Assembly: GCF_013299165.1 (NCBI RefSeq)
Contig: NZ_JAAFKD010000008.1
Coordinates: 124,001-188,000 of the forward strand
Source: Microcoleus sp. bin38.metabat.b11b12b14.051
GTDB lineage: Bacteria; Cyanobacteriota; Cyanobacteriia; Cyanobacteriales; Microcoleaceae
DNA: 64,000 bases
Direction of reading: 5' to 3'
The notes under the pieces were generated by a model. It worked only from the letters and a program-made list of their open reading frames with translations. It was not told the origin of the DNA and did no database searches. Both the position numbers and the translations under genes were made by a program. Below are positions 1-64,000 of this stretch, one piece after another (position 1 is the stretch's first letter; each line of letters opens with the position of its first letter).

Positions 1-274
1 CCCCTCGCATCCCCCGATCGAAGGGGGACTTTGATCAATTTCTTGTCCCACCCCCTACTCCCCTTTTTAAGGGGGGTTAGGGGGGATCTGGGTTAACCCA
101 ACCGTATTGGAATTTAACCAACTTTGTATTATGCACCTAATCGACCTAGATTCTTGTCAGGAATGGTACAGATTTAGATATTCTTTTTTTGGTCAACTTG
201 GCTATTTCTCGGCTCGGTTGCTGCGAAAAATCTGCTACCGTGGGATACGGTAACTGTGGCGATGGGGAAAAGCC
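1..274. repeat. Leader region with G/C-run repeat and a tiny ORF
   Basis: Positions 1-95 hold C-run and G-run blocks (CCCCC...AAGGGGGG type) that recur at 31200-31280, 20640-20755 and 30205-30290, so this is a dispersed repeat family. An ATG at 131 opens a 40-codon frame ending at 253, just before the glycosyltransferase. It encodes a basic, aromatic-rich peptide I do not recognise, and nothing else supports it as a gene. Confidence 0.5.
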
Positions 275-1213
275 GTGTTTTTTAGTGTTGTGATTCCGAC
301 GTACAATCGTAAACCGATTTTGGCAAAATGTCTACTGGCTTTGGAAAATCAGCAGTTTGATCACATTGTCACAGATTATGAGGTGATTGTAGTCGATGAC
401 GGTTCGACGGACGGGACGATCGAGTGGTTGGCCGCCGATGCCGAGTTTTTGCCGCACGTGCGATCGATCTGTCAATCTCACCAAGGCCCCGCCGCCGCCC
501 GGAATTTGGGCGTTGAAGATGCTAAAGGCGAGACAATTATTTTTATAGACAGCGATTTAGTCGTTACAAAGGATTTTTTGCAAGCACACGCAGATGCTTT
601 GCTACAAGGTTATAGAGATACTGATGCGGTTTTTACTTACGGCAGCGTGATTAATACTGCCAATTTCGACAATCCCACTGCGGAACCTTACAAAATAACC
701 GATTTTTCCGCCGCTTATTTTGCTACGGGAAATGTCGCGATCGCCCGTCACTGGCTGCTGGAAGCTGGACTATTTGACAATCGCTTTCAACTGTACGGAT
801 GGGAAGATTTAGAATTGGGTGTGAGGTTAAAAAAATTAGGTTTAAAACTGATTAAATGTCCGCAGGCTGTCGGCTATCACTGGCATCCACCTTTTAGTTT
901 GCAGCAAATTCCTGGCATGATCGACCGAGAAATTCAGCGCGGGAGAATGGGAGTTTTGTTTTATCAAAAACATCCGAGTTGGGAAGTGCGGCTGATGATT
1001 CAAATGACTGTTTTGCACCAAATACTGTGGGGAGTTTTATCTTTGGGCGGGATGCTCAATGAGCGCACAATGAAACCTTTTTTGCAGTGGTTAATTGACC
1101 GAGGTCAACCGCAGCTCGCTTTAGAAATTGCTCGGATTTTTCTGAATTGGTACAATGTGAAAGCCGTGTATGCTGCTTACAGTGAATTCCAGCCAGATAC
1201 AAAAGTGCCATAG
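275..1213 (+). CDS. Family 2 glycosyltransferase
   Basis: A 312-residue GT-A fold glycosyltransferase that would move a sugar from a nucleotide-sugar to a polysaccharide or lipid acceptor. Seen: the N-terminal strand VVIPTYNRK at about residue 5, the nucleotide-binding VVDDGSTDG near residue 40, a DxD-type metal site in FIDSDLVV near residue 92, and the acceptor-side WEDLELGVRL (ED motif) near residue 177, typical of the family 2/7C arrangement. The start is GTG at 275, because the nearest upstream in-frame-looking ATG (262) runs into a stop at once. No transmembrane helix is obvious, so it is probably cytosolic or peripheral. It stands alone, with repeats upstream and about 590 bp without a gene downstream. 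The acceptor and sugar cannot be told from sequence. Confidence 0.85.
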   Translation: MFFSVVIPTYNRKPILAKCLLALENQQFDHIVTDYEVIVVDDGSTDGTIEWLAADAEFLPHVRSICQSHQGPAAARNLGVEDAKGETIIFIDSDLVVTKDFLQAHADALLQGYRDTDAVFTYGSVINTANFDNPTAEPYKITDFSAAYFATGNVAIARHWLLEAGLFDNRFQLYGWEDLELGVRLKKLGLKLIKCPQAVGYHWHPPFSLQQIPGMIDREIQRGRMGVLFYQKHPSWEVRLMIQMTVLHQILWGVLSLGGMLNERTMKPFLQWLIDRGQPQLALEIARIFLNWYNVKAVYAAYSEFQPDTKVP

Positions 1214-1806
1214 GCTAGCGATCGCGCACAAATAAAATATAAGATATTTTAGGAGCTTTTACAGGCTTGTGTAGTTGCCGAAACAATAAAGTAAGTATAA
1301 ATACTGAAACTACACAAGTGGCGGCAGCCCGGTAAATGCAGGTGAAACCGAATTCTCAAGGGTGGAAAATTTTTATGTTTAATAAAAAAAATTGTGGGAT
1401 TAGCCGGTAATTTTAGGAAGTTCGGCTGTTTTTTAGAGATGTTAATTTTTTTTAAAATAATAAAATACCCACAGTTAGACAGTTCTGATACAATTACTAC
1501 ACACGATCGAGGGTGTGCAATCTTGGCGAGCGATCGGACAGTTCCACCGCCCTAGCGTAAAAAAGAGGCTGATAGCCTGATTTATGCTGCCATAGCTGAT
1601 AAATGTATCGCATAGAGTCGCTCTTTGACCGCCAAGACTCAAAAAACAGGATGCAGAGCTGATTTAAACTTGTATTGCTCAAATCCGTGCAAAAATCAAC
1701 ATCTACCAATACTCTAACTGCTACAACCTAATACTTCTACGTGCAAACAGTGGTGGAATTTTAAATTTAAAAAGAAACATTAAATAATACCTTGAGGGAG
1801 TATGTT
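1214..1806. other. Intergenic, no supported gene
   Basis: About 590 bp, AT-rich. Two leftward reading frames here (near 1497-1709 and 1721-1963) lack ribosome sites and family resemblance. The last part (about 1740-1806) must hold the leader of the downstream kinase and has a GAGGGAG ribosome-binding site at 1794-1800. Confidence 0.5.
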
Positions 1807-4800
1807 GTGAATAAAATTGACAAAATAAACGTAAAAATACCAACACTGGCATTTCAAAATAAGGGTTTAAAACCAAACATTTTAATGGTGGACGACCACC
1901 CAGAAAACTTGCGCCTTTTATCCCAGGTTTTGTCTCAGCGGGGATATAAAGTGCGCCCAACACGGGACGGCCAATTAGCTCTCAACTTTGCTCGAACGAG
2001 TCCACCGGATTTGATTTTGCTAGACATCATGATGCCGGGTATGGATGGCTACAAAATCTGCGAACTGCTAAAAGCTTGTCCGGAAACCAAAAATATTCCT
2101 GTGATTTTTATCAGCTCTTTAAATGAAACGTTTGATAAAGTCAAAGGTTTTTCCCTGGGGGCGGTAGACTACATTACTAAACCGTTTGAAACAGAAGAAG
2201 TGGTAGCCCGCGTCGAAAATCAACTGCTTCTCAGCAGGCTTTCTAACCAAATTGTAGAACAAAATGCGGTGCTCGAAGCAGAAATCGAACAACGCAAGCG
2301 AGTCGAAGAACAACTGCGAGAAAGTCAGAACTGGCTGTCGGCAGTAATTAAAATGAATCCTAATGTTTTGTACGTTTACGATGCCATCGAGCAGCGGACT
2401 CTGTATCTCAATCGCGAACTTTATACCGATATTGGCTACTCGCTTGCTGAAATACAGCAAATGCCAGCAGCATTTCTGCCTAACTTAATACACGCTGAGG
2501 ATTTGCCCGCATTCTCAGAACACATGAGCAGGATTGAGACAGCAAAAGACGGTGAAAGCTTTGAGCTTGAGTATCGAATCCAGCACAAAAACGGTGAATA
2601 TCGTTGGTTTTTGAGCCGGGATACCGTGTTTGTCAGAGCAGCAGATGGCAAACCTTGGAAAATTCTGGGAACTGCTACTGAAATTAGCGATCGCAAACAA
2701 GCAGAATTCGAGTTAAAAACAGCCTTATCTGCTTTGGAACGGCAAATTAAGCAAAGATTTTTGTTAGAAACAATTAGTCTGGAAATTCGCTACAGCTTAA
2801 AACAAGACCAAGTTTATCAAACAGCAGCGGCGCAAATATGTCGGGTTTTCAATGCCGATAGCTGCTTGATTCACACCTACAGCGAACATCCAGTTCCTCG
2901 GATTTATTGTATGACTCAGTACAGGAAATCTGAAGCGGGTTCGCTTTGCGATGTAGTAGAAATTCCGGTGCAGGGAAATCCTCACGCTCAATTGGTGTTG
3001 TCTCAAGATAGGCCAGTCGTTTCTGATGATGTTTTTGCCGAGCCATTGCTCGAAAATGTTAGAGATTTGTACCGTCAAATAGGTTTGAAGTCGATGATAG
3101 CCATCCGCACTTCCTACCAGGGAAAAGCCAACGGCATGATGTGCTTGCACCAGTACGATGAGCCGCGCCACTGGACGCAAGATGAGATCAGATTATTGAA
3201 ATCTGTGGCCGCGCAGATGGGAATTGCGATCGCCCAAGCCAATCTGCTCGCACAAGATAAACAGCAGCGACTTAAAATCGAGCAGAGCGAAGCTAGTCTA
3301 GCAGCAGCCCAGAAAATTGCCCATATCGGCAATTGGGAATTTGATATTGCCACAAATAAAATTATTTGGTCTGAAGAAGTATTCAGCATTTTTGGTCTAG
3401 ACTCAACTGCACGAGAACCGACATATGTCGAACTTTTACAGATGTTTCATCCCGATGACAGAGAGTTGTTACTACAAACTGTCAGCCTCGCTATCTCACA
3501 AGGAACTTCCTACAAAAAAGAGTTCCGAAGTTTGCATTCCAGCGGTCAAATTCGATACGTAGAAGCAAGGGGAGGATCTGTTTTTAACGAAACAGGAGAA
3601 GTAATCAAACTGTTGGGAACAGTAATGGATATCACCGATCGCAAACAAGGCGAAGCTGCTTTGCAATTTAGCGAAAAACGTTTTTATCTGGCATTTGAAG
3701 GCAGTGCGACGGGATTGTGGGATTGGAATCTTGCTACGGGAGAAGTATACTTTAATTCGCGGTGGAAAACCATGCTCGGATATGAAGTAGACGAGATAGA
3801 AAATAGTTTTGCATCGTGGGAACAACTGTTACACCTAGAGGATTTGCCATTGGCTACAGCAGCGCTCAATGCTCACCTGGAAGGCAAAAAACCCACCTAC
3901 GAAGCGCAATTTCGGATGCTGACAAAATCTGGCGAGTGGAAGTGGATTTTGGCTCAAGCAAAGGTGATGGAACGATCTGCTGCGGGAAATCCTCTGCGGA
4001 TGACGGGCACGCACATCGATATTAGCGATCGCAAACAAGCCGAAGTAGATTTGCAATTTAGCGAACAGCGAGAACGAGAAAAAGCCCAACAGTTAACACA
4101 AACTCTGCAAGACTTAAAAAATGCTCAAGCCCAGCTCATTCAAGCCGCAAAAATGTCAAGTATTGGGCAAATGGTAGCGGGAGTTGCTCACGAAATTAAT
4201 AACCCTGTCAGCTTCATCTACGGCAATATTCTTCCCGCCGCACAGTACGCTCGCGACTTGGTAAAATTGATCCAACTTTATCAGCAATATTATCCCGAAC
4301 CAGTTCCCGAAATTGCGGAAGAATTGGCAGAAGTAGAAGTAGATTTTATAGCAGATGATTTCCCGAGAATCATGGCTTCAATGGAGCAAGGTGCTAACAG
4401 AATTAAGCAGATTGTACTGTCTTTACGCAACTTTTCGAGACTGGATGAAAAAGAGCGCAAAGTAATCGACCTTCATGAAGGGATAGAGAGCACTTTGGTG
4501 ATTTTGCAGCACCGATTGCAGTCACAGCCACAACGTCGGGAAATTCAAGTTGTTAAAAATTACGGCAAACTGCCAAACGTCGAGTGCTATCCGGCACAAT
4601 TAAACCAAGTATTTATGAATTTGCTCTCCAATGCGATCGATGCTGTGGAAGAGTCATTAGTCATCAGTCATTCGTCATTAGCAAACAATATTTCAACAGT
4701 TACAAATGATGCTGGACAAATGTTTGATAAAAATCCTCAGATTCGCATTAGCACTGAAATAAATAGGGACAATCAAGTTGTTGTGCGGATTGCTGACAGC

Positions 4801-5022
4801 GGGCCCGGTATTTGTCCCGAGGTTCAGTCAAGGATGTTTGACCCATTTTTTAGTACAAAGCCGATCGGTAGCGGCACTGGTTTGGGATTGTCGATTAGTT
4901 ACCAAATTGTGAAAGATCGCCACGGCGGTAAGTTGTGGTGTGATTCAGAAGTTGGGCGGGGTACAGAATTTGCGATCGAACTACCCATATCCCAAAAAGT
5001 CAAAAGTAAAACAGGTTTGTAG
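1807..5022 (+). CDS. Hybrid sensor histidine kinase, REC-PAS-GAF-PAS-PAS-HisKA-HATPase
   Basis: A soluble multi-sensor kinase of about 1070 residues. Order seen: receiver domain with acidic pair VDD and phospho-acceptor in LLDIMMPGMDGY, and its Lys in ITKPF; PAS (about 180-300); GAF (about 320-485); two PAS domains (about 500-755), each ending in an ITDRKQ/ISDRKQ box; HisKA with GVAHEINNPVSF (His about 800); and a C-terminal ATPase with NLLSNAIDA, DSGPGI and GTGLGLSIS. Frame opens with TTG at 1792, but GTG 1807 has GAGGGAG six bases upstream and is the better start. The HATPase carries an odd segment (bases about 4646-4735) made of heptamers like the GTCATTN intergenic repeat. The last three codons and stop lie in the 32-bp array that follows. 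The signal sensed is unknown. Confidence 0.88.
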   Translation: MNKIDKINVKIPTLAFQNKGLKPNILMVDDHPENLRLLSQVLSQRGYKVRPTRDGQLALNFARTSPPDLILLDIMMPGMDGYKICELLKACPETKNIPVIFISSLNETFDKVKGFSLGAVDYITKPFETEEVVARVENQLLLSRLSNQIVEQNAVLEAEIEQRKRVEEQLRESQNWLSAVIKMNPNVLYVYDAIEQRTLYLNRELYTDIGYSLAEIQQMPAAFLPNLIHAEDLPAFSEHMSRIETAKDGESFELEYRIQHKNGEYRWFLSRDTVFVRAADGKPWKILGTATEISDRKQAEFELKTALSALERQIKQRFLLETISLEIRYSLKQDQVYQTAAAQICRVFNADSCLIHTYSEHPVPRIYCMTQYRKSEAGSLCDVVEIPVQGNPHAQLVLSQDRPVVSDDVFAEPLLENVRDLYRQIGLKSMIAIRTSYQGKANGMMCLHQYDEPRHWTQDEIRLLKSVAAQMGIAIAQANLLAQDKQQRLKIEQSEASLAAAQKIAHIGNWEFDIATNKIIWSEEVFSIFGLDSTAREPTYVELLQMFHPDDRELLLQTVSLAISQGTSYKKEFRSLHSSGQIRYVEARGGSVFNETGEVIKLLGTVMDITDRKQGEAALQFSEKRFYLAFEGSATGLWDWNLATGEVYFNSRWKTMLGYEVDEIENSFASWEQLLHLEDLPLATAALNAHLEGKKPTYEAQFRMLTKSGEWKWILAQAKVMERSAAGNPLRMTGTHIDISDRKQAEVDLQFSEQREREKAQQLTQTLQDLKNAQAQLIQAAKMSSIGQMVAGVAHEINNPVSFIYGNILPAAQYARDLVKLIQLYQQYYPEPVPEIAEELAEVEVDFIADDFPRIMASMEQGANRIKQIVLSLRNFSRLDEKERKVIDLHEGIESTLVILQHRLQSQPQRREIQVVKNYGKLPNVECYPAQLNQVFMNLLSNAIDAVEESLVISHSSLANNISTVTNDAGQMFDKNPQIRISTEINRDNQVVVRIADSGPGICPEVQSRMFDPFFSTKPIGSGTGLGLSISYQIVKDRHGGKLWCDSEVGRGTEFAIELPISQKVKSKTGL

Positions 5023-5301
5023 TGAGGACTTTAGTCCTTCTTTCAGGTTTGTAGTGAGGACTTTAGTCCTTCTTTCAGGTTTGTAGTGAGGACTTTAGTC
5101 CTTCTTTCAGGTTTGTAGTGAGGACTTTAGTCCTTGTTTCAGGTTTGTAGTGAGGACTTTAGTCCTTCTTTCAGGTTTGTAGTGAGGACTTTAGTCCTTC
5201 TTTCAGGTTTGTAGTGAGGACTTTAGTCCTTCTTTCAGGTTTGTAGTGAGGACTTTAGTCCTTCTTTCTGAGGATGCGGACTAAAGTCCTCACTACGAAC
5301 C
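5012..5301. repeat. Eight tandem 32-bp copies plus inverted arm
   Basis: Eight head-to-tail copies of a 32-bp unit (starts at 5012, 5044, 5076, 5108, 5140, 5172, 5204 and 5236), one with a single C-to-G change (fourth copy). An inverted arm follows at about 5270-5300. The core GTAGTGAGGACTTTAGTCC matches a palindromic repeat found singly elsewhere (28704, 45242, 48716, 59584, 59665). There are no spacers, so it is not a CRISPR. The first copy supplies the last codons and TAG stop of the upstream kinase. Confidence 0.95.
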
Positions 5302-5533
5302 TTTTATTAAGGCTCATTGACTGGAGATAATATCAAAAATTGATATTTTCTGCGATATTTCATGGAAAGCGTCTGCGGTTTAGTTAGATTTCAACCTAGC
5401 CGTGATACAATTAAAAGCTACTTTTTTCGCTGCGAGACGCCGCACTCTTTCTCTTGGGAGTGAATTTGAGAGTTGATTTGATACATACTATCTCAACTTG
5501 CGTCTGTAGCATCTACCACATTTTAACTGAATT

Positions 5534-7648
5534 ATGACTGACTCAATTCGCTTCCTGATGTGCGCTCCCGACCACTACGATGTGGATTACGTGATTAACC
5601 CTTGGATGGAGGGTAACGTGCACAAATCATCGCGCGATCGCGCCGTCGAACAGTGGGAAAAACTCTACCACGTCCTGAAAGAGAACGCCGTTGTAGACTT
5701 GGTACAACCCGAAAAAGGCTGGCCGGATATGGTGTTCACCGCCAATGCAGGCTTACTTTTAGGCAATACTTTTGTCCTCAGCCGCTTCTATCACAAGGAA
5801 CGCCAAGGCGAAGAACCCTATTTCAAAGCATGGTTTGAAAGCAAGGGTTTTACCGTGCACGAACTCCCCAAAGACTTGCCGTTTGAAGGTGCGGGCGATG
5901 CTTTGCTCGATCGCGAAGGACGCTGGTTGTGGGCGGGATACGGCTTCCGTTCCGAACTCGACTCGCACCCGTTGCTAGCAAAATGGCTGAACATTGAAGT
6001 GCTATCGCTGCGTTTAGTAGACGAACGTTTCTATCACCTAGACACTTGTTTTTGTCCGCTCACAGGCGGCTATTTGCTTTACTATCCAGCAGCATTTGAC
6101 TCTTACTCAAACCGCTTAATTGAAATGCGAGTGGCGCCGGAAAAACGGATTGCCATTCAAGAAGCAGATGCCGCCAACTTTGCTTGCAATGCTGTCAATA
6201 TTGACAAAGTTGTGGTAATGAATAAGGTTAGCGAAGGCTTAAAAAATAGCATTACTAAGGCGGGCTTCCAAGTTATTGAAACCCCGATGAGCGAATTCTT
6301 GAAAGCTGGCGGCGCCTGTAAGTGTTTGACGCTGCGGGTGAATGAACCTGTGCAAGAAGATCGATCGGCAAACGTGATGGTAGAAAGCCGCACGATTCGC
6401 ATGGAAGGTCACTTGCTGGATGCGGGTTTAATCAGCCGCGCTTTAGACTTAGTTATCGAAAATGGCGGCAGTTTCCAAGTGCTTAATTTCAATTTAGGAG
6501 AGCAGCGCCAAAGCACATCATCTGCGGATGTGAAAGTTTCGGCACCTTCCCATGATGTGATGGAAGAAATCATCGGATTGCTGATTGACTTGGGTGCCGT
6601 CCCGCCGCCGCAAGATATTTGCGATGCTATTTTAGAACCTGTCGTGCAAGATGGAGTCGGGCCAGATGACTTTTACGTTAGTACGATTTATCCCACAGAA
6701 GTGCGGGTAAAGGGTCAGTGGGTGAAAGCGCGAAATCAGCGAATGGACGGCGCAGTTGCGATTACTGAAACCGCAGAAGGCCCGGTGGCTACGTGCAAAT
6801 TGTTGCGCGATTTGAAAGTAGGTGAAAAAGTCGTTGTTGATGTGGTCGGCATCCGCACCATCCGCAAAACAGAATCGCGGGAACAGCGCAATTCTCAAGA
6901 ATTTAGCTTTATGTCCGGCAGCGTTTCTAGCGAACGCCGCGTAGAATTGGTAGTGGAACAAGTAGCGTGGGAATTGCGCCAAATTCGCGATCGGGGAGGC
7001 AAAGTTGTAGTGACAGCGGGGCCTGTTGTCATCCACACGGGCGGTGGCGAACATTTAGCACATTTGATCCGCGAAGGTTATGTGCAAGCATTGTTAGGTG
7101 GAAATGCGATCGCGGTTCACGACATGGAACAATCGAGCATGGGAACTTCTCTGGGAGTTGACATGAAACGCGGCGTTGCTGTGCGCGGCGGACACCGACA
7201 CCACTTGAAAATGATTAACACTGTGCGCCGTTATGGCAGTATTGCTAAAACAGTGGAAGCTGGCGTGATTACTAACGGTGTGATGTACGAATGTGTGAAG
7301 CACAATATACCGTTTTCGCTGGCCGGTTCTATCCGCGATGATGGGCCACTTCCTGACACGCAAATGGATATGGTTAAGGCTCAAGAAGACTATACTGAGC
7401 TGTTACGGGGCGCGGATATGGTGTTAATGCTGTCATCTATGTTGCATTCGATCGGGGTGGGAAATATGACTCCGGCGGGCGTAAAGATGGTCTGTGTGGA
7501 CATTAATCCGGCTGTGGTGACGAAATTGAGCGATCGAGGGTCGATCGAATCTACTGGTGTTGTGACTGATGTGGGATTGTTCCTGAGTTTGTTGGTGAAT
7601 CAATTGGATAAGTTGACTAGCCGTCATCATGTAACTCAATCTGTGTAG
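5534..7648 (+). CDS. agrE: Arginine dihydrolase / ornithine cyclodeaminase AgrE (ArgZ)
   Basis: A 704-residue bifunctional enzyme. Family knowledge: the cyanobacterial ArgZ/AgrE N-terminal guanidine-modifying domain converts arginine to ornithine, ammonia and CO2, and the C-terminal LOR/SDH region is linked to ornithine-to-proline conversion, so it mobilises nitrogen from arginine and cyanophycin. Seen: the N-terminal APDHYDVDYVINPWM signature, His168 and Asp170 in FYHLDTCFCP, and the Cys264-containing GGACKCLTLRV loop, matching the known catalytic positions. The C-terminal half contains the conserved HDMEQSSMGTSLG and Rossmann-like segments. Length matches the family (about 700). Start ATG 5534 is the only sensible one. 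It stands alone, between the 32-bp array and a repeat-rich gap. Confidence 0.95.
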   Translation: MTDSIRFLMCAPDHYDVDYVINPWMEGNVHKSSRDRAVEQWEKLYHVLKENAVVDLVQPEKGWPDMVFTANAGLLLGNTFVLSRFYHKERQGEEPYFKAWFESKGFTVHELPKDLPFEGAGDALLDREGRWLWAGYGFRSELDSHPLLAKWLNIEVLSLRLVDERFYHLDTCFCPLTGGYLLYYPAAFDSYSNRLIEMRVAPEKRIAIQEADAANFACNAVNIDKVVVMNKVSEGLKNSITKAGFQVIETPMSEFLKAGGACKCLTLRVNEPVQEDRSANVMVESRTIRMEGHLLDAGLISRALDLVIENGGSFQVLNFNLGEQRQSTSSADVKVSAPSHDVMEEIIGLLIDLGAVPPPQDICDAILEPVVQDGVGPDDFYVSTIYPTEVRVKGQWVKARNQRMDGAVAITETAEGPVATCKLLRDLKVGEKVVVDVVGIRTIRKTESREQRNSQEFSFMSGSVSSERRVELVVEQVAWELRQIRDRGGKVVVTAGPVVIHTGGGEHLAHLIREGYVQALLGGNAIAVHDMEQSSMGTSLGVDMKRGVAVRGGHRHHLKMINTVRRYGSIAKTVEAGVITNGVMYECVKHNIPFSLAGSIRDDGPLPDTQMDMVKAQEDYTELLRGADMVLMLSSMLHSIGVGNMTPAGVKMVCVDINPAVVTKLSDRGSIESTGVVTDVGLFLSLLVNQLDKLTSRHHVTQSV

Positions 7649-8016
7649 ATTCGGCGCGGATTCGGCGCGGATGGTTGGTGTAGACTCGGCGGTTGAAACC
7701 GCGTCTACACAAACAATGTCCGCACTTCGACAAGCTCAGCGACCACCTCCGCGGACGAAAGAATAGATAAGACGGCGGTTGAAACCGCGTCTACACAAGC
7801 GAAGTCCGCCTCCGCGGACGAAAGAATAGAGCGCGTAGGGTGTGCGGCGGCGGACTTTCCTCAGCCGATCGCGCAGCGCGTTATTAGACTCTTACAAAAA
7901 TAGTTAGGAACGGGCAAGATGCCCGTTCCACAAAATTATTTTTTTTTCTGTGGAACGGGCATCTTGCCCGTTCTAAAAGTTAATTAAAAAGACTTTTGCA
8001 AGATATATATTCTCCC
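7649..8016. repeat. Repeat-rich intergenic region
   Basis: Contains two copies of a GGTTGAAACCGCGTCTACAC repeat (about 7690 and 7773), CGCGGA blocks, and a near-perfect inverted repeat at about 7908-7978 built from GGAACGGGCATCTTGCCCGTTC; a relative of this inverted repeat sits at 18551-18625. The hairpin could end transcription from both sides (agrE rightward, sacsin operon leftward), but it lacks a clear T run. No gene is seen. Confidence 0.8.
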
Positions 8017-9189
8017 TCAAAATGCGCCCCAGTAAATTGAACTATCGCCCTTTTTATCGCCGCTATCATTTGCAGGGGATTTAATTTCTGAATTAGCTAC
8101 AGCGACGGGAGACAAATCGCCCGGTAAAGACCTAATCCGCAACTCGTTTAGCAAACCATTAATATTGTGCGGCTTTGCATCCAGAATACTTGCAAGCGGC
8201 AGCAGATTTTGCACTGCATAGTCGCCGAGTTGAGCGTTAATACTCTCTGCTAAATAGCATAGCATAATGTATCTGCTACCGCTACTGATAATATGAAATA
8301 TTTTATTGAACTCGTCAAAATATTGAGTACCCGGTATAGCTGAAGCGATTTGAGTTTCACCCTCCCAGAATAAATCTACATTAATGTGACTGACTGGCGC
8401 AACTTTAGCTTTAGCAATCCAAAGCATATCAAGGATTGGTTCGCAGTCGTGTTCGTGGAAAATCAGCCGCTTTAAACCAAAGCTAAATTCTGGGGAATTG
8501 AGCGTTTTTTGCCATTCCAGACACCAATCATTACTTTGAGGATTTAAGGTATTTTTGACAGCCGCCGGACGTTCAACAACATCTTTTAATAAAGAAAGAC
8601 TTCCGGCAGATTTGGCAAATTTTGGGGAGATTTGCTGGTGCAGTATTCGGTTGGAATCAATGTAATCTTGGCGCCAAGGTGCATCAGGAATCAGAACTTG
8701 ACAGGCGGGAACCAGCGTGCTGTTTGCAGTAAGCATCGGTGGGTTGTTAACTGTGCACCCTTCTAATAACTGTTGAGATTCTAGGCGGCTGATTACCTCG
8801 ATTGCATAGTTTTTGTCGGCTGCGTTTAATGGTGTGTTGCTGTACTCGGCTGCTAATTCTTCGAGAAAATCTAGGTAATCTTGCACAACGGGCGAGATTC
8901 CTTGTCCTAAAAGCTGATAAACTTCGGAAAATGGATGAGAAATAGCTATAGTTGTGCGGCGGTTCCCAAAAAAAGGCACGTCATCTAAAAAAGCGTGTTT
9001 GGGACGCCAAAACTTGCTGCTAGACTCATCCCACAGACATTGACGGCTAGCAAAACGCTGTTGAATTTGCTGGCGTTGTTCCCTGGAAATATTACTTTTG
9101 ATGAAAGTCTCATCGAGATACTGATAAATTGCCTTGACTGATTGTACTTGTGCGTTTTTATCATCTGGTATTGCAATTTCAAATGTCAT
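8017..9189 (-). CDS. C-terminal part of sacsin-like protein (split ORF)
   Basis: A 390-residue frame whose ATG overlaps the end of the upstream sacsin-type ORF by 11 nt. Its start reads like the direct continuation of that protein: the upstream frame ends in a predicted helix (VIDHFDTLIKTW) and this one resumes with AIYQYLD, CLWDESSSKFWRPKHAF and SEVYQLLGQGISP, a pattern typical of later sacsin-repeat segments. Removing one A from the AAAA run at the junction would fuse both into about 1560 residues. It may be translated by coupling, by slippage, or be the separated half of a broken gene. No catalytic motif is recognised here. The last about 30 residues are polar and probably disordered. Confidence 0.7.
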   Translation of the reverse strand: MTFEIAIPDDKNAQVQSVKAIYQYLDETFIKSNISREQRQQIQQRFASRQCLWDESSSKFWRPKHAFLDDVPFFGNRRTTIAISHPFSEVYQLLGQGISPVVQDYLDFLEELAAEYSNTPLNAADKNYAIEVISRLESQQLLEGCTVNNPPMLTANSTLVPACQVLIPDAPWRQDYIDSNRILHQQISPKFAKSAGSLSLLKDVVERPAAVKNTLNPQSNDWCLEWQKTLNSPEFSFGLKRLIFHEHDCEPILDMLWIAKAKVAPVSHINVDLFWEGETQIASAIPGTQYFDEFNKIFHIISSGSRYIMLCYLAESINAQLGDYAVQNLLPLASILDAKPHNINGLLNELRIRSLPGDLSPVAVANSEIKSPANDSGDKKGDSSIYWGAF

Positions 9190-12100
9190 TTTCCCAAGTT
9201 TTTATTAATGTATCAAAGTGATCGATAACTGTACTGGTATCTACTGGCTGAAAACCCAGTGCATTCCTGATTTCGGGCTTCAGCAAGTCCCGCTGAGGGC
9301 GTACAAATAAGAATTTTTGGCTCGCAACTAAGCGAACATCTTGAATAAAACAGATATCTTTAGCGCGATACAGCCTCGGTTCGGGTATCGCAGCAGCGGG
9401 ATATTCGCTTAGCTTCTGAGGATTTTGCTCGACAGGAAGCCAAGGTTTATCTGCGAGTGTTTCAGACAGTGTTTTGTTGGTGTTGCCAATTTGGGTATGT
9501 TTTAGTGCATCCCAATGCTCGACGATGTAGTTAAAAACCGCTATGCAAGCATCGGTTACTGCGCCTGTACCTGAACGGTTGGCTGTTTGAATTAGATTGT
9601 CAACACAAGCTACAATATCATCTGCACTCAAGGTTTTTCGCATACCCAAATTCTCGAAAAAGTCGAGCCAGAGTGGATAATCCTGCGAGTAAAATTCCAT
9701 GTCGGGAATAGCTGCTAAATTTCCCAGAATGTTGCGAATTACTTGACTTTCGGGATTGTAAATTAGTTCGGCAGAGCGCAATCTGCGATCGCCACAGCGT
9801 ACCAAACGCGCCTTTTTTAGCTCTTGCTGGAATGAAAAAGCATCTTCTCCCGCCTTTTCTAGTTCTTTGCAAGCCTCGCTCAGATTATCTCGAATCCACA
9901 CCAGCGCGATTAACTGTTCTTCCGGGGCAAACGACGCATATTCAGGCAACAAACACTCGCGAATTAGTCTAGCACGATTCAGTACCGGAACTTGCAAAAG
10001 TTGGAACAGTCGCAGCCATTCCCGGTTTTTGTCTGTGCGTAAAAGCCTTAGCGTACCTGCAATTTCCGGCGGTTCGTATCCGCCGCCAGGAAGGTAGACA
10101 TTTTCATCGGTGAGGGCAACTATTTCGTGGGATGTTGTGGGGTATATTGGAAGTTGACGCAGCTTATTGAGGCTATCTCCGTCGTAATTTGTTGGCTCAG
10201 AATCTGCCAGGAAGTTGAGGAGAGACGTATAATGCTGTTGGTGGTATGGTGGCAAACCTCGATCGCACCGCGAAGATACCGTGTCTAGAACATCTGGGCC
10301 TGTGAGAAAATAGACTAACAGATTTTGGTGTCGTTGAGCAAATTGGGCGATCGCACTTTTAAGCTTTGCCGGTGCTCGGACAAGTGTCACCCCAAAATAC
10401 TTTACAGCCTCGATCGTTTCCGCCGTAATATTATCACCACACAACAAAGGAGTGTCAACTTTTCCTCCTTTATAAAGCTTACCATCATTTCCCGGAACCA
10501 ACGGAACTTTCTTCAATTCCTCGACTGTTTCCTGCGACAGATATCTGTGGGAGATATTGAAAAAATAATTATAAACGAGAGTCAACCAATCTGCATTTGG
10601 TGGATGTTGTGCATCAGCTTGCCAATCACATTCCGACTTGGTTGAACTAATTACATGAACCAATTTCTTCGCTACTTCTGTAGCATTCATCTCTGACACG
10701 CCAATCATGTTATGTAGAGGCACTACATTGGTTAAATCTTGGTGTAAAAACCATTCTAGATGATTGGCAAATATCTGCCTTGCTGTATCCTCTGAAATGT
10801 AAATAGTTCCGATCGGGTTGTTACCAAATACTTGCAGAGTGTTGTTAGCGAGAATAGCTAAGGGTAAACCGCGCAAATCTCGGTGATTGTCGCTGATGCA
10901 ATAGCGCAGCATATGGGCAATCCACTGTCTATTTTGCAAGCTTGGTTTCGGTGCATCTTGCAACGGCACACCTAGCTGTTGGTTTTCGGTTAAGTGCTGC
11001 CGCAAGTTAGCAGCAGTGAATGTTGGCAAGGGCAAACCTGCATCTTTAAAAGCTGCCAAAATAGAGTCTGGTAATGGCGGTTTGGGAATGTCGATATTGT
11101 CGGCGCGCAGCGGTGCTAATAATTCGTCCCACCACTTTTTTGAGGGTAGATTTTTGACTGTCGGAGGCGTCACCCATCTGGTGTGTGACATCGCAGGCCC
11201 GCTGAATTGACCTTCAATTACAGCGTGTTCTACAGCCGATCGCACAACTGGCCTCTGATACAATAACTGTATGACAAAGCGGTGCAGTTCTTCGAGGGCT
11301 TTGCTGACAGTAATTTTGCCAACAGGCCAAAATCTGTAAAATTCCTCTGGCTGATACCTGCCGATATCTTGCACTAAATCAACAATTAAATTAACATAAG
11401 CGTGGGACAAAACGTGCTGCGCGAGTAGATGGTTCCAAATAGCTCTCGGTCGGTCTTTTCCAGTTTGTCCGCTGTCGCTGCTGAGGTTGTCGCGCGAACT
11501 ATTTAAGTTGAAAAAACCGTTAATATGAACGGGCAGCCCAGTTTCGAGGGGAAGCGGCAAAAAACAGTAAACTTTGCCGCTAACAGGTTGAGGATTTCCC
11601 TCGGTGCTCACAGCATTAATCCTCGCAGCAGCGCCCGCCCAAGGTAATACTTTTTCTTGGCTTTCGTACATTGCTTGTATGACTTTTGCCAACTCGCCAC
11701 CTGCGTCTGTGCGAATTAAACTGACTGTTCTCCAAGTTGATTTTGTATTGCGATTTCGGCTAATTGTTTCTATCTCATGGCGGTAAGAAACAGAGACTAA
11801 ACCTGCTGGATTATTGTGGCACAATTCCAGCAATTTGTCTGGTGTATCGGGAATAGCATTGAGGAGTTGTTGGCGCGATTCTTGTACTTCTTGCTGGTTC
11901 TGGGTGACAATTGCGAGAATTTCTTGTCTGGTTCCTTGGCTGTTGGCGGGAATTTCGTAAACTCTAATTTCCTGCACAGATTTCAAAAACAGCAGCAGTT
12001 CCTCACCGGAATTAATCAGTTCGTCTAGCAGTTCTTTGACGTTGGATTCGGTAAACGCTTGTTTGCGAATTTCGCTCTTTTCCGCGTGTTCTGCGGTTCT

Positions 12101-12691
12101 TAAAGGCAAGCGAAACAAAGTGCCTTGAAAATTTGTATCTCCTAATGGCAATCCTCCCGCTGCGTAGACTTGCATAAAATCGGGATATTTTTCGTACCAT
12201 TTAGTATTGACTAAATTCCACTCGCGCCCGGGTTCCTGTCGAGAAGTGCCAGGAATCGCTGCGCCGTGGGGGTCGAAAAAGATGATGCGATCGCGCGAAA
12301 TGAAGCTGGGATAATCTGTAACGTGATATATTGCGTTAAATCCGACGCCAAATCTACCAGTTTTCTGCAAGTCTCGCGCCTTCTCGCTTTGTCCCAGACT
12401 GCGAATGCTGTCAAAGTCTTTATCTGTAAATACGCGATCGTTGTAGACTAACATCGCCGGCCCCATGAGCTGTATCATGCGATCGTCAGGCAATTGTTTG
12501 ACCTGATGGTGGTGACGCCAATCCAGAGTAATTTCTACCCGCGTTGCTTTAGCATCGTCAGCATTTTGAATCAACTCTTTGATAATGCCAACGCCTTCGG
12601 GATAATCTCGGATAATCCCTCTCAACCGGGCGATTAAGGGTTCGGATTGGTAGAAAGACTTGCCATCAAGTTCGTTGTTGCTGTAAGTCAT
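9179..12691 (-). CDS. Sacsin-type (HSP90-like GHKL) ATPase
   Basis: A 1170-residue protein starting with a sacsin/HSP90-type ATPase domain. Seen: KELIQNADDAKA (Glu39, Asn43, Asp46, the Mg-ATP-binding N box), LVYNDRVF as the G1-like strand, and GRFGVGFNAIYHVTD (112-126), the sacsin signature in the lid/G2 region. The rest is a long alpha/beta repeat region with no further motif I can name. Family members act as chaperone-like ATPases, and prokaryotic relatives are large proteins of mostly unknown role, some suggested to belong to conflict systems. ATG at 12691. The next frame (8017-9189) overlaps its end. A small unknown gene lies upstream on the same strand (12900-13139). Function here is inferred only from the ATPase domain. 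Confidence 0.82.
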   Translation of the reverse strand: MTYSNNELDGKSFYQSEPLIARLRGIIRDYPEGVGIIKELIQNADDAKATRVEITLDWRHHHQVKQLPDDRMIQLMGPAMLVYNDRVFTDKDFDSIRSLGQSEKARDLQKTGRFGVGFNAIYHVTDYPSFISRDRIIFFDPHGAAIPGTSRQEPGREWNLVNTKWYEKYPDFMQVYAAGGLPLGDTNFQGTLFRLPLRTAEHAEKSEIRKQAFTESNVKELLDELINSGEELLLFLKSVQEIRVYEIPANSQGTRQEILAIVTQNQQEVQESRQQLLNAIPDTPDKLLELCHNNPAGLVSVSYRHEIETISRNRNTKSTWRTVSLIRTDAGGELAKVIQAMYESQEKVLPWAGAAARINAVSTEGNPQPVSGKVYCFLPLPLETGLPVHINGFFNLNSSRDNLSSDSGQTGKDRPRAIWNHLLAQHVLSHAYVNLIVDLVQDIGRYQPEEFYRFWPVGKITVSKALEELHRFVIQLLYQRPVVRSAVEHAVIEGQFSGPAMSHTRWVTPPTVKNLPSKKWWDELLAPLRADNIDIPKPPLPDSILAAFKDAGLPLPTFTAANLRQHLTENQQLGVPLQDAPKPSLQNRQWIAHMLRYCISDNHRDLRGLPLAILANNTLQVFGNNPIGTIYISEDTARQIFANHLEWFLHQDLTNVVPLHNMIGVSEMNATEVAKKLVHVISSTKSECDWQADAQHPPNADWLTLVYNYFFNISHRYLSQETVEELKKVPLVPGNDGKLYKGGKVDTPLLCGDNITAETIEAVKYFGVTLVRAPAKLKSAIAQFAQRHQNLLVYFLTGPDVLDTVSSRCDRGLPPYHQQHYTSLLNFLADSEPTNYDGDSLNKLRQLPIYPTTSHEIVALTDENVYLPGGGYEPPEIAGTLRLLRTDKNREWLRLFQLLQVPVLNRARLIRECLLPEYASFAPEEQLIALVWIRDNLSEACKELEKAGEDAFSFQQELKKARLVRCGDRRLRSAELIYNPESQVIRNILGNLAAIPDMEFYSQDYPLWLDFFENLGMRKTLSADDIVACVDNLIQTANRSGTGAVTDACIAVFNYIVEHWDALKHTQIGNTNKTLSETLADKPWLPVEQNPQKLSEYPAAAIPEPRLYRAKDICFIQDVRLVASQKFLFVRPQRDLLKPEIRNALGFQPVDTSTVIDHFDTLIKTWENDI

Positions 12692-12899
12692 GGATGTTAC
12701 GTTCGCTTTCTACCTAATACTATACAAGCAAAGCGTAAATACAAGCAGGATTCCCACGGAGTACCCTACCCAAACAGGACTTATCCAACTAGGACAATTA
12801 GTAAGGTGCGTCATCTTAGTAAATCCTAGTTTTTTGTGCTATATCCAAAAATGACGCACCCTACAATTCTTAGCAACGAAGCCAACCATTTTTGTTGAC
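12692..12899. repeat. Intergenic with GGTGCGTC...GACGCACC inverted repeat
   Basis: Holds an imperfect inverted repeat (about 12809-12864) with arms AAGGTGCGTCAT and ATGACGCACCCTA. The same arm family recurs at 13183-13245, 13284-13351, 18450-18515, 43826-43905, 43917-43987 and 62807-62872. Confidence 0.75.
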
Positions 12900-13139
12900 C
12901 TAATCTCTATCAAAGAATGTGAGACGAAGTGCTGGTTTTCCACGGTAGTAAGTGCGACAGAACTGTACTTTCTGAGACTCGTATGCGTGGTCTTGGATCG
13001 TTCCTTGTGCATCATCGAGAGACATTTCACTCCAGTCAGGAGCGACTAACATAAGACTATTGTTAGCACTGAGTATTTCGTCTAGGTCATTCCAGGAGCC
13101 AATCCAGAGCATTTCCTTTGCTGTATTACTGAGACTCAT
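12900..13139 (-). CDS. Small acidic protein of unknown function
   Basis: A 79-residue frame with ATG at 13139 and an AGG-type ribosome site just upstream (TAGG). Composition is that of a real folded protein (several Trp, LDDAQGTIQDHAYESQKVQF, closing in RLTFFDRD), without transmembrane helix or signal peptide. I do not recognise the family. It lies upstream of and parallel to the sacsin-type ATPase, 208 bp away across an inverted repeat, so co-transcription is possible but not shown. Confidence 0.6.
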   Translation of the reverse strand: MSLSNTAKEMLWIGSWNDLDEILSANNSLMLVAPDWSEMSLDDAQGTIQDHAYESQKVQFCRTYYRGKPALRLTFFDRD

Positions 13140-13365
13140 CCTATTTACCTAAGTTGTAATTATCCCACAATTGCAGTTAAACCGTAGGGTGTGTCGCCAT
13201 CGACAATCCTTCATCAACAGCAACAATCTCATGGCGACGCACCTGTTTTTTTCTAGAGATGAGGAAACAAACCAACATTTTGGTAAGGTGCGTCGCTACT
13301 GGAAAAGTCTATTTTTATTGACAGATTTTTGGATGGCGACGCACCCTACGGCTACAGCTTTGAGG
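13140..13365. repeat. Two GTGCGTCGC-type inverted repeats
   Basis: Two members of the dispersed GTAGGGTG(C/T)GTCGC ... GCGACGCACC family lie back to back (about 13183-13245 and 13284-13351). They fill the gap between gltA and the small unknown gene. No gene is seen. Confidence 0.75.
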
Positions 13366-14511
13366 TTAAGATGAGAGTCTTTCCTCGATCGCAATATAAG
13401 GCTCACCGTGAGTACCCGTATAGATTTGAGTCGGGCGATAGATGCGGTTTGTCTCTAGCTGTTCCTTCCAGTGAGCTAGCCAACCTGCAACGCGGGCGAT
13501 CGCAAAAACTGGTGTAAACAAGTCTGTCGGAATTCCCATTTTCCGGTAAACTAGACCAGAATAGAAATCTACATTAGCATAAATTCCTTTGTGAGCTAAT
13601 TTCTCCTCAACTACTTCTTCCAACTTGACAGCAATGTCGTAATAATCATCGCGTCCGAAGTTGTCAAATAACTGTTCAGCTAATCCTTGAAGAATAGTTG
13701 CTCTCGGATCTTTCACCTTATAAACTCGGTGTCCGAATCCCATGATTTTGTCCTTGTTTTCAACACTCTTCTCGACAAAAGCCCGCACGTTTTCCACTGA
13801 ACCAATTTGCTCCAACATCTCAATCACTTCTTCATTCGCTCCCCCATGCAGAGGCCCCGCCAAAGTACCAACTGCTGAAGCAATCACCCCGTAAGGATCT
13901 GTCAGCGTCGAAGCTGTTACCATTGCTGAAAATGTAGAAGCATTGATGGTATGTTCCGCATGGAGAGTCAGACAAGCATCAAAAATATTAGCCAACAGCG
14001 GATCGGGTTCTTGCTCGTTGAGCATATACAGAAAGTTAGCCGAGTAGTTCAAATCATCCCTAGGCCGCACCGGGTCATTACCCCGCCGCATTTGCTGGAA
14101 CGCTGCTACCATTGTGGGAATCTTAGCTAGCAGCCGCACTACAGCTTCTCGAATGTATGCTGGGTTAGCCAGAGCTCGGCGCGAGTAAAATAAACCTAAA
14201 GCCGCTGCTGAAGCTTGTAGGGCATCCATAGGATGTCCTCTTTCGGGAAAGCATTTCATCATGTCGCGGATGCGATATTTGATCCGGCGGTGATAGCGAA
14301 TTTCATGCTCGAAAGCTTCTAGTTCTTCCTTTGTCGGAAGTACGCCCCAGATTAATAAATATGAAGTTTCCACAAAGGAACTTTTGAGTGCTAGTTCCTC
14401 GATGCTAATCCCGCGATATTCCAGCACCCCTTTTTGTCCGTCTACGTAACTAATACTGGACAAGGTGGCGGGAACACCTTCTAAACCTGGTTTGAATTCG
14501 CCGACGACCAT
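13366..14511 (-). CDS. gltA: Citrate synthase
   Basis: A 381-residue citrate synthase of the short (type I, CitZ-like) form, condensing oxaloacetate and acetyl-CoA at the entry to the TCA cycle. Seen: the substrate and catalytic His segments HAEHTINAST and GPLHGGANEE, GFGHRVYKVKDPRA, and the catalytic Asp in NVDFYSGLVYRKMG. The N-terminal VPATLSSISYVDGQKGVLEYRG is typical. ATG 14511 is well placed. Single gene with repeats on the downstream side. In cyanobacteria this step supplies 2-oxoglutarate for nitrogen assimilation. Confidence 0.96.
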   Translation of the reverse strand: MVVGEFKPGLEGVPATLSSISYVDGQKGVLEYRGISIEELALKSSFVETSYLLIWGVLPTKEELEAFEHEIRYHRRIKYRIRDMMKCFPERGHPMDALQASAAALGLFYSRRALANPAYIREAVVRLLAKIPTMVAAFQQMRRGNDPVRPRDDLNYSANFLYMLNEQEPDPLLANIFDACLTLHAEHTINASTFSAMVTASTLTDPYGVIASAVGTLAGPLHGGANEEVIEMLEQIGSVENVRAFVEKSVENKDKIMGFGHRVYKVKDPRATILQGLAEQLFDNFGRDDYYDIAVKLEEVVEEKLAHKGIYANVDFYSGLVYRKMGIPTDLFTPVFAIARVAGWLAHWKEQLETNRIYRPTQIYTGTHGEPYIAIEERLSS

Positions 14512-14735
14512 TGCGATACCGTGTTGTGTGAGTTGAATCTAATCAAATTACATTAGCAGAAAGCAAGAGAGTGTCACCGTCTTGACAAAGAATCATTCGA
14601 TCGCGACTCCGGCGTAAGGATGCTCAGAAACTGGCTTTTTCAACGGACTTGCCGATCGCACCCCTAGATATTTTAGCCCCTAAAACCCAGTTTTTGTGTC
14701 CGAGAAAGCGGGTAATAGAGGGCGCTTCCCGGTTT

Positions 14736-15230
14736 CTAGCAGAGCAAAAACTTGGGCCCACTCAGCCAGAACATTTGGCTGCGGCCGACTGGTGAGCCTG
14801 TTTCGGGGAGAATTAAGCCGATGATACCTGCTTTTTTGAGAATCAGCGTTTCGTGCGATCGCCCCCAAAGCAAAGTTTCAGCCCAATTGCCCAAATCTGG
14901 TTGGTGTCCCACCAAAGCCAAGCTGCTGTTTCCTGTTTCCTGCCACTGTTTGTACCACTTCAGCCAGTCGCCAATGTCTCCTGAGGGTGCCAGGGCGGCG
15001 GATTCTGCTATTTGGGAACTCAGATGCGCTGACAACAGGATTTGCGCGGTTTGCGAGGCGCGCAGTAGGGGACTGGCGACAATCAGATCGAACTGAATTT
15101 CGAGATTGTACAGGCGCTGGGCGACTTTCCGCGTTTTTCGCTCGCCCTCTTTAGTCAGCGGGCGTTCCTCGTCGGTTTCGTATTCTTCGGGTTCCGCTGC
15201 GATGCCGTGACGGACTAGATAGAGATGCAC
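14736..15230 (-). CDS. sixA: Phosphohistidine phosphatase SixA
   Basis: A 164-residue histidine phosphatase superfamily protein. Seen: the catalytic RHG in MHLYLVRHGIA (His8), the EERPLTKEG segment typical of SixA, Arg in SPLLRASQTA, and the second catalytic His in LVGHQPDLGNW. SixA removes phosphate from phosphohistidine on proteins; the target here is unknown. ATG 15230. It reads leftward like gltA, separated by about 220 bp that contain an AGAAACCGGG-type repeat shared with 21660-21730. Confidence 0.9.
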   Translation of the reverse strand: MHLYLVRHGIAAEPEEYETDEERPLTKEGERKTRKVAQRLYNLEIQFDLIVASPLLRASQTAQILLSAHLSSQIAESAALAPSGDIGDWLKWYKQWQETGNSSLALVGHQPDLGNWAETLLWGRSHETLILKKAGIIGLILPETGSPVGRSQMFWLSGPKFLLC

Positions 15231-15583
15231 TGTCGCTGTCCTTTTTGATAGTTGTGCGATCGCCCGCGAGCTTTGAAGTTTGGCGCGATCGACATTTCCG
15301 GGCTATTTTACAACTGAATTGACATTTGGCGCTGTCGTCTAGTTTACCGTCATCACAGGGGATTTAAGCCCCCACCTTTAGGTGGATTGTTTTTAGGCAG
15401 GGGCTTAAATCCCCTGCCTAAAAACTTCGCACTCCTTGCGTCAACTGTCAACTCTTCGACTCCCCTCGACTTCGCTCGGGGCAAGTCGCTCAGCGCAAGC
15501 TGTCAACTGTTAAGCTTCTCGGCTGTGCGATCGGTATTTCCCTGCTCTTGCTGGCATAAAAACCAGACCTACAAACTCCAGAG
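15231..15583. repeat. Repeat-rich intergenic region
   Basis: About 15355-15428 holds a complex palindrome built from GGGGATTTAAGCCCC, CCACCTTTAGGTGG and TTTTTAGGCAGGGG; an inverted relative lies at 52935-53015. About 15450-15515 holds TCGACTCCCCTCGACTTCGC and a CTGTCAACTGT heptamer fragment, both also at 31690-31790 and 52850-52930. No gene is seen. Confidence 0.85.
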
Positions 15584-16858
15584 TTAATGATCGTAAACAG
15601 GATTATCTTTAGGACTAATTAAATTCAGCAATTTATGCTTAATTTGAGCATCGAATACTTCCCATTTGTGCCTTGCATAGTCGCTGTTCTCATTGCCGCC
15701 GGAAAGAAATCCTACCGGAATTTCAAAACCTCCAGCTTGACTTCTGCCGCCTCCAAAAAAGCGTCCTTGAGCATCTTGACCGAAGGCTTCTTTAATGAAT
15801 TCGTCGGGGTCGAGAGTTAGTTTATTCGTTCGCAGCGAGCCGATTACTACTTCGATTTCTTCGTCTTTGTCGTGAACAATGGCGTAAACAACTGCTGTGT
15901 GTACGTTCTCTTCTGTTACTAGAAAGTCCGCTGCTTGGGGAATGGAATCGCGATCGTCATAACGGAGGTAGCCGATGCCCGCGATCGAGAAATTGTTCTG
16001 GACGATGCGGTGTTTGAGCGATCGCTCGATCGCATCCATCACCCATTTAGAACGAGACGACTGTAACACCGCATTCAGCAACTGCGGGTCATAAAATCGG
16101 CTCAAATAAGCCGCAGCTAAAAAATCCTCCTCCTGAGCTTGTCTGAGGGCGTTGGTATCCGATCGCAAACCGTGCATCAAAGCTGTAGCGCACTTGACGT
16201 GCTGGCTGATACTGCTGTCGAGAGTTAGCATTCCGGCCTGCAAATATTCGGTAAAAATCGTGGCTGTAGCGCGGATATCCGGGCGCAAATGCGTAAATTC
16301 TGCGTTGATTTCCCCCTGCAAACTGTGGTGATCGATCACTGCTGCGATCGGCACTCCAGCCCCTAAAATAAACTCAGTTAAGTTACAAGTCGTGCCTTGG
16401 TTGTCAATAAAAACACAGCCCTGATACACCGACAAATCCTTCGTTTTTGTCGTTTCCAGCGTCCAGCGCTGCAACGGTAATCCGGTTAATCTAACTAAAG
16501 CAATATTTTCTTGGTGGCTGAGGGCGCCGGCGTAGATCATCTCGCATTGAATATCGTACTGTTCGGCGATTAATTTGTAAGCCCAAGCGCTCGAAAGTGC
16601 GTCGGGGTCGGGAAAATCTTGTAATAATATTAACTGGCGATCGCCTCGGTGTCGATCGAACATTTGGCGCAATTGCTCGATTTTGCGATCGTGCAATTCC
16701 TCCCGCAGACTGGGGCGATTCTCTTCTAAAACAACTTCTACTTTGTGGCGCCGTTTCCCGGGCGTGCTGGCTGCGGGTACAACCTCGCGAACGGGGTCAA
16801 CCTCAGCTTCGCGATCGTCAGACATATCATCAGAATGGGTAGTAGGGTGCTCTTTCAT
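15584..16858 (-). CDS. DHH-family phosphoesterase (NrnA/RecJ-like)
   Basis: A DHH/DHHA1 phosphoesterase of about 424 residues, expected to cleave short oligonucleotides or phosphorylated nucleotides with Mn. Seen: motif I as DFPDPDALSSAWAY, motif II FIDNQGTT, motif III (DHH) in AVIDHHSLQG, and the C-terminal glycine-rich GRFFGGGRSQAGGFEIP of the DHHA1 domain. The first 60 residues are charged and probably disordered. The frame opens at TTG 16912, but ATG 16858 is the likelier start. It is a standard cyanobacterial gene; the exact substrate is not shown. Confidence 0.88.
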   Translation of the reverse strand: MKEHPTTHSDDMSDDREAEVDPVREVVPAASTPGKRRHKVEVVLEENRPSLREELHDRKIEQLRQMFDRHRGDRQLILLQDFPDPDALSSAWAYKLIAEQYDIQCEMIYAGALSHQENIALVRLTGLPLQRWTLETTKTKDLSVYQGCVFIDNQGTTCNLTEFILGAGVPIAAVIDHHSLQGEINAEFTHLRPDIRATATIFTEYLQAGMLTLDSSISQHVKCATALMHGLRSDTNALRQAQEEDFLAAAYLSRFYDPQLLNAVLQSSRSKWVMDAIERSLKHRIVQNNFSIAGIGYLRYDDRDSIPQAADFLVTEENVHTAVVYAIVHDKDEEIEVVIGSLRTNKLTLDPDEFIKEAFGQDAQGRFFGGGRSQAGGFEIPVGFLSGGNENSDYARHKWEVFDAQIKHKLLNLISPKDNPVYDH

Positions 16859-17065
16859 TGTTAAAAATTCACAATCTAATTCTATCAGGACTGGCGCGCC
16901 AAAAGCGCTCAAACCCGGTTTATTTTTAGGTGGGGCGGTGTCATACCCAATAAGATTGCTGGCGGGAAACCCGATTTAAGAGCGTAAATTCTGTGTTTAA
17001 ATTAACTATTTAACTCCAGACTATCGGGCGCGGCGACTGGGCACCGCCTCCAACTCCTAACTTTC

Positions 17066-17103
17066 GCAAAAAACCCCCGCGCTTGCTTGCGACAGGGGTT
17101 TAA
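17066..17103 (-). terminator. Intrinsic terminator of the HNH gene
   Basis: Read leftward, the stem AAACCCCTGTCGC pairs with GCGCGGGGGTTT and runs into TTTTTT. The stop codon of the HNH gene (17100-17102) lies in the 5' arm. Confidence 0.8.
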
Positions 17104-17597
17104 AGGCCGATTACATATTTTTGCCATTCTTTGTGCATACCACTCTTAACGTGTTTAGTCACTTCAAAATAAAGACCGCTGTGAGGTTTCCTCGGCGGAT
17201 AGCGCAGCAGCATTCCGGCTTCTTTTGGGGTGCGGCTGCCTTTATGGACATTGCAGCGCACGCAGGCTGTAGCGAGGTTTTCCCAACTGTCGCCTCCCCC
17301 GCGCGATCGGGGAATCACGTGATCTAGCGTCAAATCGTCCCCAGTATACCCACAGTATTGACAAGAGTGCGCGTCTCGATGCAAGATGTTCCGGCGGGTC
17401 AACGGAATATCCTTATAGGGAACTCGGACGTAATGCCGCAGTCGGATCACAGTTGGTAGCGGGAAGTTTGGCGCGATAAATTTCCCGTTATGTTCTACCT
17501 GTTCTGCTTTTCCTTTCAGCAACAAAACTACCGCTCTTCGCCAATTGGTGATGTTGAGCGGTTCGTAGGAGGCATTCAGCACCAGAACATTGCCCAT
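17100..17597 (-). CDS. HNH endonuclease
   Basis: A 165-residue HNH nuclease of the type found in nearly all cyanobacteria. Seen: a zinc ribbon made by CQYC and CVRC, and between them the ββα-metal core LTLDHVIPRSRGG with WENL and CNVHKGSRTP. The N-terminal NVLVLNASYEPL stretch is characteristic. ATG 17597 follows the upstream gap with no competing start. It is not next to a methylase or mobile element, so it is a housekeeping-type HNH protein of unknown target. A strong terminator follows it. Confidence 0.9.
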   Translation of the reverse strand: MGNVLVLNASYEPLNITNWRRAVVLLLKGKAEQVEHNGKFIAPNFPLPTVIRLRHYVRVPYKDIPLTRRNILHRDAHSCQYCGYTGDDLTLDHVIPRSRGGGDSWENLATACVRCNVHKGSRTPKEAGMLLRYPPRKPHSGLYFEVTKHVKSGMHKEWQKYVIGL

Positions 17598-17941
17598 TGT
17601 TGATTATTAAAGAGAAGATTTTTATCGATGCTAACACAGGTTCCAATTTAGGGGGGGCAGCCTCTGTCAGGGCAAGGCTCAACAAAAAACTGTGAAAAAC
17701 CGCACCTTTACCCTATCCTTCGCGCCCGGGCCCCTGTGGCTGCACCTAATTTCTGCCTTGGGTGCGTGTGGCGACAGGATTTTTCCCTAAGTTTAACCCC
17801 TTATGAGGCCAGTACGGGCGATCGGCAAAACTTTATAGAACCAATTTTATTTTTTTCCCTAAATGCCTAATCTTCCCGGCAAGCAGCCGTCTAACTTTTT
17901 AGAGTATTAGTAACCATAAATTAAAAAGCTTATCACTGCCC
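17598..17941. other. Intergenic with divergent promoters presumed
   Basis: 344 bp between the leftward HNH gene and the rightward COP23-like gene, so it must carry both promoters. I see no confident -35/-10 pair, no riboswitch and no gene. Confidence 0.4.
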
Positions 17942-18406
17942 ATGAAATTTCGGGTCTTAAAGTCAGTTTTTAGCGTGTCAATTATTGCCCTCGCAGCGCC
18001 GATTTTAGCAAACAGTCCCGCCTTTGCCCAAACCCCGTCATTTTTCTGTGGCGCTGCTGGCGGCCGCCCAGCGACAATTGCTGTCCAACAAGGCAAAAAT
18101 ATTCCGGTTATTCTGTGGCTGGCGGACAACTATTTTAATGAATCCGGAGAAGACACAATTACTCGCTGCACACGAGTCTCGGGAATTCTCAACAACTCAC
18201 AATCCCAAGGAAGCTGGGACAATACAGTCACAGCAGGTGCCTCTGGCAGCGGTCAACAAATTATTTGTGCAGCTAATCCTCAAGACGGTTCCTGTAGATT
18301 ATTATATCAAGTACCTAGAGGGCAAAATCCCGAACAAGCCCGACAAGAACTCTTACGAAGAGTCAAAAATCCTAATCTAAATACTTCGCCTGTTCAAGTA
18401 AATTAA
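17942..18406 (+). CDS. Secreted COP23-domain protein
   Basis: A 154-residue protein with a clear signal peptide (MKFRVLKSVFSVSIIALAAP, cleavage near AFAQ). The mature part matches the COP23 (circadian oscillating protein) pattern: FFCG at the start, VILWLADNYF in place of the usual ILxWxSxxF, TRCTRVS, GQQIICAA, and GSCRLLYQVPRGQNPEQA, with four Cys in family positions. COP23 itself was described as a membrane-associated protein with circadian abundance in a unicellular cyanobacterium; the biochemical function is unknown. ATG 17942. It stands alone. Confidence 0.8.
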   Translation: MKFRVLKSVFSVSIIALAAPILANSPAFAQTPSFFCGAAGGRPATIAVQQGKNIPVILWLADNYFNESGEDTITRCTRVSGILNNSQSQGSWDNTVTAGASGSGQQIICAANPQDGSCRLLYQVPRGQNPEQARQELLRRVKNPNLNTSPVQVN

Positions 18407-18740
18407 ACAGTTGACAGTTGACAGTTGACAGTTGACAGTTGATAGTATTTGTAGGGTGTGTCGCCATCGATAATCCCCAAAAAAAAGAGCGACAATCTCA
18501 TAGCGACGCACCGCACACACCATACAAACCATAATAGATGTGGCAAAAATAGCTAGGAACGGGCTCTTCGGCCCGTTCCACAAAATTTCTTTTCTGTGGA
18601 ACGGGCATCTTGCCCGTTGCAAAATTTGATTAAAAGCGACAATCTCATAGCGACGCACCGCACACACTACAAACCAGGACAAAAAAAATCCATCGGTAGG
18701 GAAACGGCATTGCCGTATCCGTATTTTCCCGGGTTTTTTA
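18407..18740. repeat. Heptamer run and two palindromic repeats
   Basis: A CAGTTGA heptamer run (about 18411-18442) is followed by a GTGTGTCGCC...GCGACGCACC inverted repeat and by an inverted repeat GGAACGGGC...GCCCGTTCC (18551-18625) related to that at 7908-7978. These all recur elsewhere in the window. No gene is seen. Confidence 0.85.
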
Positions 18741-21539
18741 CTACTGACAAATAGTAGAAACCCTTCTCAAATACTCCGGTTGATTGCTAAGAAAATTGCA
18801 GCTTTGCTTCAGCAATTCTGCCAACCCTTCAACCTGTCTCAGCCAAACAGTGCCGTTACTTCCAGCTACAGCAATTTGCTTTCCATCTCCACTCCAGGCG
18901 ACACTAACAACATTCTCCTCAAACTCAAATTGAGCAACCTGCCGCCCCGCTAAATTCCACAGCCGCACAGTCTTGTCAATTCCCACAGTAGCCAGCCGTT
19001 CTCCGTCGGGACTAAAACTAATTGATTTCGCATCTAAATGCAAGGTGTCAAATTCACTAACTAATTGTTTTCCTGACAGATTCCACAGCCCAACTCTGCC
19101 ATTTAATGTTACTGTGGCAAAGCGATACTGCTGTTTGTCTGCACTGAAACTGATACCAATTGCTTGAACTGGGAGTGTTTTTTTGAGTTGTCCAGATAAA
19201 TCCCAAATTCTGACGGTAGATTGGCTATCTAAAGTTGTTAAAAATTTGCCATCAGGGCTAAAATTTATGCCGATCACTAAACCGTTGTGATTGGGCAATT
19301 TAACACTATACGATATTAACTTTGGCAGTTGTGACACTTTCCAAATTGCAGCCATGGTGTCTATTCCTGCTGCCGCTAACAACTTGCCTTCCGGACTAAA
19401 ACTGATGCTGGTAACAGAGCCTTTAATTCCTGGCAATTTTGAAAGATTTTTACCTGATAAATTCCATAATTTAACTGTACTGTCCCTGCCGGCAGTCGCT
19501 AAAAATTGACCGTCAGGGCTAAAGCTAACCATGTTTACTGACTGTTGTAAAGCTTTCCATTCAGCAACTTTCTGCCCAGAAAAATTCCAAATCTTAACTT
19601 TATCGTCTATGCCTGCGGTTGCCAAGATTTTACCATCCGGGCTAAAGCTGACGCTGGTAACAGCACCTGCATGAGCGGGTATATTCATCTTTCTTTGCTG
19701 CGGAAATGAGAGGGCTTTTATTTGTGGTTTTTTGCTGATTTTATCAAGGATAAATTGTAGGGCTAACAGCGGTCTAGTTGCAGGATATTGTTCGAGATGG
19801 GTTGTATTTTTAACTATATTTTTTAATTTTTTACCTGAGGCGATCGCCCTGAGCAATGCTTCGGATAAAGCTTCGGTATTTTCGGTTTTTTGAGATACTG
19901 CCAACAGTAAAGCATCGCTGCCATTTTGTTCGATTTCAATGCTTGCTTGTGCGAGTTTGAACCGCTGGTAAGCGAGAGTTGAAAAACCGATCGCCCCAAC
20001 CAACGATCCTGCGAGTACCGCCGAACCAATGCCGATCCACTGTTGGGCTTTTTGCTTGGCTGCGCCAGCTTCACTCAAAGCTGTTTCGGCATCGCGCGCC
20101 GCTTTTTGGGTTTCTAGTGTAGCTGCAAGCAGCAGTTGATTTTGGTGGCTGAGAATCTGTTTTTGGCTGGCTGTCAAAAATTGAAAGTCTTCGTTTCTCA
20201 AACTTTTATCTGCCGCCCAAACTAAGGCTGACTGCAAATCTTCCCCTCGCAACAGTTGGGAATTATCTTGAGAGTTAGAATTTAACCAAACTTTGATTGC
20301 TTCCGAGTAAGGCGAGAGTTTTTCTAATTTTTTTGCGATTAACTCTTGGTTAAATACAGCTTGATAAATAGGATTAGAAATTGTCAGTTTTTCCCGGCGT
20401 TTGACGATCAATCCACTCAATCGCAATTCCATTTGTTCCGCACTACCATCGGGGACAATTTCAATTTGCTGTAAAACTTGTTGGTACAATCCCAGTCTTC
20501 TGATAATCCGCTGGTTTTCTCCCAAAAGCCGATCGCGAATTGTAGACAAATGTTCGGGCACATCCTGAGATTCCCAATGCTCCACAATCTTCAACCGTAC
20601 CACTTCCTCAACCCAAGCTTGGGGATTTTGAATCCTATCTTCCTCCCCCCCTTGACAAAGATTGTGAATCAAATCTTGCTCCCCCCCTTGACAAGGGGTG
20701 TGAATCAAATCTTGCTCCCCCCCTTGACAAGGGGGGGCTGGGGGGGGTGCATTTTCAATTAAGAGTTTGCACAGCTTTTGAGTCAAAAAAGGTTGCCCGC
20801 CAGTCCAATACAAAACCTCTCTCAAAACATCAGCAGAGCGGTCTGTAATCTCTGCCAACCCCGCTGCTAGGGGTTGAGCTTCTGTTTCGTCAAAACCAGT
20901 TAATTCGATCGCCCTGCCGATATTAAAAGGCGTGTTGCTAACCAAATTCTTGTCGCGGCACAGATCCGCCGGCGATGCTACGCCTAGGAGTGCCCACGTC
21001 AGCCGATCGAACTCTGAGTTATTGGCGCGCTTGTTGTAGCACGATCGAATTAGGGCTAGGAAATCATCAGCGGGGAAATCCAGGGCGAGAATGCTGTCGA
21101 TTTCGTCGATAAAAATGACAATATTGCTGCGAATATTAGCTAACAGTACGGTTTCGATGAATTCGCTCAATCTTTGCACCGGAGTTAAAAAATTGCGATC
21201 GCGCCACCAAGTCCGCACGTTGACAACATCCGACAGATTAAAGTTATTTTCGAGAATGCGAAGTAACCCAGCATACCACTGTTCGGGAGTCACGCCGCGG
21301 TTGCCGATTTCCGAAATGTCGATCGCAGCACAAGCAATTCCCTGATGTCTGAGCCGTTGAATTGTCCGCACCTGCAAGCTAGACTTGCCCATTTGCCGCG
21401 AATTCAAAACATAGCAAAATTCCCCCGCCTTCAATCCGTTATAGAAGTCGTCATCTGCTTGACGCTTCACGTAATTCGGAGCATTATTGGTGAGACTGCC
21501 GCCGACTTGATAGTATGATGGTTGGGGATTTGCGCTCAT
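18741..21539 (-). CDS. AAA-like ATPase with transmembrane helix and WD40 repeats (STAND-like)
   Basis: A 932-residue protein. Residues 1-380 form a cyanobacterial AAA-like (PF14516-type) ATPase with a degenerate P-loop NSRQMGKSS (about 47-55) and Walker B IVIFIDEIDSIL. A coiled coil (KAARDAETALSEAGAAKQKA) leads into one hydrophobic helix (GIGSAVLAGSLVGAIGFS). The C-terminus has about seven WD40 blades (VSFSPDGK, KIWN, KLWNLSG). Such layouts are STAND-type signalling or scaffold ATPases whose activating ligand is unknown. Odd: residues about 262-303 are three near-copies of a CQGGEQDLI motif, encoded by a DNA repeat of the CCCCCCTTGACAAGG kind. ATG 21539. Confidence 0.85.
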   Translation of the reverse strand: MSANPQPSYYQVGGSLTNNAPNYVKRQADDDFYNGLKAGEFCYVLNSRQMGKSSLQVRTIQRLRHQGIACAAIDISEIGNRGVTPEQWYAGLLRILENNFNLSDVVNVRTWWRDRNFLTPVQRLSEFIETVLLANIRSNIVIFIDEIDSILALDFPADDFLALIRSCYNKRANNSEFDRLTWALLGVASPADLCRDKNLVSNTPFNIGRAIELTGFDETEAQPLAAGLAEITDRSADVLREVLYWTGGQPFLTQKLCKLLIENAPPPAPPCQGGEQDLIHTPCQGGEQDLIHNLCQGGEEDRIQNPQAWVEEVVRLKIVEHWESQDVPEHLSTIRDRLLGENQRIIRRLGLYQQVLQQIEIVPDGSAEQMELRLSGLIVKRREKLTISNPIYQAVFNQELIAKKLEKLSPYSEAIKVWLNSNSQDNSQLLRGEDLQSALVWAADKSLRNEDFQFLTASQKQILSHQNQLLLAATLETQKAARDAETALSEAGAAKQKAQQWIGIGSAVLAGSLVGAIGFSTLAYQRFKLAQASIEIEQNGSDALLLAVSQKTENTEALSEALLRAIASGKKLKNIVKNTTHLEQYPATRPLLALQFILDKISKKPQIKALSFPQQRKMNIPAHAGAVTSVSFSPDGKILATAGIDDKVKIWNFSGQKVAEWKALQQSVNMVSFSPDGQFLATAGRDSTVKLWNLSGKNLSKLPGIKGSVTSISFSPEGKLLAAAGIDTMAAIWKVSQLPKLISYSVKLPNHNGLVIGINFSPDGKFLTTLDSQSTVRIWDLSGQLKKTLPVQAIGISFSADKQQYRFATVTLNGRVGLWNLSGKQLVSEFDTLHLDAKSISFSPDGERLATVGIDKTVRLWNLAGRQVAQFEFEENVVSVAWSGDGKQIAVAGSNGTVWLRQVEGLAELLKQSCNFLSNQPEYLRRVSTICQ
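20640..20755. repeat. C-run/G-run repeat inside the AAA/WD40 gene
   Basis: Three direct copies of a roughly 42-bp unit (CCCCCCTTGACAAGG plus GTGAATCAAATCTTGC). The last copy is extended by a GGGGGGCTGGGGGGGG run. Length keeps the reading frame open. Related repeats are intergenic at 1-95 and 31200-31280, and coding in mutL at 30205-30290. Confidence 0.9.
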
Positions 21540-21765
21540 TACCTAGTTTTTGCAGATAAAATCAGTCTGTAGTGCGATCGCTAATTTGATTGTATAATAA
21601 AGTGAACAAATCAGCTTCTTAGCTGGCGAAAATAAATGTTCAGTCGATCGCACTATCGCCCCAGAAACCCGGTTTCTTTGTAGATTTTTCGTAACCCGCG
21701 AAAAGACTCCTAGAAACCGGGTTTCTTAGCCCACGCGCTATCCTTTTTATGAAATTCGGCAAGCT
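21540..21765. repeat. Intergenic with AGAAACCCGGTTTCT repeats
   Basis: Two copies of an AGAAACCCGGTTTCT-type palindrome lie near 21664 and 21712. A degenerate relative lies in the gltA-sixA gap (about 14680-14740). Divergent promoters must be here; none is clear. Confidence 0.7.
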
Positions 21766-22554
21766 ATGAATACCGAGTGGAGTGGCCACCATCACGACAA
21801 AGACCAATTAAGAGCAGAAATTTGGTCATCTCTAAAACAAAATAACGCATCAATTGGTGATCCATTCGGACACATCCCCAATTTTGTCGGTGCAGAAAAA
21901 GCTGCCGAACTTCTGACAAAATTACCAATTTGGAAACAAGCAATAGCAATCAAGTGCAACCCAGATTCGCCGCAAATTCCCGTGCGACTGCGCGCTTTGC
22001 AAGACGGGAAACGCTTGTATATGGCTGTTCCAAGATTAACTGATCGGCGCTGTTTTGTCGAATTAACCGCAGAGGAATTGCACAGCCGCAACATCCCGCT
22101 AGCCGAAGCTGCGATCGCCAAAACAGCAGTCAAGTGCGGGCGGTTAGTGAGTTTTGCAGAAATGCAGCCAATTGACTTAGTAATAGTCGGTTGTGTAGCG
22201 GTAACTCGCGACGGGGGACGCACTGGAAAAGGTGCAGGATTTGCTGATTTGGAACTGGCGATGCTGGCGGAATTTGGATTAGTAAAAACTGATAGTCCGA
22301 TTGTCACAACAGTGCATTCTTTGCAAATTGTGGCAGATTCGCGCTTGCCAATGCAAGCTCACGATTGGCCGCTGGATTGGGTTGTGACTCCCGATGAGGT
22401 AATTGCAACTAATACAATTTATCCGCGTCCAACGGGATTAAACTGGGATAAATTGCGGGCGGAACAGTTGGCAAATATTCCTATTTTGCGAAAGTTGGAA
22501 GCGAAGTTTTTAGATCGGAAAACGAACCGCGAAGGCGCTAAGGACGCGAAGTAA
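21766..22554 (+). CDS. 5-formyltetrahydrofolate cyclo-ligase family protein
   Basis: A 262-residue protein of the MTHFS fold, which in characterised members converts 5-formyl-THF to 5,10-methenyl-THF with ATP. Seen: KDQLRAEIWSSLK at the N-terminus, KCNPDSPQIPVRLRAL, the phosphate-binding GGGRTGKGAGFADLELA-like loop (written here DGGRTGKGAGFADLEL), and TTVHSLQIV. The spacing resembles the MTHFS-domain (MTHFSD-like) branch more than classic YgfA, so the activity is likely but not certain. The last 10 residues (TNREGAKDAK) are encoded by a common intergenic-type repeat, which has probably replaced the original C-terminus. ATG 21766; single gene. Confidence 0.8.
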   Translation: MNTEWSGHHHDKDQLRAEIWSSLKQNNASIGDPFGHIPNFVGAEKAAELLTKLPIWKQAIAIKCNPDSPQIPVRLRALQDGKRLYMAVPRLTDRRCFVELTAEELHSRNIPLAEAAIAKTAVKCGRLVSFAEMQPIDLVIVGCVAVTRDGGRTGKGAGFADLELAMLAEFGLVKTDSPIVTTVHSLQIVADSRLPMQAHDWPLDWVVTPDEVIATNTIYPRPTGLNWDKLRAEQLANIPILRKLEAKFLDRKTNREGAKDAK

Positions 22555-22611
22555 GAAAGGAAGAAGCAGGTAATTTCACAGCAGCATTATTCATGTGAAT
22601 GCAATAAGTAA

Positions 22612-22673
22612 GGTTCGTAGTGCGTCCTGGCGTCCGCTCTCCTGCTGCGGACGCCAGGACGCACTACGAACTA
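22612..22673. repeat. Long perfect palindrome with family-type ends
   Basis: Arms GGTTCGTAGTGCGTCCTGGC and GCCAGGACGCACTACGAAC around a short loop. The outer GTTCGTAGTG ends are the same as in the GGACTTTAGTCC repeat family, but the interior differs. The right flank (GGTAAGCGACCGGACATGATAT) also matches the outer end of the element at 45218-45328. Confidence 0.85.
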
Positions 22674-22710
22674 TGATTGTTATGGTAAGCGACCGGACAT
22701 GATATAAAAT

Positions 22711-22821
22711 CTAATTTGCCGCCATAATGCGCCACATAATGAAAACAGTCAAGCCGAGATAGCAAAACACGGTTATCCAATCTAGCCAATTATCGGAGGT
22801 TATCAAAAATATATCGTTCAT
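22711..22821 (-). CDS. Putative 36-residue single-helix membrane protein
   Basis: ATG at 22821 to TAG at 22711-22713 encodes a 36-residue peptide with a polar start (MNDIFLITSDNWLDW), one hydrophobic helix (ITVFCYLGLTVFIMW) and a short basic/polar end (RIMAAN). This looks like a genuine small thylakoid or plasma-membrane peptide, but I see no good ribosome site and cannot name the family. It was found by reading the strand by eye. Confidence 0.45.
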   Translation of the reverse strand: MNDIFLITSDNWLDWITVFCYLGLTVFIMWRIMAAN

Positions 22822-22936
22822 GGGCTGGGTTTAGTTTAAGTTTTTTCTAGTGTTTGACTGGATTTTACACTAAATCGGGTTTGACTACTTTAGACAATAA
22901 ACAAGATTTTACAAACAAGTTTTTCAATCAATTTTT

Positions 22937-23001
22937 GGGACGCTGCTCAAAGCCCATCCCACAAGAAAGAAGAAGTGTGGGATGGGCTTTGAGCAGCGTC
23001 A
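22937..23001. repeat. Perfect hairpin, 26-bp class stem
   Basis: GGGACGCTGCTCAAAGCCCA is repeated inverted as TGGGCTTTGAGCAGCGTC around an AAGAAAGAAGAAG-type loop. It could act as a bidirectional terminator for the flanking convergent gene ends or be a mobile palindrome; it has no T run. Confidence 0.85.
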
Positions 23002-23045
23002 CAGTTAATTTGGCACTCGGGTATAAGATTTATCCAACAGGTTGA

Positions 23046-24914
23046 TTATGCAATTTGACTCAAGTGCGATCGAAAATATTGTCGATACAGTTCGCATCTC
23101 GGCACACATTCATTTCCCTGCAATTTCACTAATCCCAAGCTATCTAATTTAAATGCCTGCATTGCTTTTAATTGCACCGGAGAATCTGCTGCTGCAATTT
23201 CTCTCATTCCTTGGGCTAATTCTGGATATTCTTCTAAATTCCACAGTTGGCGGCGCAGGTGATCGTTATAAATTCCGGCATCGCTGGTAGCATTTTCTTT
23301 TAATTCATCGAGGGTCAAATCCGATCGCGAAATGTGATATAGTGCAACTCGCACTAAATACGGATGACCGCCGACTATTGCCATCAGTTGCTCAACTTCC
23401 GCATCCGCCCACTGTAAATTGTGGCGCGCTGCTAAATCTTGGATTTGCTGGTGGTTGAATTCCGGCAAGTCTACGGGTAAGCCGACATTGAAAGGCGATT
23501 GATTGATGTTCATCGGGATGTATACTTCGGTGGAGTGAACTACAATTAGTCGTAATTTTTTCCAGATGTCGCGCCGCTTCGATTCTTCGTGCCACGCCCG
23601 CAGCAGTCCTAAAAAGTCTTCGGCTATGTCGGGATATTGGAAAACGCGATCGATCTCGTCTAATCCTAAAATTAAAGGACTGTCGATTTGTGGTAAAATG
23701 TATTTCTCGAAGTAATCTTTGCAGTTGACTTTGCTGCCGAAAATATCGTCCCAGTAATCGTCTAATTGATTTGCTAAGTGCAACTCGCGCCCGACGTAAG
23801 CGCAAAACCATTTTAAGAATTTATCTAAGTTGGCGAATACGGCTTTATCTACTAACTGAAAAGTTAGCGGCACTGTGCAATAACCTTGACGGCTGCCGTG
23901 ATGCAAAATTTTTGCCATCAAAGATGTTTTGCCCATTTGTCTTGGTGCTTTGATTCTAATTAAGGCGCTGGGCTGTACAATTGTTTGATAGCAGCGTTCT
24001 TCGATGGGCGAACGTTCTACATAAAATTGAGAGGCGACATCGACTTGTCCTCCCGGTAATTCTGGTTCGGCGGCGGGTTGCGGTATTTCGTCGCTGCTAA
24101 TTTCTAATACTTGGTTTGGACTAAAATCTTCTGGTTGTTCTTTGACTGTTCCGGGAGTTTCTGCTAGCAACTTTAGCACTTCTTCGATCAAAATTGGAGT
24201 GTCCGCGCTGGTTTGCCATGCCCTCTGTTCAATGCGGTACAGGTAGCCGCGCAAATCGTGGTTTAGGGGCGCGTTTAGCCCAAAGCCGACGCGAATCGGT
24301 AAAATTATTGGTTTTTTTTCGAGACGGGAATCTTGCAGTTCTTTTGCTTGCTGGACTTGATATGTCAGCAGTTCGCTTTGGCTGCCTCCCGGCGGCAGTA
24401 GCAACAGCAAGTAATCGCATTCTTTGAGGAAATAGTTAATGCGATCTAACCAATTATCTCCTAATCTAATGTTATTTTCGGCGGTAAAGACTGTATGACC
24501 GATCGCGCTTAATGCCATTTCTAACTGTTTTCCCAATTCGCGATCGGGTTCGGCGCTGCGATAACTGACAAATACTTTAACACTCCTGCTGCTTGTGGCT
24601 GTTTCCCCTGCTGCGGGTAAATTGTCCGACTCGCCGATATCTTCGGCATCGTCTAGTTTAGCCGATCGGTGGTCGCCATTCGCCAGAGTCAGCTCAAAAG
24701 CCGCGAACAATTGACGAATCTTGCTTAAATCAGCACCTTCTCTACCTTGCTTAATTTTGCTGACAGTATCCGCACCGACGCCACACTCGGCCTCGATTTC
24801 CGTGAGAGTTCCTCTAATGTTATATCGGTCTGACCATTCTTGCAGCGCTTCGTTAAGTTTCTTTAAGCCCGGGGCTGTGAGAATTCGACCGCGATCGCGT
24901 TTTGACTTGAGCAC
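23046..24914 (-). CDS. HTH-TIR-AAA (STAND-like) protein
   Basis: A 622-residue protein. Residues about 12-80 form a small helix-turn-helix-like domain (TLTEIEAECGVGADTVSKIK). Residues about 111-215 form a TIR domain (VKVFVSYRSAEPD, BB-loop ENNIRLGDNW, CDYLLLLLPPG). Residues about 290-520 form an AAA-like ATPase with P-loop APRQMGKTS (323-331) and Walker B LILGLDEID, followed by a helical C-terminus (RCELYRQYFRSHL). The arrangement suits a ligand-triggered TIR effector of the kind used in signalling or abortive defence. At the TIR position where NADases have Glu (SE-x4-E), this protein has Gln186 (SELLTYQV), so NAD cleavage is doubtful. Start GTG 24914; no partner gene adjacent. Confidence 0.82.
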   Translation of the reverse strand: MLKSKRDRGRILTAPGLKKLNEALQEWSDRYNIRGTLTEIEAECGVGADTVSKIKQGREGADLSKIRQLFAAFELTLANGDHRSAKLDDAEDIGESDNLPAAGETATSSRSVKVFVSYRSAEPDRELGKQLEMALSAIGHTVFTAENNIRLGDNWLDRINYFLKECDYLLLLLPPGGSQSELLTYQVQQAKELQDSRLEKKPIILPIRVGFGLNAPLNHDLRGYLYRIEQRAWQTSADTPILIEEVLKLLAETPGTVKEQPEDFSPNQVLEISSDEIPQPAAEPELPGGQVDVASQFYVERSPIEERCYQTIVQPSALIRIKAPRQMGKTSLMAKILHHGSRQGYCTVPLTFQLVDKAVFANLDKFLKWFCAYVGRELHLANQLDDYWDDIFGSKVNCKDYFEKYILPQIDSPLILGLDEIDRVFQYPDIAEDFLGLLRAWHEESKRRDIWKKLRLIVVHSTEVYIPMNINQSPFNVGLPVDLPEFNHQQIQDLAARHNLQWADAEVEQLMAIVGGHPYLVRVALYHISRSDLTLDELKENATSDAGIYNDHLRRQLWNLEEYPELAQGMREIAAADSPVQLKAMQAFKLDSLGLVKLQGNECVPRCELYRQYFRSHLSQIA

Positions 24915-25192
24915 TTCTGTTGCACTGAAATGGGAAGGAATCTAGGAAGTTTAACGCCTTAAGTCCTTATTTTAAAGGATTTTAAGGAAGATAGTCACCC
25001 AGCCGGAATTTAAGTAATTTTACTACGCCCGGGGTTTTGGGCGATCGATTCCTCAAACTCTTTCCTGATAACGCCTTCGCCCTGTGAATATATTTCAAGA
25101 GAAGAAAGTTTTCTTAACTCCCCAATCTCCCCTGCTAATCGCCGCTTAATTTTTTAAAGTAGATACATCAAGCAAAACACAGGAGCATCACC

Positions 25193-25366
25193 ATGAACAA
25201 AATCTTACACCGATTGGCTATGGCCGCCTTAGGAACTGCTTCAATTGTGACAATTAATACACTTAATAATTTAACAGAAGCATCGGCCGCTGGTAAATTT
25301 GACCAACCCACAATTCATCAGAACACCATTTTTCCAATTGCTGTCCCCCATCAGTTGCATAAATAG
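25193..25366 (+). CDS. Small secreted protein, unknown
   Basis: A 57-residue frame with a strong AGGAG ribosome site at 25181-25185, seven bases before ATG 25193. It encodes a signal peptide (MNKILHRLAMAALGTASIVT, cleavage near ASAA) and a mature tail of only about 25 residues. It may be a real exported peptide or the surviving N-terminus of a longer secreted protein. Not recognised. It lies 31 bp upstream of the next gene, on the same strand, so they are likely co-transcribed. Confidence 0.6.
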   Translation: MNKILHRLAMAALGTASIVTINTLNNLTEASAAGKFDQPTIHQNTIFPIAVPHQLHK

Positions 25367-25397
25367 AGAAATTCATTCATTTCATTAAGGAGAAGTT

Positions 25398-25748
25398 ATG
25401 AAATCTACACTTTGCTCGCCGCAACCTGCCGCTATAGAATGTCATTTAGCTGATGCTGATGCGATCGATGCCTGCACTGCACTTGCATGGGTTGAATTGG
25501 TGGCGTTAGATAACAGCGCTCTCACGGGCGATGATTGGCTGGTGCTGTGCGATGATATTGATAGCGGGGAAATCTACCGCGGCTGGTTTCTGTGGCAGGA
25601 TCGCGAAGTTAGCGGTAATTGGGAAGCTTACGACCATTTGAGCGATCGCCGATTTGTTGCTCAAACCAAAGTTTTTGCCGAAAGTGCGATCGACTCTATC
25701 GAAGATGCGAGAAATCGGGCGATCGCACAACTAGAATTTGTACTCTAA
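25398..25748 (+). CDS. Small acidic protein of unknown function
   Basis: A 116-residue frame with an AAGGAGAAG ribosome site before ATG 25398. It is acidic and Trp-rich (DDWLVLCDDIDSGE, GWFLWQDREVSGNWEAYD), with no signal peptide or transmembrane helix. The family is not recognised. It follows the small secreted protein on the same strand, suggesting a two-gene unit. Codon pattern and several GCGATCG words in frame support it being a resident gene. Confidence 0.65.
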   Translation: MKSTLCSPQPAAIECHLADADAIDACTALAWVELVALDNSALTGDDWLVLCDDIDSGEIYRGWFLWQDREVSGNWEAYDHLSDRRFVAQTKVFAESAIDSIEDARNRAIAQLEFVL

Positions 25749-26009
25749 ACCAAATACAATGCGCGCCCAGGAAACAATAATTCGTGACTGAATCAAGTTT
25801 CGTACCTACGCGAGACGAGAATAAACAGGTGTCATATAACCGGATGCGATATGATTCCCGGAAACCTAATATTCTCAAATAAAATAATAAAAATTACGGG
25901 TGCGGGCAAGAGTTGACTGTATGATGCTAGGTGGTTTGCCTCGAAAGCAGTTGAAACAAAGCTTTCAACCGCTTTCTCGTTGCAGCCGTTCAACTCTTAC
26001 TCCTCACAC

Positions 26010-27332
26010 ATGACTCCAAAACTGCAATGGCTGTTGCCGGCTTTAATTAGTGTTTTGTCGATCGCCCTACCTGCCAAATCTGACACACTCACATCCTGGC
26101 ACTTCGACACCCGCCAAAATCAACTGAATTTAACCACAGATTCAGGAGTCGAACCAGAAGTTAAACTGATCGCCAATCCCACCCGCCTAGTAATTGACTT
26201 GCCGGGAATAGTCTTAGAATATCCCGAAAGTCCTCAAAATTACAACTCAGCTATCCAAGAAATTAGAGTCGGGCAATTTGATAGCGAAACCGCCAGGTTA
26301 GTGATACAATTAACTCCCGGTTATAAATTAGACCCGCAAAAAGTCCGAGTAATTAGAGAATCTGCCACTCGCTGGTCATTTCAGTTACCAAATCCCGAGC
26401 AACTAGCAGCAAACGAGTCTTTGCCACCAGTAGCTATTACCCAAGTAGAACAAAAATCCGCTCAAGTTCCCTTAACTGTTGCTGACGCAACTCCCAGAAA
26501 CTCTGCTGCTGATTTAGCGATGCGGGCGGGTTCGGAAATGAGCGCCATTAAGCCACAAGTCGAAAGTGCGATCGCACAATACAAGTCCCTCAGCGCCGGA
26601 ATGTTCTTTCTGGATTTAGATACAGGAGAATATTTGGATATCAAAGGCGATCGAGTATTTCCGGCCGCGAGTACAATCAAACTGCCAATCCTCATGGCAT
26701 TTTATCAAGATGTAGACGCAGGCAAAGTTAGCCTCGACGAAACATTAGTTATGAAGTCAGACTTAGTAGCCAGCGGTTCTGGAACCATGCAAGACGAACC
26801 AGATAACACTCGGTTTAGCATCAGAGAAACCGTAGATAAAATGATTACCATCAGCGACAACACAGCCACAAACATGATTATCGAACGTTTGGGGGGAATT
26901 GCTAAACTCAACGAGCGTTTTCGCACTTGGGGATTAACTGATACCAGAATTCGCAATTGGCTCGGCGATTTTCAAGGTACAAATACCACAAGTTCTGTAG
27001 ACATGGTAAAATTGCTGTCAATGCTGTCTCGCGATAAATTACTTTCCGAATCTAGTCGAGAACAAGCTTTAGAATTATTGCGGAATACCACAACTAGAAC
27101 ATTATTGCCTTCGGGTTTGGGACGAGGAGCCGTGATTGCTGACAAAACCGGAGATATCGGTTTTGTGGTTGGCGATGCAGGCATAATTGATATGCCAAAT
27201 GGCAAGCGTTATTTAGCCGCAATTTTTGTCAAACGTCCTTACAACGATCCGATTGTCAGAGATTTTGTGGGCAGAATTTCGCGGATTGTCTACAATTATT
27301 TAGATCGGCCTTCAGCCAAAGCCTCGAATTAA
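26010..27332 (+). CDS. AMIN-domain serine hydrolase, class A beta-lactamase fold
   Basis: An exported protein of about 440 residues. A signal peptide (MTPKLQWLLPALISVLSIAL) precedes an AMIN domain (about 25-125 here), a module that targets periplasmic proteins to peptidoglycan. A class A beta-lactamase-like domain follows, with all three core motifs: STIK, SDN (TISDNTATN) and KTG (ADKTGDIG). The pairing suggests a peptidoglycan-acting or beta-lactam-hydrolysing enzyme at the cell wall. A clear Glu166-type residue of the omega loop was not identified, so lactamase activity is uncertain. The frame is open from TTG 25980, but ATG 26010 begins the signal peptide. Confidence 0.85.
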   Translation: MTPKLQWLLPALISVLSIALPAKSDTLTSWHFDTRQNQLNLTTDSGVEPEVKLIANPTRLVIDLPGIVLEYPESPQNYNSAIQEIRVGQFDSETARLVIQLTPGYKLDPQKVRVIRESATRWSFQLPNPEQLAANESLPPVAITQVEQKSAQVPLTVADATPRNSAADLAMRAGSEMSAIKPQVESAIAQYKSLSAGMFFLDLDTGEYLDIKGDRVFPAASTIKLPILMAFYQDVDAGKVSLDETLVMKSDLVASGSGTMQDEPDNTRFSIRETVDKMITISDNTATNMIIERLGGIAKLNERFRTWGLTDTRIRNWLGDFQGTNTTSSVDMVKLLSMLSRDKLLSESSREQALELLRNTTTRTLLPSGLGRGAVIADKTGDIGFVVGDAGIIDMPNGKRYLAAIFVKRPYNDPIVRDFVGRISRIVYNYLDRPSAKASN

Positions 27333-27398
27333 GCTGTTGAGCATTTCTCTTTTTCAGACTCTGCCTAGGGTAAAATGAGACTAGAAATACCGAGGCTC

Positions 27399-27894
27399 TT
27401 CCTCGATTATATGCGTTACCAGGCAGAGGCTAGTAACGAGAGTAATGCCATTACAAGCGAAAGCGAAGCAATCGCCAACTCTGGGATTGCTTCGCTTCAC
27501 TCGCAATGACAAATTATATTGTTTCCTCGATTATATGCGTTACCAGGCAGAGGCTAGTAACGAGAGTAATGCCATTACAAGCGAAAGCGAAGCAATCGCC
27601 AACTCTGGGATTGCTTCGCTTCGCTCGCAATGACAAATTATATTGTTTCCTCGATTATATGCGTTACCAGGCAGAGGCTAGTAACGAGAGTAATGCCATT
27701 ACAAGCGAAAGCGAAGCAATCGCCAACTCTGGGATTGCTTCGCTTCGCTCGCAATGACAAATTATATTGTTTCCTCGATTATATGCGTTACCAGGCAGAG
27801 GCTAGTAACGAGAGTAATGCCATTACAAGCGAAAGCGAAGCAATCGCCAACTCTGGGATTGCTTCGCTTCGCTCGCAATGACAAATTATATCGT
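27399..27894. repeat. Four tandem copies of a 124-bp unit
   Basis: Four near-identical 124-bp units start at 27399, 27523, 27647 and 27771; a truncated fifth begins at 27895. Each unit contains an inverted repeat GAAGCAATC...GATTGCTTC and the words GCGTTACCAGGCAGAGGC. Because 124 is not a multiple of 3, short frames repeat through it, but these are artefacts. The remaining gap (27900-28109) holds diverged fragments and a TGACAAA/TGACCAA heptamer run. Confidence 0.95.
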
Positions 27895-28042
27895 TTCCTC
27901 GTTTTCAGGCTCTGCCTGGAAATGAATACCAAGAGGCTCTGCCTCCGGTAAAATGAGACTCGAAACAGCGAAGCAGAGCTTCTAGATATGCGTTAACAGC
28001 CTCTTCCTGGTAACGAGAGTATTTCCGATGTTACGGGATTTG

Positions 28043-28110
28043 ATATTAGATGACAAATGACAAATGACCAATGACCAATGACAAATGACCAATGACAAAT
28101 GACAAATGAC
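28043..28110. repeat. ATGACAA/ATGACCA heptamer run
   Basis: About nine 7-bp units of ATGACAA and ATGACCA just past the stop of the DUF4342 gene. This is the short tandem repeat class known in cyanobacteria. The same kind of heptamer occurs in coding sequence of the 1807-5022 kinase. Confidence 0.9.
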
Positions 28111-28475
28111 TACTCTTTCCGCTCGATAACCACAGTCAAATGAGCCACTACTGCCCCAACTGTCGCCAGTACAGCAGCAATGGGAAATACCACAGCCCCT
28201 GCAACCCCACCTACCAATCCGGCCATCAGGGGAATGTCTGCTAAAATCCGCCCTTGGGGGTTTTTGATGACGAGGCGGCGGAGTTTTCCTTGCAGGATTA
28301 ATTCTTTGACTTTACCAATTAAACTGTCGGCGCTAATTTTAAATTCTTCCACTCTAACTTTCTCCTCTGTTACAAATTCTGAGGTGAATAAAGGAGTTTC
28401 AACTGTTGGGTTGGCTGCCTCTGCTGCTGTGTTGTCTTGGATGATTGTTGCTTGTTGTTCTAGTTGTGAGTTCAT
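28110..28475 (-). CDS. DUF4342-like protein
   Basis: A 121-residue protein. The N-terminal 40 residues are polar. The core (EEFKISADSLIGKVKELILQGKLRRLVIKNPQGRILADIP) is the DUF4342 pattern, followed by a glycine-rich hydrophobic stretch (LMAGLVGGVAGAVVFPIAAV) that is probably membrane-associated, and a short charged end. Function unknown. ATG 28475. Downstream lies a heptamer run; upstream a short gap to mutL, which reads the same way about 290 bp off. Confidence 0.75.
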   Translation of the reverse strand: MNSQLEQQATIIQDNTAAEAANPTVETPLFTSEFVTEEKVRVEEFKISADSLIGKVKELILQGKLRRLVIKNPQGRILADIPLMAGLVGGVAGAVVFPIAAVLATVGAVVAHLTVVIERKE

Positions 28476-28703
28476 TTTGTGTAGGGCAGGCGAACACCAG
28501 CCGTTAAATTTCTATACTTCTATCTTGCCCGATCGCACTTGGCAACGACAGGCAAGGAAACCCTACAATCTGCATTCGTAGTTTCCCCCTCTGCCTTTTT
28601 ACTCAAAACTTTAGATAGGTTCGGAAAGCAGAGTTTATCTATTTCTAAAGGTATAGCTCCCCCTACGCTGCTGGGCATAATCTCATGTCCTAACTAAGAT
28701 TAG

Positions 28704-28762
28704 TTCGTAGTGAGGACTTTAGTCCTCTGAATTATCATGACTAACGAACAATCAAACAGCAA
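28704..28762. repeat. Half copy of the GGACTTTAGTCC palindrome
   Basis: TTCGTAGTGAGGACTTTAGTCC is present once, without its inverted partner, just beyond the 3' end of mutL. It suggests a decayed copy of the dispersed palindrome. Confidence 0.7.
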
Positions 28763-30676
28763 TTAAATCCCGTGACTTTTACCAATCACCCAACTGCGCC
28801 GGAAAATACGAGCCAGAGTCGATTCTTCTAAAGCAAAATAGATGGGGCGCCCGTGGGGACAAGTCCGCGGATTGCGAGTTTGCTGCCATTGATCCAGCAA
28901 ATTTTGCATTTGCAAAAGACTTAAAGGAGTACCGTTGCGAATAGCGCTGCGACAAGCAGTCGCTACTTGAGCTGCTTGCAAATCTGCGACTTTACTGAGT
29001 TCAAAAAGCGCATCCGCACAGTCATCTCGCGAGGCTAACAATTCCGGCACTTGGCGCGCCGCCCATAGCTGTTCGCCAAAAGTTTCTACTTCCAAACCCA
29101 AGCGGGATAAATTCTCAATTTGCAGCGCCGATAGTTGACTCAGAATCACGGGTTTTTCTAGACATTTTAGCTGCCAAGCCGCGCACAGTTGCTCGTACAA
29201 AACGCGCTCGTGAGCGATGTGCTGTTCTACTAACCACATTCCGCTGGAATGTTCCGCTACGATGTAAGTATTGTGAATTTGAGCGATCGCCCTCAATTCC
29301 ATCAATCCTATTTTACGATTTTTTGCTCGTTCACCGCCGCCATCGTTCTGTGGAGCCGAAAGCCCGACACTGTAAGCGCTTTTCTGTTCCGATGCTTTTA
29401 GCAATTGGCCGACGCGATCGGGAATTGAAGCATCTGACAAAACTTCATCGTTGAGGTGCAAAGCCCGATCGATTGCCGCGCTAACTTGTGCTTGCCAAAA
29501 ACTCGGATCTTGCAGGTAAATTTCCACTTTAGCCGGGTGGCGGTTCCAGTCGATTTCCGCGGGAGAGATTTGCAGGTGGACAAAACACACGGGATAGCGA
29601 TCGCGCGGACAAGTGCGGGCGAAGGCGCTGAGAATAGTTTGCTCTAATTCGGGCGATCGCACAACCCGCCGGTTTACCGCCACCTTCACCCAATCCGGCC
29701 GCCTGCGGTGACAGCGATCGGGCAAGCCAATTACCAATTCACAAGACTGAGAATTGCTAACAGGTAATTTGGCCTTAGCAACTACTGGCAATTGATAAGT
29801 TTGGGGGATTGTAGCTCCCACAAGTTGAGTTTCTTGCACCAAACTTGGTGATTTCTGATTTTCAGCAATCCCCGGCAAATCTAACTTTAAATACTGCAAA
29901 TCGCTGGCTCGTACTCCGCGCACTAATTGAGGTAAAATCTGTTCTGCTGTAGTGCCTGGAGTTACGTAAAAACAAGGCGTATTTCCTTGACGCAACTGCC
30001 AATTAACGTGGGGGTGACAAATAGCTATTTGTTGAATAATTGATTGGATCGATCGCATTTGCTGTGCCGGCGTCAAAAACGTGCGGCGCACAGGCCAATT
30101 GCCAAACAAATCAGCAACAGTGACTACCGTACCCGGAGCGATCGCCGCTGTTTCCACATCCACAGCAACGCCCGCCTTGTTGTAAACCACCCGCCAGCCC
30201 GATCGAGCATTTTGGGCTCCCCCCTTGTTAAACGATGAATTTTCAACTACTCCCCCCCTTAACAAGGGGGGGCTGGGGGGGGTTTGCACAGACTCTCGAT
30301 TTTCCCAAAAATCGCCCAATCCCAGATCGTTCGATCGGCTCAAAACTTCCAAACATCCCAATTGAGCCAAACTGTGCAAAGCTTCCCCGCGAAATCCCAA
30401 AGTAGCAATTTTGTACAAGTCTGCTTCCGTGGTAATTTTGCTCGTACTGTGAGGGGAAGCCGCCTGCTGCAAATTTTCCAGATCCATTCCCGTACCGTTA
30501 TCAGCAACTTGCACCCGCCACTGTTCGGGCCAAACAGACACAACGATGCGAGTTGCACCAGCATCTAGAGAATTTTCAACTAATTCTCGTACCGCAGCGG
30601 CGATCGAGTCAATCACTTCGCCTGCGGCAATTAAATCGATCACCTCTGCGGGTAAGGTTTGAATAGTAACTGGCAT
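28763..30676 (-). CDS. mutL: DNA mismatch repair protein MutL
   Basis: A 637-residue MutL, the ATPase that links mismatch recognition to strand removal. Seen: GHKL motifs ELVENSLDAGATR and DNGTGM, TLGFRGEAL, and VTVADLFGNWPVRR. The C-terminal endonuclease-type motifs are largely present: EQHIAHERVLYE (usual DQHAxxER with E for D), ACRSAIRNG and CPHGRP, so this is probably the nicking type. Odd: residues about 128-155 (QTPPSPPLLRGG...FNKGG) are extra relative to normal MutL and are encoded by a G/C-run intergenic-type repeat at 30205-30290. ATG 30676. Confidence 0.93.
   Translation of the reverse strand: MPVTIQTLPAEVIDLIAAGEVIDSIAAAVRELVENSLDAGATRIVVSVWPEQWRVQVADNGTGMDLENLQQAASPHSTSKITTEADLYKIATLGFRGEALHSLAQLGCLEVLSRSNDLGLGDFWENRESVQTPPSPPLLRGGVVENSSFNKGGAQNARSGWRVVYNKAGVAVDVETAAIAPGTVVTVADLFGNWPVRRTFLTPAQQMRSIQSIIQQIAICHPHVNWQLRQGNTPCFYVTPGTTAEQILPQLVRGVRASDLQYLKLDLPGIAENQKSPSLVQETQLVGATIPQTYQLPVVAKAKLPVSNSQSCELVIGLPDRCHRRRPDWVKVAVNRRVVRSPELEQTILSAFARTCPRDRYPVCFVHLQISPAEIDWNRHPAKVEIYLQDPSFWQAQVSAAIDRALHLNDEVLSDASIPDRVGQLLKASEQKSAYSVGLSAPQNDGGGERAKNRKIGLMELRAIAQIHNTYIVAEHSSGMWLVEQHIAHERVLYEQLCAAWQLKCLEKPVILSQLSALQIENLSRLGLEVETFGEQLWAARQVPELLASRDDCADALFELSKVADLQAAQVATACRSAIRNGTPLSLLQMQNLLDQWQQTRNPRTCPHGRPIYFALEESTLARIFRRSWVIGKSHGI
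30205..30292. repeat. G/C-run repeat inside mutL
   Basis: CCCCCCTTGTTAAACGATG, a short spacer and CCCCCCCTTAACAAGGGGGG plus CTGGGGGGGG form an inverted-repeat-like block within the coding sequence. It keeps the MutL frame and adds about 28 residues. Confidence 0.9.
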
Positions 30677-31829
30677 CTGATTCTTAGCAGTTCGTTAATC
30701 CAATTATACTAGATTTGGCGCTGTTACATAGTAAAGTTTAATTGCTATTTATGGGAGATCCATTCAGGAAATCTACCTGTGTCAATCAGCCTTTGCCTGC
30801 GGTTTACCTCTCAATTAATAATTAATATAGCAGTTCTCAGAAAGATGAGGTATTAACCAATTAATCCCTCAATCCCTCAATCCCCCAATCTAAAATCTAA
30901 AATCTAAAATCTAAAATCAGAACCTGTACCTCACATGAGTGAGAAAGGCTATAGTATAAGTCTAGCCAGCTCGATATGCGTTTAATTTGCACCTGCACAA
31001 ATAATCTCATTGTGGTGGAATTTTCCTCAGACTTTCCGCAAAAGATACAATTTATACTAACCGTGAGAAAACGTTGCTACAAAAAATAAATTAGAGGTTT
31101 TTATCTGTAGGGAATTAGGCACTCCCTCCGCTACGCTTCGCCCAAAGCCGTGTCAACTTAATGTCAAACGTCGTTAGAGATTGCTATTTAGTAATTAGGG
31201 CCCCTAGCCCCCCCCCTTGTTAAGGGGGGGGACAAGAATATTTTCTTTCGTCCTTCTTAGCAAGGGGGATGCGAGGGGGTGAGAAACTTGACTAAGAACA
31301 AGATTTATCATCGCCTGAGGGCGATTGTTGACAAGGCTTTGGACACTGCCGTATCCGGCAATTTACGATCGTGACCGATAATTTATCTATGCTTAATGCT
31401 AGCAACAATTTGTCACGCATGGTATTAAGTGTTGCACCGCTTATTGAGATTTACCATAAATAATTTGTTTAAAGCCCGTCCTTTATAGGGCAATACAGTT
31501 CAATTAAGACCGCATTGGGGGTAACACAGTATCAAAAATAAACTCGCTCGTTTGATTTCATAAAATATCGCTGCGAAGAGCCTTCCTCGCTGCGGACAAT
31601 CTTAAGTGAACCGTATTGCCTGATAGGGATAAATTAAAATCAGAAGATTCATTACTCCAATCCTCCTGGTTCTAGATAGAGGTCAACCATCAACTGTCAC
31701 CTGTCAACTCTTCGACTCCCCTCGACTTCGCTCGGGGCAAGTCGCGAGCGCGCTCTTCTGTCAACTGTCAACTGTCAACTGTCAACTGAATAAAGCTGTC
31801 AACGCACCTAATGAAAACACTCTTATCAG
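30677..31829. other. 1.15-kb gap, repeats only
   Basis: No gene with support. It holds the MITE-like element at 30825-30954, a C-run/G-run repeat (about 31205-31280), a TCGACTCCCCTCGACTTCGC repeat and a CTGTCAACTGTCAACT heptamer run (31690-31790). The mutL promoter must be within the first 100 bp. Confidence 0.6.
30825..30954. mobile_element. MITE-like element, copy 1
   Basis: About 130 bp. The left end ATATAGCAGTTCTCAGAAAG and the reverse complement of the right end (CTATAGCCTTTCTCACTCAT, then GTGAGGTACAGG) form imperfect terminal inverted repeats. The middle has TCCCTCAATCCC and four AATCTAAA octamers. It is nearly identical to 58126-58258. No coding capacity. Confidence 0.75.
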
Positions 31830-32918
31830 TTATGATTTCGGCAGTCGTATGTAAAAAGTTGTCCCTTTTTTGTTCTCCGACTCATAACTAATTTGCCCTT
31901 TATGAGCATCAACGATAGACTTAGCAATCGCCGTTCCCAAACCCGTGCCAGTGCGCTTTCCATAAGTCACAAAAGGTTCAAATAACTTTTCCTTAATTGC
32001 CTGCGGAATGCCCGGGCCGTTATCGTAAATACTAATTTCTGCCCACTCCTCGCTTTGTCCAATAGCAATCTCAACCCTACCTCCACGCCCGCCAAAAGCT
32101 TCAACAGCATTTCCAACTAAATTTTGCAAAACCCGCAATATCTTATTTTCGTCCGCTTCCACTATTACTTCTGTTGCGCGCAGCACCAAATCTACTTTTG
32201 CCGCCTCAAAATAAACTCTGTTCAACTTTTCAAACTGATTCAATGTTTGGAGGAGATTAACAGGTTTTTTATTTAATGCCGAGTTGCCACGCGAAAACTC
32301 CAATACTTCTTCAGCCATTCCCAACATTCGCTGCACCTGCAATTGAATAAGTTCGCACCACTCCTGAGTTTCTTCATCAGGGTGCATTTCTTTGAGCATT
32401 TCGCTGGAGAGTTTAATGCCAGTAAAAGGACTTTTAAAATCGTGAATAATTGTACTGACCATTTCTCCTACTAAAACCATTTTTTGTTTGTGTACGAACT
32501 GGTCAACATATTGATCCGTAGTAGACCGCAAATTTTTAATAATGAAACTAAACATTTGCAGTACGGAACTGCCTTTAGCAAGTTCGAGAGTTGCTATTAG
32601 CTCTTCGCGACCTAATTTTGCTAAAGTCGAGCCACCAACTGCCACAGCTCTAGCACTGCGCGGCTCTCCGTCTAAAACTCCGAGTTCGCCAAAAAAATCG
32701 TCTGGTTTGGCGACAGCAATAGTTTGATATTTATTATTTTCAACCCGCTTGCTAAACTCGACTTCACCTTCTAAAACTAGATATAAAAAATCCGCTGTTT
32801 GTCCTTCTTCAAAAACCAGCGTTTCCTCAGCAAAAGTCTCCAAGACAGCTATTTCGCACAGGTGAGCAGCTTGCGGAGGTTCAAAATAAGACATAAATCG
32901 ATGAGATGCCAGATCCAT
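31830..32918 (-). CDS. cNMP-binding-domain histidine kinase
   Basis: A sensor kinase with an N-terminal cyclic-nucleotide-binding (Crp-type beta-roll) domain: LVFEEGQTADFLYLVLEGEV, FFGELGVLDGEPRSA. HisKA follows with VSTIIHDFKSPFTG (phospho-acceptor His), then an ATPase with NLVGNAVEA, DNGPGIP and GTGLGTAIA. No transmembrane helix. The frame runs up to 33248, but the first 110 residues have no domain and poor composition; ATG 32918 (CAGG nine bases upstream) is my preferred start, ATG 32978 an alternative. It may respond to cAMP made by cyclases such as that at 55455-58121; this is inference. Downstream of the ketosynthase on the same strand. Confidence 0.8.
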   Translation of the reverse strand: MDLASHRFMSYFEPPQAAHLCEIAVLETFAEETLVFEEGQTADFLYLVLEGEVEFSKRVENNKYQTIAVAKPDDFFGELGVLDGEPRSARAVAVGGSTLAKLGREELIATLELAKGSSVLQMFSFIIKNLRSTTDQYVDQFVHKQKMVLVGEMVSTIIHDFKSPFTGIKLSSEMLKEMHPDEETQEWCELIQLQVQRMLGMAEEVLEFSRGNSALNKKPVNLLQTLNQFEKLNRVYFEAAKVDLVLRATEVIVEADENKILRVLQNLVGNAVEAFGGRGGRVEIAIGQSEEWAEISIYDNGPGIPQAIKEKLFEPFVTYGKRTGTGLGTAIAKSIVDAHKGQISYESENKKGTTFYIRLPKS

Positions 32919-33255
32919 GTGAAAATACCTGAGGCTTAATTGAAACAATTTCTTTCTTATATCTTCGCCGATCGGCATCGGTGCTGGAATAAAATACAAT
33001 ACTGCTTGGATCTGCCTCGATGTTCTGGCACGCGGTTGTGAGGGAAGTGTTACCCGCCGGATGCAGAGCCAAACGGGTGCATCCGCACCAATTTCACCAA
33101 AATTATCACTGAATTGACTAAAATACCTAAATATGATACTGTCTGTCAAATTAAAACTGGATTTGCGATCGCCCTCTGGGACGCCCCACCAGATTTTATC
33201 TGTAACATAGAGAATGCGATTTAAATGCCGATCGACTGGCACGGCCAAAAATTAA

Positions 33256-34437
33256 TTAGCGATCGCCCGATAAGACAATCGCAGCATTCTGCCCGCCAAA
33301 GCCAAAACTCAAACAAACCGCATTTTTCACAACAGTCGATCGCGCCGAGCGAACAAAATCCAAATCAAACTCCGGTTTTTTCATGCCAGCGCCCGGTGGC
33401 AGCATCTGGGATTGAATACCCATCAAACAAAAAGCCGCGCCCAAAGCTCCCGAAGCCCCCAAAGTATGACCAGTAGCCCCCTTAGTCGAACTAACAGCCA
33501 CAGAGGGGCCAAACAATTTCTGAATTAACAGCGCTTCATGTCGGTCATTTAACTCAGTTGCAGTACCGTGAGCGTGAATAAAATCTATATCAACCGCCGC
33601 TAAATTGCTGCGTTTCAAACATTGATTTACCGCTGCGATCGCACTTTTCCCGCCCAACTCCGGCGCATTAGCATGACAAGCATCATTTGTCAACCCAAAA
33701 CCGGAAATTAGACCGTAAATTTTAGCACCCCGGCGCCTTGCCAAGTCGGTAGATTCTAATACAAATAAAGCCCCGCCTTCGCCGAGAACAAAGCCTTCCC
33801 GATGTTCGTCAAACGGATAGCAGCCAGTGTTTGCCAAAGCACCCATCCGGTTAAATCCAGCCACAGTCAAGGGTGTAATGGGAGCTTCTACAGCACCTGC
33901 GATCGCCCGCTGACACTGGCCAGTGCGGATTAAATCAACAGCGCGGGCGATCGACTGTAAGCCCGTAGCACAAGCAGCCATCGGCGCCAGCACAGGCCCT
34001 GTAGAGCCAATAGCCCTCGCCGCCGCGATCGCCCCCATGTGAGGCAAAAAATCCACAAATCGGGAATTAGTAATTGGGAATTGGGAATCGGTAATCGGTA
34101 ATCGATCGTCCCGCAATTCTCCGCCTCTCCCCATGTCCCCATCTCTTAGCAACAGTTCCAAATTTCCTTGAAAGCCGCGACTAGAACCGATCGCAATTCC
34201 GCAATCAGGCAAAGGCAAAGTCAAATTAGCATCTTGCAAAGCATCAGCCAAAACCTGCCGAATTAAAGTTATTAAATCAGCAGGTTTTTTGCCAACCAAA
34301 GCCAAAGGTAGCGGTTCAATTTCTAAAAAAGGTTGATGTTGCCGAATCCCCGAATCCCCAGCCAACAATCTTTTCCAGCTCTTTTCCAGAGTACCCAAAG
34401 CTGAAACAACACCAATTCCAGTAACAACAACATCCAT
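33256..34437 (-). CDS. Beta-ketoacyl-ACP synthase (FabF-like)
   Basis: A thiolase-fold condensing enzyme of about 393 residues. Seen: MDVVVTGIGVVSALG at the start, active-site Cys in MAACATGLQS, the two His in IHAHGTATELND and KGATGHTLGASGA, and the closing LSFGFGGQNAAIVL. It would extend acyl-ACP in fatty-acid synthesis; it may be a second KAS II or a specialised one, since no fab genes lie nearby. Odd: residues about 105-130 (MGRGGELRDDRLPITD, then SQFPITNSR) are an insertion encoded by a TTGGGAATCGGTAATC-type repeat. The frame is open to TTG 34461 within the heptamer array, but ATG 34437 starts the domain. Confidence 0.88.
   Translation of the reverse strand: MDVVVTGIGVVSALGTLEKSWKRLLAGDSGIRQHQPFLEIEPLPLALVGKKPADLITLIRQVLADALQDANLTLPLPDCGIAIGSSRGFQGNLELLLRDGDMGRGGELRDDRLPITDSQFPITNSRFVDFLPHMGAIAAARAIGSTGPVLAPMAACATGLQSIARAVDLIRTGQCQRAIAGAVEAPITPLTVAGFNRMGALANTGCYPFDEHREGFVLGEGGALFVLESTDLARRRGAKIYGLISGFGLTNDACHANAPELGGKSAIAAVNQCLKRSNLAAVDIDFIHAHGTATELNDRHEALLIQKLFGPSVAVSSTKGATGHTLGASGALGAAFCLMGIQSQMLPPGAGMKKPEFDLDFVRSARSTVVKNAVCLSFGFGGQNAAIVLSGDR
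34052..34145. repeat. GGGAATTGG/CGGTAATCGG repeat inside the ketosynthase gene
   Basis: A short run of TAATTGGGAATTGGGAATCG and GTAATCGGTAATCG, plus CTCCGCCTCTCCCCATGTCC, normally an intergenic repeat (a relative sits at 45107-45172), here kept in frame and translated. Confidence 0.85.
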
Positions 34438-34453
34438 CCATTCATTAATGACT

Positions 34454-34583
34454 ACTGTCAACTGTCAACTGTCAACTGTCAACTGTCAACTGTCAACTGT
34501 CAACTGTCAACTGTCAACTGTCAACTGTCAACTGTCAACTGTCAACTGTCAACTGTCAACTGTCAACTGTCAACTGTCAACTG
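34454..34583. repeat. GTCAACT heptamer array, about 18 copies
   Basis: An uninterrupted 7-bp tandem repeat of about 129 bp, filling the gap between the ketosynthase start and the cyclophilin stop. Same unit as at 18411, 31760, 43780, 52855 and 62775. This is the heptameric short-tandem-repeat class known from cyanobacteria. If the two genes are co-transcribed the transcript must pass through it. Confidence 0.97.
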
Positions 34584-34584
34584 A

Positions 34585-35385
34585 CTAATTAACAGCCTTA
34601 AAATTTTCCAAACCCTGAGTAACAGTAGCCTTCTCAATGCGATCGCCCGCTTGAATTTTATCCACAACATCCATCCCTTGCTTCACGTAGCCAAAAACCG
34701 CATAGCTACCATCCAAAAAGGGTACATCGCTCAGAGTAAAGTAAAACTGAGAAGAAGCCGAATCAGGGCTCTGCGATCGAGCCATAGCCACAGCCCCGCG
34801 ACTGTGAAGCAACACGGGTTTCTGAGAAATCCCAGCTTGTTCTAGCGTTTGGCTGTAAGTCGGGTTCGGTGCACCTTTAGCCTTAATTTCCAGAGGAATC
34901 CTGCGTTCGACAGATGTTTTCGGGTCAATAAAACCCCCAGTTCCCAGTCGCGCCGTAGGGAATTTAGGGTCTTTACCCTGAGGGTCGCCGCCCTGAACCA
35001 CAAAAGGCTGAGGTTCCCGCACAACTCGGTGAAATACCAGCCCGTCGTAGACTCCCTTCTGAACCAAATCGACAAAATTGCCCGCAGTAATTGGGGCATT
35101 TGTGCCGTCGAGTTCGATCGTAATTGGAGCACCTTTAACCGTCATCACCACCGTTGCTTTTTGGGTCAAGCGCGGTAAATTATTAAATTGCTCAGATGCC
35201 GCCACAACAGCACCAGATGCAGGCTCAGAAGGGGGTGGAGACAAAGAAATGTTTTCACCAGACGCCGGATTCGGTGTCGGAGTTGAGTTGCTCGCAGCAG
35301 GGGAACTACCGCATCCCCCGACAAACAAAGCACCAATTATTAAAACTGAGAACAACCACCGCTGAATTTTGATTTGCATTTGCAT
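34585..35385 (-). CDS. Cyclophilin-type peptidyl-prolyl isomerase, lipoprotein
   Basis: A 266-residue exported cyclophilin. The N-terminus has a lipoprotein signal ([18 protein letters not shown], lipobox VGGC), a Pro/Ser-rich linker, then a cyclophilin domain: [63 protein letters not shown]. It should catalyse proline isomerisation on proteins outside the cytoplasmic or thylakoid membrane. Start ATG 35385 ([10 protein letters not shown]); an ATG two codons in is equivalent. Upstream is ycf4 on the same strand, downstream the heptamer array. Confidence 0.92.
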
Positions 35386-35518
35386 TTGTATTTTCTACTT
35401 TCACTCAACGACGTAAGGTGCGCCGAGGCGCACCCTAGATTTATCGATTTTGTGCGCCTCCCCGTCCCACCTACAAGACATTAACAATCGAAAATCCAAA
35501 ATCCAAAATCCAAAATCT

Positions 35519-36085
35519 CTACAGTCCTTCGAGGGGAACTTGCAAAAATCTAGCCAATTCGGCAGCTTGATTTTCCACCTGAGACAAAGCAATCGGCTGT
35601 CCGACTCTAGTCAGGGGAAACTGACGGCGGTCTTTGAGCTTAAGATAAATACTGCGGCGGGGATTGAGACCTTCTTTAATGTCCACCCGCACAGATTGCA
35701 CGTCCGATGTCTTGCAAGTAAAATCAAGTTTGCGGTTTTTGCCGGGAAATCCCCAGCGAAAGATCCGAATGTTACCAGTTTGGCGATCGAACTCATTGTA
35801 TCCGCCACCGACATCCCAGAGAATAGTCAGCCACAGGTAAAGCGCCAACAGCACGCCGCAGACACCGTAGAAACCCATCGCGATGCCTTGAGGGATGAAA
35901 ACAAGCCGAGTCGGGTCAGAAAAAGGCAGCAGGTTCACGTGCAAGTAGCTGGAAATGCCCGACAGCAGGAAACCAGTCCCTCCAATGGTGACAATCGTCC
36001 CCCACCAGAAGTTGCTGAAGCGGCGAGAACCCAAAACCTCGTAGCGCAGGACAGAATCGATCGAGGTCATTGTTTTTGCAGTCAT
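35519..36085 (-). CDS. ycf4: Photosystem I assembly protein Ycf4
   Basis: A 188-residue thylakoid protein that assists PSI assembly. Seen: two transmembrane helices near residues 28-48 (WWGTIVTIGGTGFLLSGISS) and 65-92 (FIPQGIAMGFYGVCGVLLAL), the NLLPF loop, WDVGGGYNEFDR, and the long soluble C-terminal domain with IRIFRWGFPGKNR. Length is typical (about 185-190). ATG 36085 is probable; the second Met (MTSIDS) is also possible. It is divergent from psbD, 205 bp away, an arrangement often seen in cyanobacteria. Confidence 0.95.
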   Translation of the reverse strand: MTAKTMTSIDSVLRYEVLGSRRFSNFWWGTIVTIGGTGFLLSGISSYLHVNLLPFSDPTRLVFIPQGIAMGFYGVCGVLLALYLWLTILWDVGGGYNEFDRQTGNIRIFRWGFPGKNRKLDFTCKTSDVQSVRVDIKEGLNPRRSIYLKLKDRRQFPLTRVGQPIALSQVENQAAELARFLQVPLEGL

Positions 36086-36203
36086 AAGATGTAAACAGCC
36101 TTAAAGCCAAATTTTAATTCAACTCGCCCACCTCTGCGTCATACTTCGCTGGGGCGATCGCGATGGGGCGATCGCGATTCTGTATCAACTCTTGGCGTTT
36201 TAG

Positions 36204-36233
36204 TTGAAAATTAATGAACTTATAATGTATAGT
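36204..36233 (+). promoter_or_regulatory. Candidate psbD promoter
   Basis: TTGAAA at 36204-36209 and TATAGT at 36228-36233 with an 18-bp spacer; TATAAT at 36221-36226 is an alternative -10. About 57 bp upstream of the psbD ATG. Confidence 0.45.
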
Positions 36234-36290
36234 TATGTTAACTTTAATTAGAAACCTTGGTCTTTTAACAAGCAAGAGGATTTTATCGCT

Positions 36291-37349
36291 ATGACAATCG
36301 CAGTCGGACGCGCCCAGACCGAAAGAGGCATCTTTGATGTCCTCGACGACTGGCTCAAGCGCGATCGCTTCGTCTTCGTAGGCTGGTCTGGCATCCTGCT
36401 ATTCCCCTGCGCCTACATGGCCATCGGTGGCTGGTTGACAGGCACCACCTTCGTCACATCCTGGTACACCCACGGTTTGGCAAGCTCCTACCTCGAAGGA
36501 GCCAACTTCCTCACCGTCGCAGTCTCCACCCCAGCCAACAGCCTCGGACACTCCCTGCTGTTCCTGTGGGGCCCCGAAGCACAGTGGGACTTCACCCGCT
36601 GGTTCCAACTCGGCGGCCTGTGGGCATTTGTCGCCCTCCACGGCGCTTTCGCCTTGATCGGGTTCTGCCTGCGTCAAATCGAAATCTCCCGTTTAGTCGG
36701 CATCCGCCCCTACAACGCTCTGGCATTCACCGGCCCCATCGCCGTGTTTGTGTCAGTGTTCCTGCTTTACCCCTTGGGTCAATCAGGCTGGTTCTTCGCC
36801 CCCAGTTTCGGCGTCGCAGCAATTTTCCGCTTCCTGCTCTTCCTGCAAGGCTTCCACAACTGGACGCTTAACCCCTTCCACATGATGGGCGTTGCAGGCA
36901 TCCTGGGCGGCGCGCTGCTGTGCGCTATCCACGGTGCTACCGTAGAAAACACCTTGTTTGAAGATGGCGAAGGCTCAAACACCTTCCGCGCCTTCAACCC
37001 AACTCAGTCTGAAGAAACCTACTCAATGGTGACAGCTAACCGCTTCTGGAGCCAAATCTTCGGAATTGCGTTCTCCAACAAGCGTTGGTTGCACTTCTTC
37101 ATGCTGTTCGTACCCGTCACAGGCTTGTGGATGAGCTCTATTGGCATCGTCGGTTTAGCATTAAACCTGCGCGCCTACGACTTCGTATCACAAGAATTGC
37201 GCGCTGCTGAAGATCCTGAGTTTGAAACGTTCTACACTAAGAACATTCTGCTTAACGAAGGCATTCGTGCTTGGATGGCTCCGACCGACCAACCCCACGA
37301 AAACTTCATCTTCCCTGAAGAAGTTCTGCCTCGCGGTAACGCACTTTAA
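36291..37349 (+). CDS. psbD: Photosystem II D2 protein
   Basis: The 352-residue D2 reaction-centre protein, full length and apparently intact. D2 binds pheophytin, QA, the chlorophylls of P680 and, with D1, the non-haem iron. Seen: the family N-terminus ([20 protein letters not shown]), five hydrophobic helices, [15 protein letters not shown], and the end [15 protein letters not shown] 36291. In most cyanobacteria the psbC start lies inside the last codons of psbD; here psbD ends 156 bp before psbC and those last codons occur a second time at the psbC start. Confidence 0.98.
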
Positions 37350-37505
37350 AAAAATCAGGATTTGGATTTCAGCTTAATTTATGTTTTTTAAATTCAAACT
37401 AGAAATCCAAATTCCTATTCACCGGGTGGACGCAGTGCTCCTGCGGTCACCCGGAGAACAAAAAAACCGAAATCCAAAAACTAACATCGTTGGAGGTTCT
37501 ACCGC
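37350..37505. other. psbD-psbC spacer with two inverted repeats and a psbD tail copy
   Basis: Contains an inverted repeat AGGATTTGGATTTC (37357-37370) / GAAATCCAAATTCCT (37402-37416) and a GC-rich hairpin CCGGGTG (37422-37428) / CACCCGG (37448-37454). From 37493 the psbD frame EVLPRGNAL-stop is repeated (to 37522), running into psbC. The hairpins could lower read-through or protect the psbD mRNA end; neither has a T run. Confidence 0.85.
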
Positions 37506-37508
37506 GTG
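37492..37508 (+). promoter_or_regulatory. psbC ribosome-binding site and GTG start in duplicated psbD tail
   Basis: GGAGG at 37492-37496 lies nine bases before the GTG start at 37506. Both are part of the sequence that also reads EVLPRGNAL-stop in the psbD frame. The corresponding stretch at the true psbD end has GAAG and CGCGGT, so it lacks both the strong site and the GTG. Confidence 0.85.
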
Positions 37509-38885
37509 GTAACGCTCTCTAATTCCTATGCAAGCGGTCGCGACCAAGAATCCTCCGGATTCGCTTGGTGGTCAGGCAACGCTCGTTTGATCAATCTCTC
37601 AGGCAAACTGCTGGGCGCACACGTCGCTCACGCTGGTTTGATCGTGTTCTGGGCCGGAGCAATGACTTTGTTTGAAGTCGCTCACTTTATCCCAGAAAAA
37701 CCCATGTACGAACAGGGCTTAATCTTGATGCCCCACGTCGCTACATTGGGTTGGGGCGTAGGCCCTGGCGGTGAAGTCATTGATATCTTCCCGTTCTTCG
37801 TAGTCGGCGTTCTGCACTTGATTTCATCTGCTGTCCTCGGTTTGGGCGGCATTTATCACGCTGTTCGCGGCCCCGAAGTTCTCGAAGAATACTCTTCTTT
37901 CTTCGGCTACGACTGGAAAGACAAAAACCAGATGACCAACATCATCGGCTATCACCTGATTTTATTGGGTGGCGGCTGCTTGCTGCTGGTTGCTAAAGCC
38001 ATGTTCTTCGGCGGTGTCTACGACACTTGGGCTCCGGGCGGCGGCGACGTGCGTATTATCACGAACCCCACTCTGAATCCGGCTGTGATTTTTGGCTATT
38101 TGGTTCGCTCTCCTTTCGGTGGCGAAGGCTGGATTGTCAGCGTCAACAACATGGAAGACATCATCGGCGGTCACATCTGGCTGGGCCTGATTTGTATCGC
38201 TGGCGGTGTTTGGCACATTTTGACCAAGCCTTTCGGCTGGGCTCGCCGCGCCTTAATCTGGTCTGGCGAAGCTTACCTGTCATACAGCTTGGGCGCTTTG
38301 TCCCTCATGGGCTTCATCGCTTGCTGCTTTGTCTGGTTCAACAACACTGCTTACCCTAGCGAATTTTACGGCCCGACGGGCCCGGAAGCTTCTCAAGCGC
38401 AAGCTTTGACCTTCCTGATCCGCGACCAACGCTTGGGTGCTAACGTCGGTTCTGCACAAGGCCCTACCGGTCTGGGTAAATACCTGATGCGCTCTCCTAC
38501 TGGCGAAATCATTTTCGGCGGTGAAACGATGCGTTTCTGGGATTTCCAAGGCCCTTGGTTGGAACCCTTGCGCGGTACTAACGGTTTGGACTTGAACAAA
38601 ATTAAGAACGATATTCAGCCTTGGCAAGCTCGCCGCGCTGCTGAATACATGACTCACGCTCCTTTGGGTTCTTTGAACTCTGTGGGCGGCGTGGCAACTG
38701 AAGTTAACTCGTTTAACTTCACGTCTCCTCGTTCTTGGCTGTCCTGTTTCCACTTTGTGATGGGTTTCTTCTTCTTAATCGGCCACTTGTGGCACGCCGG
38801 TCGCGCTCGTGCGGCTGTCGCTGGCTTTGAGAAGGGTATCAATCGCGAAAATGAACCAGTGCTGGCTATGCCTGATTTAGACTAA
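37506..38885 (+). CDS. psbC: Photosystem II CP43 chlorophyll apoprotein
   Basis: The 459-residue CP43 inner antenna, which also gives ligands to the Mn cluster through the large lumenal loop. Seen: [18 protein letters not shown] near the start, six hydrophobic helices with paired His, and the lumenal [20 protein letters not shown] carrying the conserved Glu and Arg. The end [10 protein letters not shown] is typical. Start GTG 37506, preceded by GGAGG. It follows psbD in the same direction and ends in a strong terminator. Confidence 0.98.
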
Positions 38886-39541
38886 TCATCGAATTTATTT
38901 CTGATTTGATGGTCTAATCGAAAAAAGCTCCTGCTTAACGGCAGGAGCTTTTTTTTGAGCAAATATAGCAGATGTTGAAGGAAGAAGGAAGAAGGAAGAA
39001 GGAAGACTGAAATTCGGCAACGAGCAATGTGCGGGATGGAAGGAAGAAGGAAGAAGGAAGAAGGAAGACGGAAGAAGGAAGACGGAAGAAGGAAGACGGA
39101 AATTCGGCAACGAGCAATGTGCGGGATGTAACGGATGGAAGGAAGAAGAAAGAAGCAATCTACCGCGTGGCTTTGGGCAATCAAGAACGTCCTAACCGTC
39201 AGGGCGGTATATCTGGAAAAATGGCTCAAAAGTCGATCGACCTTTCTCTGAATGATTCTGCAATTATTGAAACTTGACAAATTTAATTATTTATGGTATG
39301 AAGCTTGCAAGACCGGCTCTACAAAGTTTATATTTGAACTAGAAAAGTTTTAATTGCACAAAAAAATTGAAAGTTGTAAGAGAAAGTTGCAGTTTGAAGG
39401 CAGCTTGCTAACTGTGCAAAACTCATCGACCATCGCCGTCAGGGTATTCATATTTTATTAAATCGCTGTGCTTGCCGAATTTTATAACACGCACAAAATT
39501 TTTGGGCCGGTTACTGTTATTGCTGGGAAAGCAAAAAATTA
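38886..39541. repeat. Gap with GGAAGAA heptamer arrays
   Basis: Two GGAAGAA/GGAAGAC heptamer arrays (about 38979-39006 and 39040-39101) each followed by the same GAAATTCGGCAACGAGCAAT tail and TGTGCGGGATG. The rest (39150-39541) holds no gene with support; it is the upstream region of the phytochrome-like pseudogene. Confidence 0.85.
38921..38957 (+). terminator. Intrinsic terminator of psbDC
   Basis: AAAAAAGCTCCTGC-TTAACG-GCAGGAGC followed by eight or more T, 35 bp after the psbC stop. A near-perfect, A-tailed stem that would also work leftward. Confidence 0.93.
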
Positions 39542-42500
39542 ATGGACTCATTAAAGAACCAAAATGTCATCAAGGTGAGGTACGATCGAGCAAATTTACT
39601 CTCGCGCATTGCCAACCGCATTCGCCGCTCTCTAGAATTGCCAGAAATTCTCAGCGCCACAGTAGCAGAAGTTCAATCGTTATTGGGAACTGACAGGGTA
39701 AAAATCTATAAATTTCATAGCGACGGTAGCGGTGAAGTGATTGCCGAATCAATCAACGACAACCGCTTGCCCTCCCTACTGGGGCTGCATTTTCCCGCAG
39801 ACGATATTCCCCCTCACGCCCGCGAATTGTTCGCCCAAGTACAGGTGCGATCGATCGTCGATGTCGCTGGAGGGCTGCTAGGCCAAAGTCCCCACCTTGA
39901 CACGGTTTCCGGCGAACTGCTGCCCGACGAAGTGCGGTACAGCCCGATCGACCCCTGCCACGCTGAATACTTAACGGCAATGGGTGTCAAGGCTTCGTTG
40001 GTAGTACCAATTTTTCACGGCGCAGAATTCTGGGGGTTGTTAGTATCTCACCACTCAGAGTGCTGGAGTGTGGCAGAGTACGAACTCCAAGCCGTTCAGA
40101 TGGTGGCAGATCAGCTCGGTGTCGCCATAGCGCAATCAACCCTCCTCGCCCAAGCGAGGGCGAAAGCTCAGCGGGAAGCTGCCCTCAACCGCGTCGCCGC
40201 AGCCCTGCACTCCCAGTCTGCGATCGAACTGCAAGTAGCTTTGACAGAATCTGTAGCTGCACTAGACGCAGCCGGCGGCAGGCTGTGCATTTTCGACAGC
40301 AGCAAAGTCACCAAAAAACGAGAGGGAAGCCCCTGGCTTTAGACATGGGGAGGAACTCGGTAGCGGTTTCAACCGCCTTCAATATTTTTTTACGCAATTG
40401 ATCGAAAGATTTGTTATGATTAAGTTGTAAGTAAAAAAACCATCTACGTGTTGAAACATTCTAGTATCGGAGAAATCCCGGCGAGCGTGAGCCACCACAC
40501 TCCTCAAAGAGTAGTAAGCCTGTTTAACTGACAAGTAACGGCAGAATGTGAAGCGTACCTATCTGGCAAAAGTGATGGATTATGAAAGCAAACAATTCAA
40601 AAGTAAGCGCAATTGCAATACCTTTTATATTGGTAGTTGTTTTGAGCGTCTAGAGGTGCTTTGATAACGCCTTTGAGAGTTTTCGGATTCATTCAAGAAT
40701 CCCCCTGATTCATCAGTGGGGAGTATCAAGAGTTTAATTCCCTACTCCGACAATTCCACACAGGCACTCAAAGTCTACACTTACGGCACCGGGCCGAGGA
40801 TGCAAATTTCGGCCAAATACCAGCAGGTAGAGCAATACAGCGTCTGGCACGACTATTTTCAGTCCGGCGAGCAACAGGTTTGGGCAATTCCCGACTTGTA
40901 CAAAATTAGCAGTCTCAGAAGCCTGCAACCGGCATTTCGACCGACAAAAATCCGCAGCATCTTAATCGTACCCCTCAGAACCCGCCAGCAAATATTCGGT
41001 TACTTGAGCATTTTTCGAGAAGAATTTGACACGGAAACTGTCTGGGCCGGACAGTTAGATGCCGACGGGCGGCTCGCCCAATCTCGAATATCTTTTGAAG
41101 CGTGGAAAGAGTCAAAAACTTCCCAAATTCGCGAATGGAATCCTGAAGAAATTGAATTAATACAATCTTTTGGCAGCCATTTTTCTGAGGCAATTAACCA
41201 CTATCAACTAAATCAACAAATAGAGGCACTTAACGCTAATTTAGAAAATCAAGTTCAAGAGCGTACAGCTCAACTGCAACAATTAACCCAACAGCAGCGA
41301 GTGCTGTTTGAAGTCGTGGCAAAAATGCGGAAATCCCTCGATTTGAACCAAATTTTTAGCACCATGTCTCAGGAAGTGCGACGGGCTTTAAATGCCGATC
41401 GCGTTGGGGTTTACCGCTTCGATCCCGCATCGGAATTTAACTATGGCGAATTCGTAGCTGAAGATGTTTTGCCAGATTTTACATCAGCAATGGCAGTCAG
41501 AGTAAACGATGGCTGCTTTGGAGAAAACTACGCCAATCTCTAGTCTCAGGGGCGAGTTCACACCCTCTCAGACATCAGACAAGCTGGACTGCAAGATTGC
41601 TTTCTCCAAATTTTAGAACAATTTGAAATCAAAGCTACTTTAGTTGCACCGGTCATGAAAGGTAACGAGCTTTGGGGGTTACTGTGCGTGCACCAGTGTT
41701 CGGCTCCCCGCAACTGGGAATCTTCCGAAATTCAGTTTGCTACTCAAATTTCCGCCCAGCTCAGCATCGCACTAGAACAAGCAGATTTGCTCGCTCAAAC
41801 TCAGCAGCAAACAGTTGATTTGCACTACGCTGCCGAGCAGCAGCGGATACTGTTTGAGGTGGTTGCTAAGATTCGAGAATCTCTCGATTTAGATACAATT
41901 TTTCGCACGACAACTACAGAACTGCGGCGGATTTTAAATGCAGACAGAGTTGGAATTTATCGCTTTGACCCGGATTCCAATTTTAATGAAGGGGAATTTA
42001 TTACAGAAGATGTTTTGCCAGTTTTTGGTTCCGCAATGGCTGTGAAAACTCGCGATCAATGTTTTGGCGAAAACTATGCGAATAAATACAGTCAGGGACA
42101 AATTAAAGTGTTCCCAGACATAGCAACTGCTGGACTCTCAGACTGCCACGCTGATATTTTGGCTCAATTTGCAATTAAGGCACAAATAATTATGCCACTG
42201 ATGAATGGCAGCCAACTGTGGGGCTTGCTATGCGTGCATCAGTGCGACGGTTCGCGCAATTGGAAAACTTCGGAAATCCAGTTTGCGACGCAAGTCGGAA
42301 CTCAGTTAAGCGTAGCATTAGAACAAGCTGATTTGCTCGCTAAGACGCGGCAGCAAACGATCGATCTCCAGTGGGCGGCCCAGCAACAGCGGATACTGTT
42401 TGAAATTGTGGTTAAGATTCGAGAATCTCTCGATATCAATGCGATTTTTAAGACTGCAACCCAAGAAGTTTGTCAGTTTATGCAAGTCGATAGAATTGCT

Positions 42501-43796
42501 GTCTATCGCTTTAATCCTGATTGGAGCGGTCAATATGTTGCCGAGTTTGTGAAAGATGGCTGGAGCAAATTGGTAGGTGAAGGTATCAATACGGTTTGGG
42601 AAAATACTTATTTGCAGTCACACCACGGCGGCAGGTATATCAATAATGAAACTCTCGCCGTTAATGATATCTATCAAGCTTGTCACTCGGAGTGTAACTT
42701 CACTATTTTAGAGCGTTTTCAGGTGCAGGCTTATGCGATCGCGCCGATTTTTGTAGGACAAGAACTTTGGGGTTTGCTGGCAGCATATCAACATTCTGCG
42801 CCGCGCTGCTGGGAAAGTTCAGAACTTAAGTTTTTAGCTCAAATTGCCAATCAGTTAGGCGTGGCTATCCAACAAGCCGATTTTCTAGAGAAAACCAGAG
42901 GTCAATCAGCACAAATTGCTCAAAATTTAAAGGATTTGCAAGACACTCAAGCTCAATTGATTCAGACTGAAAAAATGTCGGGTTTGGGGCAACTGGTGGC
43001 GGGGATTGCTCATGAAATTAACAATCCAGTTAATTTTATTTATGGCAATCTCAATCATGCTACTGATTATACTGAAAAATTGCTGAGTTTACTAGAACTT
43101 TACCAGCAGCAATATTTCGATGCTAGTCCTGAGATTGGCGAATTGACTGAAGATATTGACTTGGAATTTCTACTCGAAGATTTGCCTAAGTTGCTATTGT
43201 CTATGAAGGTGGGAGCCGATCGCATTCGTCAAATAGTTTTGTCTTTAAGGAATTTCTCTCGTCTGGATGAAAGTCAAATGAAGGCTGTCGATATTCATGA
43301 GGGCATTGACAGCACGCTGTTGATTTTGCAGCACAGGCTGAAATCTAGTTCGGATATTGGAAACATTGTGCTAGTTAAAGAGTACGGCAATTTACCTCTG
43401 GTTGAGTGTTATGCCGGACAGTTGAATCAGGTGTTTATGAATGTGATCGGAAATGCGATCGATGCTTTGCAATCGGAGAAGTTGAGCGATCGCAAATTCG
43501 TGAACCCTCAAATTAAAATCTCTACTGCTGTGGGTCAAATTAATGGCGATGTTCCTAGCGCGGTGATTCGGATTTCTGACAACGGTTCGGGAATCTCGGA
43601 ATCGATGAGAGAACGCATATTTGACCCTTTTTTCACGACTAAGCCGATCGGAAAAGGTACTGGATTGGGACTGTCAATTAGTTACCAAATTGTGGTATAA
43701 AAACACGGTGGCGTTTTAAAGTGTACTTCCCAATTGGGGAAGGGTACTGAATTTGCGATCGAGATTCCGATTAGTCAGCAGTCAGTTGACAGTTGA
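39542..43796 (+). pseudogene. Knotless-phytochrome-like multi-GAF histidine kinase, inactivated
   Basis: Remains of a photoreceptor kinase of about 1280 residues. GAF1 (39600-40150) has the bilin-binding features HFPADDIPPHAR and DPCHAEYLTAMGV (Cys-His). The next GAF has the phytochrome tongue-like SRISFEAWKE, as in Cph2-type (group II) phytochromes. Three more GAF domains follow, then HisKA with GIAHEINNPVNF and an ATPase (NVIGNAIDA, DNGSGIS, GTGLGLSIS). Three lesions: an IS200/IS605-like remnant in the second GAF (about 40312-40730), an in-frame TAG at 41541-41543 (sister domain has Tyr there, ANKYSQG), and a TAA at 43698-43700 where relatives have Glu (QIV-x-KHGG). The final frame runs into the GTTGACA heptamer repeat. 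ATG 39542. Confidence 0.85.
40312..40730 (+). mobile_element. Degenerate IS200/IS605-type (tnpB end) insertion
   Basis: The right end carries the typical tnpB tail (frame LRVFGFIQESP-stop at about 40673-40708) and a terminal hairpin CCCCCTGATTCATCAGTGGGG ending GAGTATCAA. The left part has another hairpin, CCCCTGGC...ATGGGG (40329-40350). No transposase remains, so the element is an internally deleted relic of about 420 bp. Boundaries are approximate. Confidence 0.65.
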
Positions 43797-44126
43797 CAGT
43801 TGACAGTTGACAGTTGACAGTTATTGTAGGGTGCGTCAGGGTGGCTGAATGTTTTCGTCACCTACTCAAGGATTCGCGCCCCCTGACGCACCCTACGGTT
43901 GGTTAGTCAGTTATTGTAGGGTGCGTCAGGGCGGCTGAATATTTTCGTTACCTACTCAAGGATTCGGGCCCCCTGACGCACCCTACGGTTAGCTTCGTTA
44001 TTGTAGTTCGATCGCCCGCCAGCGTTGCTTGCAGCATGGGTTTGCCCCAAAACATGGTAAATTCAGTTAGACAGACTTTTGTCAAAATACAGAACTGAGC
44101 ACTTGTAGTCGATCGACCGATACGCC
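43797..44126. repeat. Heptamer run and two GTGCGTCAGG inverted repeats
   Basis: A CAGTTGA heptamer run (about 43779-43820) is followed by two tandem copies (about 43826-43905, 43917-43987) of an inverted repeat with arms GTAGGGTGCGTCAGG and CCTGACGCACCCTAC. The copies differ at a few bases. The leader of the next gene is in the last 100 bp. Confidence 0.88.
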
Positions 44127-44312
44127 ATGCCAGATTCCGAATTCTCAGACGATTTAAAATGGACGCCCGAAGCCAAAGCCAAGCTAAAAAATATTCCCTA
44201 TTTTGTCCGGGGACAAGCTCGCGTGCGAATCGAGCAATTGGCCCGCGAAGCCGAAACAGAAGTCGTTACCGTTGACTTAGTTGAGCAAGCTCGCATCGAG
44301 TTTGGGCAATAA
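44127..44312 (+). CDS. PCP_red-domain mini-protein
   Basis: A 61-residue protein made almost wholly of the PCP_red domain, otherwise found at the C-terminus of the light-independent protochlorophyllide reductase subunit Chl[42 protein letters not shown]. No transmembrane helix. Stand-alone forms are common in cyanobacteria; function unknown, perhaps chlorophyll-synthesis related by homology. ATG 44127. It lies 68 bp before tpiA on the same strand. Confidence 0.82.
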
Positions 44313-44380
44313 GGGATCGAAATGTACCCTAAAGCTTTAGACTATAAATTGCGTTGTAAGGACAAGGATTTAACAAAGTA

Positions 44381-45106
44381 GTGCGGAAAATAGTTATAGC
44401 TGGCAACTGGAAAATGTACAAAACTAGGGCAGAATCCCTAGAGTTTCTTCAAGGATTCATGTCCTGCCTGACGGAAACCCCAGAAGAACGGGAAGTCGTG
44501 CTTTGCGTTCCCTTTACAGATTTGAGTGTCCTCTCGAAAAACCTCCACGGAAGCCGGATCAGGCTCGGTGCTCAGAACGTTCACTGGCAAGAGTCGGGAG
44601 CTTATACTGGTGAAATTTCCGGGCAGATGCTAACAGAGCTTGGGGTGCGCTACGTCATCGTCGGGCACAGCGAGCGCCGGCAATATTTTGGGGAAACTGA
44701 CGAAACAGTGAATTTGCGGCTGAAAGCTGCTCAGAAATCCGGTTTAATTCCGATTCTGTGCGTGGGAGAGACAAAGCAACAGCGGGATGCTGGAGAAACG
44801 GAAGCTCATATTTTTTCTCAGTTAGCGCAGGATTTGGTTGGTGTTGACCAAGATAATTTGGTAATAGCTTACGAACCGATTTGGGCGATCGGCACTGGCG
44901 ATACTTGCGAAACGAAGGAAGCTAACCGAGTTATTGGTTTGATTCGCAGTAAATTGACTAATCCTGATGTGCCTATTCAGTACGGCGGCTCTGTGAAAGG
45001 AGACAATATTGATGAAGTTATGGCGATGCCTGAGATTGACGGGGTTTTAGTAGGCGGTGCGAGTTTGGAAGCTGCGAGTTTCAATAGAATTGTCAATTAT
45101 AAATAA
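44381..45106 (+). CDS. tpiA: Triosephosphate isomerase
   Basis: A 241-residue TIM-barrel enzyme interconverting dihydroxyacetone phosphate and glyceraldehyde 3-phosphate in the Calvin cycle and glycolysis. Seen: NWKMYKT (Asn, Lys), the catalytic His in VGHSERR, catalytic Glu in [11 protein letters not shown], and phosphate-binding [10 protein letters not shown] and GVLVGGASL. Start GTG 44381, just before [10 protein letters not shown], the normal N-terminus. Probably transcribed with the PCP_red mini-gene upstream. Confidence 0.97.
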
Positions 45107-45439
45107 TTGGTAATTGGTAATCTTGCCCAGAGCGCAGCCGAAGGGTGGTAATTGGTAATTCGTAATTGGTAATTAACTGCTTCCCACACGCTTATGCTGG
45201 GAACCGATATCATATCCTGTCTGGTCGATCGCAATCAATAAGGTTCGTAGTGTGGACTTTAGTCCGCAGTATTTTGCGGACTAAAGTCCACACTACTAAA
45301 GGTTTTTGTGATGGTAATCGACCAGACGCAATATTGCTTTTGAATAGCGATGCTCTTCAAAATGGAGGCTCGGCCTCGGAATGTGAATTAACAGGCTAAG
45401 CGCTTGCTAACGAGTATAAATAGGGCTTGAAAATAACTG
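45107..45439. repeat. Gap with GGTAATTGG repeat and a palindromic element
   Basis: A short GGTAATTGGTAATT repeat (45110-45172) is followed by the palindromic element at 45218-45328. No gene is seen. Confidence 0.8.
45218..45328. mobile_element. MITE-like palindrome with outer inverted ends
   Basis: Outer arms GTCTGGTCGAT (45219-) and ATCGACCAGAC (about 45317-45327) enclose the inner palindrome GGTTCGTAGTGTGGACTTTA ... TAAAGTCCACACTAC. Related outer ends and flank (ATATCAT, GGTCG) lie beside the palindrome at 22612-22700. About 110 bp, non-coding. Confidence 0.7.
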
Positions 45440-46303
45440 ATGACCGATCGCAAATTAACTATTAGAAATCAAACTTTCGTGTGGGGAAAACGCACTTATT
45501 TAATGGGCGTTTTAAACGTAACCCCTGACAGTTTTAGCGACGGCGGCGATTTTAATACCATAGAATCGGCTTTAGCGCAAGCTGAAAATATGGTGAAATC
45601 CGGGGTAGATATTATTGATATTGGCGGTCAATCTACGCGGCCCGGTGCAGCGGAAATATGTTTAGCAGAGGAACTCGACCGCGTTATACCTGTCGTACAA
45701 ATGCTGAGACAAAAAGCCGATATGTTTGGCTCAGTTCCGATTTCTGTGGATACTACCAGAGCACAGGTTGCTAAAGCTGCGGTTGAGGCTGGAGCTGATA
45801 TTGTCAACGATATTTCCGGAGCAACTTTTGACTGGGAAATGCTGTCAACCGTTGCTCAGTTGCAAGTTCCGATAATTTTGATGCACATTCGGGGAACTCC
45901 CCAGACGATGCAAAAACTTACAGATTATCGGGATTTAATTGGAGAAATTAGGGAATTTTTGGAGAGTCGAATTGCAGCGGCAGTTGCTGCGGGGATTGAC
46001 AAATCTCAGATAATTCTTGACCCCGGTATTGGCTTTGCCAAGACTTACAATCAAAATTTAGAAATTCTGCGGGAGTTGCCCAAATTCCGGGGTTTAGACT
46101 GTCCGATTTTAGTCGGAGTATCGCGCAAAAGCTTCATCGGTCAGATTTTGAATCAGCGGGAAGCTAAACAAAGAATCTGGGGGACAGCGGCGGCTTGTAC
46201 AAGTGCGATCGCAAATTCGGCAGATATTTTACGAGTTCACGATGTCAGAGAAATGCACGATGTTTGTCTGGTTGCCGACGCTATCTTCAGAAATCAATCT
46301 TGA
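45440..46303 (+). CDS. folP: Dihydropteroate synthase
   Basis: A 287-residue TIM-barrel enzyme joining 4-aminobenzoate to hydroxymethyl-dihydropterin diphosphate in folate synthesis. Seen: MGVLNVTPDSFSDGG, DIGGQSTRPGA, NDISGA, DPGIGFAKT and GVSRKSFIG. ATG 45440; the MTDRKLTIRNQTFVWGKRTY leader is normal. Its stop overlaps the 3' end of the convergent SPFH gene by 10 bp. Reads the same way as tpiA, across a repeat. Confidence 0.96.
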   Translation: MTDRKLTIRNQTFVWGKRTYLMGVLNVTPDSFSDGGDFNTIESALAQAENMVKSGVDIIDIGGQSTRPGAAEICLAEELDRVIPVVQMLRQKADMFGSVPISVDTTRAQVAKAAVEAGADIVNDISGATFDWEMLSTVAQLQVPIILMHIRGTPQTMQKLTDYRDLIGEIREFLESRIAAAVAAGIDKSQIILDPGIGFAKTYNQNLEILRELPKFRGLDCPILVGVSRKSFIGQILNQREAKQRIWGTAAACTSAIANSADILRVHDVREMHDVCLVADAIFRNQS

Positions 46304-47139
46304 GCGGTAGATTGATCGATTAGTTTGAGTTCTCGCTCTCCCCCGTGAGCGTTCCCCGGGATATCTGGCATAGAACCCATCAACTCGTTGAGGGCTTCTG
46401 TCATGTTTCTCGGGTCCATAAACAGAATTTTGGCGTTGTCGCTTTCGCCTAATTTTTGTTGAGCGTCTAAGTATTTTTCGGTTACTAAGTAATTCAAAAC
46501 TTGCTTGCTGTTTGGATGGGAGTCTAAAGCTTCAACTAAGAGCCTCATGTACTCCTTAGTGCCAATGGCTTTGTTAACCATTGCTTGCCATTCGCTCTTA
46601 GTAGCCCGCTCCAATTCCATAGCTTCTTGCACCCTTTTCGGAGGTGTAATGCTTTGAATTTCTACGCGAATCACTTTAACTCCCCAAGTTTCGGTAGCTT
46701 CGTCCAACTTCTTGAGTAACTTTTTATTCATGTCATCTCGGGAGCCCAAGATGTCTTGCATGGGCAACCGACCAATTTCAGCGCGAAACGTCGTTAAAAC
46801 TAAGTTGGCGATCGCATTTTCAATTTGATCGATGCCATAATAAGCTTTCTGCAAATTCACAACCCGCCAATACACAACGGCATCGACTTCTAGGGCCACA
46901 TTATCGCCCGTGATTGCTGACTGAGGTTTAATGTCTAAAACTCGTTCGCGACTTGTGTCCACGCAGACGACTTTTTCGACCAGGGGACTGATAAAGTGGA
47001 ATCCCGGCTTGAGGGTGCGCTTGTATTGACCCAAACGTTCGACTAAAGCTTCGTCGCCACCGCTGACTATTTTCACGCTTGAGTTAACAGCGTAGCCGAG
47101 GATGAGCGCAAACAGCATGGTGAGAATAGACTGCCCCAT
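46294..47139 (-). CDS. SPFH/band 7 (stomatin-like) protein
   Basis: A 281-residue membrane-anchored SPFH protein. A hydrophobic N-terminus (ILTMLFALILGYAVNSSV) is followed by the band 7 domain: GGDEALVERLGQYKRTLKPG, VDTSRERVLDIKPQ, TGDNVALEVDAVVYWRV, TTFRAEIGRLPMQDIL. A coiled region (VQEAMELERATKSEWQAM) drives oligomerisation. Such proteins organise membrane microdomains; the client here is unknown. It has no adjacent NfeD gene. ATG 47139. Convergent with folP. Confidence 0.9.
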   Translation of the reverse strand: MGQSILTMLFALILGYAVNSSVKIVSGGDEALVERLGQYKRTLKPGFHFISPLVEKVVCVDTSRERVLDIKPQSAITGDNVALEVDAVVYWRVVNLQKAYYGIDQIENAIANLVLTTFRAEIGRLPMQDILGSRDDMNKKLLKKLDEATETWGVKVIRVEIQSITPPKRVQEAMELERATKSEWQAMVNKAIGTKEYMRLLVEALDSHPNSKQVLNYLVTEKYLDAQQKLGESDNAKILFMDPRNMTEALNELMGSMPDIPGNAHGGERELKLIDQSTAQD

Positions 47140-47482
47140 TTCTACTTTCCTGCTAGGGTTGACTGAGAATCGATCGGGAATCCACTCTAATTTAACTCAA
47201 AATCGGTCGCACAGTGCTAAAATATCACGACTGTTAATAAGTCCTAACAGTTACCGGTATTGCCTGGGACTGAATGGCCATGGCTTGAATGGCGCGACTG
47301 AATGTCTCCGACTAGACGGCAGGATATCAACCAATACCGTTGGGTTAAGACGGTCTGGGAGTCAAAACGATGGGATAAATAGACACGGAGATTGCTGTCA
47401 TCTCACACATCGCCAAAGAAGAGCGTTCATTTCTTCGGACAAGCCTAACCCAAGCGTATTCGGATATCAACAACAAGTTTTG
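47140..47482. other. Gap upstream of RNA element, possible transposon remnant
   Basis: A rightward frame within about 47260-47500 encodes a Gly/Arg/Ser-rich stretch (LNGHGLNGATECLRLDG) reminiscent of the tails of transposon-encoded TnpB/IscB-type nucleases, and it ends next to the RNA element. This likeness is weak. The SPFH promoter must lie in the first 100 bp. Confidence 0.35.
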
Positions 47483-47912
47483 TCAGTAACTCAGCCCTAA
47501 AGGGACTGAGCTTGCAAGAGAAATCAAGCAAGCTATACTGACCAGTCTAAGTCTTAACTGACTACGTTATTTTGGTCACGACACCCTGTGGATGCGAAGC
47601 CAGTCCCCTGCTCTGTCGCTAGTCGTTAAACAGTTCTAAAGTCACTGGAACGGTGCTGCTAGCCTAACAAGCCCTTATAACATTGACGAGGCTCACATTA
47701 CCCCGTAAGGGAGCCCAACAAAGGCAACCATTATGCGTACAGGACTGGGAGATTTGAAACGGTAACTGTCCCGTTGAAAGTGCAACACAACAGCACACCG
47801 AATTAACCAGTTCCAAGGCGGTAATGGAAAGATTCAACGCGGTTGAAACCGCCTGGTCGCTTCCCTAGGAAGGACTAAAGTCGCTGAGTTTCCCACTTAC
47901 CGTATTTCTTTT
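47483..47912 (+). ncRNA. HEARO/omega-RNA-like structured element, copy 1
   Basis: About 430 bp, clearly homologous to 50033-50437. Seen: left hairpin CTCAGCCC-TAAA-GGGACTGAG; a core with CACGACACCCTG, GGATGCGAAGCCAGTCCCC and TACCCCGTAAGGG; a conserved TGTCCCGTTGAAAGTGCAAC; a right hairpin; then a 20-30 nt tail that ends at an ATGA. The ACACCCTG...CAGTCCCC segment resembles the IscB omega RNA (GCACCCUGG...CCAGUCCCC). HEARO RNAs are the known cyanobacterial form, often present without their IscB/IsrB nuclease, and are reported to sit directly before ATGA/GTGA. No nuclease ORF adjoins. Family assignment is from memory of the consensus. Confidence 0.72.
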
Positions 47913-48680
47913 ATGAAAAACGATCGAGAGTTTCGCCTTTTCAAACCTTTTACCTGGATGGGCCCAAGCATTGTGGCGGCGGGAATATGGTATGTGGCTG
48001 TTGTCCAACCCGCACAAGCTGCATCGAGCACAGTGCAAAATTCGCCAAACTTGCAGTCGCAAAACTCGCAGCCACCGCGCCGAGGGCCCGCAGTGCCCGA
48101 AGTTATATCCTACGAGATGAAGGGAGACGATCTCAGGATTTGCAAGCAGCAAGGCAACTCCGAGAAAAAATGCGAAGTTGTAGGAAAAGGCTACACGGTG
48201 GGTTTGAGAACTGCTAACGACCTTTACGCCCAAGGAAATCTTGTCAATGCCGAAGCTTTGTACCGGCAATTAATCGCTCGCTATCCCAAACAAGGGGATA
48301 TTTATTACAAGCTAGGAACTCTGCTCTCGGGGCAAGGTAAAATGAGCGATGCGATCGTCCAATTCCAAAAAGCAATTGAAGTCAACCCGAAACACGCCAA
48401 AGCTCACAACGATTTGGGCGTGGCGATGGCAAGTCAAGGAAAGTTGCCCGAAGCGATTGTGCTGTGGAGACAAGCTGTTAAAATTAATAGCCAATATCCC
48501 GATGCTTTAAATAATTTGGGAGTCGGTTTGTACCAGCAAGGAACCAAGGAAAACCAAGCAGAGGCAGTAGACAGCCTCAAAAAAGCGAAGGAGTTATTTC
48601 TCAAGCAGGGCAGAACTCAAGCGGCTACTAGAGTCGATCGAATTTTAGAAGAAATCAACTCCCAGTCGAGCGGCTCTTAA
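47913..48680 (+). CDS. TPR-repeat protein, exported or membrane-anchored
   Basis: A 255-residue protein. The N-terminus has a hydrophobic segment (PSIVAAGIWYVAVVQPAQAA) resembling a signal peptide or anchor. A Cys-containing linker follows (KGDDLRICKQQGNSEKKCEV), then about four TPR units (ANDLYAQGNLVNAEALYRQL, YYKLGTLLSGQGKMSDAIVQ, HNDLGVAMASQGKLPEAIVL, LNNLGVGLYQQG). It is a protein-interaction scaffold of unknown partner. ATG 47913 directly follows the RNA element; no separate ribosome site is seen. The next gene is aroB, convergent. Confidence 0.82.
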   Translation: MKNDREFRLFKPFTWMGPSIVAAGIWYVAVVQPAQAASSTVQNSPNLQSQNSQPPRRGPAVPEVISYEMKGDDLRICKQQGNSEKKCEVVGKGYTVGLRTANDLYAQGNLVNAEALYRQLIARYPKQGDIYYKLGTLLSGQGKMSDAIVQFQKAIEVNPKHAKAHNDLGVAMASQGKLPEAIVLWRQAVKINSQYPDALNNLGVGLYQQGTKENQAEAVDSLKKAKELFLKQGRTQAATRVDRILEEINSQSSGS

Positions 48681-48715
48681 AATCATCCATAGCCGATAGA
48701 TCAGAAATAAAAAAA

Positions 48716-48773
48716 GGTTTGTAGTGAGGACTTTAGTCCGCATTTTCTGAGGACTTTAGTCCTCACTACAAAA
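48716..48773. repeat. GTAGTGAGGACTTTAGTCC palindrome
   Basis: Dispersed palindrome with arms GTTTGTAGTGAGGACTTTAG and CTCACTACAAAAC; its second core is in the same orientation as the first rather than inverted, so it is a rearranged copy. Lies between the convergent TPR and aroB genes. Confidence 0.85.
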
Positions 48774-48862
48774 CAACGATCGAACATTGACAGAAAAAAC
48801 TGCTCGGGCGATCGGCATAAATCGACCTTGTGGAGCGGTGAAACACGCCCATAAACCTTAAT

Positions 48863-49957
48863 TTAAAGCATTTCCTTCAAAACTCGTAAAATCACATCTC
48901 CGTCCACGCGATCGCTCACAGCAGCTTCGCCCAAACGCACCGGCAGCACAAAGCGCACCTTGCCATCCTGCACCTTCTTATCAAGTTGCAAAGTATTCAA
49001 GATTTCCTCAACATCGACACCTGCGGGCAACTTAGCAGGCAAACCCGCTTTTTCAATTAAAGCAGACTGGCGGCGATCGCACTCAGCATCCCACATTGAG
49101 AGCTCCACAGCCAAGCGGCTAGAAGCAGCCATCCCAATTGCCACACCTTCGCCGTGATTGATGACCTTGTAATTAGTCAAACTTTCTACAGCATGACCGA
49201 TCGTGTGACCGTAATTCAAAATCGCCCGCAAACCCGACTCCTTCTCATCCTTGCTTACCACCTCAGCCTTAGCTTGACAAGATCGGCTCAAAATTTGGGC
49301 CAACAAATCCGCCTTCACGTAGCGCATTTGATCCAAACGCTTGCAATTCTCCAACTTCCCGAACAATTCAGCATCCCAAATCACCCCATACTTGATGACT
49401 TCCGCCATCGCCGAACGAAACTCGCGCGCCGGCAGAGTTTTGAGAACATCCGGGTCAATCAAAACCAAACGCGGCTGATGAAAAGCCCCGATCAAATTCT
49501 TCCCCGAAGGATGATTTACCCCCGTTTTGCCGCCAATAGAAGCATCAACCATCGCTAGCAGCGAAGTCGGAACCTGCACCACATTAATTCCGCGCAACCA
49601 AGTCGCAGCCGCAAAACCCGTCATATCGCCAACCACCCCGCCGCCCAAAGCCACCATTGTCGAGGAACGTTCCAAACGGTTAGCCAAAGCCGCATTGTAA
49701 ATCTTCTGGATCGAATTTAAAGTTTTGTATTGTTCGCCCGGTGGTAAAATGCAGGTACTGACTTCCAGGCCGGCCGATTCGAGGGCTGCGGTGGCTCTTT
49801 CGCCGTAGTGCCGAAAAATCGACTGATTTGAGACCAAAAGAACTTTTTTGCCCAAACTTAGATCGCCCATCAGGGTGCCGAGCTCATCTAAGCCGCCCGA
49901 TCGCACGCAAATATTGTAAGATTGTGGGCCCAAGTCAACTTTAATTATCGATTGCAT
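48863..49957 (-). CDS. aroB: 3-dehydroquinate synthase
   Basis: A 364-residue enzyme of the shikimate pathway, converting DAHP to 3-dehydroquinate with NAD and Zn. Seen: [40 protein letters not shown], the metal ligands in VIKYGVIWD (Glu), [11 protein letters not shown] and [10 protein letters not shown] (His). Full length. ATG 49957. It diverges from the second RNA element, with its promoter in the 75 bp between. Confidence 0.97.
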
Positions 49958-50032
49958 ATTTATCTAATTTAGATTATGGATTTTAGATTATAGTTCTTAT
50001 AGGTCTTCTTATTGATTATTTTGGAGAAATTG

Positions 50033-50437
50033 CAGTCAGAAACCTCAGCCTAAACGCTTGAGGCTTGTAGAGAAATCTAACAGGCCGTTCTGACCAGCCT
50101 AAGACTTTCGAGGTCTACGTTTTTTGAGTCACGACACCGGGCGGATGCGAAGCTAGTCCCCTGCACTGTCATTTGTAGTTAAAAAGTCTTAAGGTCACTG
50201 AGACAGTGCTACAAGTCTAAAAAGCTTTTAAAACATTGGCGAAGCTAACTTTACCCCGCAAGGGGGCTCGAAACCGAGCAAAACACTATGCGTAAAGGGC
50301 TGCAAGATTTTAAACGGTAATTGTCCCGTTGAAAGTGCAACACAAAAGTACACAGAGTCAAGCAGTCCCAAGGCGGTAGTGATTCAAGAACAATGTAAAG
50401 CCGTCCTCAAAAGACGGAGTTTCAACCCATTTTTCTG
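50033..50437 (+). ncRNA. HEARO/omega-RNA-like structured element, copy 2
   Basis: About 405 bp, aligning along its full length with 47483-47912. Left hairpin CCTCAG...CTTGAGG, core CACGACACCGGG, GGATGCGAAGCTAGTCCCC and TACCCCGCAAGGGGG, conserved TTGTCCCGTTGAAAGTGCAA, right hairpin CCGTC-CTCAAAA-GACGG, tail to an ATGA. Several differences from copy 1 keep pairing (AGTC/GACT becomes AGAC/GTCT after GACCAGYCTA; CACTG/CGGTG becomes CACTG/CAGTG). No nuclease ORF follows; instead the petL-like gene begins at the ATGA. Confidence 0.72.
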
Positions 50438-50539
50438 ATGACTCTTACGGGAACAATAGCTTATTTTGGAATTTTCGGCGGCATGGTCGGCTTGGCGACA
50501 GTGCTGATGTTTGGTTTACGGGCTGTCAAATTAATCTAA
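50438..50539 (+). CDS. petL: Cytochrome b6-f complex subunit PetL-like
   Basis: A 33-residue hydrophobic peptide: a short polar start (MTLTGT), one transmembrane helix (IAYFGIFGGMVGLATVLMF) and the end GLRAVKLI. Length and the closing basic/KLI pattern match cyanobacterial PetL (31-33 residues), a small subunit that stabilises the b6-f complex. Call rests on resemblance, not a search. The ATG is directly at the right end of the RNA element, so its native upstream region has apparently been replaced and no ribosome site is obvious. Confidence 0.6.
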   Translation: MTLTGTIAYFGIFGGMVGLATVLMFGLRAVKLI

Positions 50540-50995
50540 CGCGGGCAATTCGACGCGGTTGGCAAAGGATTAAACCTGGAAAAAAGTACCGGCTCGGCGA
50601 TCGCATTTGTGTAAAAAATCTGTAAGTTTACCTGTAGATTTAGGACGCAAATGCGATCGACCACCACCAAATAATCGCAGCTCATCATTAGACAAGATTG
50701 CAGAAGTCTTCGACAGATCCAGAAACCGCAGATATCAAGCAGATAAACACAGATAAACGCAGATGATTTCAGGCTAATTTCCGATTTTTGCAATCTTGTC
50801 TAGTCTTGCACTCACCATCTGCATTTCCTATAAAAAAAATTTATACTTTGGCAAAATCCCCAATACCAATTATTTAATCTAAAATATAAAATTTCAAATC
50901 GCAGATCCTGACTCTCGCGACGAAATCCCCATTTCCCCTAAAATAACTTCTACTCCCCCCAATCTAAAATCCAAAATCCAAAATCCAAAATTGAT
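50540..50995. other. Gap, short octamer repeat only
   Basis: No gene with support. It contains AATCCAAA octamers near 50960-50992, directly before cpcT, and an AGACAAGATTGCAGAAG / CTTGTCTAGTC near-inverted pair. A leftward frame at 50536-50793 has no features of a real gene. Confidence 0.5.
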
Positions 50996-51586
50996 ATGTC
51001 CCATTCCACCGATATTGTCACCCTCGCCCGCTGGATGGCGGCCGACTTCAGCAACCAAGCCCAAGCCTTTGAAAACCCGCCATTTTTTGCCCACATCCGC
51101 GTCTGCATGAGACCGTTACCTGTGGAACTTCTGGGCGGAATCAGCTTGTATTTAGAGCAAGCTTATGATATAGAACTGCACGTCCCGTACCGAGTCCGAG
51201 TTTTAAAATTAGTCCCAGCGGGCGATCGCATCGATATCGAAAATTATGCCATAGAAAACGAAGCAGAATTCTACGGCGCATCCCGCCAGCCCCAACGGCT
51301 GCCAGAAATCAAAACCGAACAACTCACACTCCTCCCAGGCTGCACCTTTTTTACGCACTGGACGGGTAACAGCTTCAAAGGGTCTGTCGAACCCGGAAAA
51401 GGCTGTGCCGTCGTCAGAAAAGGTAAAAAAACCTATCTAGACAGCGAATTTGAGATTGATGGTAACAAATTTATCAGTCACGATCGCGGGCGCGACCCAG
51501 AAACCGATGCCCACGTCTGGGGAGCTCAAGCCGGCCCCTTTGAATTCACCCGCAGGGCCAGTTTCGCCGACGAAATCCAGGTTTGA
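50996..51586 (+). CDS. cpcT: Phycobiliprotein lyase CpcT/CpeT
   Basis: A 196-residue T-type bilin lyase; the family attaches phycocyanobilin to Cys155 of phycocyanin beta subunits. Seen: LARWMAADFSNQAQAFENPP, FAHIRVCMRPLP, the ISLYLEQAYDIELHVPYRVR core, GCTFFTHWTGNSFKGSVEPG and SHDRGRDPETDAHVWGA, all typical. Full length. ATG 50996. Reads in the same direction as sqdB, 116 bp ahead. Whether CpcT or another CpeT-family member cannot be settled here. Confidence 0.9.
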   Translation: MSHSTDIVTLARWMAADFSNQAQAFENPPFFAHIRVCMRPLPVELLGGISLYLEQAYDIELHVPYRVRVLKLVPAGDRIDIENYAIENEAEFYGASRQPQRLPEIKTEQLTLLPGCTFFTHWTGNSFKGSVEPGKGCAVVRKGKKTYLDSEFEIDGNKFISHDRGRDPETDAHVWGAQAGPFEFTRRASFADEIQV

Positions 51587-51699
51587 CACAAAAAAACTGA
51601 CGGCAGATTTAGCAAACAACACCCTAGATTAAAGGTTCACAATGCACCATAACCTGGTACATTAACCCAGTATTGGCAAGCAAGATTCACCGTTGTTGA

Positions 51700-52851
<1,152 letters not shown>

Positions 52852-53165
52852 CAGTTGACAGTTGACAGCTTGCCCCGAGCGACTTGCCCCGAGCGAAGTC
52901 GAGGGGAGTCGAGGGGTTGACAGTTGACAGCGAAGTTTTTAGGCAGGGAATCTCAGTCCTAGCCTAAAAACAATCCACCTAAAGGTGAGAGCTTAAATCC
53001 TCTGTGTTTTGGTAAAATTAGGCAATATTTGTGGCAATCAAAGAGATTTGTATCTGCGATTTTTGGCAAACATATCCGTAGGGGCGAAGCATTGCGGTAA
53101 TTAATACCTGGCGATCACGAATAAATTGTCTGCCGCAATGCTTCGCCCTTATTTGCAAAATTGAA
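52852..53165. repeat. Repeat cluster between sqdB and small membrane gene
   Basis: Holds ACAGTTGACAGTTGACAG, GCCCCGAGCGAAGTCGAGGG, a TTTTTAGGCAGG...CCTAAAAACAATCCACC palindrome (the inverse of 15355-15428) and a GCATTGCGG/CCGCAATGC inverted repeat (53089-53147). It interrupts the sqdB-sqdX unit. Confidence 0.85.
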
Positions 53166-53519
53166 ATGCACCAAAGTCCTTACTGCAAAATAGAAAATAT
53201 TCAATTGAGAAAAATCAAAACTAGAATTTTAATTCTGTTGCTTTTGGTAGTTATGCCGGGATTTTTAGCAAGTGCAGTTTGTGCTTATTATTTAATACCT
53301 GAATGGGCAACACTAACGGCGAGTTATCAAGATTACCGCCGTGTTAGCGAATCGCCTTCTGCTACGGAAAAGGAAATCTTAATCGCCAAAACTGCACAGG
53401 AAATTCACCGAATTAACTGCTTTGCTGAAGGTGTGGGATTGCTTTTAGGTGGAATAATTGTATCAATTGGCATTCAGGGAATTTGCATTTTACCCCAGAA
53501 ATATATCGATAGTAATTAG
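53166..53519 (+). CDS. Small two-helix membrane protein, unknown
   Basis: A 117-residue protein with two hydrophobic segments (ILILLLLVVMPGFLASAVCA near 28-48 and GLLLGGIIVSIGIQGICI near 90-108) joined by a charged, helical loop. The family is not recognised. It sits between sqdB and sqdX in the same direction, so a link with sulfolipid synthesis is possible by position only. ATG 53166; a later Met (MPGFLAS) would remove the first helix and is unlikely. Confidence 0.6.
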   Translation: MHQSPYCKIENIQLRKIKTRILILLLLVVMPGFLASAVCAYYLIPEWATLTASYQDYRRVSESPSATEKEILIAKTAQEIHRINCFAEGVGLLLGGIIVSIGIQGICILPQKYIDSN

Positions 53520-53646
53520 TGCGGCGCAAATCAAAAAAATTGAAGTTGCCCGATTCATTTTGTGGAGTCAATCGAAAATATTCAATCCGACAATCGACTA
53601 ACATTTGCCAAAGACTAGGATTATCAGTTCCCTAAGTTAACTTATT

Positions 53647-54780
53647 ATGAAAATTGCTCTGTTCACTGAAACATTTTGGCCTAAAATAGACGGGATTGTG
53701 ACGCGCCTGATTCACACTGTAGATCACTTGCAGCGATCGGGCGAACAAGTTCTGATTTTTTCTCCAGATTACGGAATTACAGAATACAAAGGTGCCCGAG
53801 TTTACGGTGTTGAGGGTTTACCTTTGCCGATGTACCCGGAATTGAAAATGGCACTGCCCAGTCCGGCGATCGGCCAACAATTACAGCAGTTTAAACCGGA
53901 TATTATTCATGTTGTCAATCCCGCTATTTTGGGATTGGGCGGCATATATTACGGCAAAAAGTTCAATATTCCAATTTTGGCTTCTTACCACACGCATTTG
54001 CCGAAATACTTGCACCACTACGGTTTTGGAATGCTCGAACCTTTGCTGTGGGAATTGCTCAAAGGGGCGCACAATCAAGCCCAATTAAATCTGTGTACTT
54101 CTACAGCCATGGTGGAGGAGCTGAGAACTCACGGCATTGAGCGGGTAGACTTGTGGCAGCGGGGTGTAGATACGGAAATGTTTGTCCCCGAATTGGCGAG
54201 TCGAGAAATGCGATCGCGCCTTTCGGAAAATAACCCAGATAGCCCCTTATTGCTCTACGTCGGCCGCCTCGGTGCCGAAAAAGAAATTGAGTCGATCAAA
54301 CCAGTCCTCGCCGCCATTCCCGGCGCCCGCCTCGCTCTTGTGGGAGACGGGCCGCACCGCCAAACCCTCGAACAATATTTCGCCGGCACTCCCACCAATT
54401 TTGTCGGCTACCTCAAGGGGCAAGAATTGGCTTCTGCTTACGCATCTGCTGATGCCTTCATTTTTCCCTCCCGCACCGAAACGCTAGGCTTAGTGCTCCT
54501 AGAAGCTATGGCTGCGGGGACGCCCGTAGTGGCGGCGCGCAGTGGCGGAATTCCCGATATTGTTACCGACGGCGTTAACGGCTATTTATTTGACCCAAAC
54601 GACGAAGCCGGAGCTCTGACTGCCACCTTGCGCCTGTTTGCGAATCCCGAAGAACGGGAAACCCTGCGCCAAAATGCTCGCTCTGAAGCCGAACGTTGGG
54701 GGTGGGCTGCGGCCGCCTCGCAATTGCGGCGCTACTATCAATCGGTGGTTTTTGCCGAATCCATGTCTTCTGCTGCCTAA
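53647..54780 (+). CDS. sqdX: Sulfoquinovosyltransferase SqdX
   Basis: A 377-residue GT4 (GT-B fold) enzyme that moves sulfoquinovose from the UDP-sugar to diacylglycerol, giving SQDG, a thylakoid lipid. Seen: FTETFWPKIDGIVTRL at the N-terminus, DIIHVVNPAILGLGG, YHTHLPKYLHHYG, the donor-site YVGRLGAEKEIE, VGDGPHR and FPSRTETLGLVLLEAMAAG (EX7E). Full length. ATG 53647. Confidence 0.95.
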   Translation: MKIALFTETFWPKIDGIVTRLIHTVDHLQRSGEQVLIFSPDYGITEYKGARVYGVEGLPLPMYPELKMALPSPAIGQQLQQFKPDIIHVVNPAILGLGGIYYGKKFNIPILASYHTHLPKYLHHYGFGMLEPLLWELLKGAHNQAQLNLCTSTAMVEELRTHGIERVDLWQRGVDTEMFVPELASREMRSRLSENNPDSPLLLYVGRLGAEKEIESIKPVLAAIPGARLALVGDGPHRQTLEQYFAGTPTNFVGYLKGQELASAYASADAFIFPSRTETLGLVLLEAMAAGTPVVAARSGGIPDIVTDGVNGYLFDPNDEAGALTATLRLFANPEERETLRQNARSEAERWGWAAAASQLRRYYQSVVFAESMSSAA

Positions 54781-55454
54781 ATCCTAAGCTGTCGCACCGG
54801 TGCGGGTACTGACAGGTCGATCGATTTTCCATTTTCGCTGGGAGATGGGATCGATGGTGACTGTCGCTTGCAGCCGAGATCGACAGTGGCATTTTTGGGA
54901 ATGCTGGTATTGGGTTCGATCGCCCCAGCCTCAGGAAAATCCCGGGGACGGATGCCCTCAAACACCGATGAAATTTCTTGCTGCTGAGATTGTCATAGCT
55001 ATCATGCTGTTGCGTTTACCATTAAACTATGAGTAGTCTTTGTCGTAATGCCTCGCGCGCAACAGCCATAGCGCCATTCACAGACCGGATACGGTCGCCT
55101 GGGAGCGCTAAAACAGTCATGCCGCGCAGCAGCCTCGGCACAGAGCGTTACATTCACCTACGGGGCGATCGATCGAAAGCCTGCGAGCTAATGTTCAGGC
55201 TGGCAGTTTTCCCAAATCAAGATCAGCTTTAACCGGTGAACCCTCATCAGTATCGAGGTTGTAAAAAATTGATCGAGCATATGTAATCAGAAAACTCAAG
55301 TAGCGCGCATCAAACAAAGAACTCGCGATTGACGATCATCGCGACTACCGAGTGCCGACACGCTAGCAAACAACAAACAAGAGTTTGCACCGCCGCAGCA
55401 TCTAGCACCGATCGACCTGCGGGTCAGTCTAACCCTCTGAGAAAGCAGTTAATC
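54781..55454. other. Gap of about 670 bp, no supported gene
   Basis: GC-moderate, with several GATCG words but no repeat family I can name. A rightward frame runs from TTG 55329 into the cyclase, but its first 42 residues are unlike the family and ATG 55455 is preferred. A promoter for the cyclase should be here. Confidence 0.45.
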
Positions 55455-58121
55455 ATGACATTCTCCAATACTGGTAGCGTTCTGGCTACACTGACTCAAG
55501 TCAATTTTATGGGGGCATTGACCTCCCGTGTTAAGAGCCTGCCAGTTCCTGAATTAGTGTGCCTGCTCGACTTTATCACGGCTGAATTTCAGCAATTTAT
55601 CCGGGCGATCGACCTGATTAACAATGAAGCACTCGAAACTCTTTTACAGCAACTGTTAGATGCCTTCACTGTCAAAATTGGTCAAATTCTACAAGCAGAC
55701 CGGACAACAATTTTTTTGGTTGACTCCAGCAAAAATCAACTTTGGCACAAAACAGCCCACGCGCTCACGGGCGAAGATATAGAAGTTCGCTTACCGATGG
55801 ATGCAGGCATTTTAGGCTACGTTGCAACTACTGGAAAATCGCTCAATATCTCCCAGGGTAGAGAACACGAGTATTTTAATTCCGAAGTAGACGAACCACC
55901 GGGCTACCAGATTGAGACCATCCTCTGTATGCCGATTTTTAGCAGCAAAAGCCAAAACGAACCCGTAGCGGTGGTGAGGCTGTTAAATAAAGCTGGCAAT
56001 GTCCCCTTTACCGAGGAAGACGAACAACAGTTTCAGACTTTTGCCGATTCGATCGGGATTATCCTCGAAAGCTGTCAGTCTTTCTACGTCGTCGCCCGCA
56101 ACCAGCGAGGGGTTGCCGCGCTGCTGAGAGCGACCACGACTTTGGGTCAAAGTCTTGACTTGGAAACAACTTTGCGCTCTGTCATGGATCAAGCTCGCGA
56201 CTTGATGCAAGCCGATCGCAGCACGCTATTTTTATTAAATCGGGAAACCAACGAACTCTGGACAAAAGTCGCCAAGGCAGACGACAAAACGATGGTCGAA
56301 ATCCGCATTCCTGCTAATAAGGGAATTGCCGGCTACGTCGCTTCGACTGGTCAACCCCTAAATATTACTGATGCTTACGACGATCCCCGCTTCGATCCCT
56401 CTACCGACAAAAAAACGGGATATCGCACTCGCACTGTCTTGTGTATGCCGGTGCATAACGCTAAAGGTGAGCTGATCGGGGTAACTCAGCTCATTAATAA
56501 GAATCAAGGCACTTTCACTGCTTCCGACGAAGAGTTTTTGCGAGCATTTAACTCCCAAGCGGGAATGGCGCTGCAAAATTCTCAACTGTTTCAAAACGTG
56601 ATGGTGGAAAAGCAGTATCAAAAAGATATGCTGCAAAGTCTGTCAGATGCCGTGATTTCCACGGATTTGCAGGGGCGAATTGTCACAATTAACGAAGCGG
56701 CGCTGGAACTGTTGGGCTGTCCGGTAAATCAAGCCAAAAGCAAACACAATCCCGAGATTTGGGAAGCAAAATTGATCGATCGCTATGTTTGGGAAGTTGT
56801 GCCGATCGAAAATTTGCAATTTAGACTCGAAGACAGCCTCCACCATGCCGCCCGACATTACGTTCCCGAACAAAGTTTAACATTGGGACTGTTGGTGGAA
56901 AAAATGCCGGGTTCGCCAGCAGCAGAAACAAAACAAGAAGAAGAAGAAGAAAGTTATATTTTGGCCGTACCCGATGCCGCAGATGCGAATTTTTATTACG
57001 CTTGGGGCGAAAACCATGCCTGGACTGAAGAAGTAGCCTTGGCAGAATTAGCTAATTCTCAATCTCTATTTTCGCTGCGGAATACTGGCAGCTATCACCC
57101 TTATTGTCCGCTACCCATCCCCGCCTCTGCAATTAAAGTAATTGAACGCAGTTTGAATTTAACTGTCAACCCGCTGATCAATCCAGAAGGCGGCGTGCGC
57201 GGCGGCTTAGTCGTATTAGAAGACATCAGCCGCGAAAAGCGGATGAAAAATACCATGTACCGCTACATGACTCCCGGAGTCGTAGATAAAGTGATGGCCT
57301 TGGGCGAAGGCGCGCTGATGGTGGGCGAACGCAAAGAAGTTACTATTTTATTTTCAGATATTCGCGGCTATACCACCCTGACCGAAAATCTGGGGGCGTC
57401 GGAGGTGGTATCCCTGTTGAATGAGTATTTCGAGACGATGGTGGAAGCCGTTTTCCACTACGAAGGTATTTTAGACAAATTTATCGGCGATGCTTTAATG
57501 GCCGTCTTCGGCGCGCCGCTGCCGCTGAATCCTCCTGAAAGTCACGGTTGGATGGCGGTGCAGTCGGCTTTAGATATGCGGCGGCGCTTGAAAGAGTTTA
57601 ATGACTCTCGCCCCGGAGAAGATCCGTTTCGCTTTGGCATTGGAATTAGTTCCGGAGAGGTGGTTTCGGGAAATATTGGTTCCCAAAAGCGGATGGATTA
57701 CACGGTAATCGGCGATGCGGTGAATTTAAGTTCGCGGTTGGAACAGCTTACCAAAGAATATGGCTGCGATATTATTTTGAGCGAATTTACCTACAGTTTG
57801 TGCCGCGATCGCATTTGGGTGCGAGAGTTGGACAAAGTGCGAGTTAAGGGCAAAAACCAGCCGGTGGGCATTTATGAGTTGTTGCAAAATAGTTCCGAGC
57901 CCATGGACGGGGAAACAGTCAGGTTTTTGGAACTTTACAGCAACGGTCGGAATGCTTATATTGCTAAAAATTTCGAGAAAGCTATTAGTTGTTTTCAGGC
58001 GGCGATCGCGATGCGACCGGGCGATCGACCTGTAGAAGTTCACCTACAGCGCTCCCTTACCTATTTAGAAGTGCCTCCACCCGACGATTGGGACGGGGTG
58101 CATACTATGACTGCAAAGTAG
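55455..58121 (+). CDS. GAF-GAF-PAS class III adenylate cyclase
   Basis: A soluble cyclase of about 888 residues. Two GAF domains (about 35-215 and 220-380, with ILQADRTTIFLVD and LMQADRSTLFLLNR) precede a PAS-like region (SLSDAVISTDLQGRIVTINE) and a class III catalytic domain: ILFSDIRGYTTLTE (metal Asp), ILDKFIGDALMAVFGAP (Lys and metal Asp), MDYTVIGDAVNLSSRLE (Thr). Lys plus Asp/Thr at the base-selecting sites indicates ATP rather than GTP. The C-terminus has a TPR-like helical end. Cyanobacterial relatives (CyaB-type) can be gated by cyclic-nucleotide GAFs. No partner is adjacent. Confidence 0.9.
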   Translation: MTFSNTGSVLATLTQVNFMGALTSRVKSLPVPELVCLLDFITAEFQQFIRAIDLINNEALETLLQQLLDAFTVKIGQILQADRTTIFLVDSSKNQLWHKTAHALTGEDIEVRLPMDAGILGYVATTGKSLNISQGREHEYFNSEVDEPPGYQIETILCMPIFSSKSQNEPVAVVRLLNKAGNVPFTEEDEQQFQTFADSIGIILESCQSFYVVARNQRGVAALLRATTTLGQSLDLETTLRSVMDQARDLMQADRSTLFLLNRETNELWTKVAKADDKTMVEIRIPANKGIAGYVASTGQPLNITDAYDDPRFDPSTDKKTGYRTRTVLCMPVHNAKGELIGVTQLINKNQGTFTASDEEFLRAFNSQAGMALQNSQLFQNVMVEKQYQKDMLQSLSDAVISTDLQGRIVTINEAALELLGCPVNQAKSKHNPEIWEAKLIDRYVWEVVPIENLQFRLEDSLHHAARHYVPEQSLTLGLLVEKMPGSPAAETKQEEEEESYILAVPDAADANFYYAWGENHAWTEEVALAELANSQSLFSLRNTGSYHPYCPLPIPASAIKVIERSLNLTVNPLINPEGGVRGGLVVLEDISREKRMKNTMYRYMTPGVVDKVMALGEGALMVGERKEVTILFSDIRGYTTLTENLGASEVVSLLNEYFETMVEAVFHYEGILDKFIGDALMAVFGAPLPLNPPESHGWMAVQSALDMRRRLKEFNDSRPGEDPFRFGIGISSGEVVSGNIGSQKRMDYTVIGDAVNLSSRLEQLTKEYGCDIILSEFTYSLCRDRIWVRELDKVRVKGKNQPVGIYELLQNSSEPMDGETVRFLELYSNGRNAYIAKNFEKAISCFQAAIAMRPGDRPVEVHLQRSLTYLEVPPPDDWDGVHTMTAK

Positions 58122-58125
58122 TAGA

Positions 58126-58258
58126 ATATAGCAGTTCTCAGAAAGATGAGGTATTCACAGGCTCGATCCCTCAATCCCTCAATCCCCCAATCTAAAATCT
58201 AAAATCTAAAATCTAAAATCAGAACCTGTACCTCACCTTTTTGAGACTCGGCTATATA
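58126..58258. mobile_element. MITE-like element, copy 2
   Basis: About 133 bp, beginning five bases after the cyclase stop. Left end ATATAGCAGTTCTCAGAAAG and reverse-complemented right end ATATAGCCGAGTCTCAAAAA form imperfect inverted ends, followed inside by GATGAGGTA / GGTGAGGTA. Interior matches 30825-30954. Confidence 0.78.
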
Positions 58259-58397
58259 TCATATCCCTGTGCCAAAACATCAAAAATGGCATAATCTTTG
58301 ATATATTCCTTATGACAGAGTTAACAAATCGAAAAATGTGAAAACATAAATCGAATGCCAATTTAAAGTTAGTATTTATTTTCAGACCCACAATTAA

Positions 58398-59540
58398 ATG
58401 AACTATTTATCTGTTCCGAATGCCACAAAAGCCGATCGCATTCTGGTTGTAGATGACGCACCAGATAATGTTTTGTTGGTGCAGACAATCCTCGAAGAGG
58501 AAGGTTACGAAATTAGCACGGCCGAGAACGGCTTTTCGGCCCTGAGCCAAATCGACAAATCAACCCCCGATTTGGTACTGCTAGACGTAATGATGCCGGG
58601 AATGGACGGTTATGAAGTCACCCAGCGAATGCGCCAAAATAAGGAATTGCCGTTTATCCCGATTTTGCTGATCACAGCTCACGACAGCGCCAGCGTCGTC
58701 CAAGGACTAGACATGGGAGCAGACGATTTCATCCGCAAACCCGTGGAAATGGACGAACTGCTGGCGAGGGTGCGATCGCTCCTGCGCCTAAAACACAGCG
58801 TAGACGAGCGCAACTCGATCGCCCTCCAGCGCGAAGATTTTGTCTCCCGACTCGCTCACGACTTGCGGACGCCCCTCGTAGCAGCCGATCGAATGCTAAC
58901 TTTAATGCAGCAGGGAGCTTTGGGAGAAATCTCGCTCCCCATGCGCGACGCTTTCGGGACGATGGTTCGCAGCAACAAAAATTTGATCGCCATGGTAAAT
59001 ATGCTGCTGGAAGTCTACCGCTACGAAGCAGGCCGCAAATCCCTCAGTTTCGCTCCCGTTGACTTGCGCCAGCTCATTCACGAAGTAGCTGAAGAACTCG
59101 CTCCCCTAGCCGATGCTAAACATTTGTCCATAAATTTAGACTTGACAGAAAGCGCAGAAAGTGCTCCGATTGCCAAGTATCCGGGCGATCGTCTGGAGCT
59201 GCACCGCTTACTGACAAATTTAATCGGAAATGCGATCAAATTCACCGACAGCGGCTCTATAGATGTCCGCTTAAAAGCTGCCAATTCACCCGCTTATACC
59301 AGCTTCAAAAACCAACCGCTGGCATGGGTAATTATTGAAATCCAAGACACCGGCGCCGGCATTTCTCCCACAGAACAAGCCAAGTTATTTGAAAGGTTTA
59401 GCTCGGGAACTCACAAGAAATCCAGCACAGGTTTAGGACTGCACCTCTGCCGCCAAATAGTCGAAGCTCACCGCGGCACGATCGAGGCCAAATCCGAGTT
59501 GGGTAAAGGCAGTTTGTTTACTATTCGCTTGCCTTGTTAG
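58398..59540 (+). CDS. Response regulator-histidine kinase (REC-HisKA-HATPase)
   Basis: A 380-residue cytosolic kinase with an N-terminal receiver (ILVVDDAPDN, phospho-Asp in VLLDVMMPGMDGYEV, ITAH, Lys in IRKPVEMDELLAR), then HisKA (VSRLAHDLRTPLVAADRML, His about 155) and an ATPase (LIGNAIKFTDSG, DTGAGIS, GLGLHLCRQIV). The layout fits a relay in which the receiver gates the kinase. Input partner unknown. ATG 58398. Confidence 0.9.
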   Translation: MNYLSVPNATKADRILVVDDAPDNVLLVQTILEEEGYEISTAENGFSALSQIDKSTPDLVLLDVMMPGMDGYEVTQRMRQNKELPFIPILLITAHDSASVVQGLDMGADDFIRKPVEMDELLARVRSLLRLKHSVDERNSIALQREDFVSRLAHDLRTPLVAADRMLTLMQQGALGEISLPMRDAFGTMVRSNKNLIAMVNMLLEVYRYEAGRKSLSFAPVDLRQLIHEVAEELAPLADAKHLSINLDLTESAESAPIAKYPGDRLELHRLLTNLIGNAIKFTDSGSIDVRLKAANSPAYTSFKNQPLAWVIIEIQDTGAGISPTEQAKLFERFSSGTHKKSSTGLGLHLCRQIVEAHRGTIEAKSELGKGSLFTIRLPC

Positions 59541-59933
59541 AATGCTGCCTCATCTCAAATCAGGTCATCAAAGTCAAAAAATAGGTTCGTAGTGAGGACT
59601 TTAGTCCTTATGAAAGAGCGGACTAAAGTTCTCACTACAAACCGGTCATCAAAGTCAAAAAATAGGTTCGTAGTGAGGACTTTAGTCCTTATGAAAGAGC
59701 GGACTAAAGTCCGCACTACAAACCTGTTTTACAGTGGTGGATAGATCACAGATGGGGATATCGGAATTAGATTTTATGTCGGTCGTCGAAATCAACTTTC
59801 CTGATGCGCCCTACCGCTGAATTTGGCTCGTAGGTCTGTAGATATGATAAATTCGTGAGTTCAAATTCGTAAAAAAGTGCTAAGCCAACCGTGTTGCATC
59901 ATATAATTAGTTGGCAACCGAATTGATGGCAAT
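59541..59933. repeat. Gap with tandemly duplicated palindrome
   Basis: An 81-bp segment containing the GTTCGTAGTGAGGACTTTAG palindrome is present twice in tandem (palindromes from 59584 and 59665), each with a GTCATCAAAGTCAAAAAATA lead. No gene is seen. Confidence 0.88.
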
Positions 59934-60779
59934 ATGTCAAACTGTCCAGTGTGCGGTGCCCAATACATAGAAGAAAAATTAGATTTTTGCTCGACTTGCG
60001 GCTGGGATTTGACGCCATACCCGCAGCGGGCTAAGCCTTCCAAAACTTATTTAAAACAAGAACAAGTTAGATTGCAGTGGGCAAAACAAATGTGGGAATC
60101 GGCCCGCCACCAACAAAATTTGTCAGCCAGATTTGACGAATTGCAACAGGAATTGCAGCAAGGCGCGATCGCCCGCACGTACCTGCAATCTCAGTTAGAA
60201 TGGGTTCTGTACCGCCTCGAACAACTAAACCCGGAATTTATAACCACCACTCTACTGCGGTTGGACGAGAAAATCGCCGCCTTACCCGATACAACTCCGG
60301 CTATCTCGGAAGTGGGGATGGATTACCGACAACTGACAAAGCTGTTAGAAACCGGAAAATGGCGCAAAGCAGATGAACACACTTGGGAAATCATGCTGCA
60401 AATCGCCGTCAGGGAAGATGAAGGCTGGCTGAGTACCGCCGATATTGACAGCTTTCCTCCTACAGACCTTCGCACGATCGACCAACTTTGGCAACGCTAC
60501 AGCAGCGGACGCTTCGGGTTGACCGTGCAGCAGCAGATTTGGGAAAGTACCGGCAGGCAATACACTGAATTGTGCGATCGAGTCGGCTGGCGAGTCAAGG
60601 AAAATTGGAAATATTACAGCGAGCTCTCATGGGGCGAAAATGCACCTCCAGGACACCTCCCCGTCACCGCATGGAGACAGCGCGCCTGTTATGGCGCCGG
60701 TAGACTCACCGCAGCCGAAAACTTTGCCCGCATCGCTGCGAAACTGGCAGGATCAGCGATCGCTGATCCTCCGAAATAA
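59934..60779 (+). CDS. GUN4-domain protein with N-terminal zinc ribbon
   Basis: A 281-residue protein. The N-terminus has a zinc ribbon (CPVCG ... CSTCGW). A helical/coiled region follows (about 40-115), then a GUN4 domain: MDYRQLTKLLETGKWRKADE, DSFPPTDLRTIDQLWQRYSS, RFGLTVQQQIWES, PPGHLPVTAWRQ. GUN4 proteins bind protoporphyrin and assist Mg-chelatase; this multi-domain form is not the canonical Gun4 and may be a porphyrin-responsive regulator. ATG 59934. It lies just upstream of the intron-bearing tRNA gene. Confidence 0.86.
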   Translation: MSNCPVCGAQYIEEKLDFCSTCGWDLTPYPQRAKPSKTYLKQEQVRLQWAKQMWESARHQQNLSARFDELQQELQQGAIARTYLQSQLEWVLYRLEQLNPEFITTTLLRLDEKIAALPDTTPAISEVGMDYRQLTKLLETGKWRKADEHTWEIMLQIAVREDEGWLSTADIDSFPPTDLRTIDQLWQRYSSGRFGLTVQQQIWESTGRQYTELCDRVGWRVKENWKYYSELSWGENAPPGHLPVTAWRQRACYGAGRLTAAENFARIAAKLAGSAIADPPK

Positions 60780-60828
60780 AAAATTCAAAATCGACATTAG
60801 CTGCTATAATCGAAACGGTTAAATAACT

Positions 60829-61152
60829 GGGGCTGTGGCTCAGATGGATAGAGCAAGCGCCTCCTGAAGAATCGGGCACCCTGCGAGGAAACTCTGGGAG
60901 TGAATGTGGTCAAACTCAAGGAAGCCTAAGTCTGATGGCAGATACGGTAATCTTGAGCCAAGCTTTATCTAAATTCTGTTTAGGTAAGGAAGGTGCAGAG
61001 ACTGGCTTTAGGAAGTAAAAATCATCATACCTCCTAAACATACGGCCACCACCTAAAGGCTGCAAGCCCACGGTGAAGGAATAGTCCGGAGAGTGGGGAA
61101 ACTCACACAAATCTGAAGCGCTAGGTCGCCGGTTCGAACCCGGCCAGTCCCG
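60829..61152 (+). tRNA. tRNA-Arg(CCU) interrupted by a group I intron
   Basis: Exons 60829-60865 and 61116-61152 fold as a tRNA: acceptor GGGGCTG/CAGTCCC (one G-U), D arm GCTC/GAGC, anticodon stem AGCGC/GCGCT with loop CTCCTAA (anticodon CCU), T arm CCGG/CCGG with TTCGAAC, discriminator G; CCA not encoded. The exons join between U36 and A37 in the anticodon loop. Cyanobacterial tRNA-Arg(CCU) genes with group I introns are established. Confidence 0.93.
60866..61115 (+). other. Group I intron in tRNA-Arg(CCU)
   Basis: 250 nt, starting after a U (exon end CTCCT) and ending in G, as group I introns do. The 3' part has GAAGGAATAGTCCGGAGAGT, resembling the conserved R/S core. No homing endonuclease ORF is inside. 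It should self-splice. Confidence 0.88.
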
Positions 61153-61369
61153 TTAAAAATCAAGAACAATTAAAAGCAGAAGGGTAAATCCTAAGTTTTG
61201 TCCTTCTGCTTTGCATATGCGTTAACCTGTATATTCAATCCAAAATCTAAAATCTAAAATCCGAGACCTTTCTTTAATTTTTAATTTTTAATTCCTGTTA
61301 GTGGGTTGTACGTGCGGTATTTTTTGTTATGGTTCCTGTGTCAAGTAAATAAATTTTTTATAGGTTTAG

Positions 61370-61960
61370 ATGTGGTTAAGAATCAGTTTAAACAAGTTCC
61401 GTTACAAACGTTTGAAGGCTTCGCGCCCTTTTTGGTTCCTAGTAGGGCTTTTGATTGCCTGTTGGTTTGGCTTTGGGCAGCTTAAGAACGAATTTCAGAG
61501 ACCCCAAGCTTTGTTGGTTCTGGGTGGGGCTACGGAGCGAGAGGTGTTTGCCGCCAAATTTGCTCGATCGCACCCTCAATTGCCAATTTGGGTGTCTTCT
61601 GGGAGCAATCCCGAGTTCGCAAAATGGGTATTTTCAGAAGCTGGAATTAAGTCCGATCGCCTGCACTTAGATTACAAAGCAGTGGATACGGTAACAAATT
61701 TTACCACTCTGGTAGATGAACTGAAAGAGCGAGGCATTGAGAGCGTGTATCTGATCACTTCTGACGATCATATGCGACGAGCTCAGATTATCGGTGAAAT
61801 CGTGCTCGGCAGTCGAGGCATTAGTTTTAAGCCTCTGGCAGTTCCATCTGGGCGAACCCCCGAACCATTGCAAAAAGCTGTTCGCGATGGCGCTAGAGCT
61901 ATTATGTGGCTGACTACCGGTTATACCGGTGCTGACTTCACCCAAGCCAGGATTGAATAG
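61370..61960 (+). CDS. YdcF/SanA-family (DUF218) membrane protein
   Basis: A 196-residue protein with one N-terminal membrane helix (PFWFLVGLLIACWFGFG) and a DUF218 domain: ALLVLGGATERE, PIWVSSGSNPEFA, LDYKAVDTVTNFTTLVDELK, VYLITSDDHMRRA. The family includes E. coli SanA/YdcF/ElyC, which affect the cell envelope; no activity can be assigned. ATG 61370. Single gene. Confidence 0.85.
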   Translation: MWLRISLNKFRYKRLKASRPFWFLVGLLIACWFGFGQLKNEFQRPQALLVLGGATEREVFAAKFARSHPQLPIWVSSGSNPEFAKWVFSEAGIKSDRLHLDYKAVDTVTNFTTLVDELKERGIESVYLITSDDHMRRAQIIGEIVLGSRGISFKPLAVPSGRTPEPLQKAVRDGARAIMWLTTGYTGADFTQARIE

Positions 61961-62121
61961 ACAAGACAAAGATCAGACGACAGTTGAAACCACGGCTACA
62001 AAAACAAATTCCGCCGACGCGGAATGAAGAAAACAACGTAACCACGGAGGCGCGTGAGTGTTTGTGTAGGCGCGAATTCTATTCGCGCGGTGTTCAACTC
62101 CCGTCTTTTTCAAGCAGCAAA
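61961..62121. other. Short gap with GTTGAAACCACGG fragment
   Basis: Contains GACAGTTGAAACCACGGCTA, related to the repeats at 7690-7800, and GCGCGAATTCTATTCGCGCG (about 62071-62090), a perfect-looking palindrome close to the 3' ends of two convergent genes. Confidence 0.55.
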
Positions 62122-62775
62122 TCAGCGGCCAAAATCGTGCATCGCATTAATCTCAGTTGCACATCTTTGAGTCAGCGCTTCCAACTCCTCGCGATTCGAC
62201 GAACCGGGCGGCTCAATTAGCTTGCCGATTCGCACCGTTAGCGGCACGGGACGCGGCACAATCGAACCTTTCGATGCGATCGCATGAGTTCCCCACAAAC
62301 TAACAGGTAACAGCGGCACTTTTGCCTTAGCAGCTATCAGCGCCGCACCTAATTTCGGGTCAGTAATTCGACCGTCTGGCGTCCTAGTTCCCTGCAAAAA
62401 TACACCAGTCGCCCATCCATTTTCTAAAGACTGGATAGCCGAGCGAATTGCACTGCGATCGGCACTTTCTCGCTTGACTGGATAAGCGCCGTAAAGTGTA
62501 ATTGCCTGTTTCAAAATAGGAACTTTAAATAGCTCTTCCTTCGCCATAAATGCCACTGGCCGCCTCATGGAACTAGATAAAATCGGCGGATCAAAATCGC
62601 TGGCGTGATTGCTGACTACCACAAATGGGTTTTCCGCTGGAACATTTTCTGCACCGTAGATGCGCCCCCGAAAGTAAAGGTGCAGCATCGGGCTGACAAT
62701 TGACCACTTGAATAAATAGTAAAGAAGTAAACTTTCGACTGGTTCGCGACTTTTGCTCACGGAAAAACCTTTCAT
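62122..62775 (-). CDS. 1-acyl-sn-glycerol-3-phosphate acyltransferase (PlsC family)
   Basis: A 217-residue acyltransferase making phosphatidic acid from lysophosphatidate. Seen: the catalytic HX4D in VSNHASDFDPPIL, the second-site PVAFMAKEEL, FLQGTRTPDG in place of the FPEGTRS motif (Glu replaced by Gln), and VPLLPVSLWGT. A hydrophobic N-terminus (LLLYYLFKWSIVSPML) anchors it. ATG 62775. The Gln in the EGTR position is unusual. Confidence 0.85.
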   Translation of the reverse strand: MKGFSVSKSREPVESLLLYYLFKWSIVSPMLHLYFRGRIYGAENVPAENPFVVVSNHASDFDPPILSSSMRRPVAFMAKEELFKVPILKQAITLYGAYPVKRESADRSAIRSAIQSLENGWATGVFLQGTRTPDGRITDPKLGAALIAAKAKVPLLPVSLWGTHAIASKGSIVPRPVPLTVRIGKLIEPPGSSNREELEALTQRCATEINAMHDFGR

Positions 62776-62897
62776 TCAGTTGACAGTTGACAGTTGACAG
62801 ATGCGCGGGTGCGCGGGTGCGTCGCGATCGCATAACTTCAAATAGTCGCGAAAATTCCCCCACCGACGCACCCGAGTTTAGGGCTAACTCAGTATTG
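62776..62897. repeat. Heptamer run and GGTGCGTCGC inverted repeat
   Basis: A CAGTTGA heptamer run (62777-62800) followed by an inverted repeat with GCGGGTGCGTCGC and CCGACGCACCCG arms (about 62810-62873). Confidence 0.85.
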
Positions 62898-63854
62898 TTA
62901 ATTTGCGGCCAACATCGCTTTTTTTCCTTCATCAGAAGTCGCGTAGCCCAAGAAATCCTTAACCGCTTGGCTGGGAGGATTTTTGTAGGCGTAGTACAAC
63001 TGCCGCTGATAGCGATAATTGGGGGCATCCGGCGTCGCACCGTCTACGGGGACAACCCGCACCGTTTTCTGATTGACAACTTGAGCAAAAGTGGCATAGC
63101 CGATGCCGTTGTTGGCTAAAGCTTGCAGCAGGGGAGTTGTGGCATCTCGATCGAGCGTGGTAACATTCGGCCCGCTGCCAAAACTACCGCCTCCGAGCAC
63201 TTGTTCTTTAAACGTTTGGTGAGTACCGCTAATTTCCGGTCTGTTAATGACTTTAATCAAGCCTGCTGGGCCGCCGACTTTCGACCAATCTTGAGCAGTT
63301 CCCTTGAAGATATCTTGAACTTGAGCCGAAGTTAAACCTCCTTGAAACGGGTTGCTAGTCCCAACTACGATCGCAATTCTATCTAAAGCAACTGGCACTG
63401 CTGCCAAACCCTTAGCTTGGTCTTCAGGCTTCAAAGGTGAGGATATCCCAGCAATATCGGCTGTTCCCGCCACCAAATCCTGAATTCCCTTTGCAGAACC
63501 ATTTGCTTTTGCCTCGACTGTAGTGGCGGGAAACTTGGCTTGAAAGCCGTTCTTAAGGTTGAGATTGATTGTTACCATGCTGGTAGAACCGTCAATTCTC
63601 ACCAACGTTCCCGCAGGTACCGAAGCGGGAAGAGCAAAGGAACTAGCAGCAACAGGCGATGCTGAGCCACCTGCGGGCGCGACGGGAAGCGGGCTGGAAC
63701 TGCCACCTGCTGAGGGTGTTGGGGAAGTCGGAGAATTATTAGCATCCTGTTCCTGTGTAGCTGGTTTGTTCATAAAAAAGAACCAGCCACCACCCGCGAG
63801 CAAGAGAAATAACAGAATAAAAACTATGGGGGGAGGCCCGCTACTCTTAGCCAT
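62898..63854 (-). CDS. PstS-like periplasmic substrate-binding protein
   Basis: A 318-residue protein with an N-terminal membrane anchor (IVFILLFLLLAGGGWFFFM), a Pro/Ser/Gly-rich linker, and a PBP-like domain of the phosphate-binding kind (DGSTSMVTIN, GSAKGIQDLVAGTADIAGIS, AIVVGTSNPF, RPEISGTHQTFKEQVLGG, NNGIGYATFAQVVN). No Pst permease adjoins, so it may be a signalling or anion-binding protein. GGAGAA is six bases before ATG 63854. It follows another gene on the same strand. Confidence 0.84.
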   Translation of the reverse strand: MAKSSGPPPIVFILLFLLLAGGGWFFFMNKPATQEQDANNSPTSPTPSAGGSSSPLPVAPAGGSASPVAASSFALPASVPAGTLVRIDGSTSMVTINLNLKNGFQAKFPATTVEAKANGSAKGIQDLVAGTADIAGISSPLKPEDQAKGLAAVPVALDRIAIVVGTSNPFQGGLTSAQVQDIFKGTAQDWSKVGGPAGLIKVINRPEISGTHQTFKEQVLGGGSFGSGPNVTTLDRDATTPLLQALANNGIGYATFAQVVNQKTVRVVPVDGATPDAPNYRYQRQLYYAYKNPPSQAVKDFLGYATSDEGKKAMLAAN

Positions 63855-63864
63855 AAAATTCTCC

Positions 63865-64000
63865 TTACTTGGGAAGTTCTTTGTTGTTGGAATCGTCTAA
63901 CATTTGTAGCCTGCGATTAACTTCATCGTCTATGGTCATGTTTTCTAACTCGGCTTGAAGTCTTTCTTGGGGGTTTTCCGAGATTTCTGCTAAGGCTTGC
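63865..64000 (-). CDS. 3' end of an unidentified gene (partial)
   Basis: A frame entering from the right edge encodes at least 44 residues ending ...MTIDDEVNRRLQMLDDS and NNKELPK, with stop TAA at 63865-63867, 10 bp before the PstS-like ATG, so the two form an operon. Charged and helical, it could be the tail of a PspA/IM30-like or coiled-coil protein; that is a guess. Confidence 0.6.
   Translation of the reverse strand, partial: QALAEISENPQERLQAELENMTIDDEVNRRLQMLDDSNNKELPK

Follow-up and report, generated by a model that had tools for sequence, protein, structure and literature searches.

Introduction

HEARO RNA (Rfam RF02033) is the omega RNA of IscB. In omega RNAs of the IscB kind, the guide is the host sequence that lies just 5' of the RNA core. 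HEARO elements that lack an open reading frame (ORF) and are inserted before ATGA or GTGA were reportedly described by Weinberg et al. in 2009. Non-autonomous derivatives of IS200/IS605 transposons of the PATE/MITE type are likewise short and ORF-less, and are inserted before a fixed tetranucleotide without target duplication. For IsrB nucleases, PMC9581776 reports that DtIsrB nicks targets with TTGA and ATGA, and that the IsrB proteins of Crocosphaera and Dolichospermum accept NTG. A TnpB-guided gene drive of insertion sequences on plasmids has been demonstrated by experiment, according to PMC11870625.

Here we describe two HEARO elements in a 64,000-nt stretch of the genome of Microcoleus sp. 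bin38.metabat.b11b12b14.051 (hereafter the window), together with their family in the same genome (G000) and its relatives.

Results

Two complete HEARO elements without a nuclease gene

Covariance searches with Rfam cmscan identified two HEARO cores on the forward strand of the window, both spanning the full model (1–211) and scoring above the curated cut-off of 83 bits (E = 3.9e-30 for copy 1 and 1.6e-29 for copy 2; Table 1). The sequence-only reading had described two HEARO/omega-RNA-like segments of the same orientation and moderate identity, ~2.5 kb apart, and the description held in both respects: a repeat search returned direct repeats 2552–2555 bp apart that are 79% identical over 153 nt and, in the 110 nt that follow, 82% identical, so that the likeness of the two copies reaches beyond the Rfam core. 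Its end coordinate, 50437, was exact, while its start, 47483, lay one base after the true start. Chance resemblance to HEARO is ruled out by the covariance scores together with the 35 genomic copies. Other known RNAs in the 3' part of the elements gave only sub-threshold matches in an E-value scan of Rfam (CRISPR-DR10, 21.9 bits against a cut-off of 39; mir-335, 19.5 bits against 64).

The claim that no IscB, IsrB or transposase lies beside the copies was also borne out among the ORFs of at least 80 aa between or beside them. The neighbours are a TPR-protein gene, a gene that we take to be aroB-like, and petL. An HNH-endonuclease ORF is absent from the interior of both copies and the nuclease gene is present in two siblings. 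The window copies are filed here as non-autonomous derivatives of IscB/IsrB OMEGA transposons.

Table 1 Coordinates of the two elements and adjoining features within the window
Feature	Position	Strand	Basis
Copy 1, complete stand-alone HEARO element, 431 bp	47482–47912	+	5' end from Rfam match; 3' end from sibling-common end motif directly before ATGA; 22/22 readable relatives without full element at the same ATGA
Omega-RNA (HEARO) core, copy 1	47482–47701	+	RF02033, 144.3 bits
Presumed guide-encoding 5' flank, copy 1, 20 nt	47462–47481	+	Presumed from the position of the guide in omega RNAs of the IscB kind
ATGA formed by the TPR-gene start codon and the A behind it, presumed target-adjacent motif	47913–47916	+	255-aa ORF from 47913 with TPR repeats; published IsrB target-adjacent motifs include ATGA
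Copy 2, complete stand-alone HEARO element, 403 bp	50035–50437	+	Both ends set by ungapped junctions, 26/28 relatives
Omega-RNA (HEARO) core, copy 2	50035–50254	+	RF02033, 141.8 bits
Presumed guide-encoding 5' flank, copy 2, 20 nt, petL leader	50015–50034	+	Last 16 nt identical at 18/26 empty sites, all 20 nt at 5/26
petL, start codon directly 3' of copy 2	50438–50536	+	Pfam PF05115, E = 9e-11; NCBIfam NF008824 above its cut-off

Other features of the window were recorded in passing. A near-perfect 25-bp palindromic repeat (48718–48772; arms 88% complementary, 5-nt spacer) lies between the TPR and aroB-like genes. The Rfam model of IsrR (antisense to isiA) matches the reverse strand at 37914–38100 with 157 bits, opposite a 459-aa photosystem-antenna ORF (37506–38885) that adjoins a psbD-like ORF and is presumably psbC, a paralogue of isiA; the match is probably a cross-match to this paralogue. 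A group I intron at ~60830–61153 (+) scores 56.1 bits against a cut-off of 50, and on visual inspection its flanks resemble the two parts of a split tRNA-Arg (anticodon CCT); ARAGORN reported no tRNA in 60000–62000.

Element ends and empty sites

Of the 29 genomes of the genus, G000 included, 28 contain an aroB-like locus. At petL, joining position 50034 to 50438 yields a sequence that aligns uninterrupted with 26 of 28 relatives, at 78–95% identity and without a gap at the junction; the two unreadable relatives have no aroB match (G022) or no petL match (G010). Since the junction is unambiguous and no target is duplicated, copy 2 comprises exactly the interval given in Table 1. The same pattern was observed for a 375-bp element at gatB (L014), where 20 of 25 relatives align across the junction and the remaining five only downstream of it. 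No HEARO match was found at gatB in any of these 25 relatives, and the profile matches the locus of G000 alone. Insertion at a fixed tetranucleotide without target-site duplication was thus found at both the petL and the gatB junctions.

Copy 1 is likewise private to G000, since no full element occupies its ATGA in the readable relatives. Its empty site is not exactly restored, because the relatives carry ~7–10 extra bases before the ATG. In G006, an independent element precedes a GTGA located 40 nt upstream of the TPR gene start. When the ends of elements were inspected for hairpins, the expected stem was predicted at three of the four ends examined and none was better than shuffled sequences (z = -0.6 to -1.3). 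In two relatives (L058 in G028 and L070 in G005), the petL leader lies ~300–480 bp farther from the aroB-like gene than in most; the HEARO profile detected no element at these petL loci, and the extra spacing likely reflects some other insertion.

Copies 1 and 2 each form the sense-oriented 5' leader region of a gene, as would be expected if the RNA had been domesticated and retained before petL and the TPR gene for regulating them. That explanation is highly improbable given the insertion polymorphism described above, in which petL is empty in nearly all relatives and the TPR start carries a full element in none that could be read; moreover, the genes downstream of family members have no common function.

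HEARO elements and IscB genes in the genome and the genus

The G000 genome (7.07 Mb, 64 contigs) contains 37 HEARO matches at E <= 0.001, of which 35 are above the cut-off, each with at least 94 bits. RRXRR proteins (IscB/IsrB) are encoded at four places. Two of these are intact 423-aa proteins with an HNH domain, located directly behind a HEARO core (contigs C11 and C16), and IscB proteins are among the solved structures matched by one of the two. The IscB-bearing elements measure 1607 and 1609 bp and have 5' and 3' ends in common with the stand-alone copies. A full IscB locus elsewhere in the genome, a prospect raised by the sequence-only reading along with further copies, is therefore present twice. 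At the third place (L034 on G000:C29), a 316-aa IsrB-like protein without HNH adjoins a diverged, sub-threshold HEARO of 31 bits, and at the fourth the reading frame is broken by stops. RRXRR matches of a low-scoring class similar to that of L034, with frames of ~340–350 aa, recur in many congeners. The HNH ORF that gives HEARO its name is absent from most copies in the genome, and the curated family is defined by the RNA. The family thus combines a conserved omega-RNA core with a 3' end that is likewise conserved, and the variable part between them is occupied by IscB or by filler without coding sequence.

Across the 29 genus genomes, there are 411 HEARO matches (2–42 per genome) and 127 RRXRR matches, fragments included (1–11 per genome). 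HEARO outnumbers RRXRR in 27 of these genomes and equals it in two, and the raw counts correlate with a Spearman coefficient of 0.54 (p = 0.0025), uncorrected for relatedness and assembly quality. The single-contig genome G027, which has only a partial RRXRR match, contains seven HEARO matches, two of them above the cut-off and the best with 113 bits. G015 and G016 each contain a 425-aa RRXRR frame beside a 97-bit HEARO, and their best HEARO matches reach 97 and 119.5 bits; low scores despite an RRXRR frame indicate that a low score is not specific to the lack of IscB. In the order, HEARO was detected in 78 of 148 sampled genomes and in 50 of 80 genera. A search for a Y1 transposase with HEARO-type ends found none: the genome has 10 Y1_Tnp matches, none of them within 1.5 kb of such ends. 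One loose match to an end motif, at L035, has no ATGA behind it.

Recent and repeated insertion

Ten copies in the G000 genome, 374–375 bp in length, are 98.1–99.2% identical to their nearest sibling, and none of them contains IscB. This recent burst is the best evidence that the nuclease-free form itself moves. Another pair, L004 and L005, is 97% alike. The idea that either window copy arose recently by duplication of its neighbour was rejected, as the nearest sibling of copy 1 is L003 (82.9%) and that of copy 2 is L007 (79.2% over 351 nt; coverage-weighted identities). Copies 1 and 2 are lineages of their own, older than the burst.

At several start codons, one and the same ATGA is used by distinct elements in separate genomes. 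This was observed at a gene that we take to be mnmA in G011 and G013, for the pair L155/L160 at one gene, at the TPR gene (copy 1 in G000 and a mini-element in G008), and at a presumably SqdB-like gene. The start codon of this last gene is empty in the window (51703, +), and G008 (L116) and G016 (L165) each have a HEARO element of their own before its ATGA. The trigger factor gene carries elements that are 78% alike in two genomes, which may stem from one old or two separate events. At two loci common to G000 and G011 (L001/L093 and L008/L101), identity is 100% over the element and its flanks (250 nt upstream and 400 nt downstream), far exceeding the 98% identity of the AroB proteins of these genomes; recent transfer or locally very close ancestry would account for it.

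Four of the 29 genomes contain mini-elements of 53–54 bp (L236, L237, L238 and L239), in which the 5' end of a HEARO element is fused to the 3' end without omega RNA, at start codons. One is common to G001, G017 and G018; the other, of 53 bp, sits before the TPR gene in G008, at exactly the ATGA that copy 1 uses. These mini-elements may be deletion remnants. If they are not, elements consisting of little beyond two ends would be what is expected of passive, MITE-like sequences, for which a transposase acting in trans recognises the ends only and the stand-alone omega RNA is an idle passenger; the recent burst, by itself, also requires only a transposase. The RNA itself argues against such passivity. 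Among the 35 aligned cores of G000, changes on both sides with pairing kept were found in 25 of 62 predicted pairs, a tally that counts changes inherited within subfamilies several times and thus provides support rather than a number of events. Pairing is kept through many such changes in copies that lack IscB, and all 35 copies remain above the cut-off by a margin of at least 11 bits. We regard the passive alternative as rather unlikely.

Guide match and start-codon placement

The presumed guide of copy 2 lies in the petL leader and is matched over its last 16 nt or in full at most of the empty petL sites (Table 1); in the aligned empty alleles, ATGA comes next. This ATGA at the 3' flank fits the target-adjacent motifs given for IsrB in PMC9581776 (NTGA/ATGA and NTG), bearing in mind that those belong to IsrB and the intact proteins of this genome are IscB.

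The position of the elements relative to genes had not been remarked on in the sequence-only reading. Among the 34 copies of G000 with a 3' end, ATGA follows directly in 33 and ACGA in one (L025). End motifs were derived from these copies themselves; L002 (no 3' end) and two sub-threshold matches were dropped, L025 was left out of the ATGA-only counts, and the 3' end of L021 was read from the sequence, outside the regular-expression matches. At 26 of the 33 ATGA junctions, an ORF of at least 60 aa begins with this ATG; for intergenic ATGA in the window, counted outside long ORFs, the figure is 19 of 107 (binomial tail 3.5e-14, with some counted loci common by descent and the sites thus not fully independent). 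This length criterion misses the 33-aa PetL, the 38-aa PsaI (matched over 1–38 of 38) and what we take from its sequence to be a response regulator cut by the locus end, so that 29 of the 33 look like true starts. The other four copies (L001, L003, L012 and L049) have no recognisable start codon, as is the case for several copies of relatives. N-terminal or near-N-terminal matches to curated families downstream include L18, GatB, LysS, trigger factor, YbaB, NirB, a Clp protease subunit and HetZ-related protein 2.

A similar distribution was obtained for 80 loci of 24 congeneric genomes, taken from among the best-scoring matches listed of the 411, with several IscB-adjacent loci passed over in the selection. 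Fourteen had no end motif and seven a weak motif without NTGA. The remaining 59 ends were followed by ATGA (53, one of which was scored as CTGA, as the words overlap) or GTGA (6), and 45 of these 59 junctions, drawn from the same best-scoring matches, open an ORF of at least 60 aa. Loci common by descent are L120/L127 among the relatives and, between G000 and G011, the two pairs named above. Among 29 loci from other genera, ATGA or GTGA comes directly after an end motif in four, of which three have the length of an IscB element and an ORF cut by the locus end.

Placement at start codons could simply result from a four-base motif combined with selection against gene-breaking insertions, with no preference for start codons and no role for promoters, an account that is compatible with mobilisation in trans. 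ATGA is both a target-adjacent motif and a common start context, the four copies off recognisable starts and the GTGA insertion of G006 fit this account, and of the four stand-alone copies in G016 whose end could be read, two lie at long ORFs and two do not. The low proportion of intergenic ATGA that open an ORF, as given above, argues against it. So do the 300 bp upstream of the insertions in G000, where 33 other ATGA in sense and 31 in antisense (opening an ORF of at least 60 aa in two and four cases) carry no elements; the corresponding numbers for the relatives are 43 and 51 (four and one). In addition, all ten copies of the recent burst are at ORFs, each of at least 67 aa. Motif and selection by themselves are thus a possible but somewhat doubtful explanation. 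Replacement of the Shine–Dalgarno sequence was considered as a reason for the placement and gave nothing firm: SD-like words are present in 6 of 33 flanks in G000 and 18 of 59 in relatives; within the element ends, the counts are 3 of 33 and 0 of 59, respectively. The literature searched yielded nothing on start-codon placement of HEARO, and the likely founding papers fall outside it.

Discussion

These results suggest that the two window copies are, on balance of the evidence, non-autonomous IscB-type (IS200/IS605-like) transposons that are served in trans and whose guides match empty sites, an explanation that we consider fairly probable. Such copies retain the omega RNA and both ends and lack the nuclease gene, and their movement and upkeep would depend on proteins encoded at other loci of the genome. 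The guide would be the host sequence immediately 5' of the element, with the ATGA of the 3' flank as target-adjacent motif. IscB carrying such an RNA would cut the empty allele only, which would favour retention and spread; with the RNA of copy 2, it would recognise the empty petL alleles and not the filled one. The stand-alone guide-RNA character put forward in the sequence-only reading is supported, and the term 'trans-mobilised' stays an inference that draws on the IscB-less burst, the private insertions with empty sites and the few, low-scoring copies in G027.

Besides the HEARO scores, the empty sites, the burst, the kept RNA pairing, the placement at ATGA and start codons and the guide match at petL, two further points count for this explanation: both intact IscB genes reside within elements that have the same two ends as the stand-alone copies, and G027 keeps only two of its seven HEARO matches above the cut-off, without a complete RRXRR match. 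Counted against it are the location of all 10 Y1 matches away from HEARO-type ends, hairpins no better than shuffles, the inexact site of copy 1, the four copies off start codons, the low scores that also occur in G015 and G016, and the mini-elements that sit at start codons without omega RNA.

The promoter of the host gene probably transcribes the guide and the omega RNA as its own 5' leader, since the insertion sites are mostly start codons. For a stand-alone element with no known promoter upstream of the guide, a sense position between leader and start codon would place its transcription under the host promoter, and this is our proposed reason for the start-codon bias. A bolder extension, which we put forward tentatively and consider less than even in likelihood, is a dispersed guide array, in which one or two IscB proteins would be common to more than 30 stand-alone omega RNAs. 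Most of these would lie behind the leader of a gene, immediately before the start codon, and would be transcribed from host promoters, each such mRNA carrying a guide against its own empty start site. If so, it would represent multi-locus homing directed at start codons, with the leaders of petL, psaI, rplR, gatB, lysS and tig doubling as guide precursors.

The family lends itself, as a natural experiment, to asking whether OMEGA nucleases work in trans with stand-alone guide RNAs. The material for it comprises base-exact filled and empty petL alleles (G000 and 26 relatives), the nuclease-free burst of ten copies and a congener with no complete IscB match. Start codons of housekeeping genes are favoured to a degree that can be measured, and the four-base target motif does not obviously predict this preference.

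ORF-less HEARO before ATGA or GTGA is reportedly known already, and this sequence context may have been remarked on earlier. Possibly new are the start-codon preference as measured here against controls, the sets of filled and empty alleles, and the parallel insertions. Against HEARO RNA as curated in RF02033, each copy scores above the cut-off along the entire covariance model, but the HNH-endonuclease ORF is missing from both. Like PATE/MITE-type derivatives of IS200/IS605, they are short and ORF-less and precede a fixed tetranucleotide without target duplication; unlike these, HEARO copies carry a conserved omega RNA and lie at start codons at a much higher rate than intergenic ATGA do. With IscB/IsrB OMEGA elements, they share the core and the two ends of the IscB-bearing elements of the same genome, as well as an ATGA flank like the IsrB motifs in PMC9581776, but they contain neither nuclease nor transposase. 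The logic proposed for them, in which a guide matches the empty site and biases inheritance, is that of the TnpB gene drive in PMC11870625; the nuclease there is TnpB, whereas here it would be IscB acting in trans.
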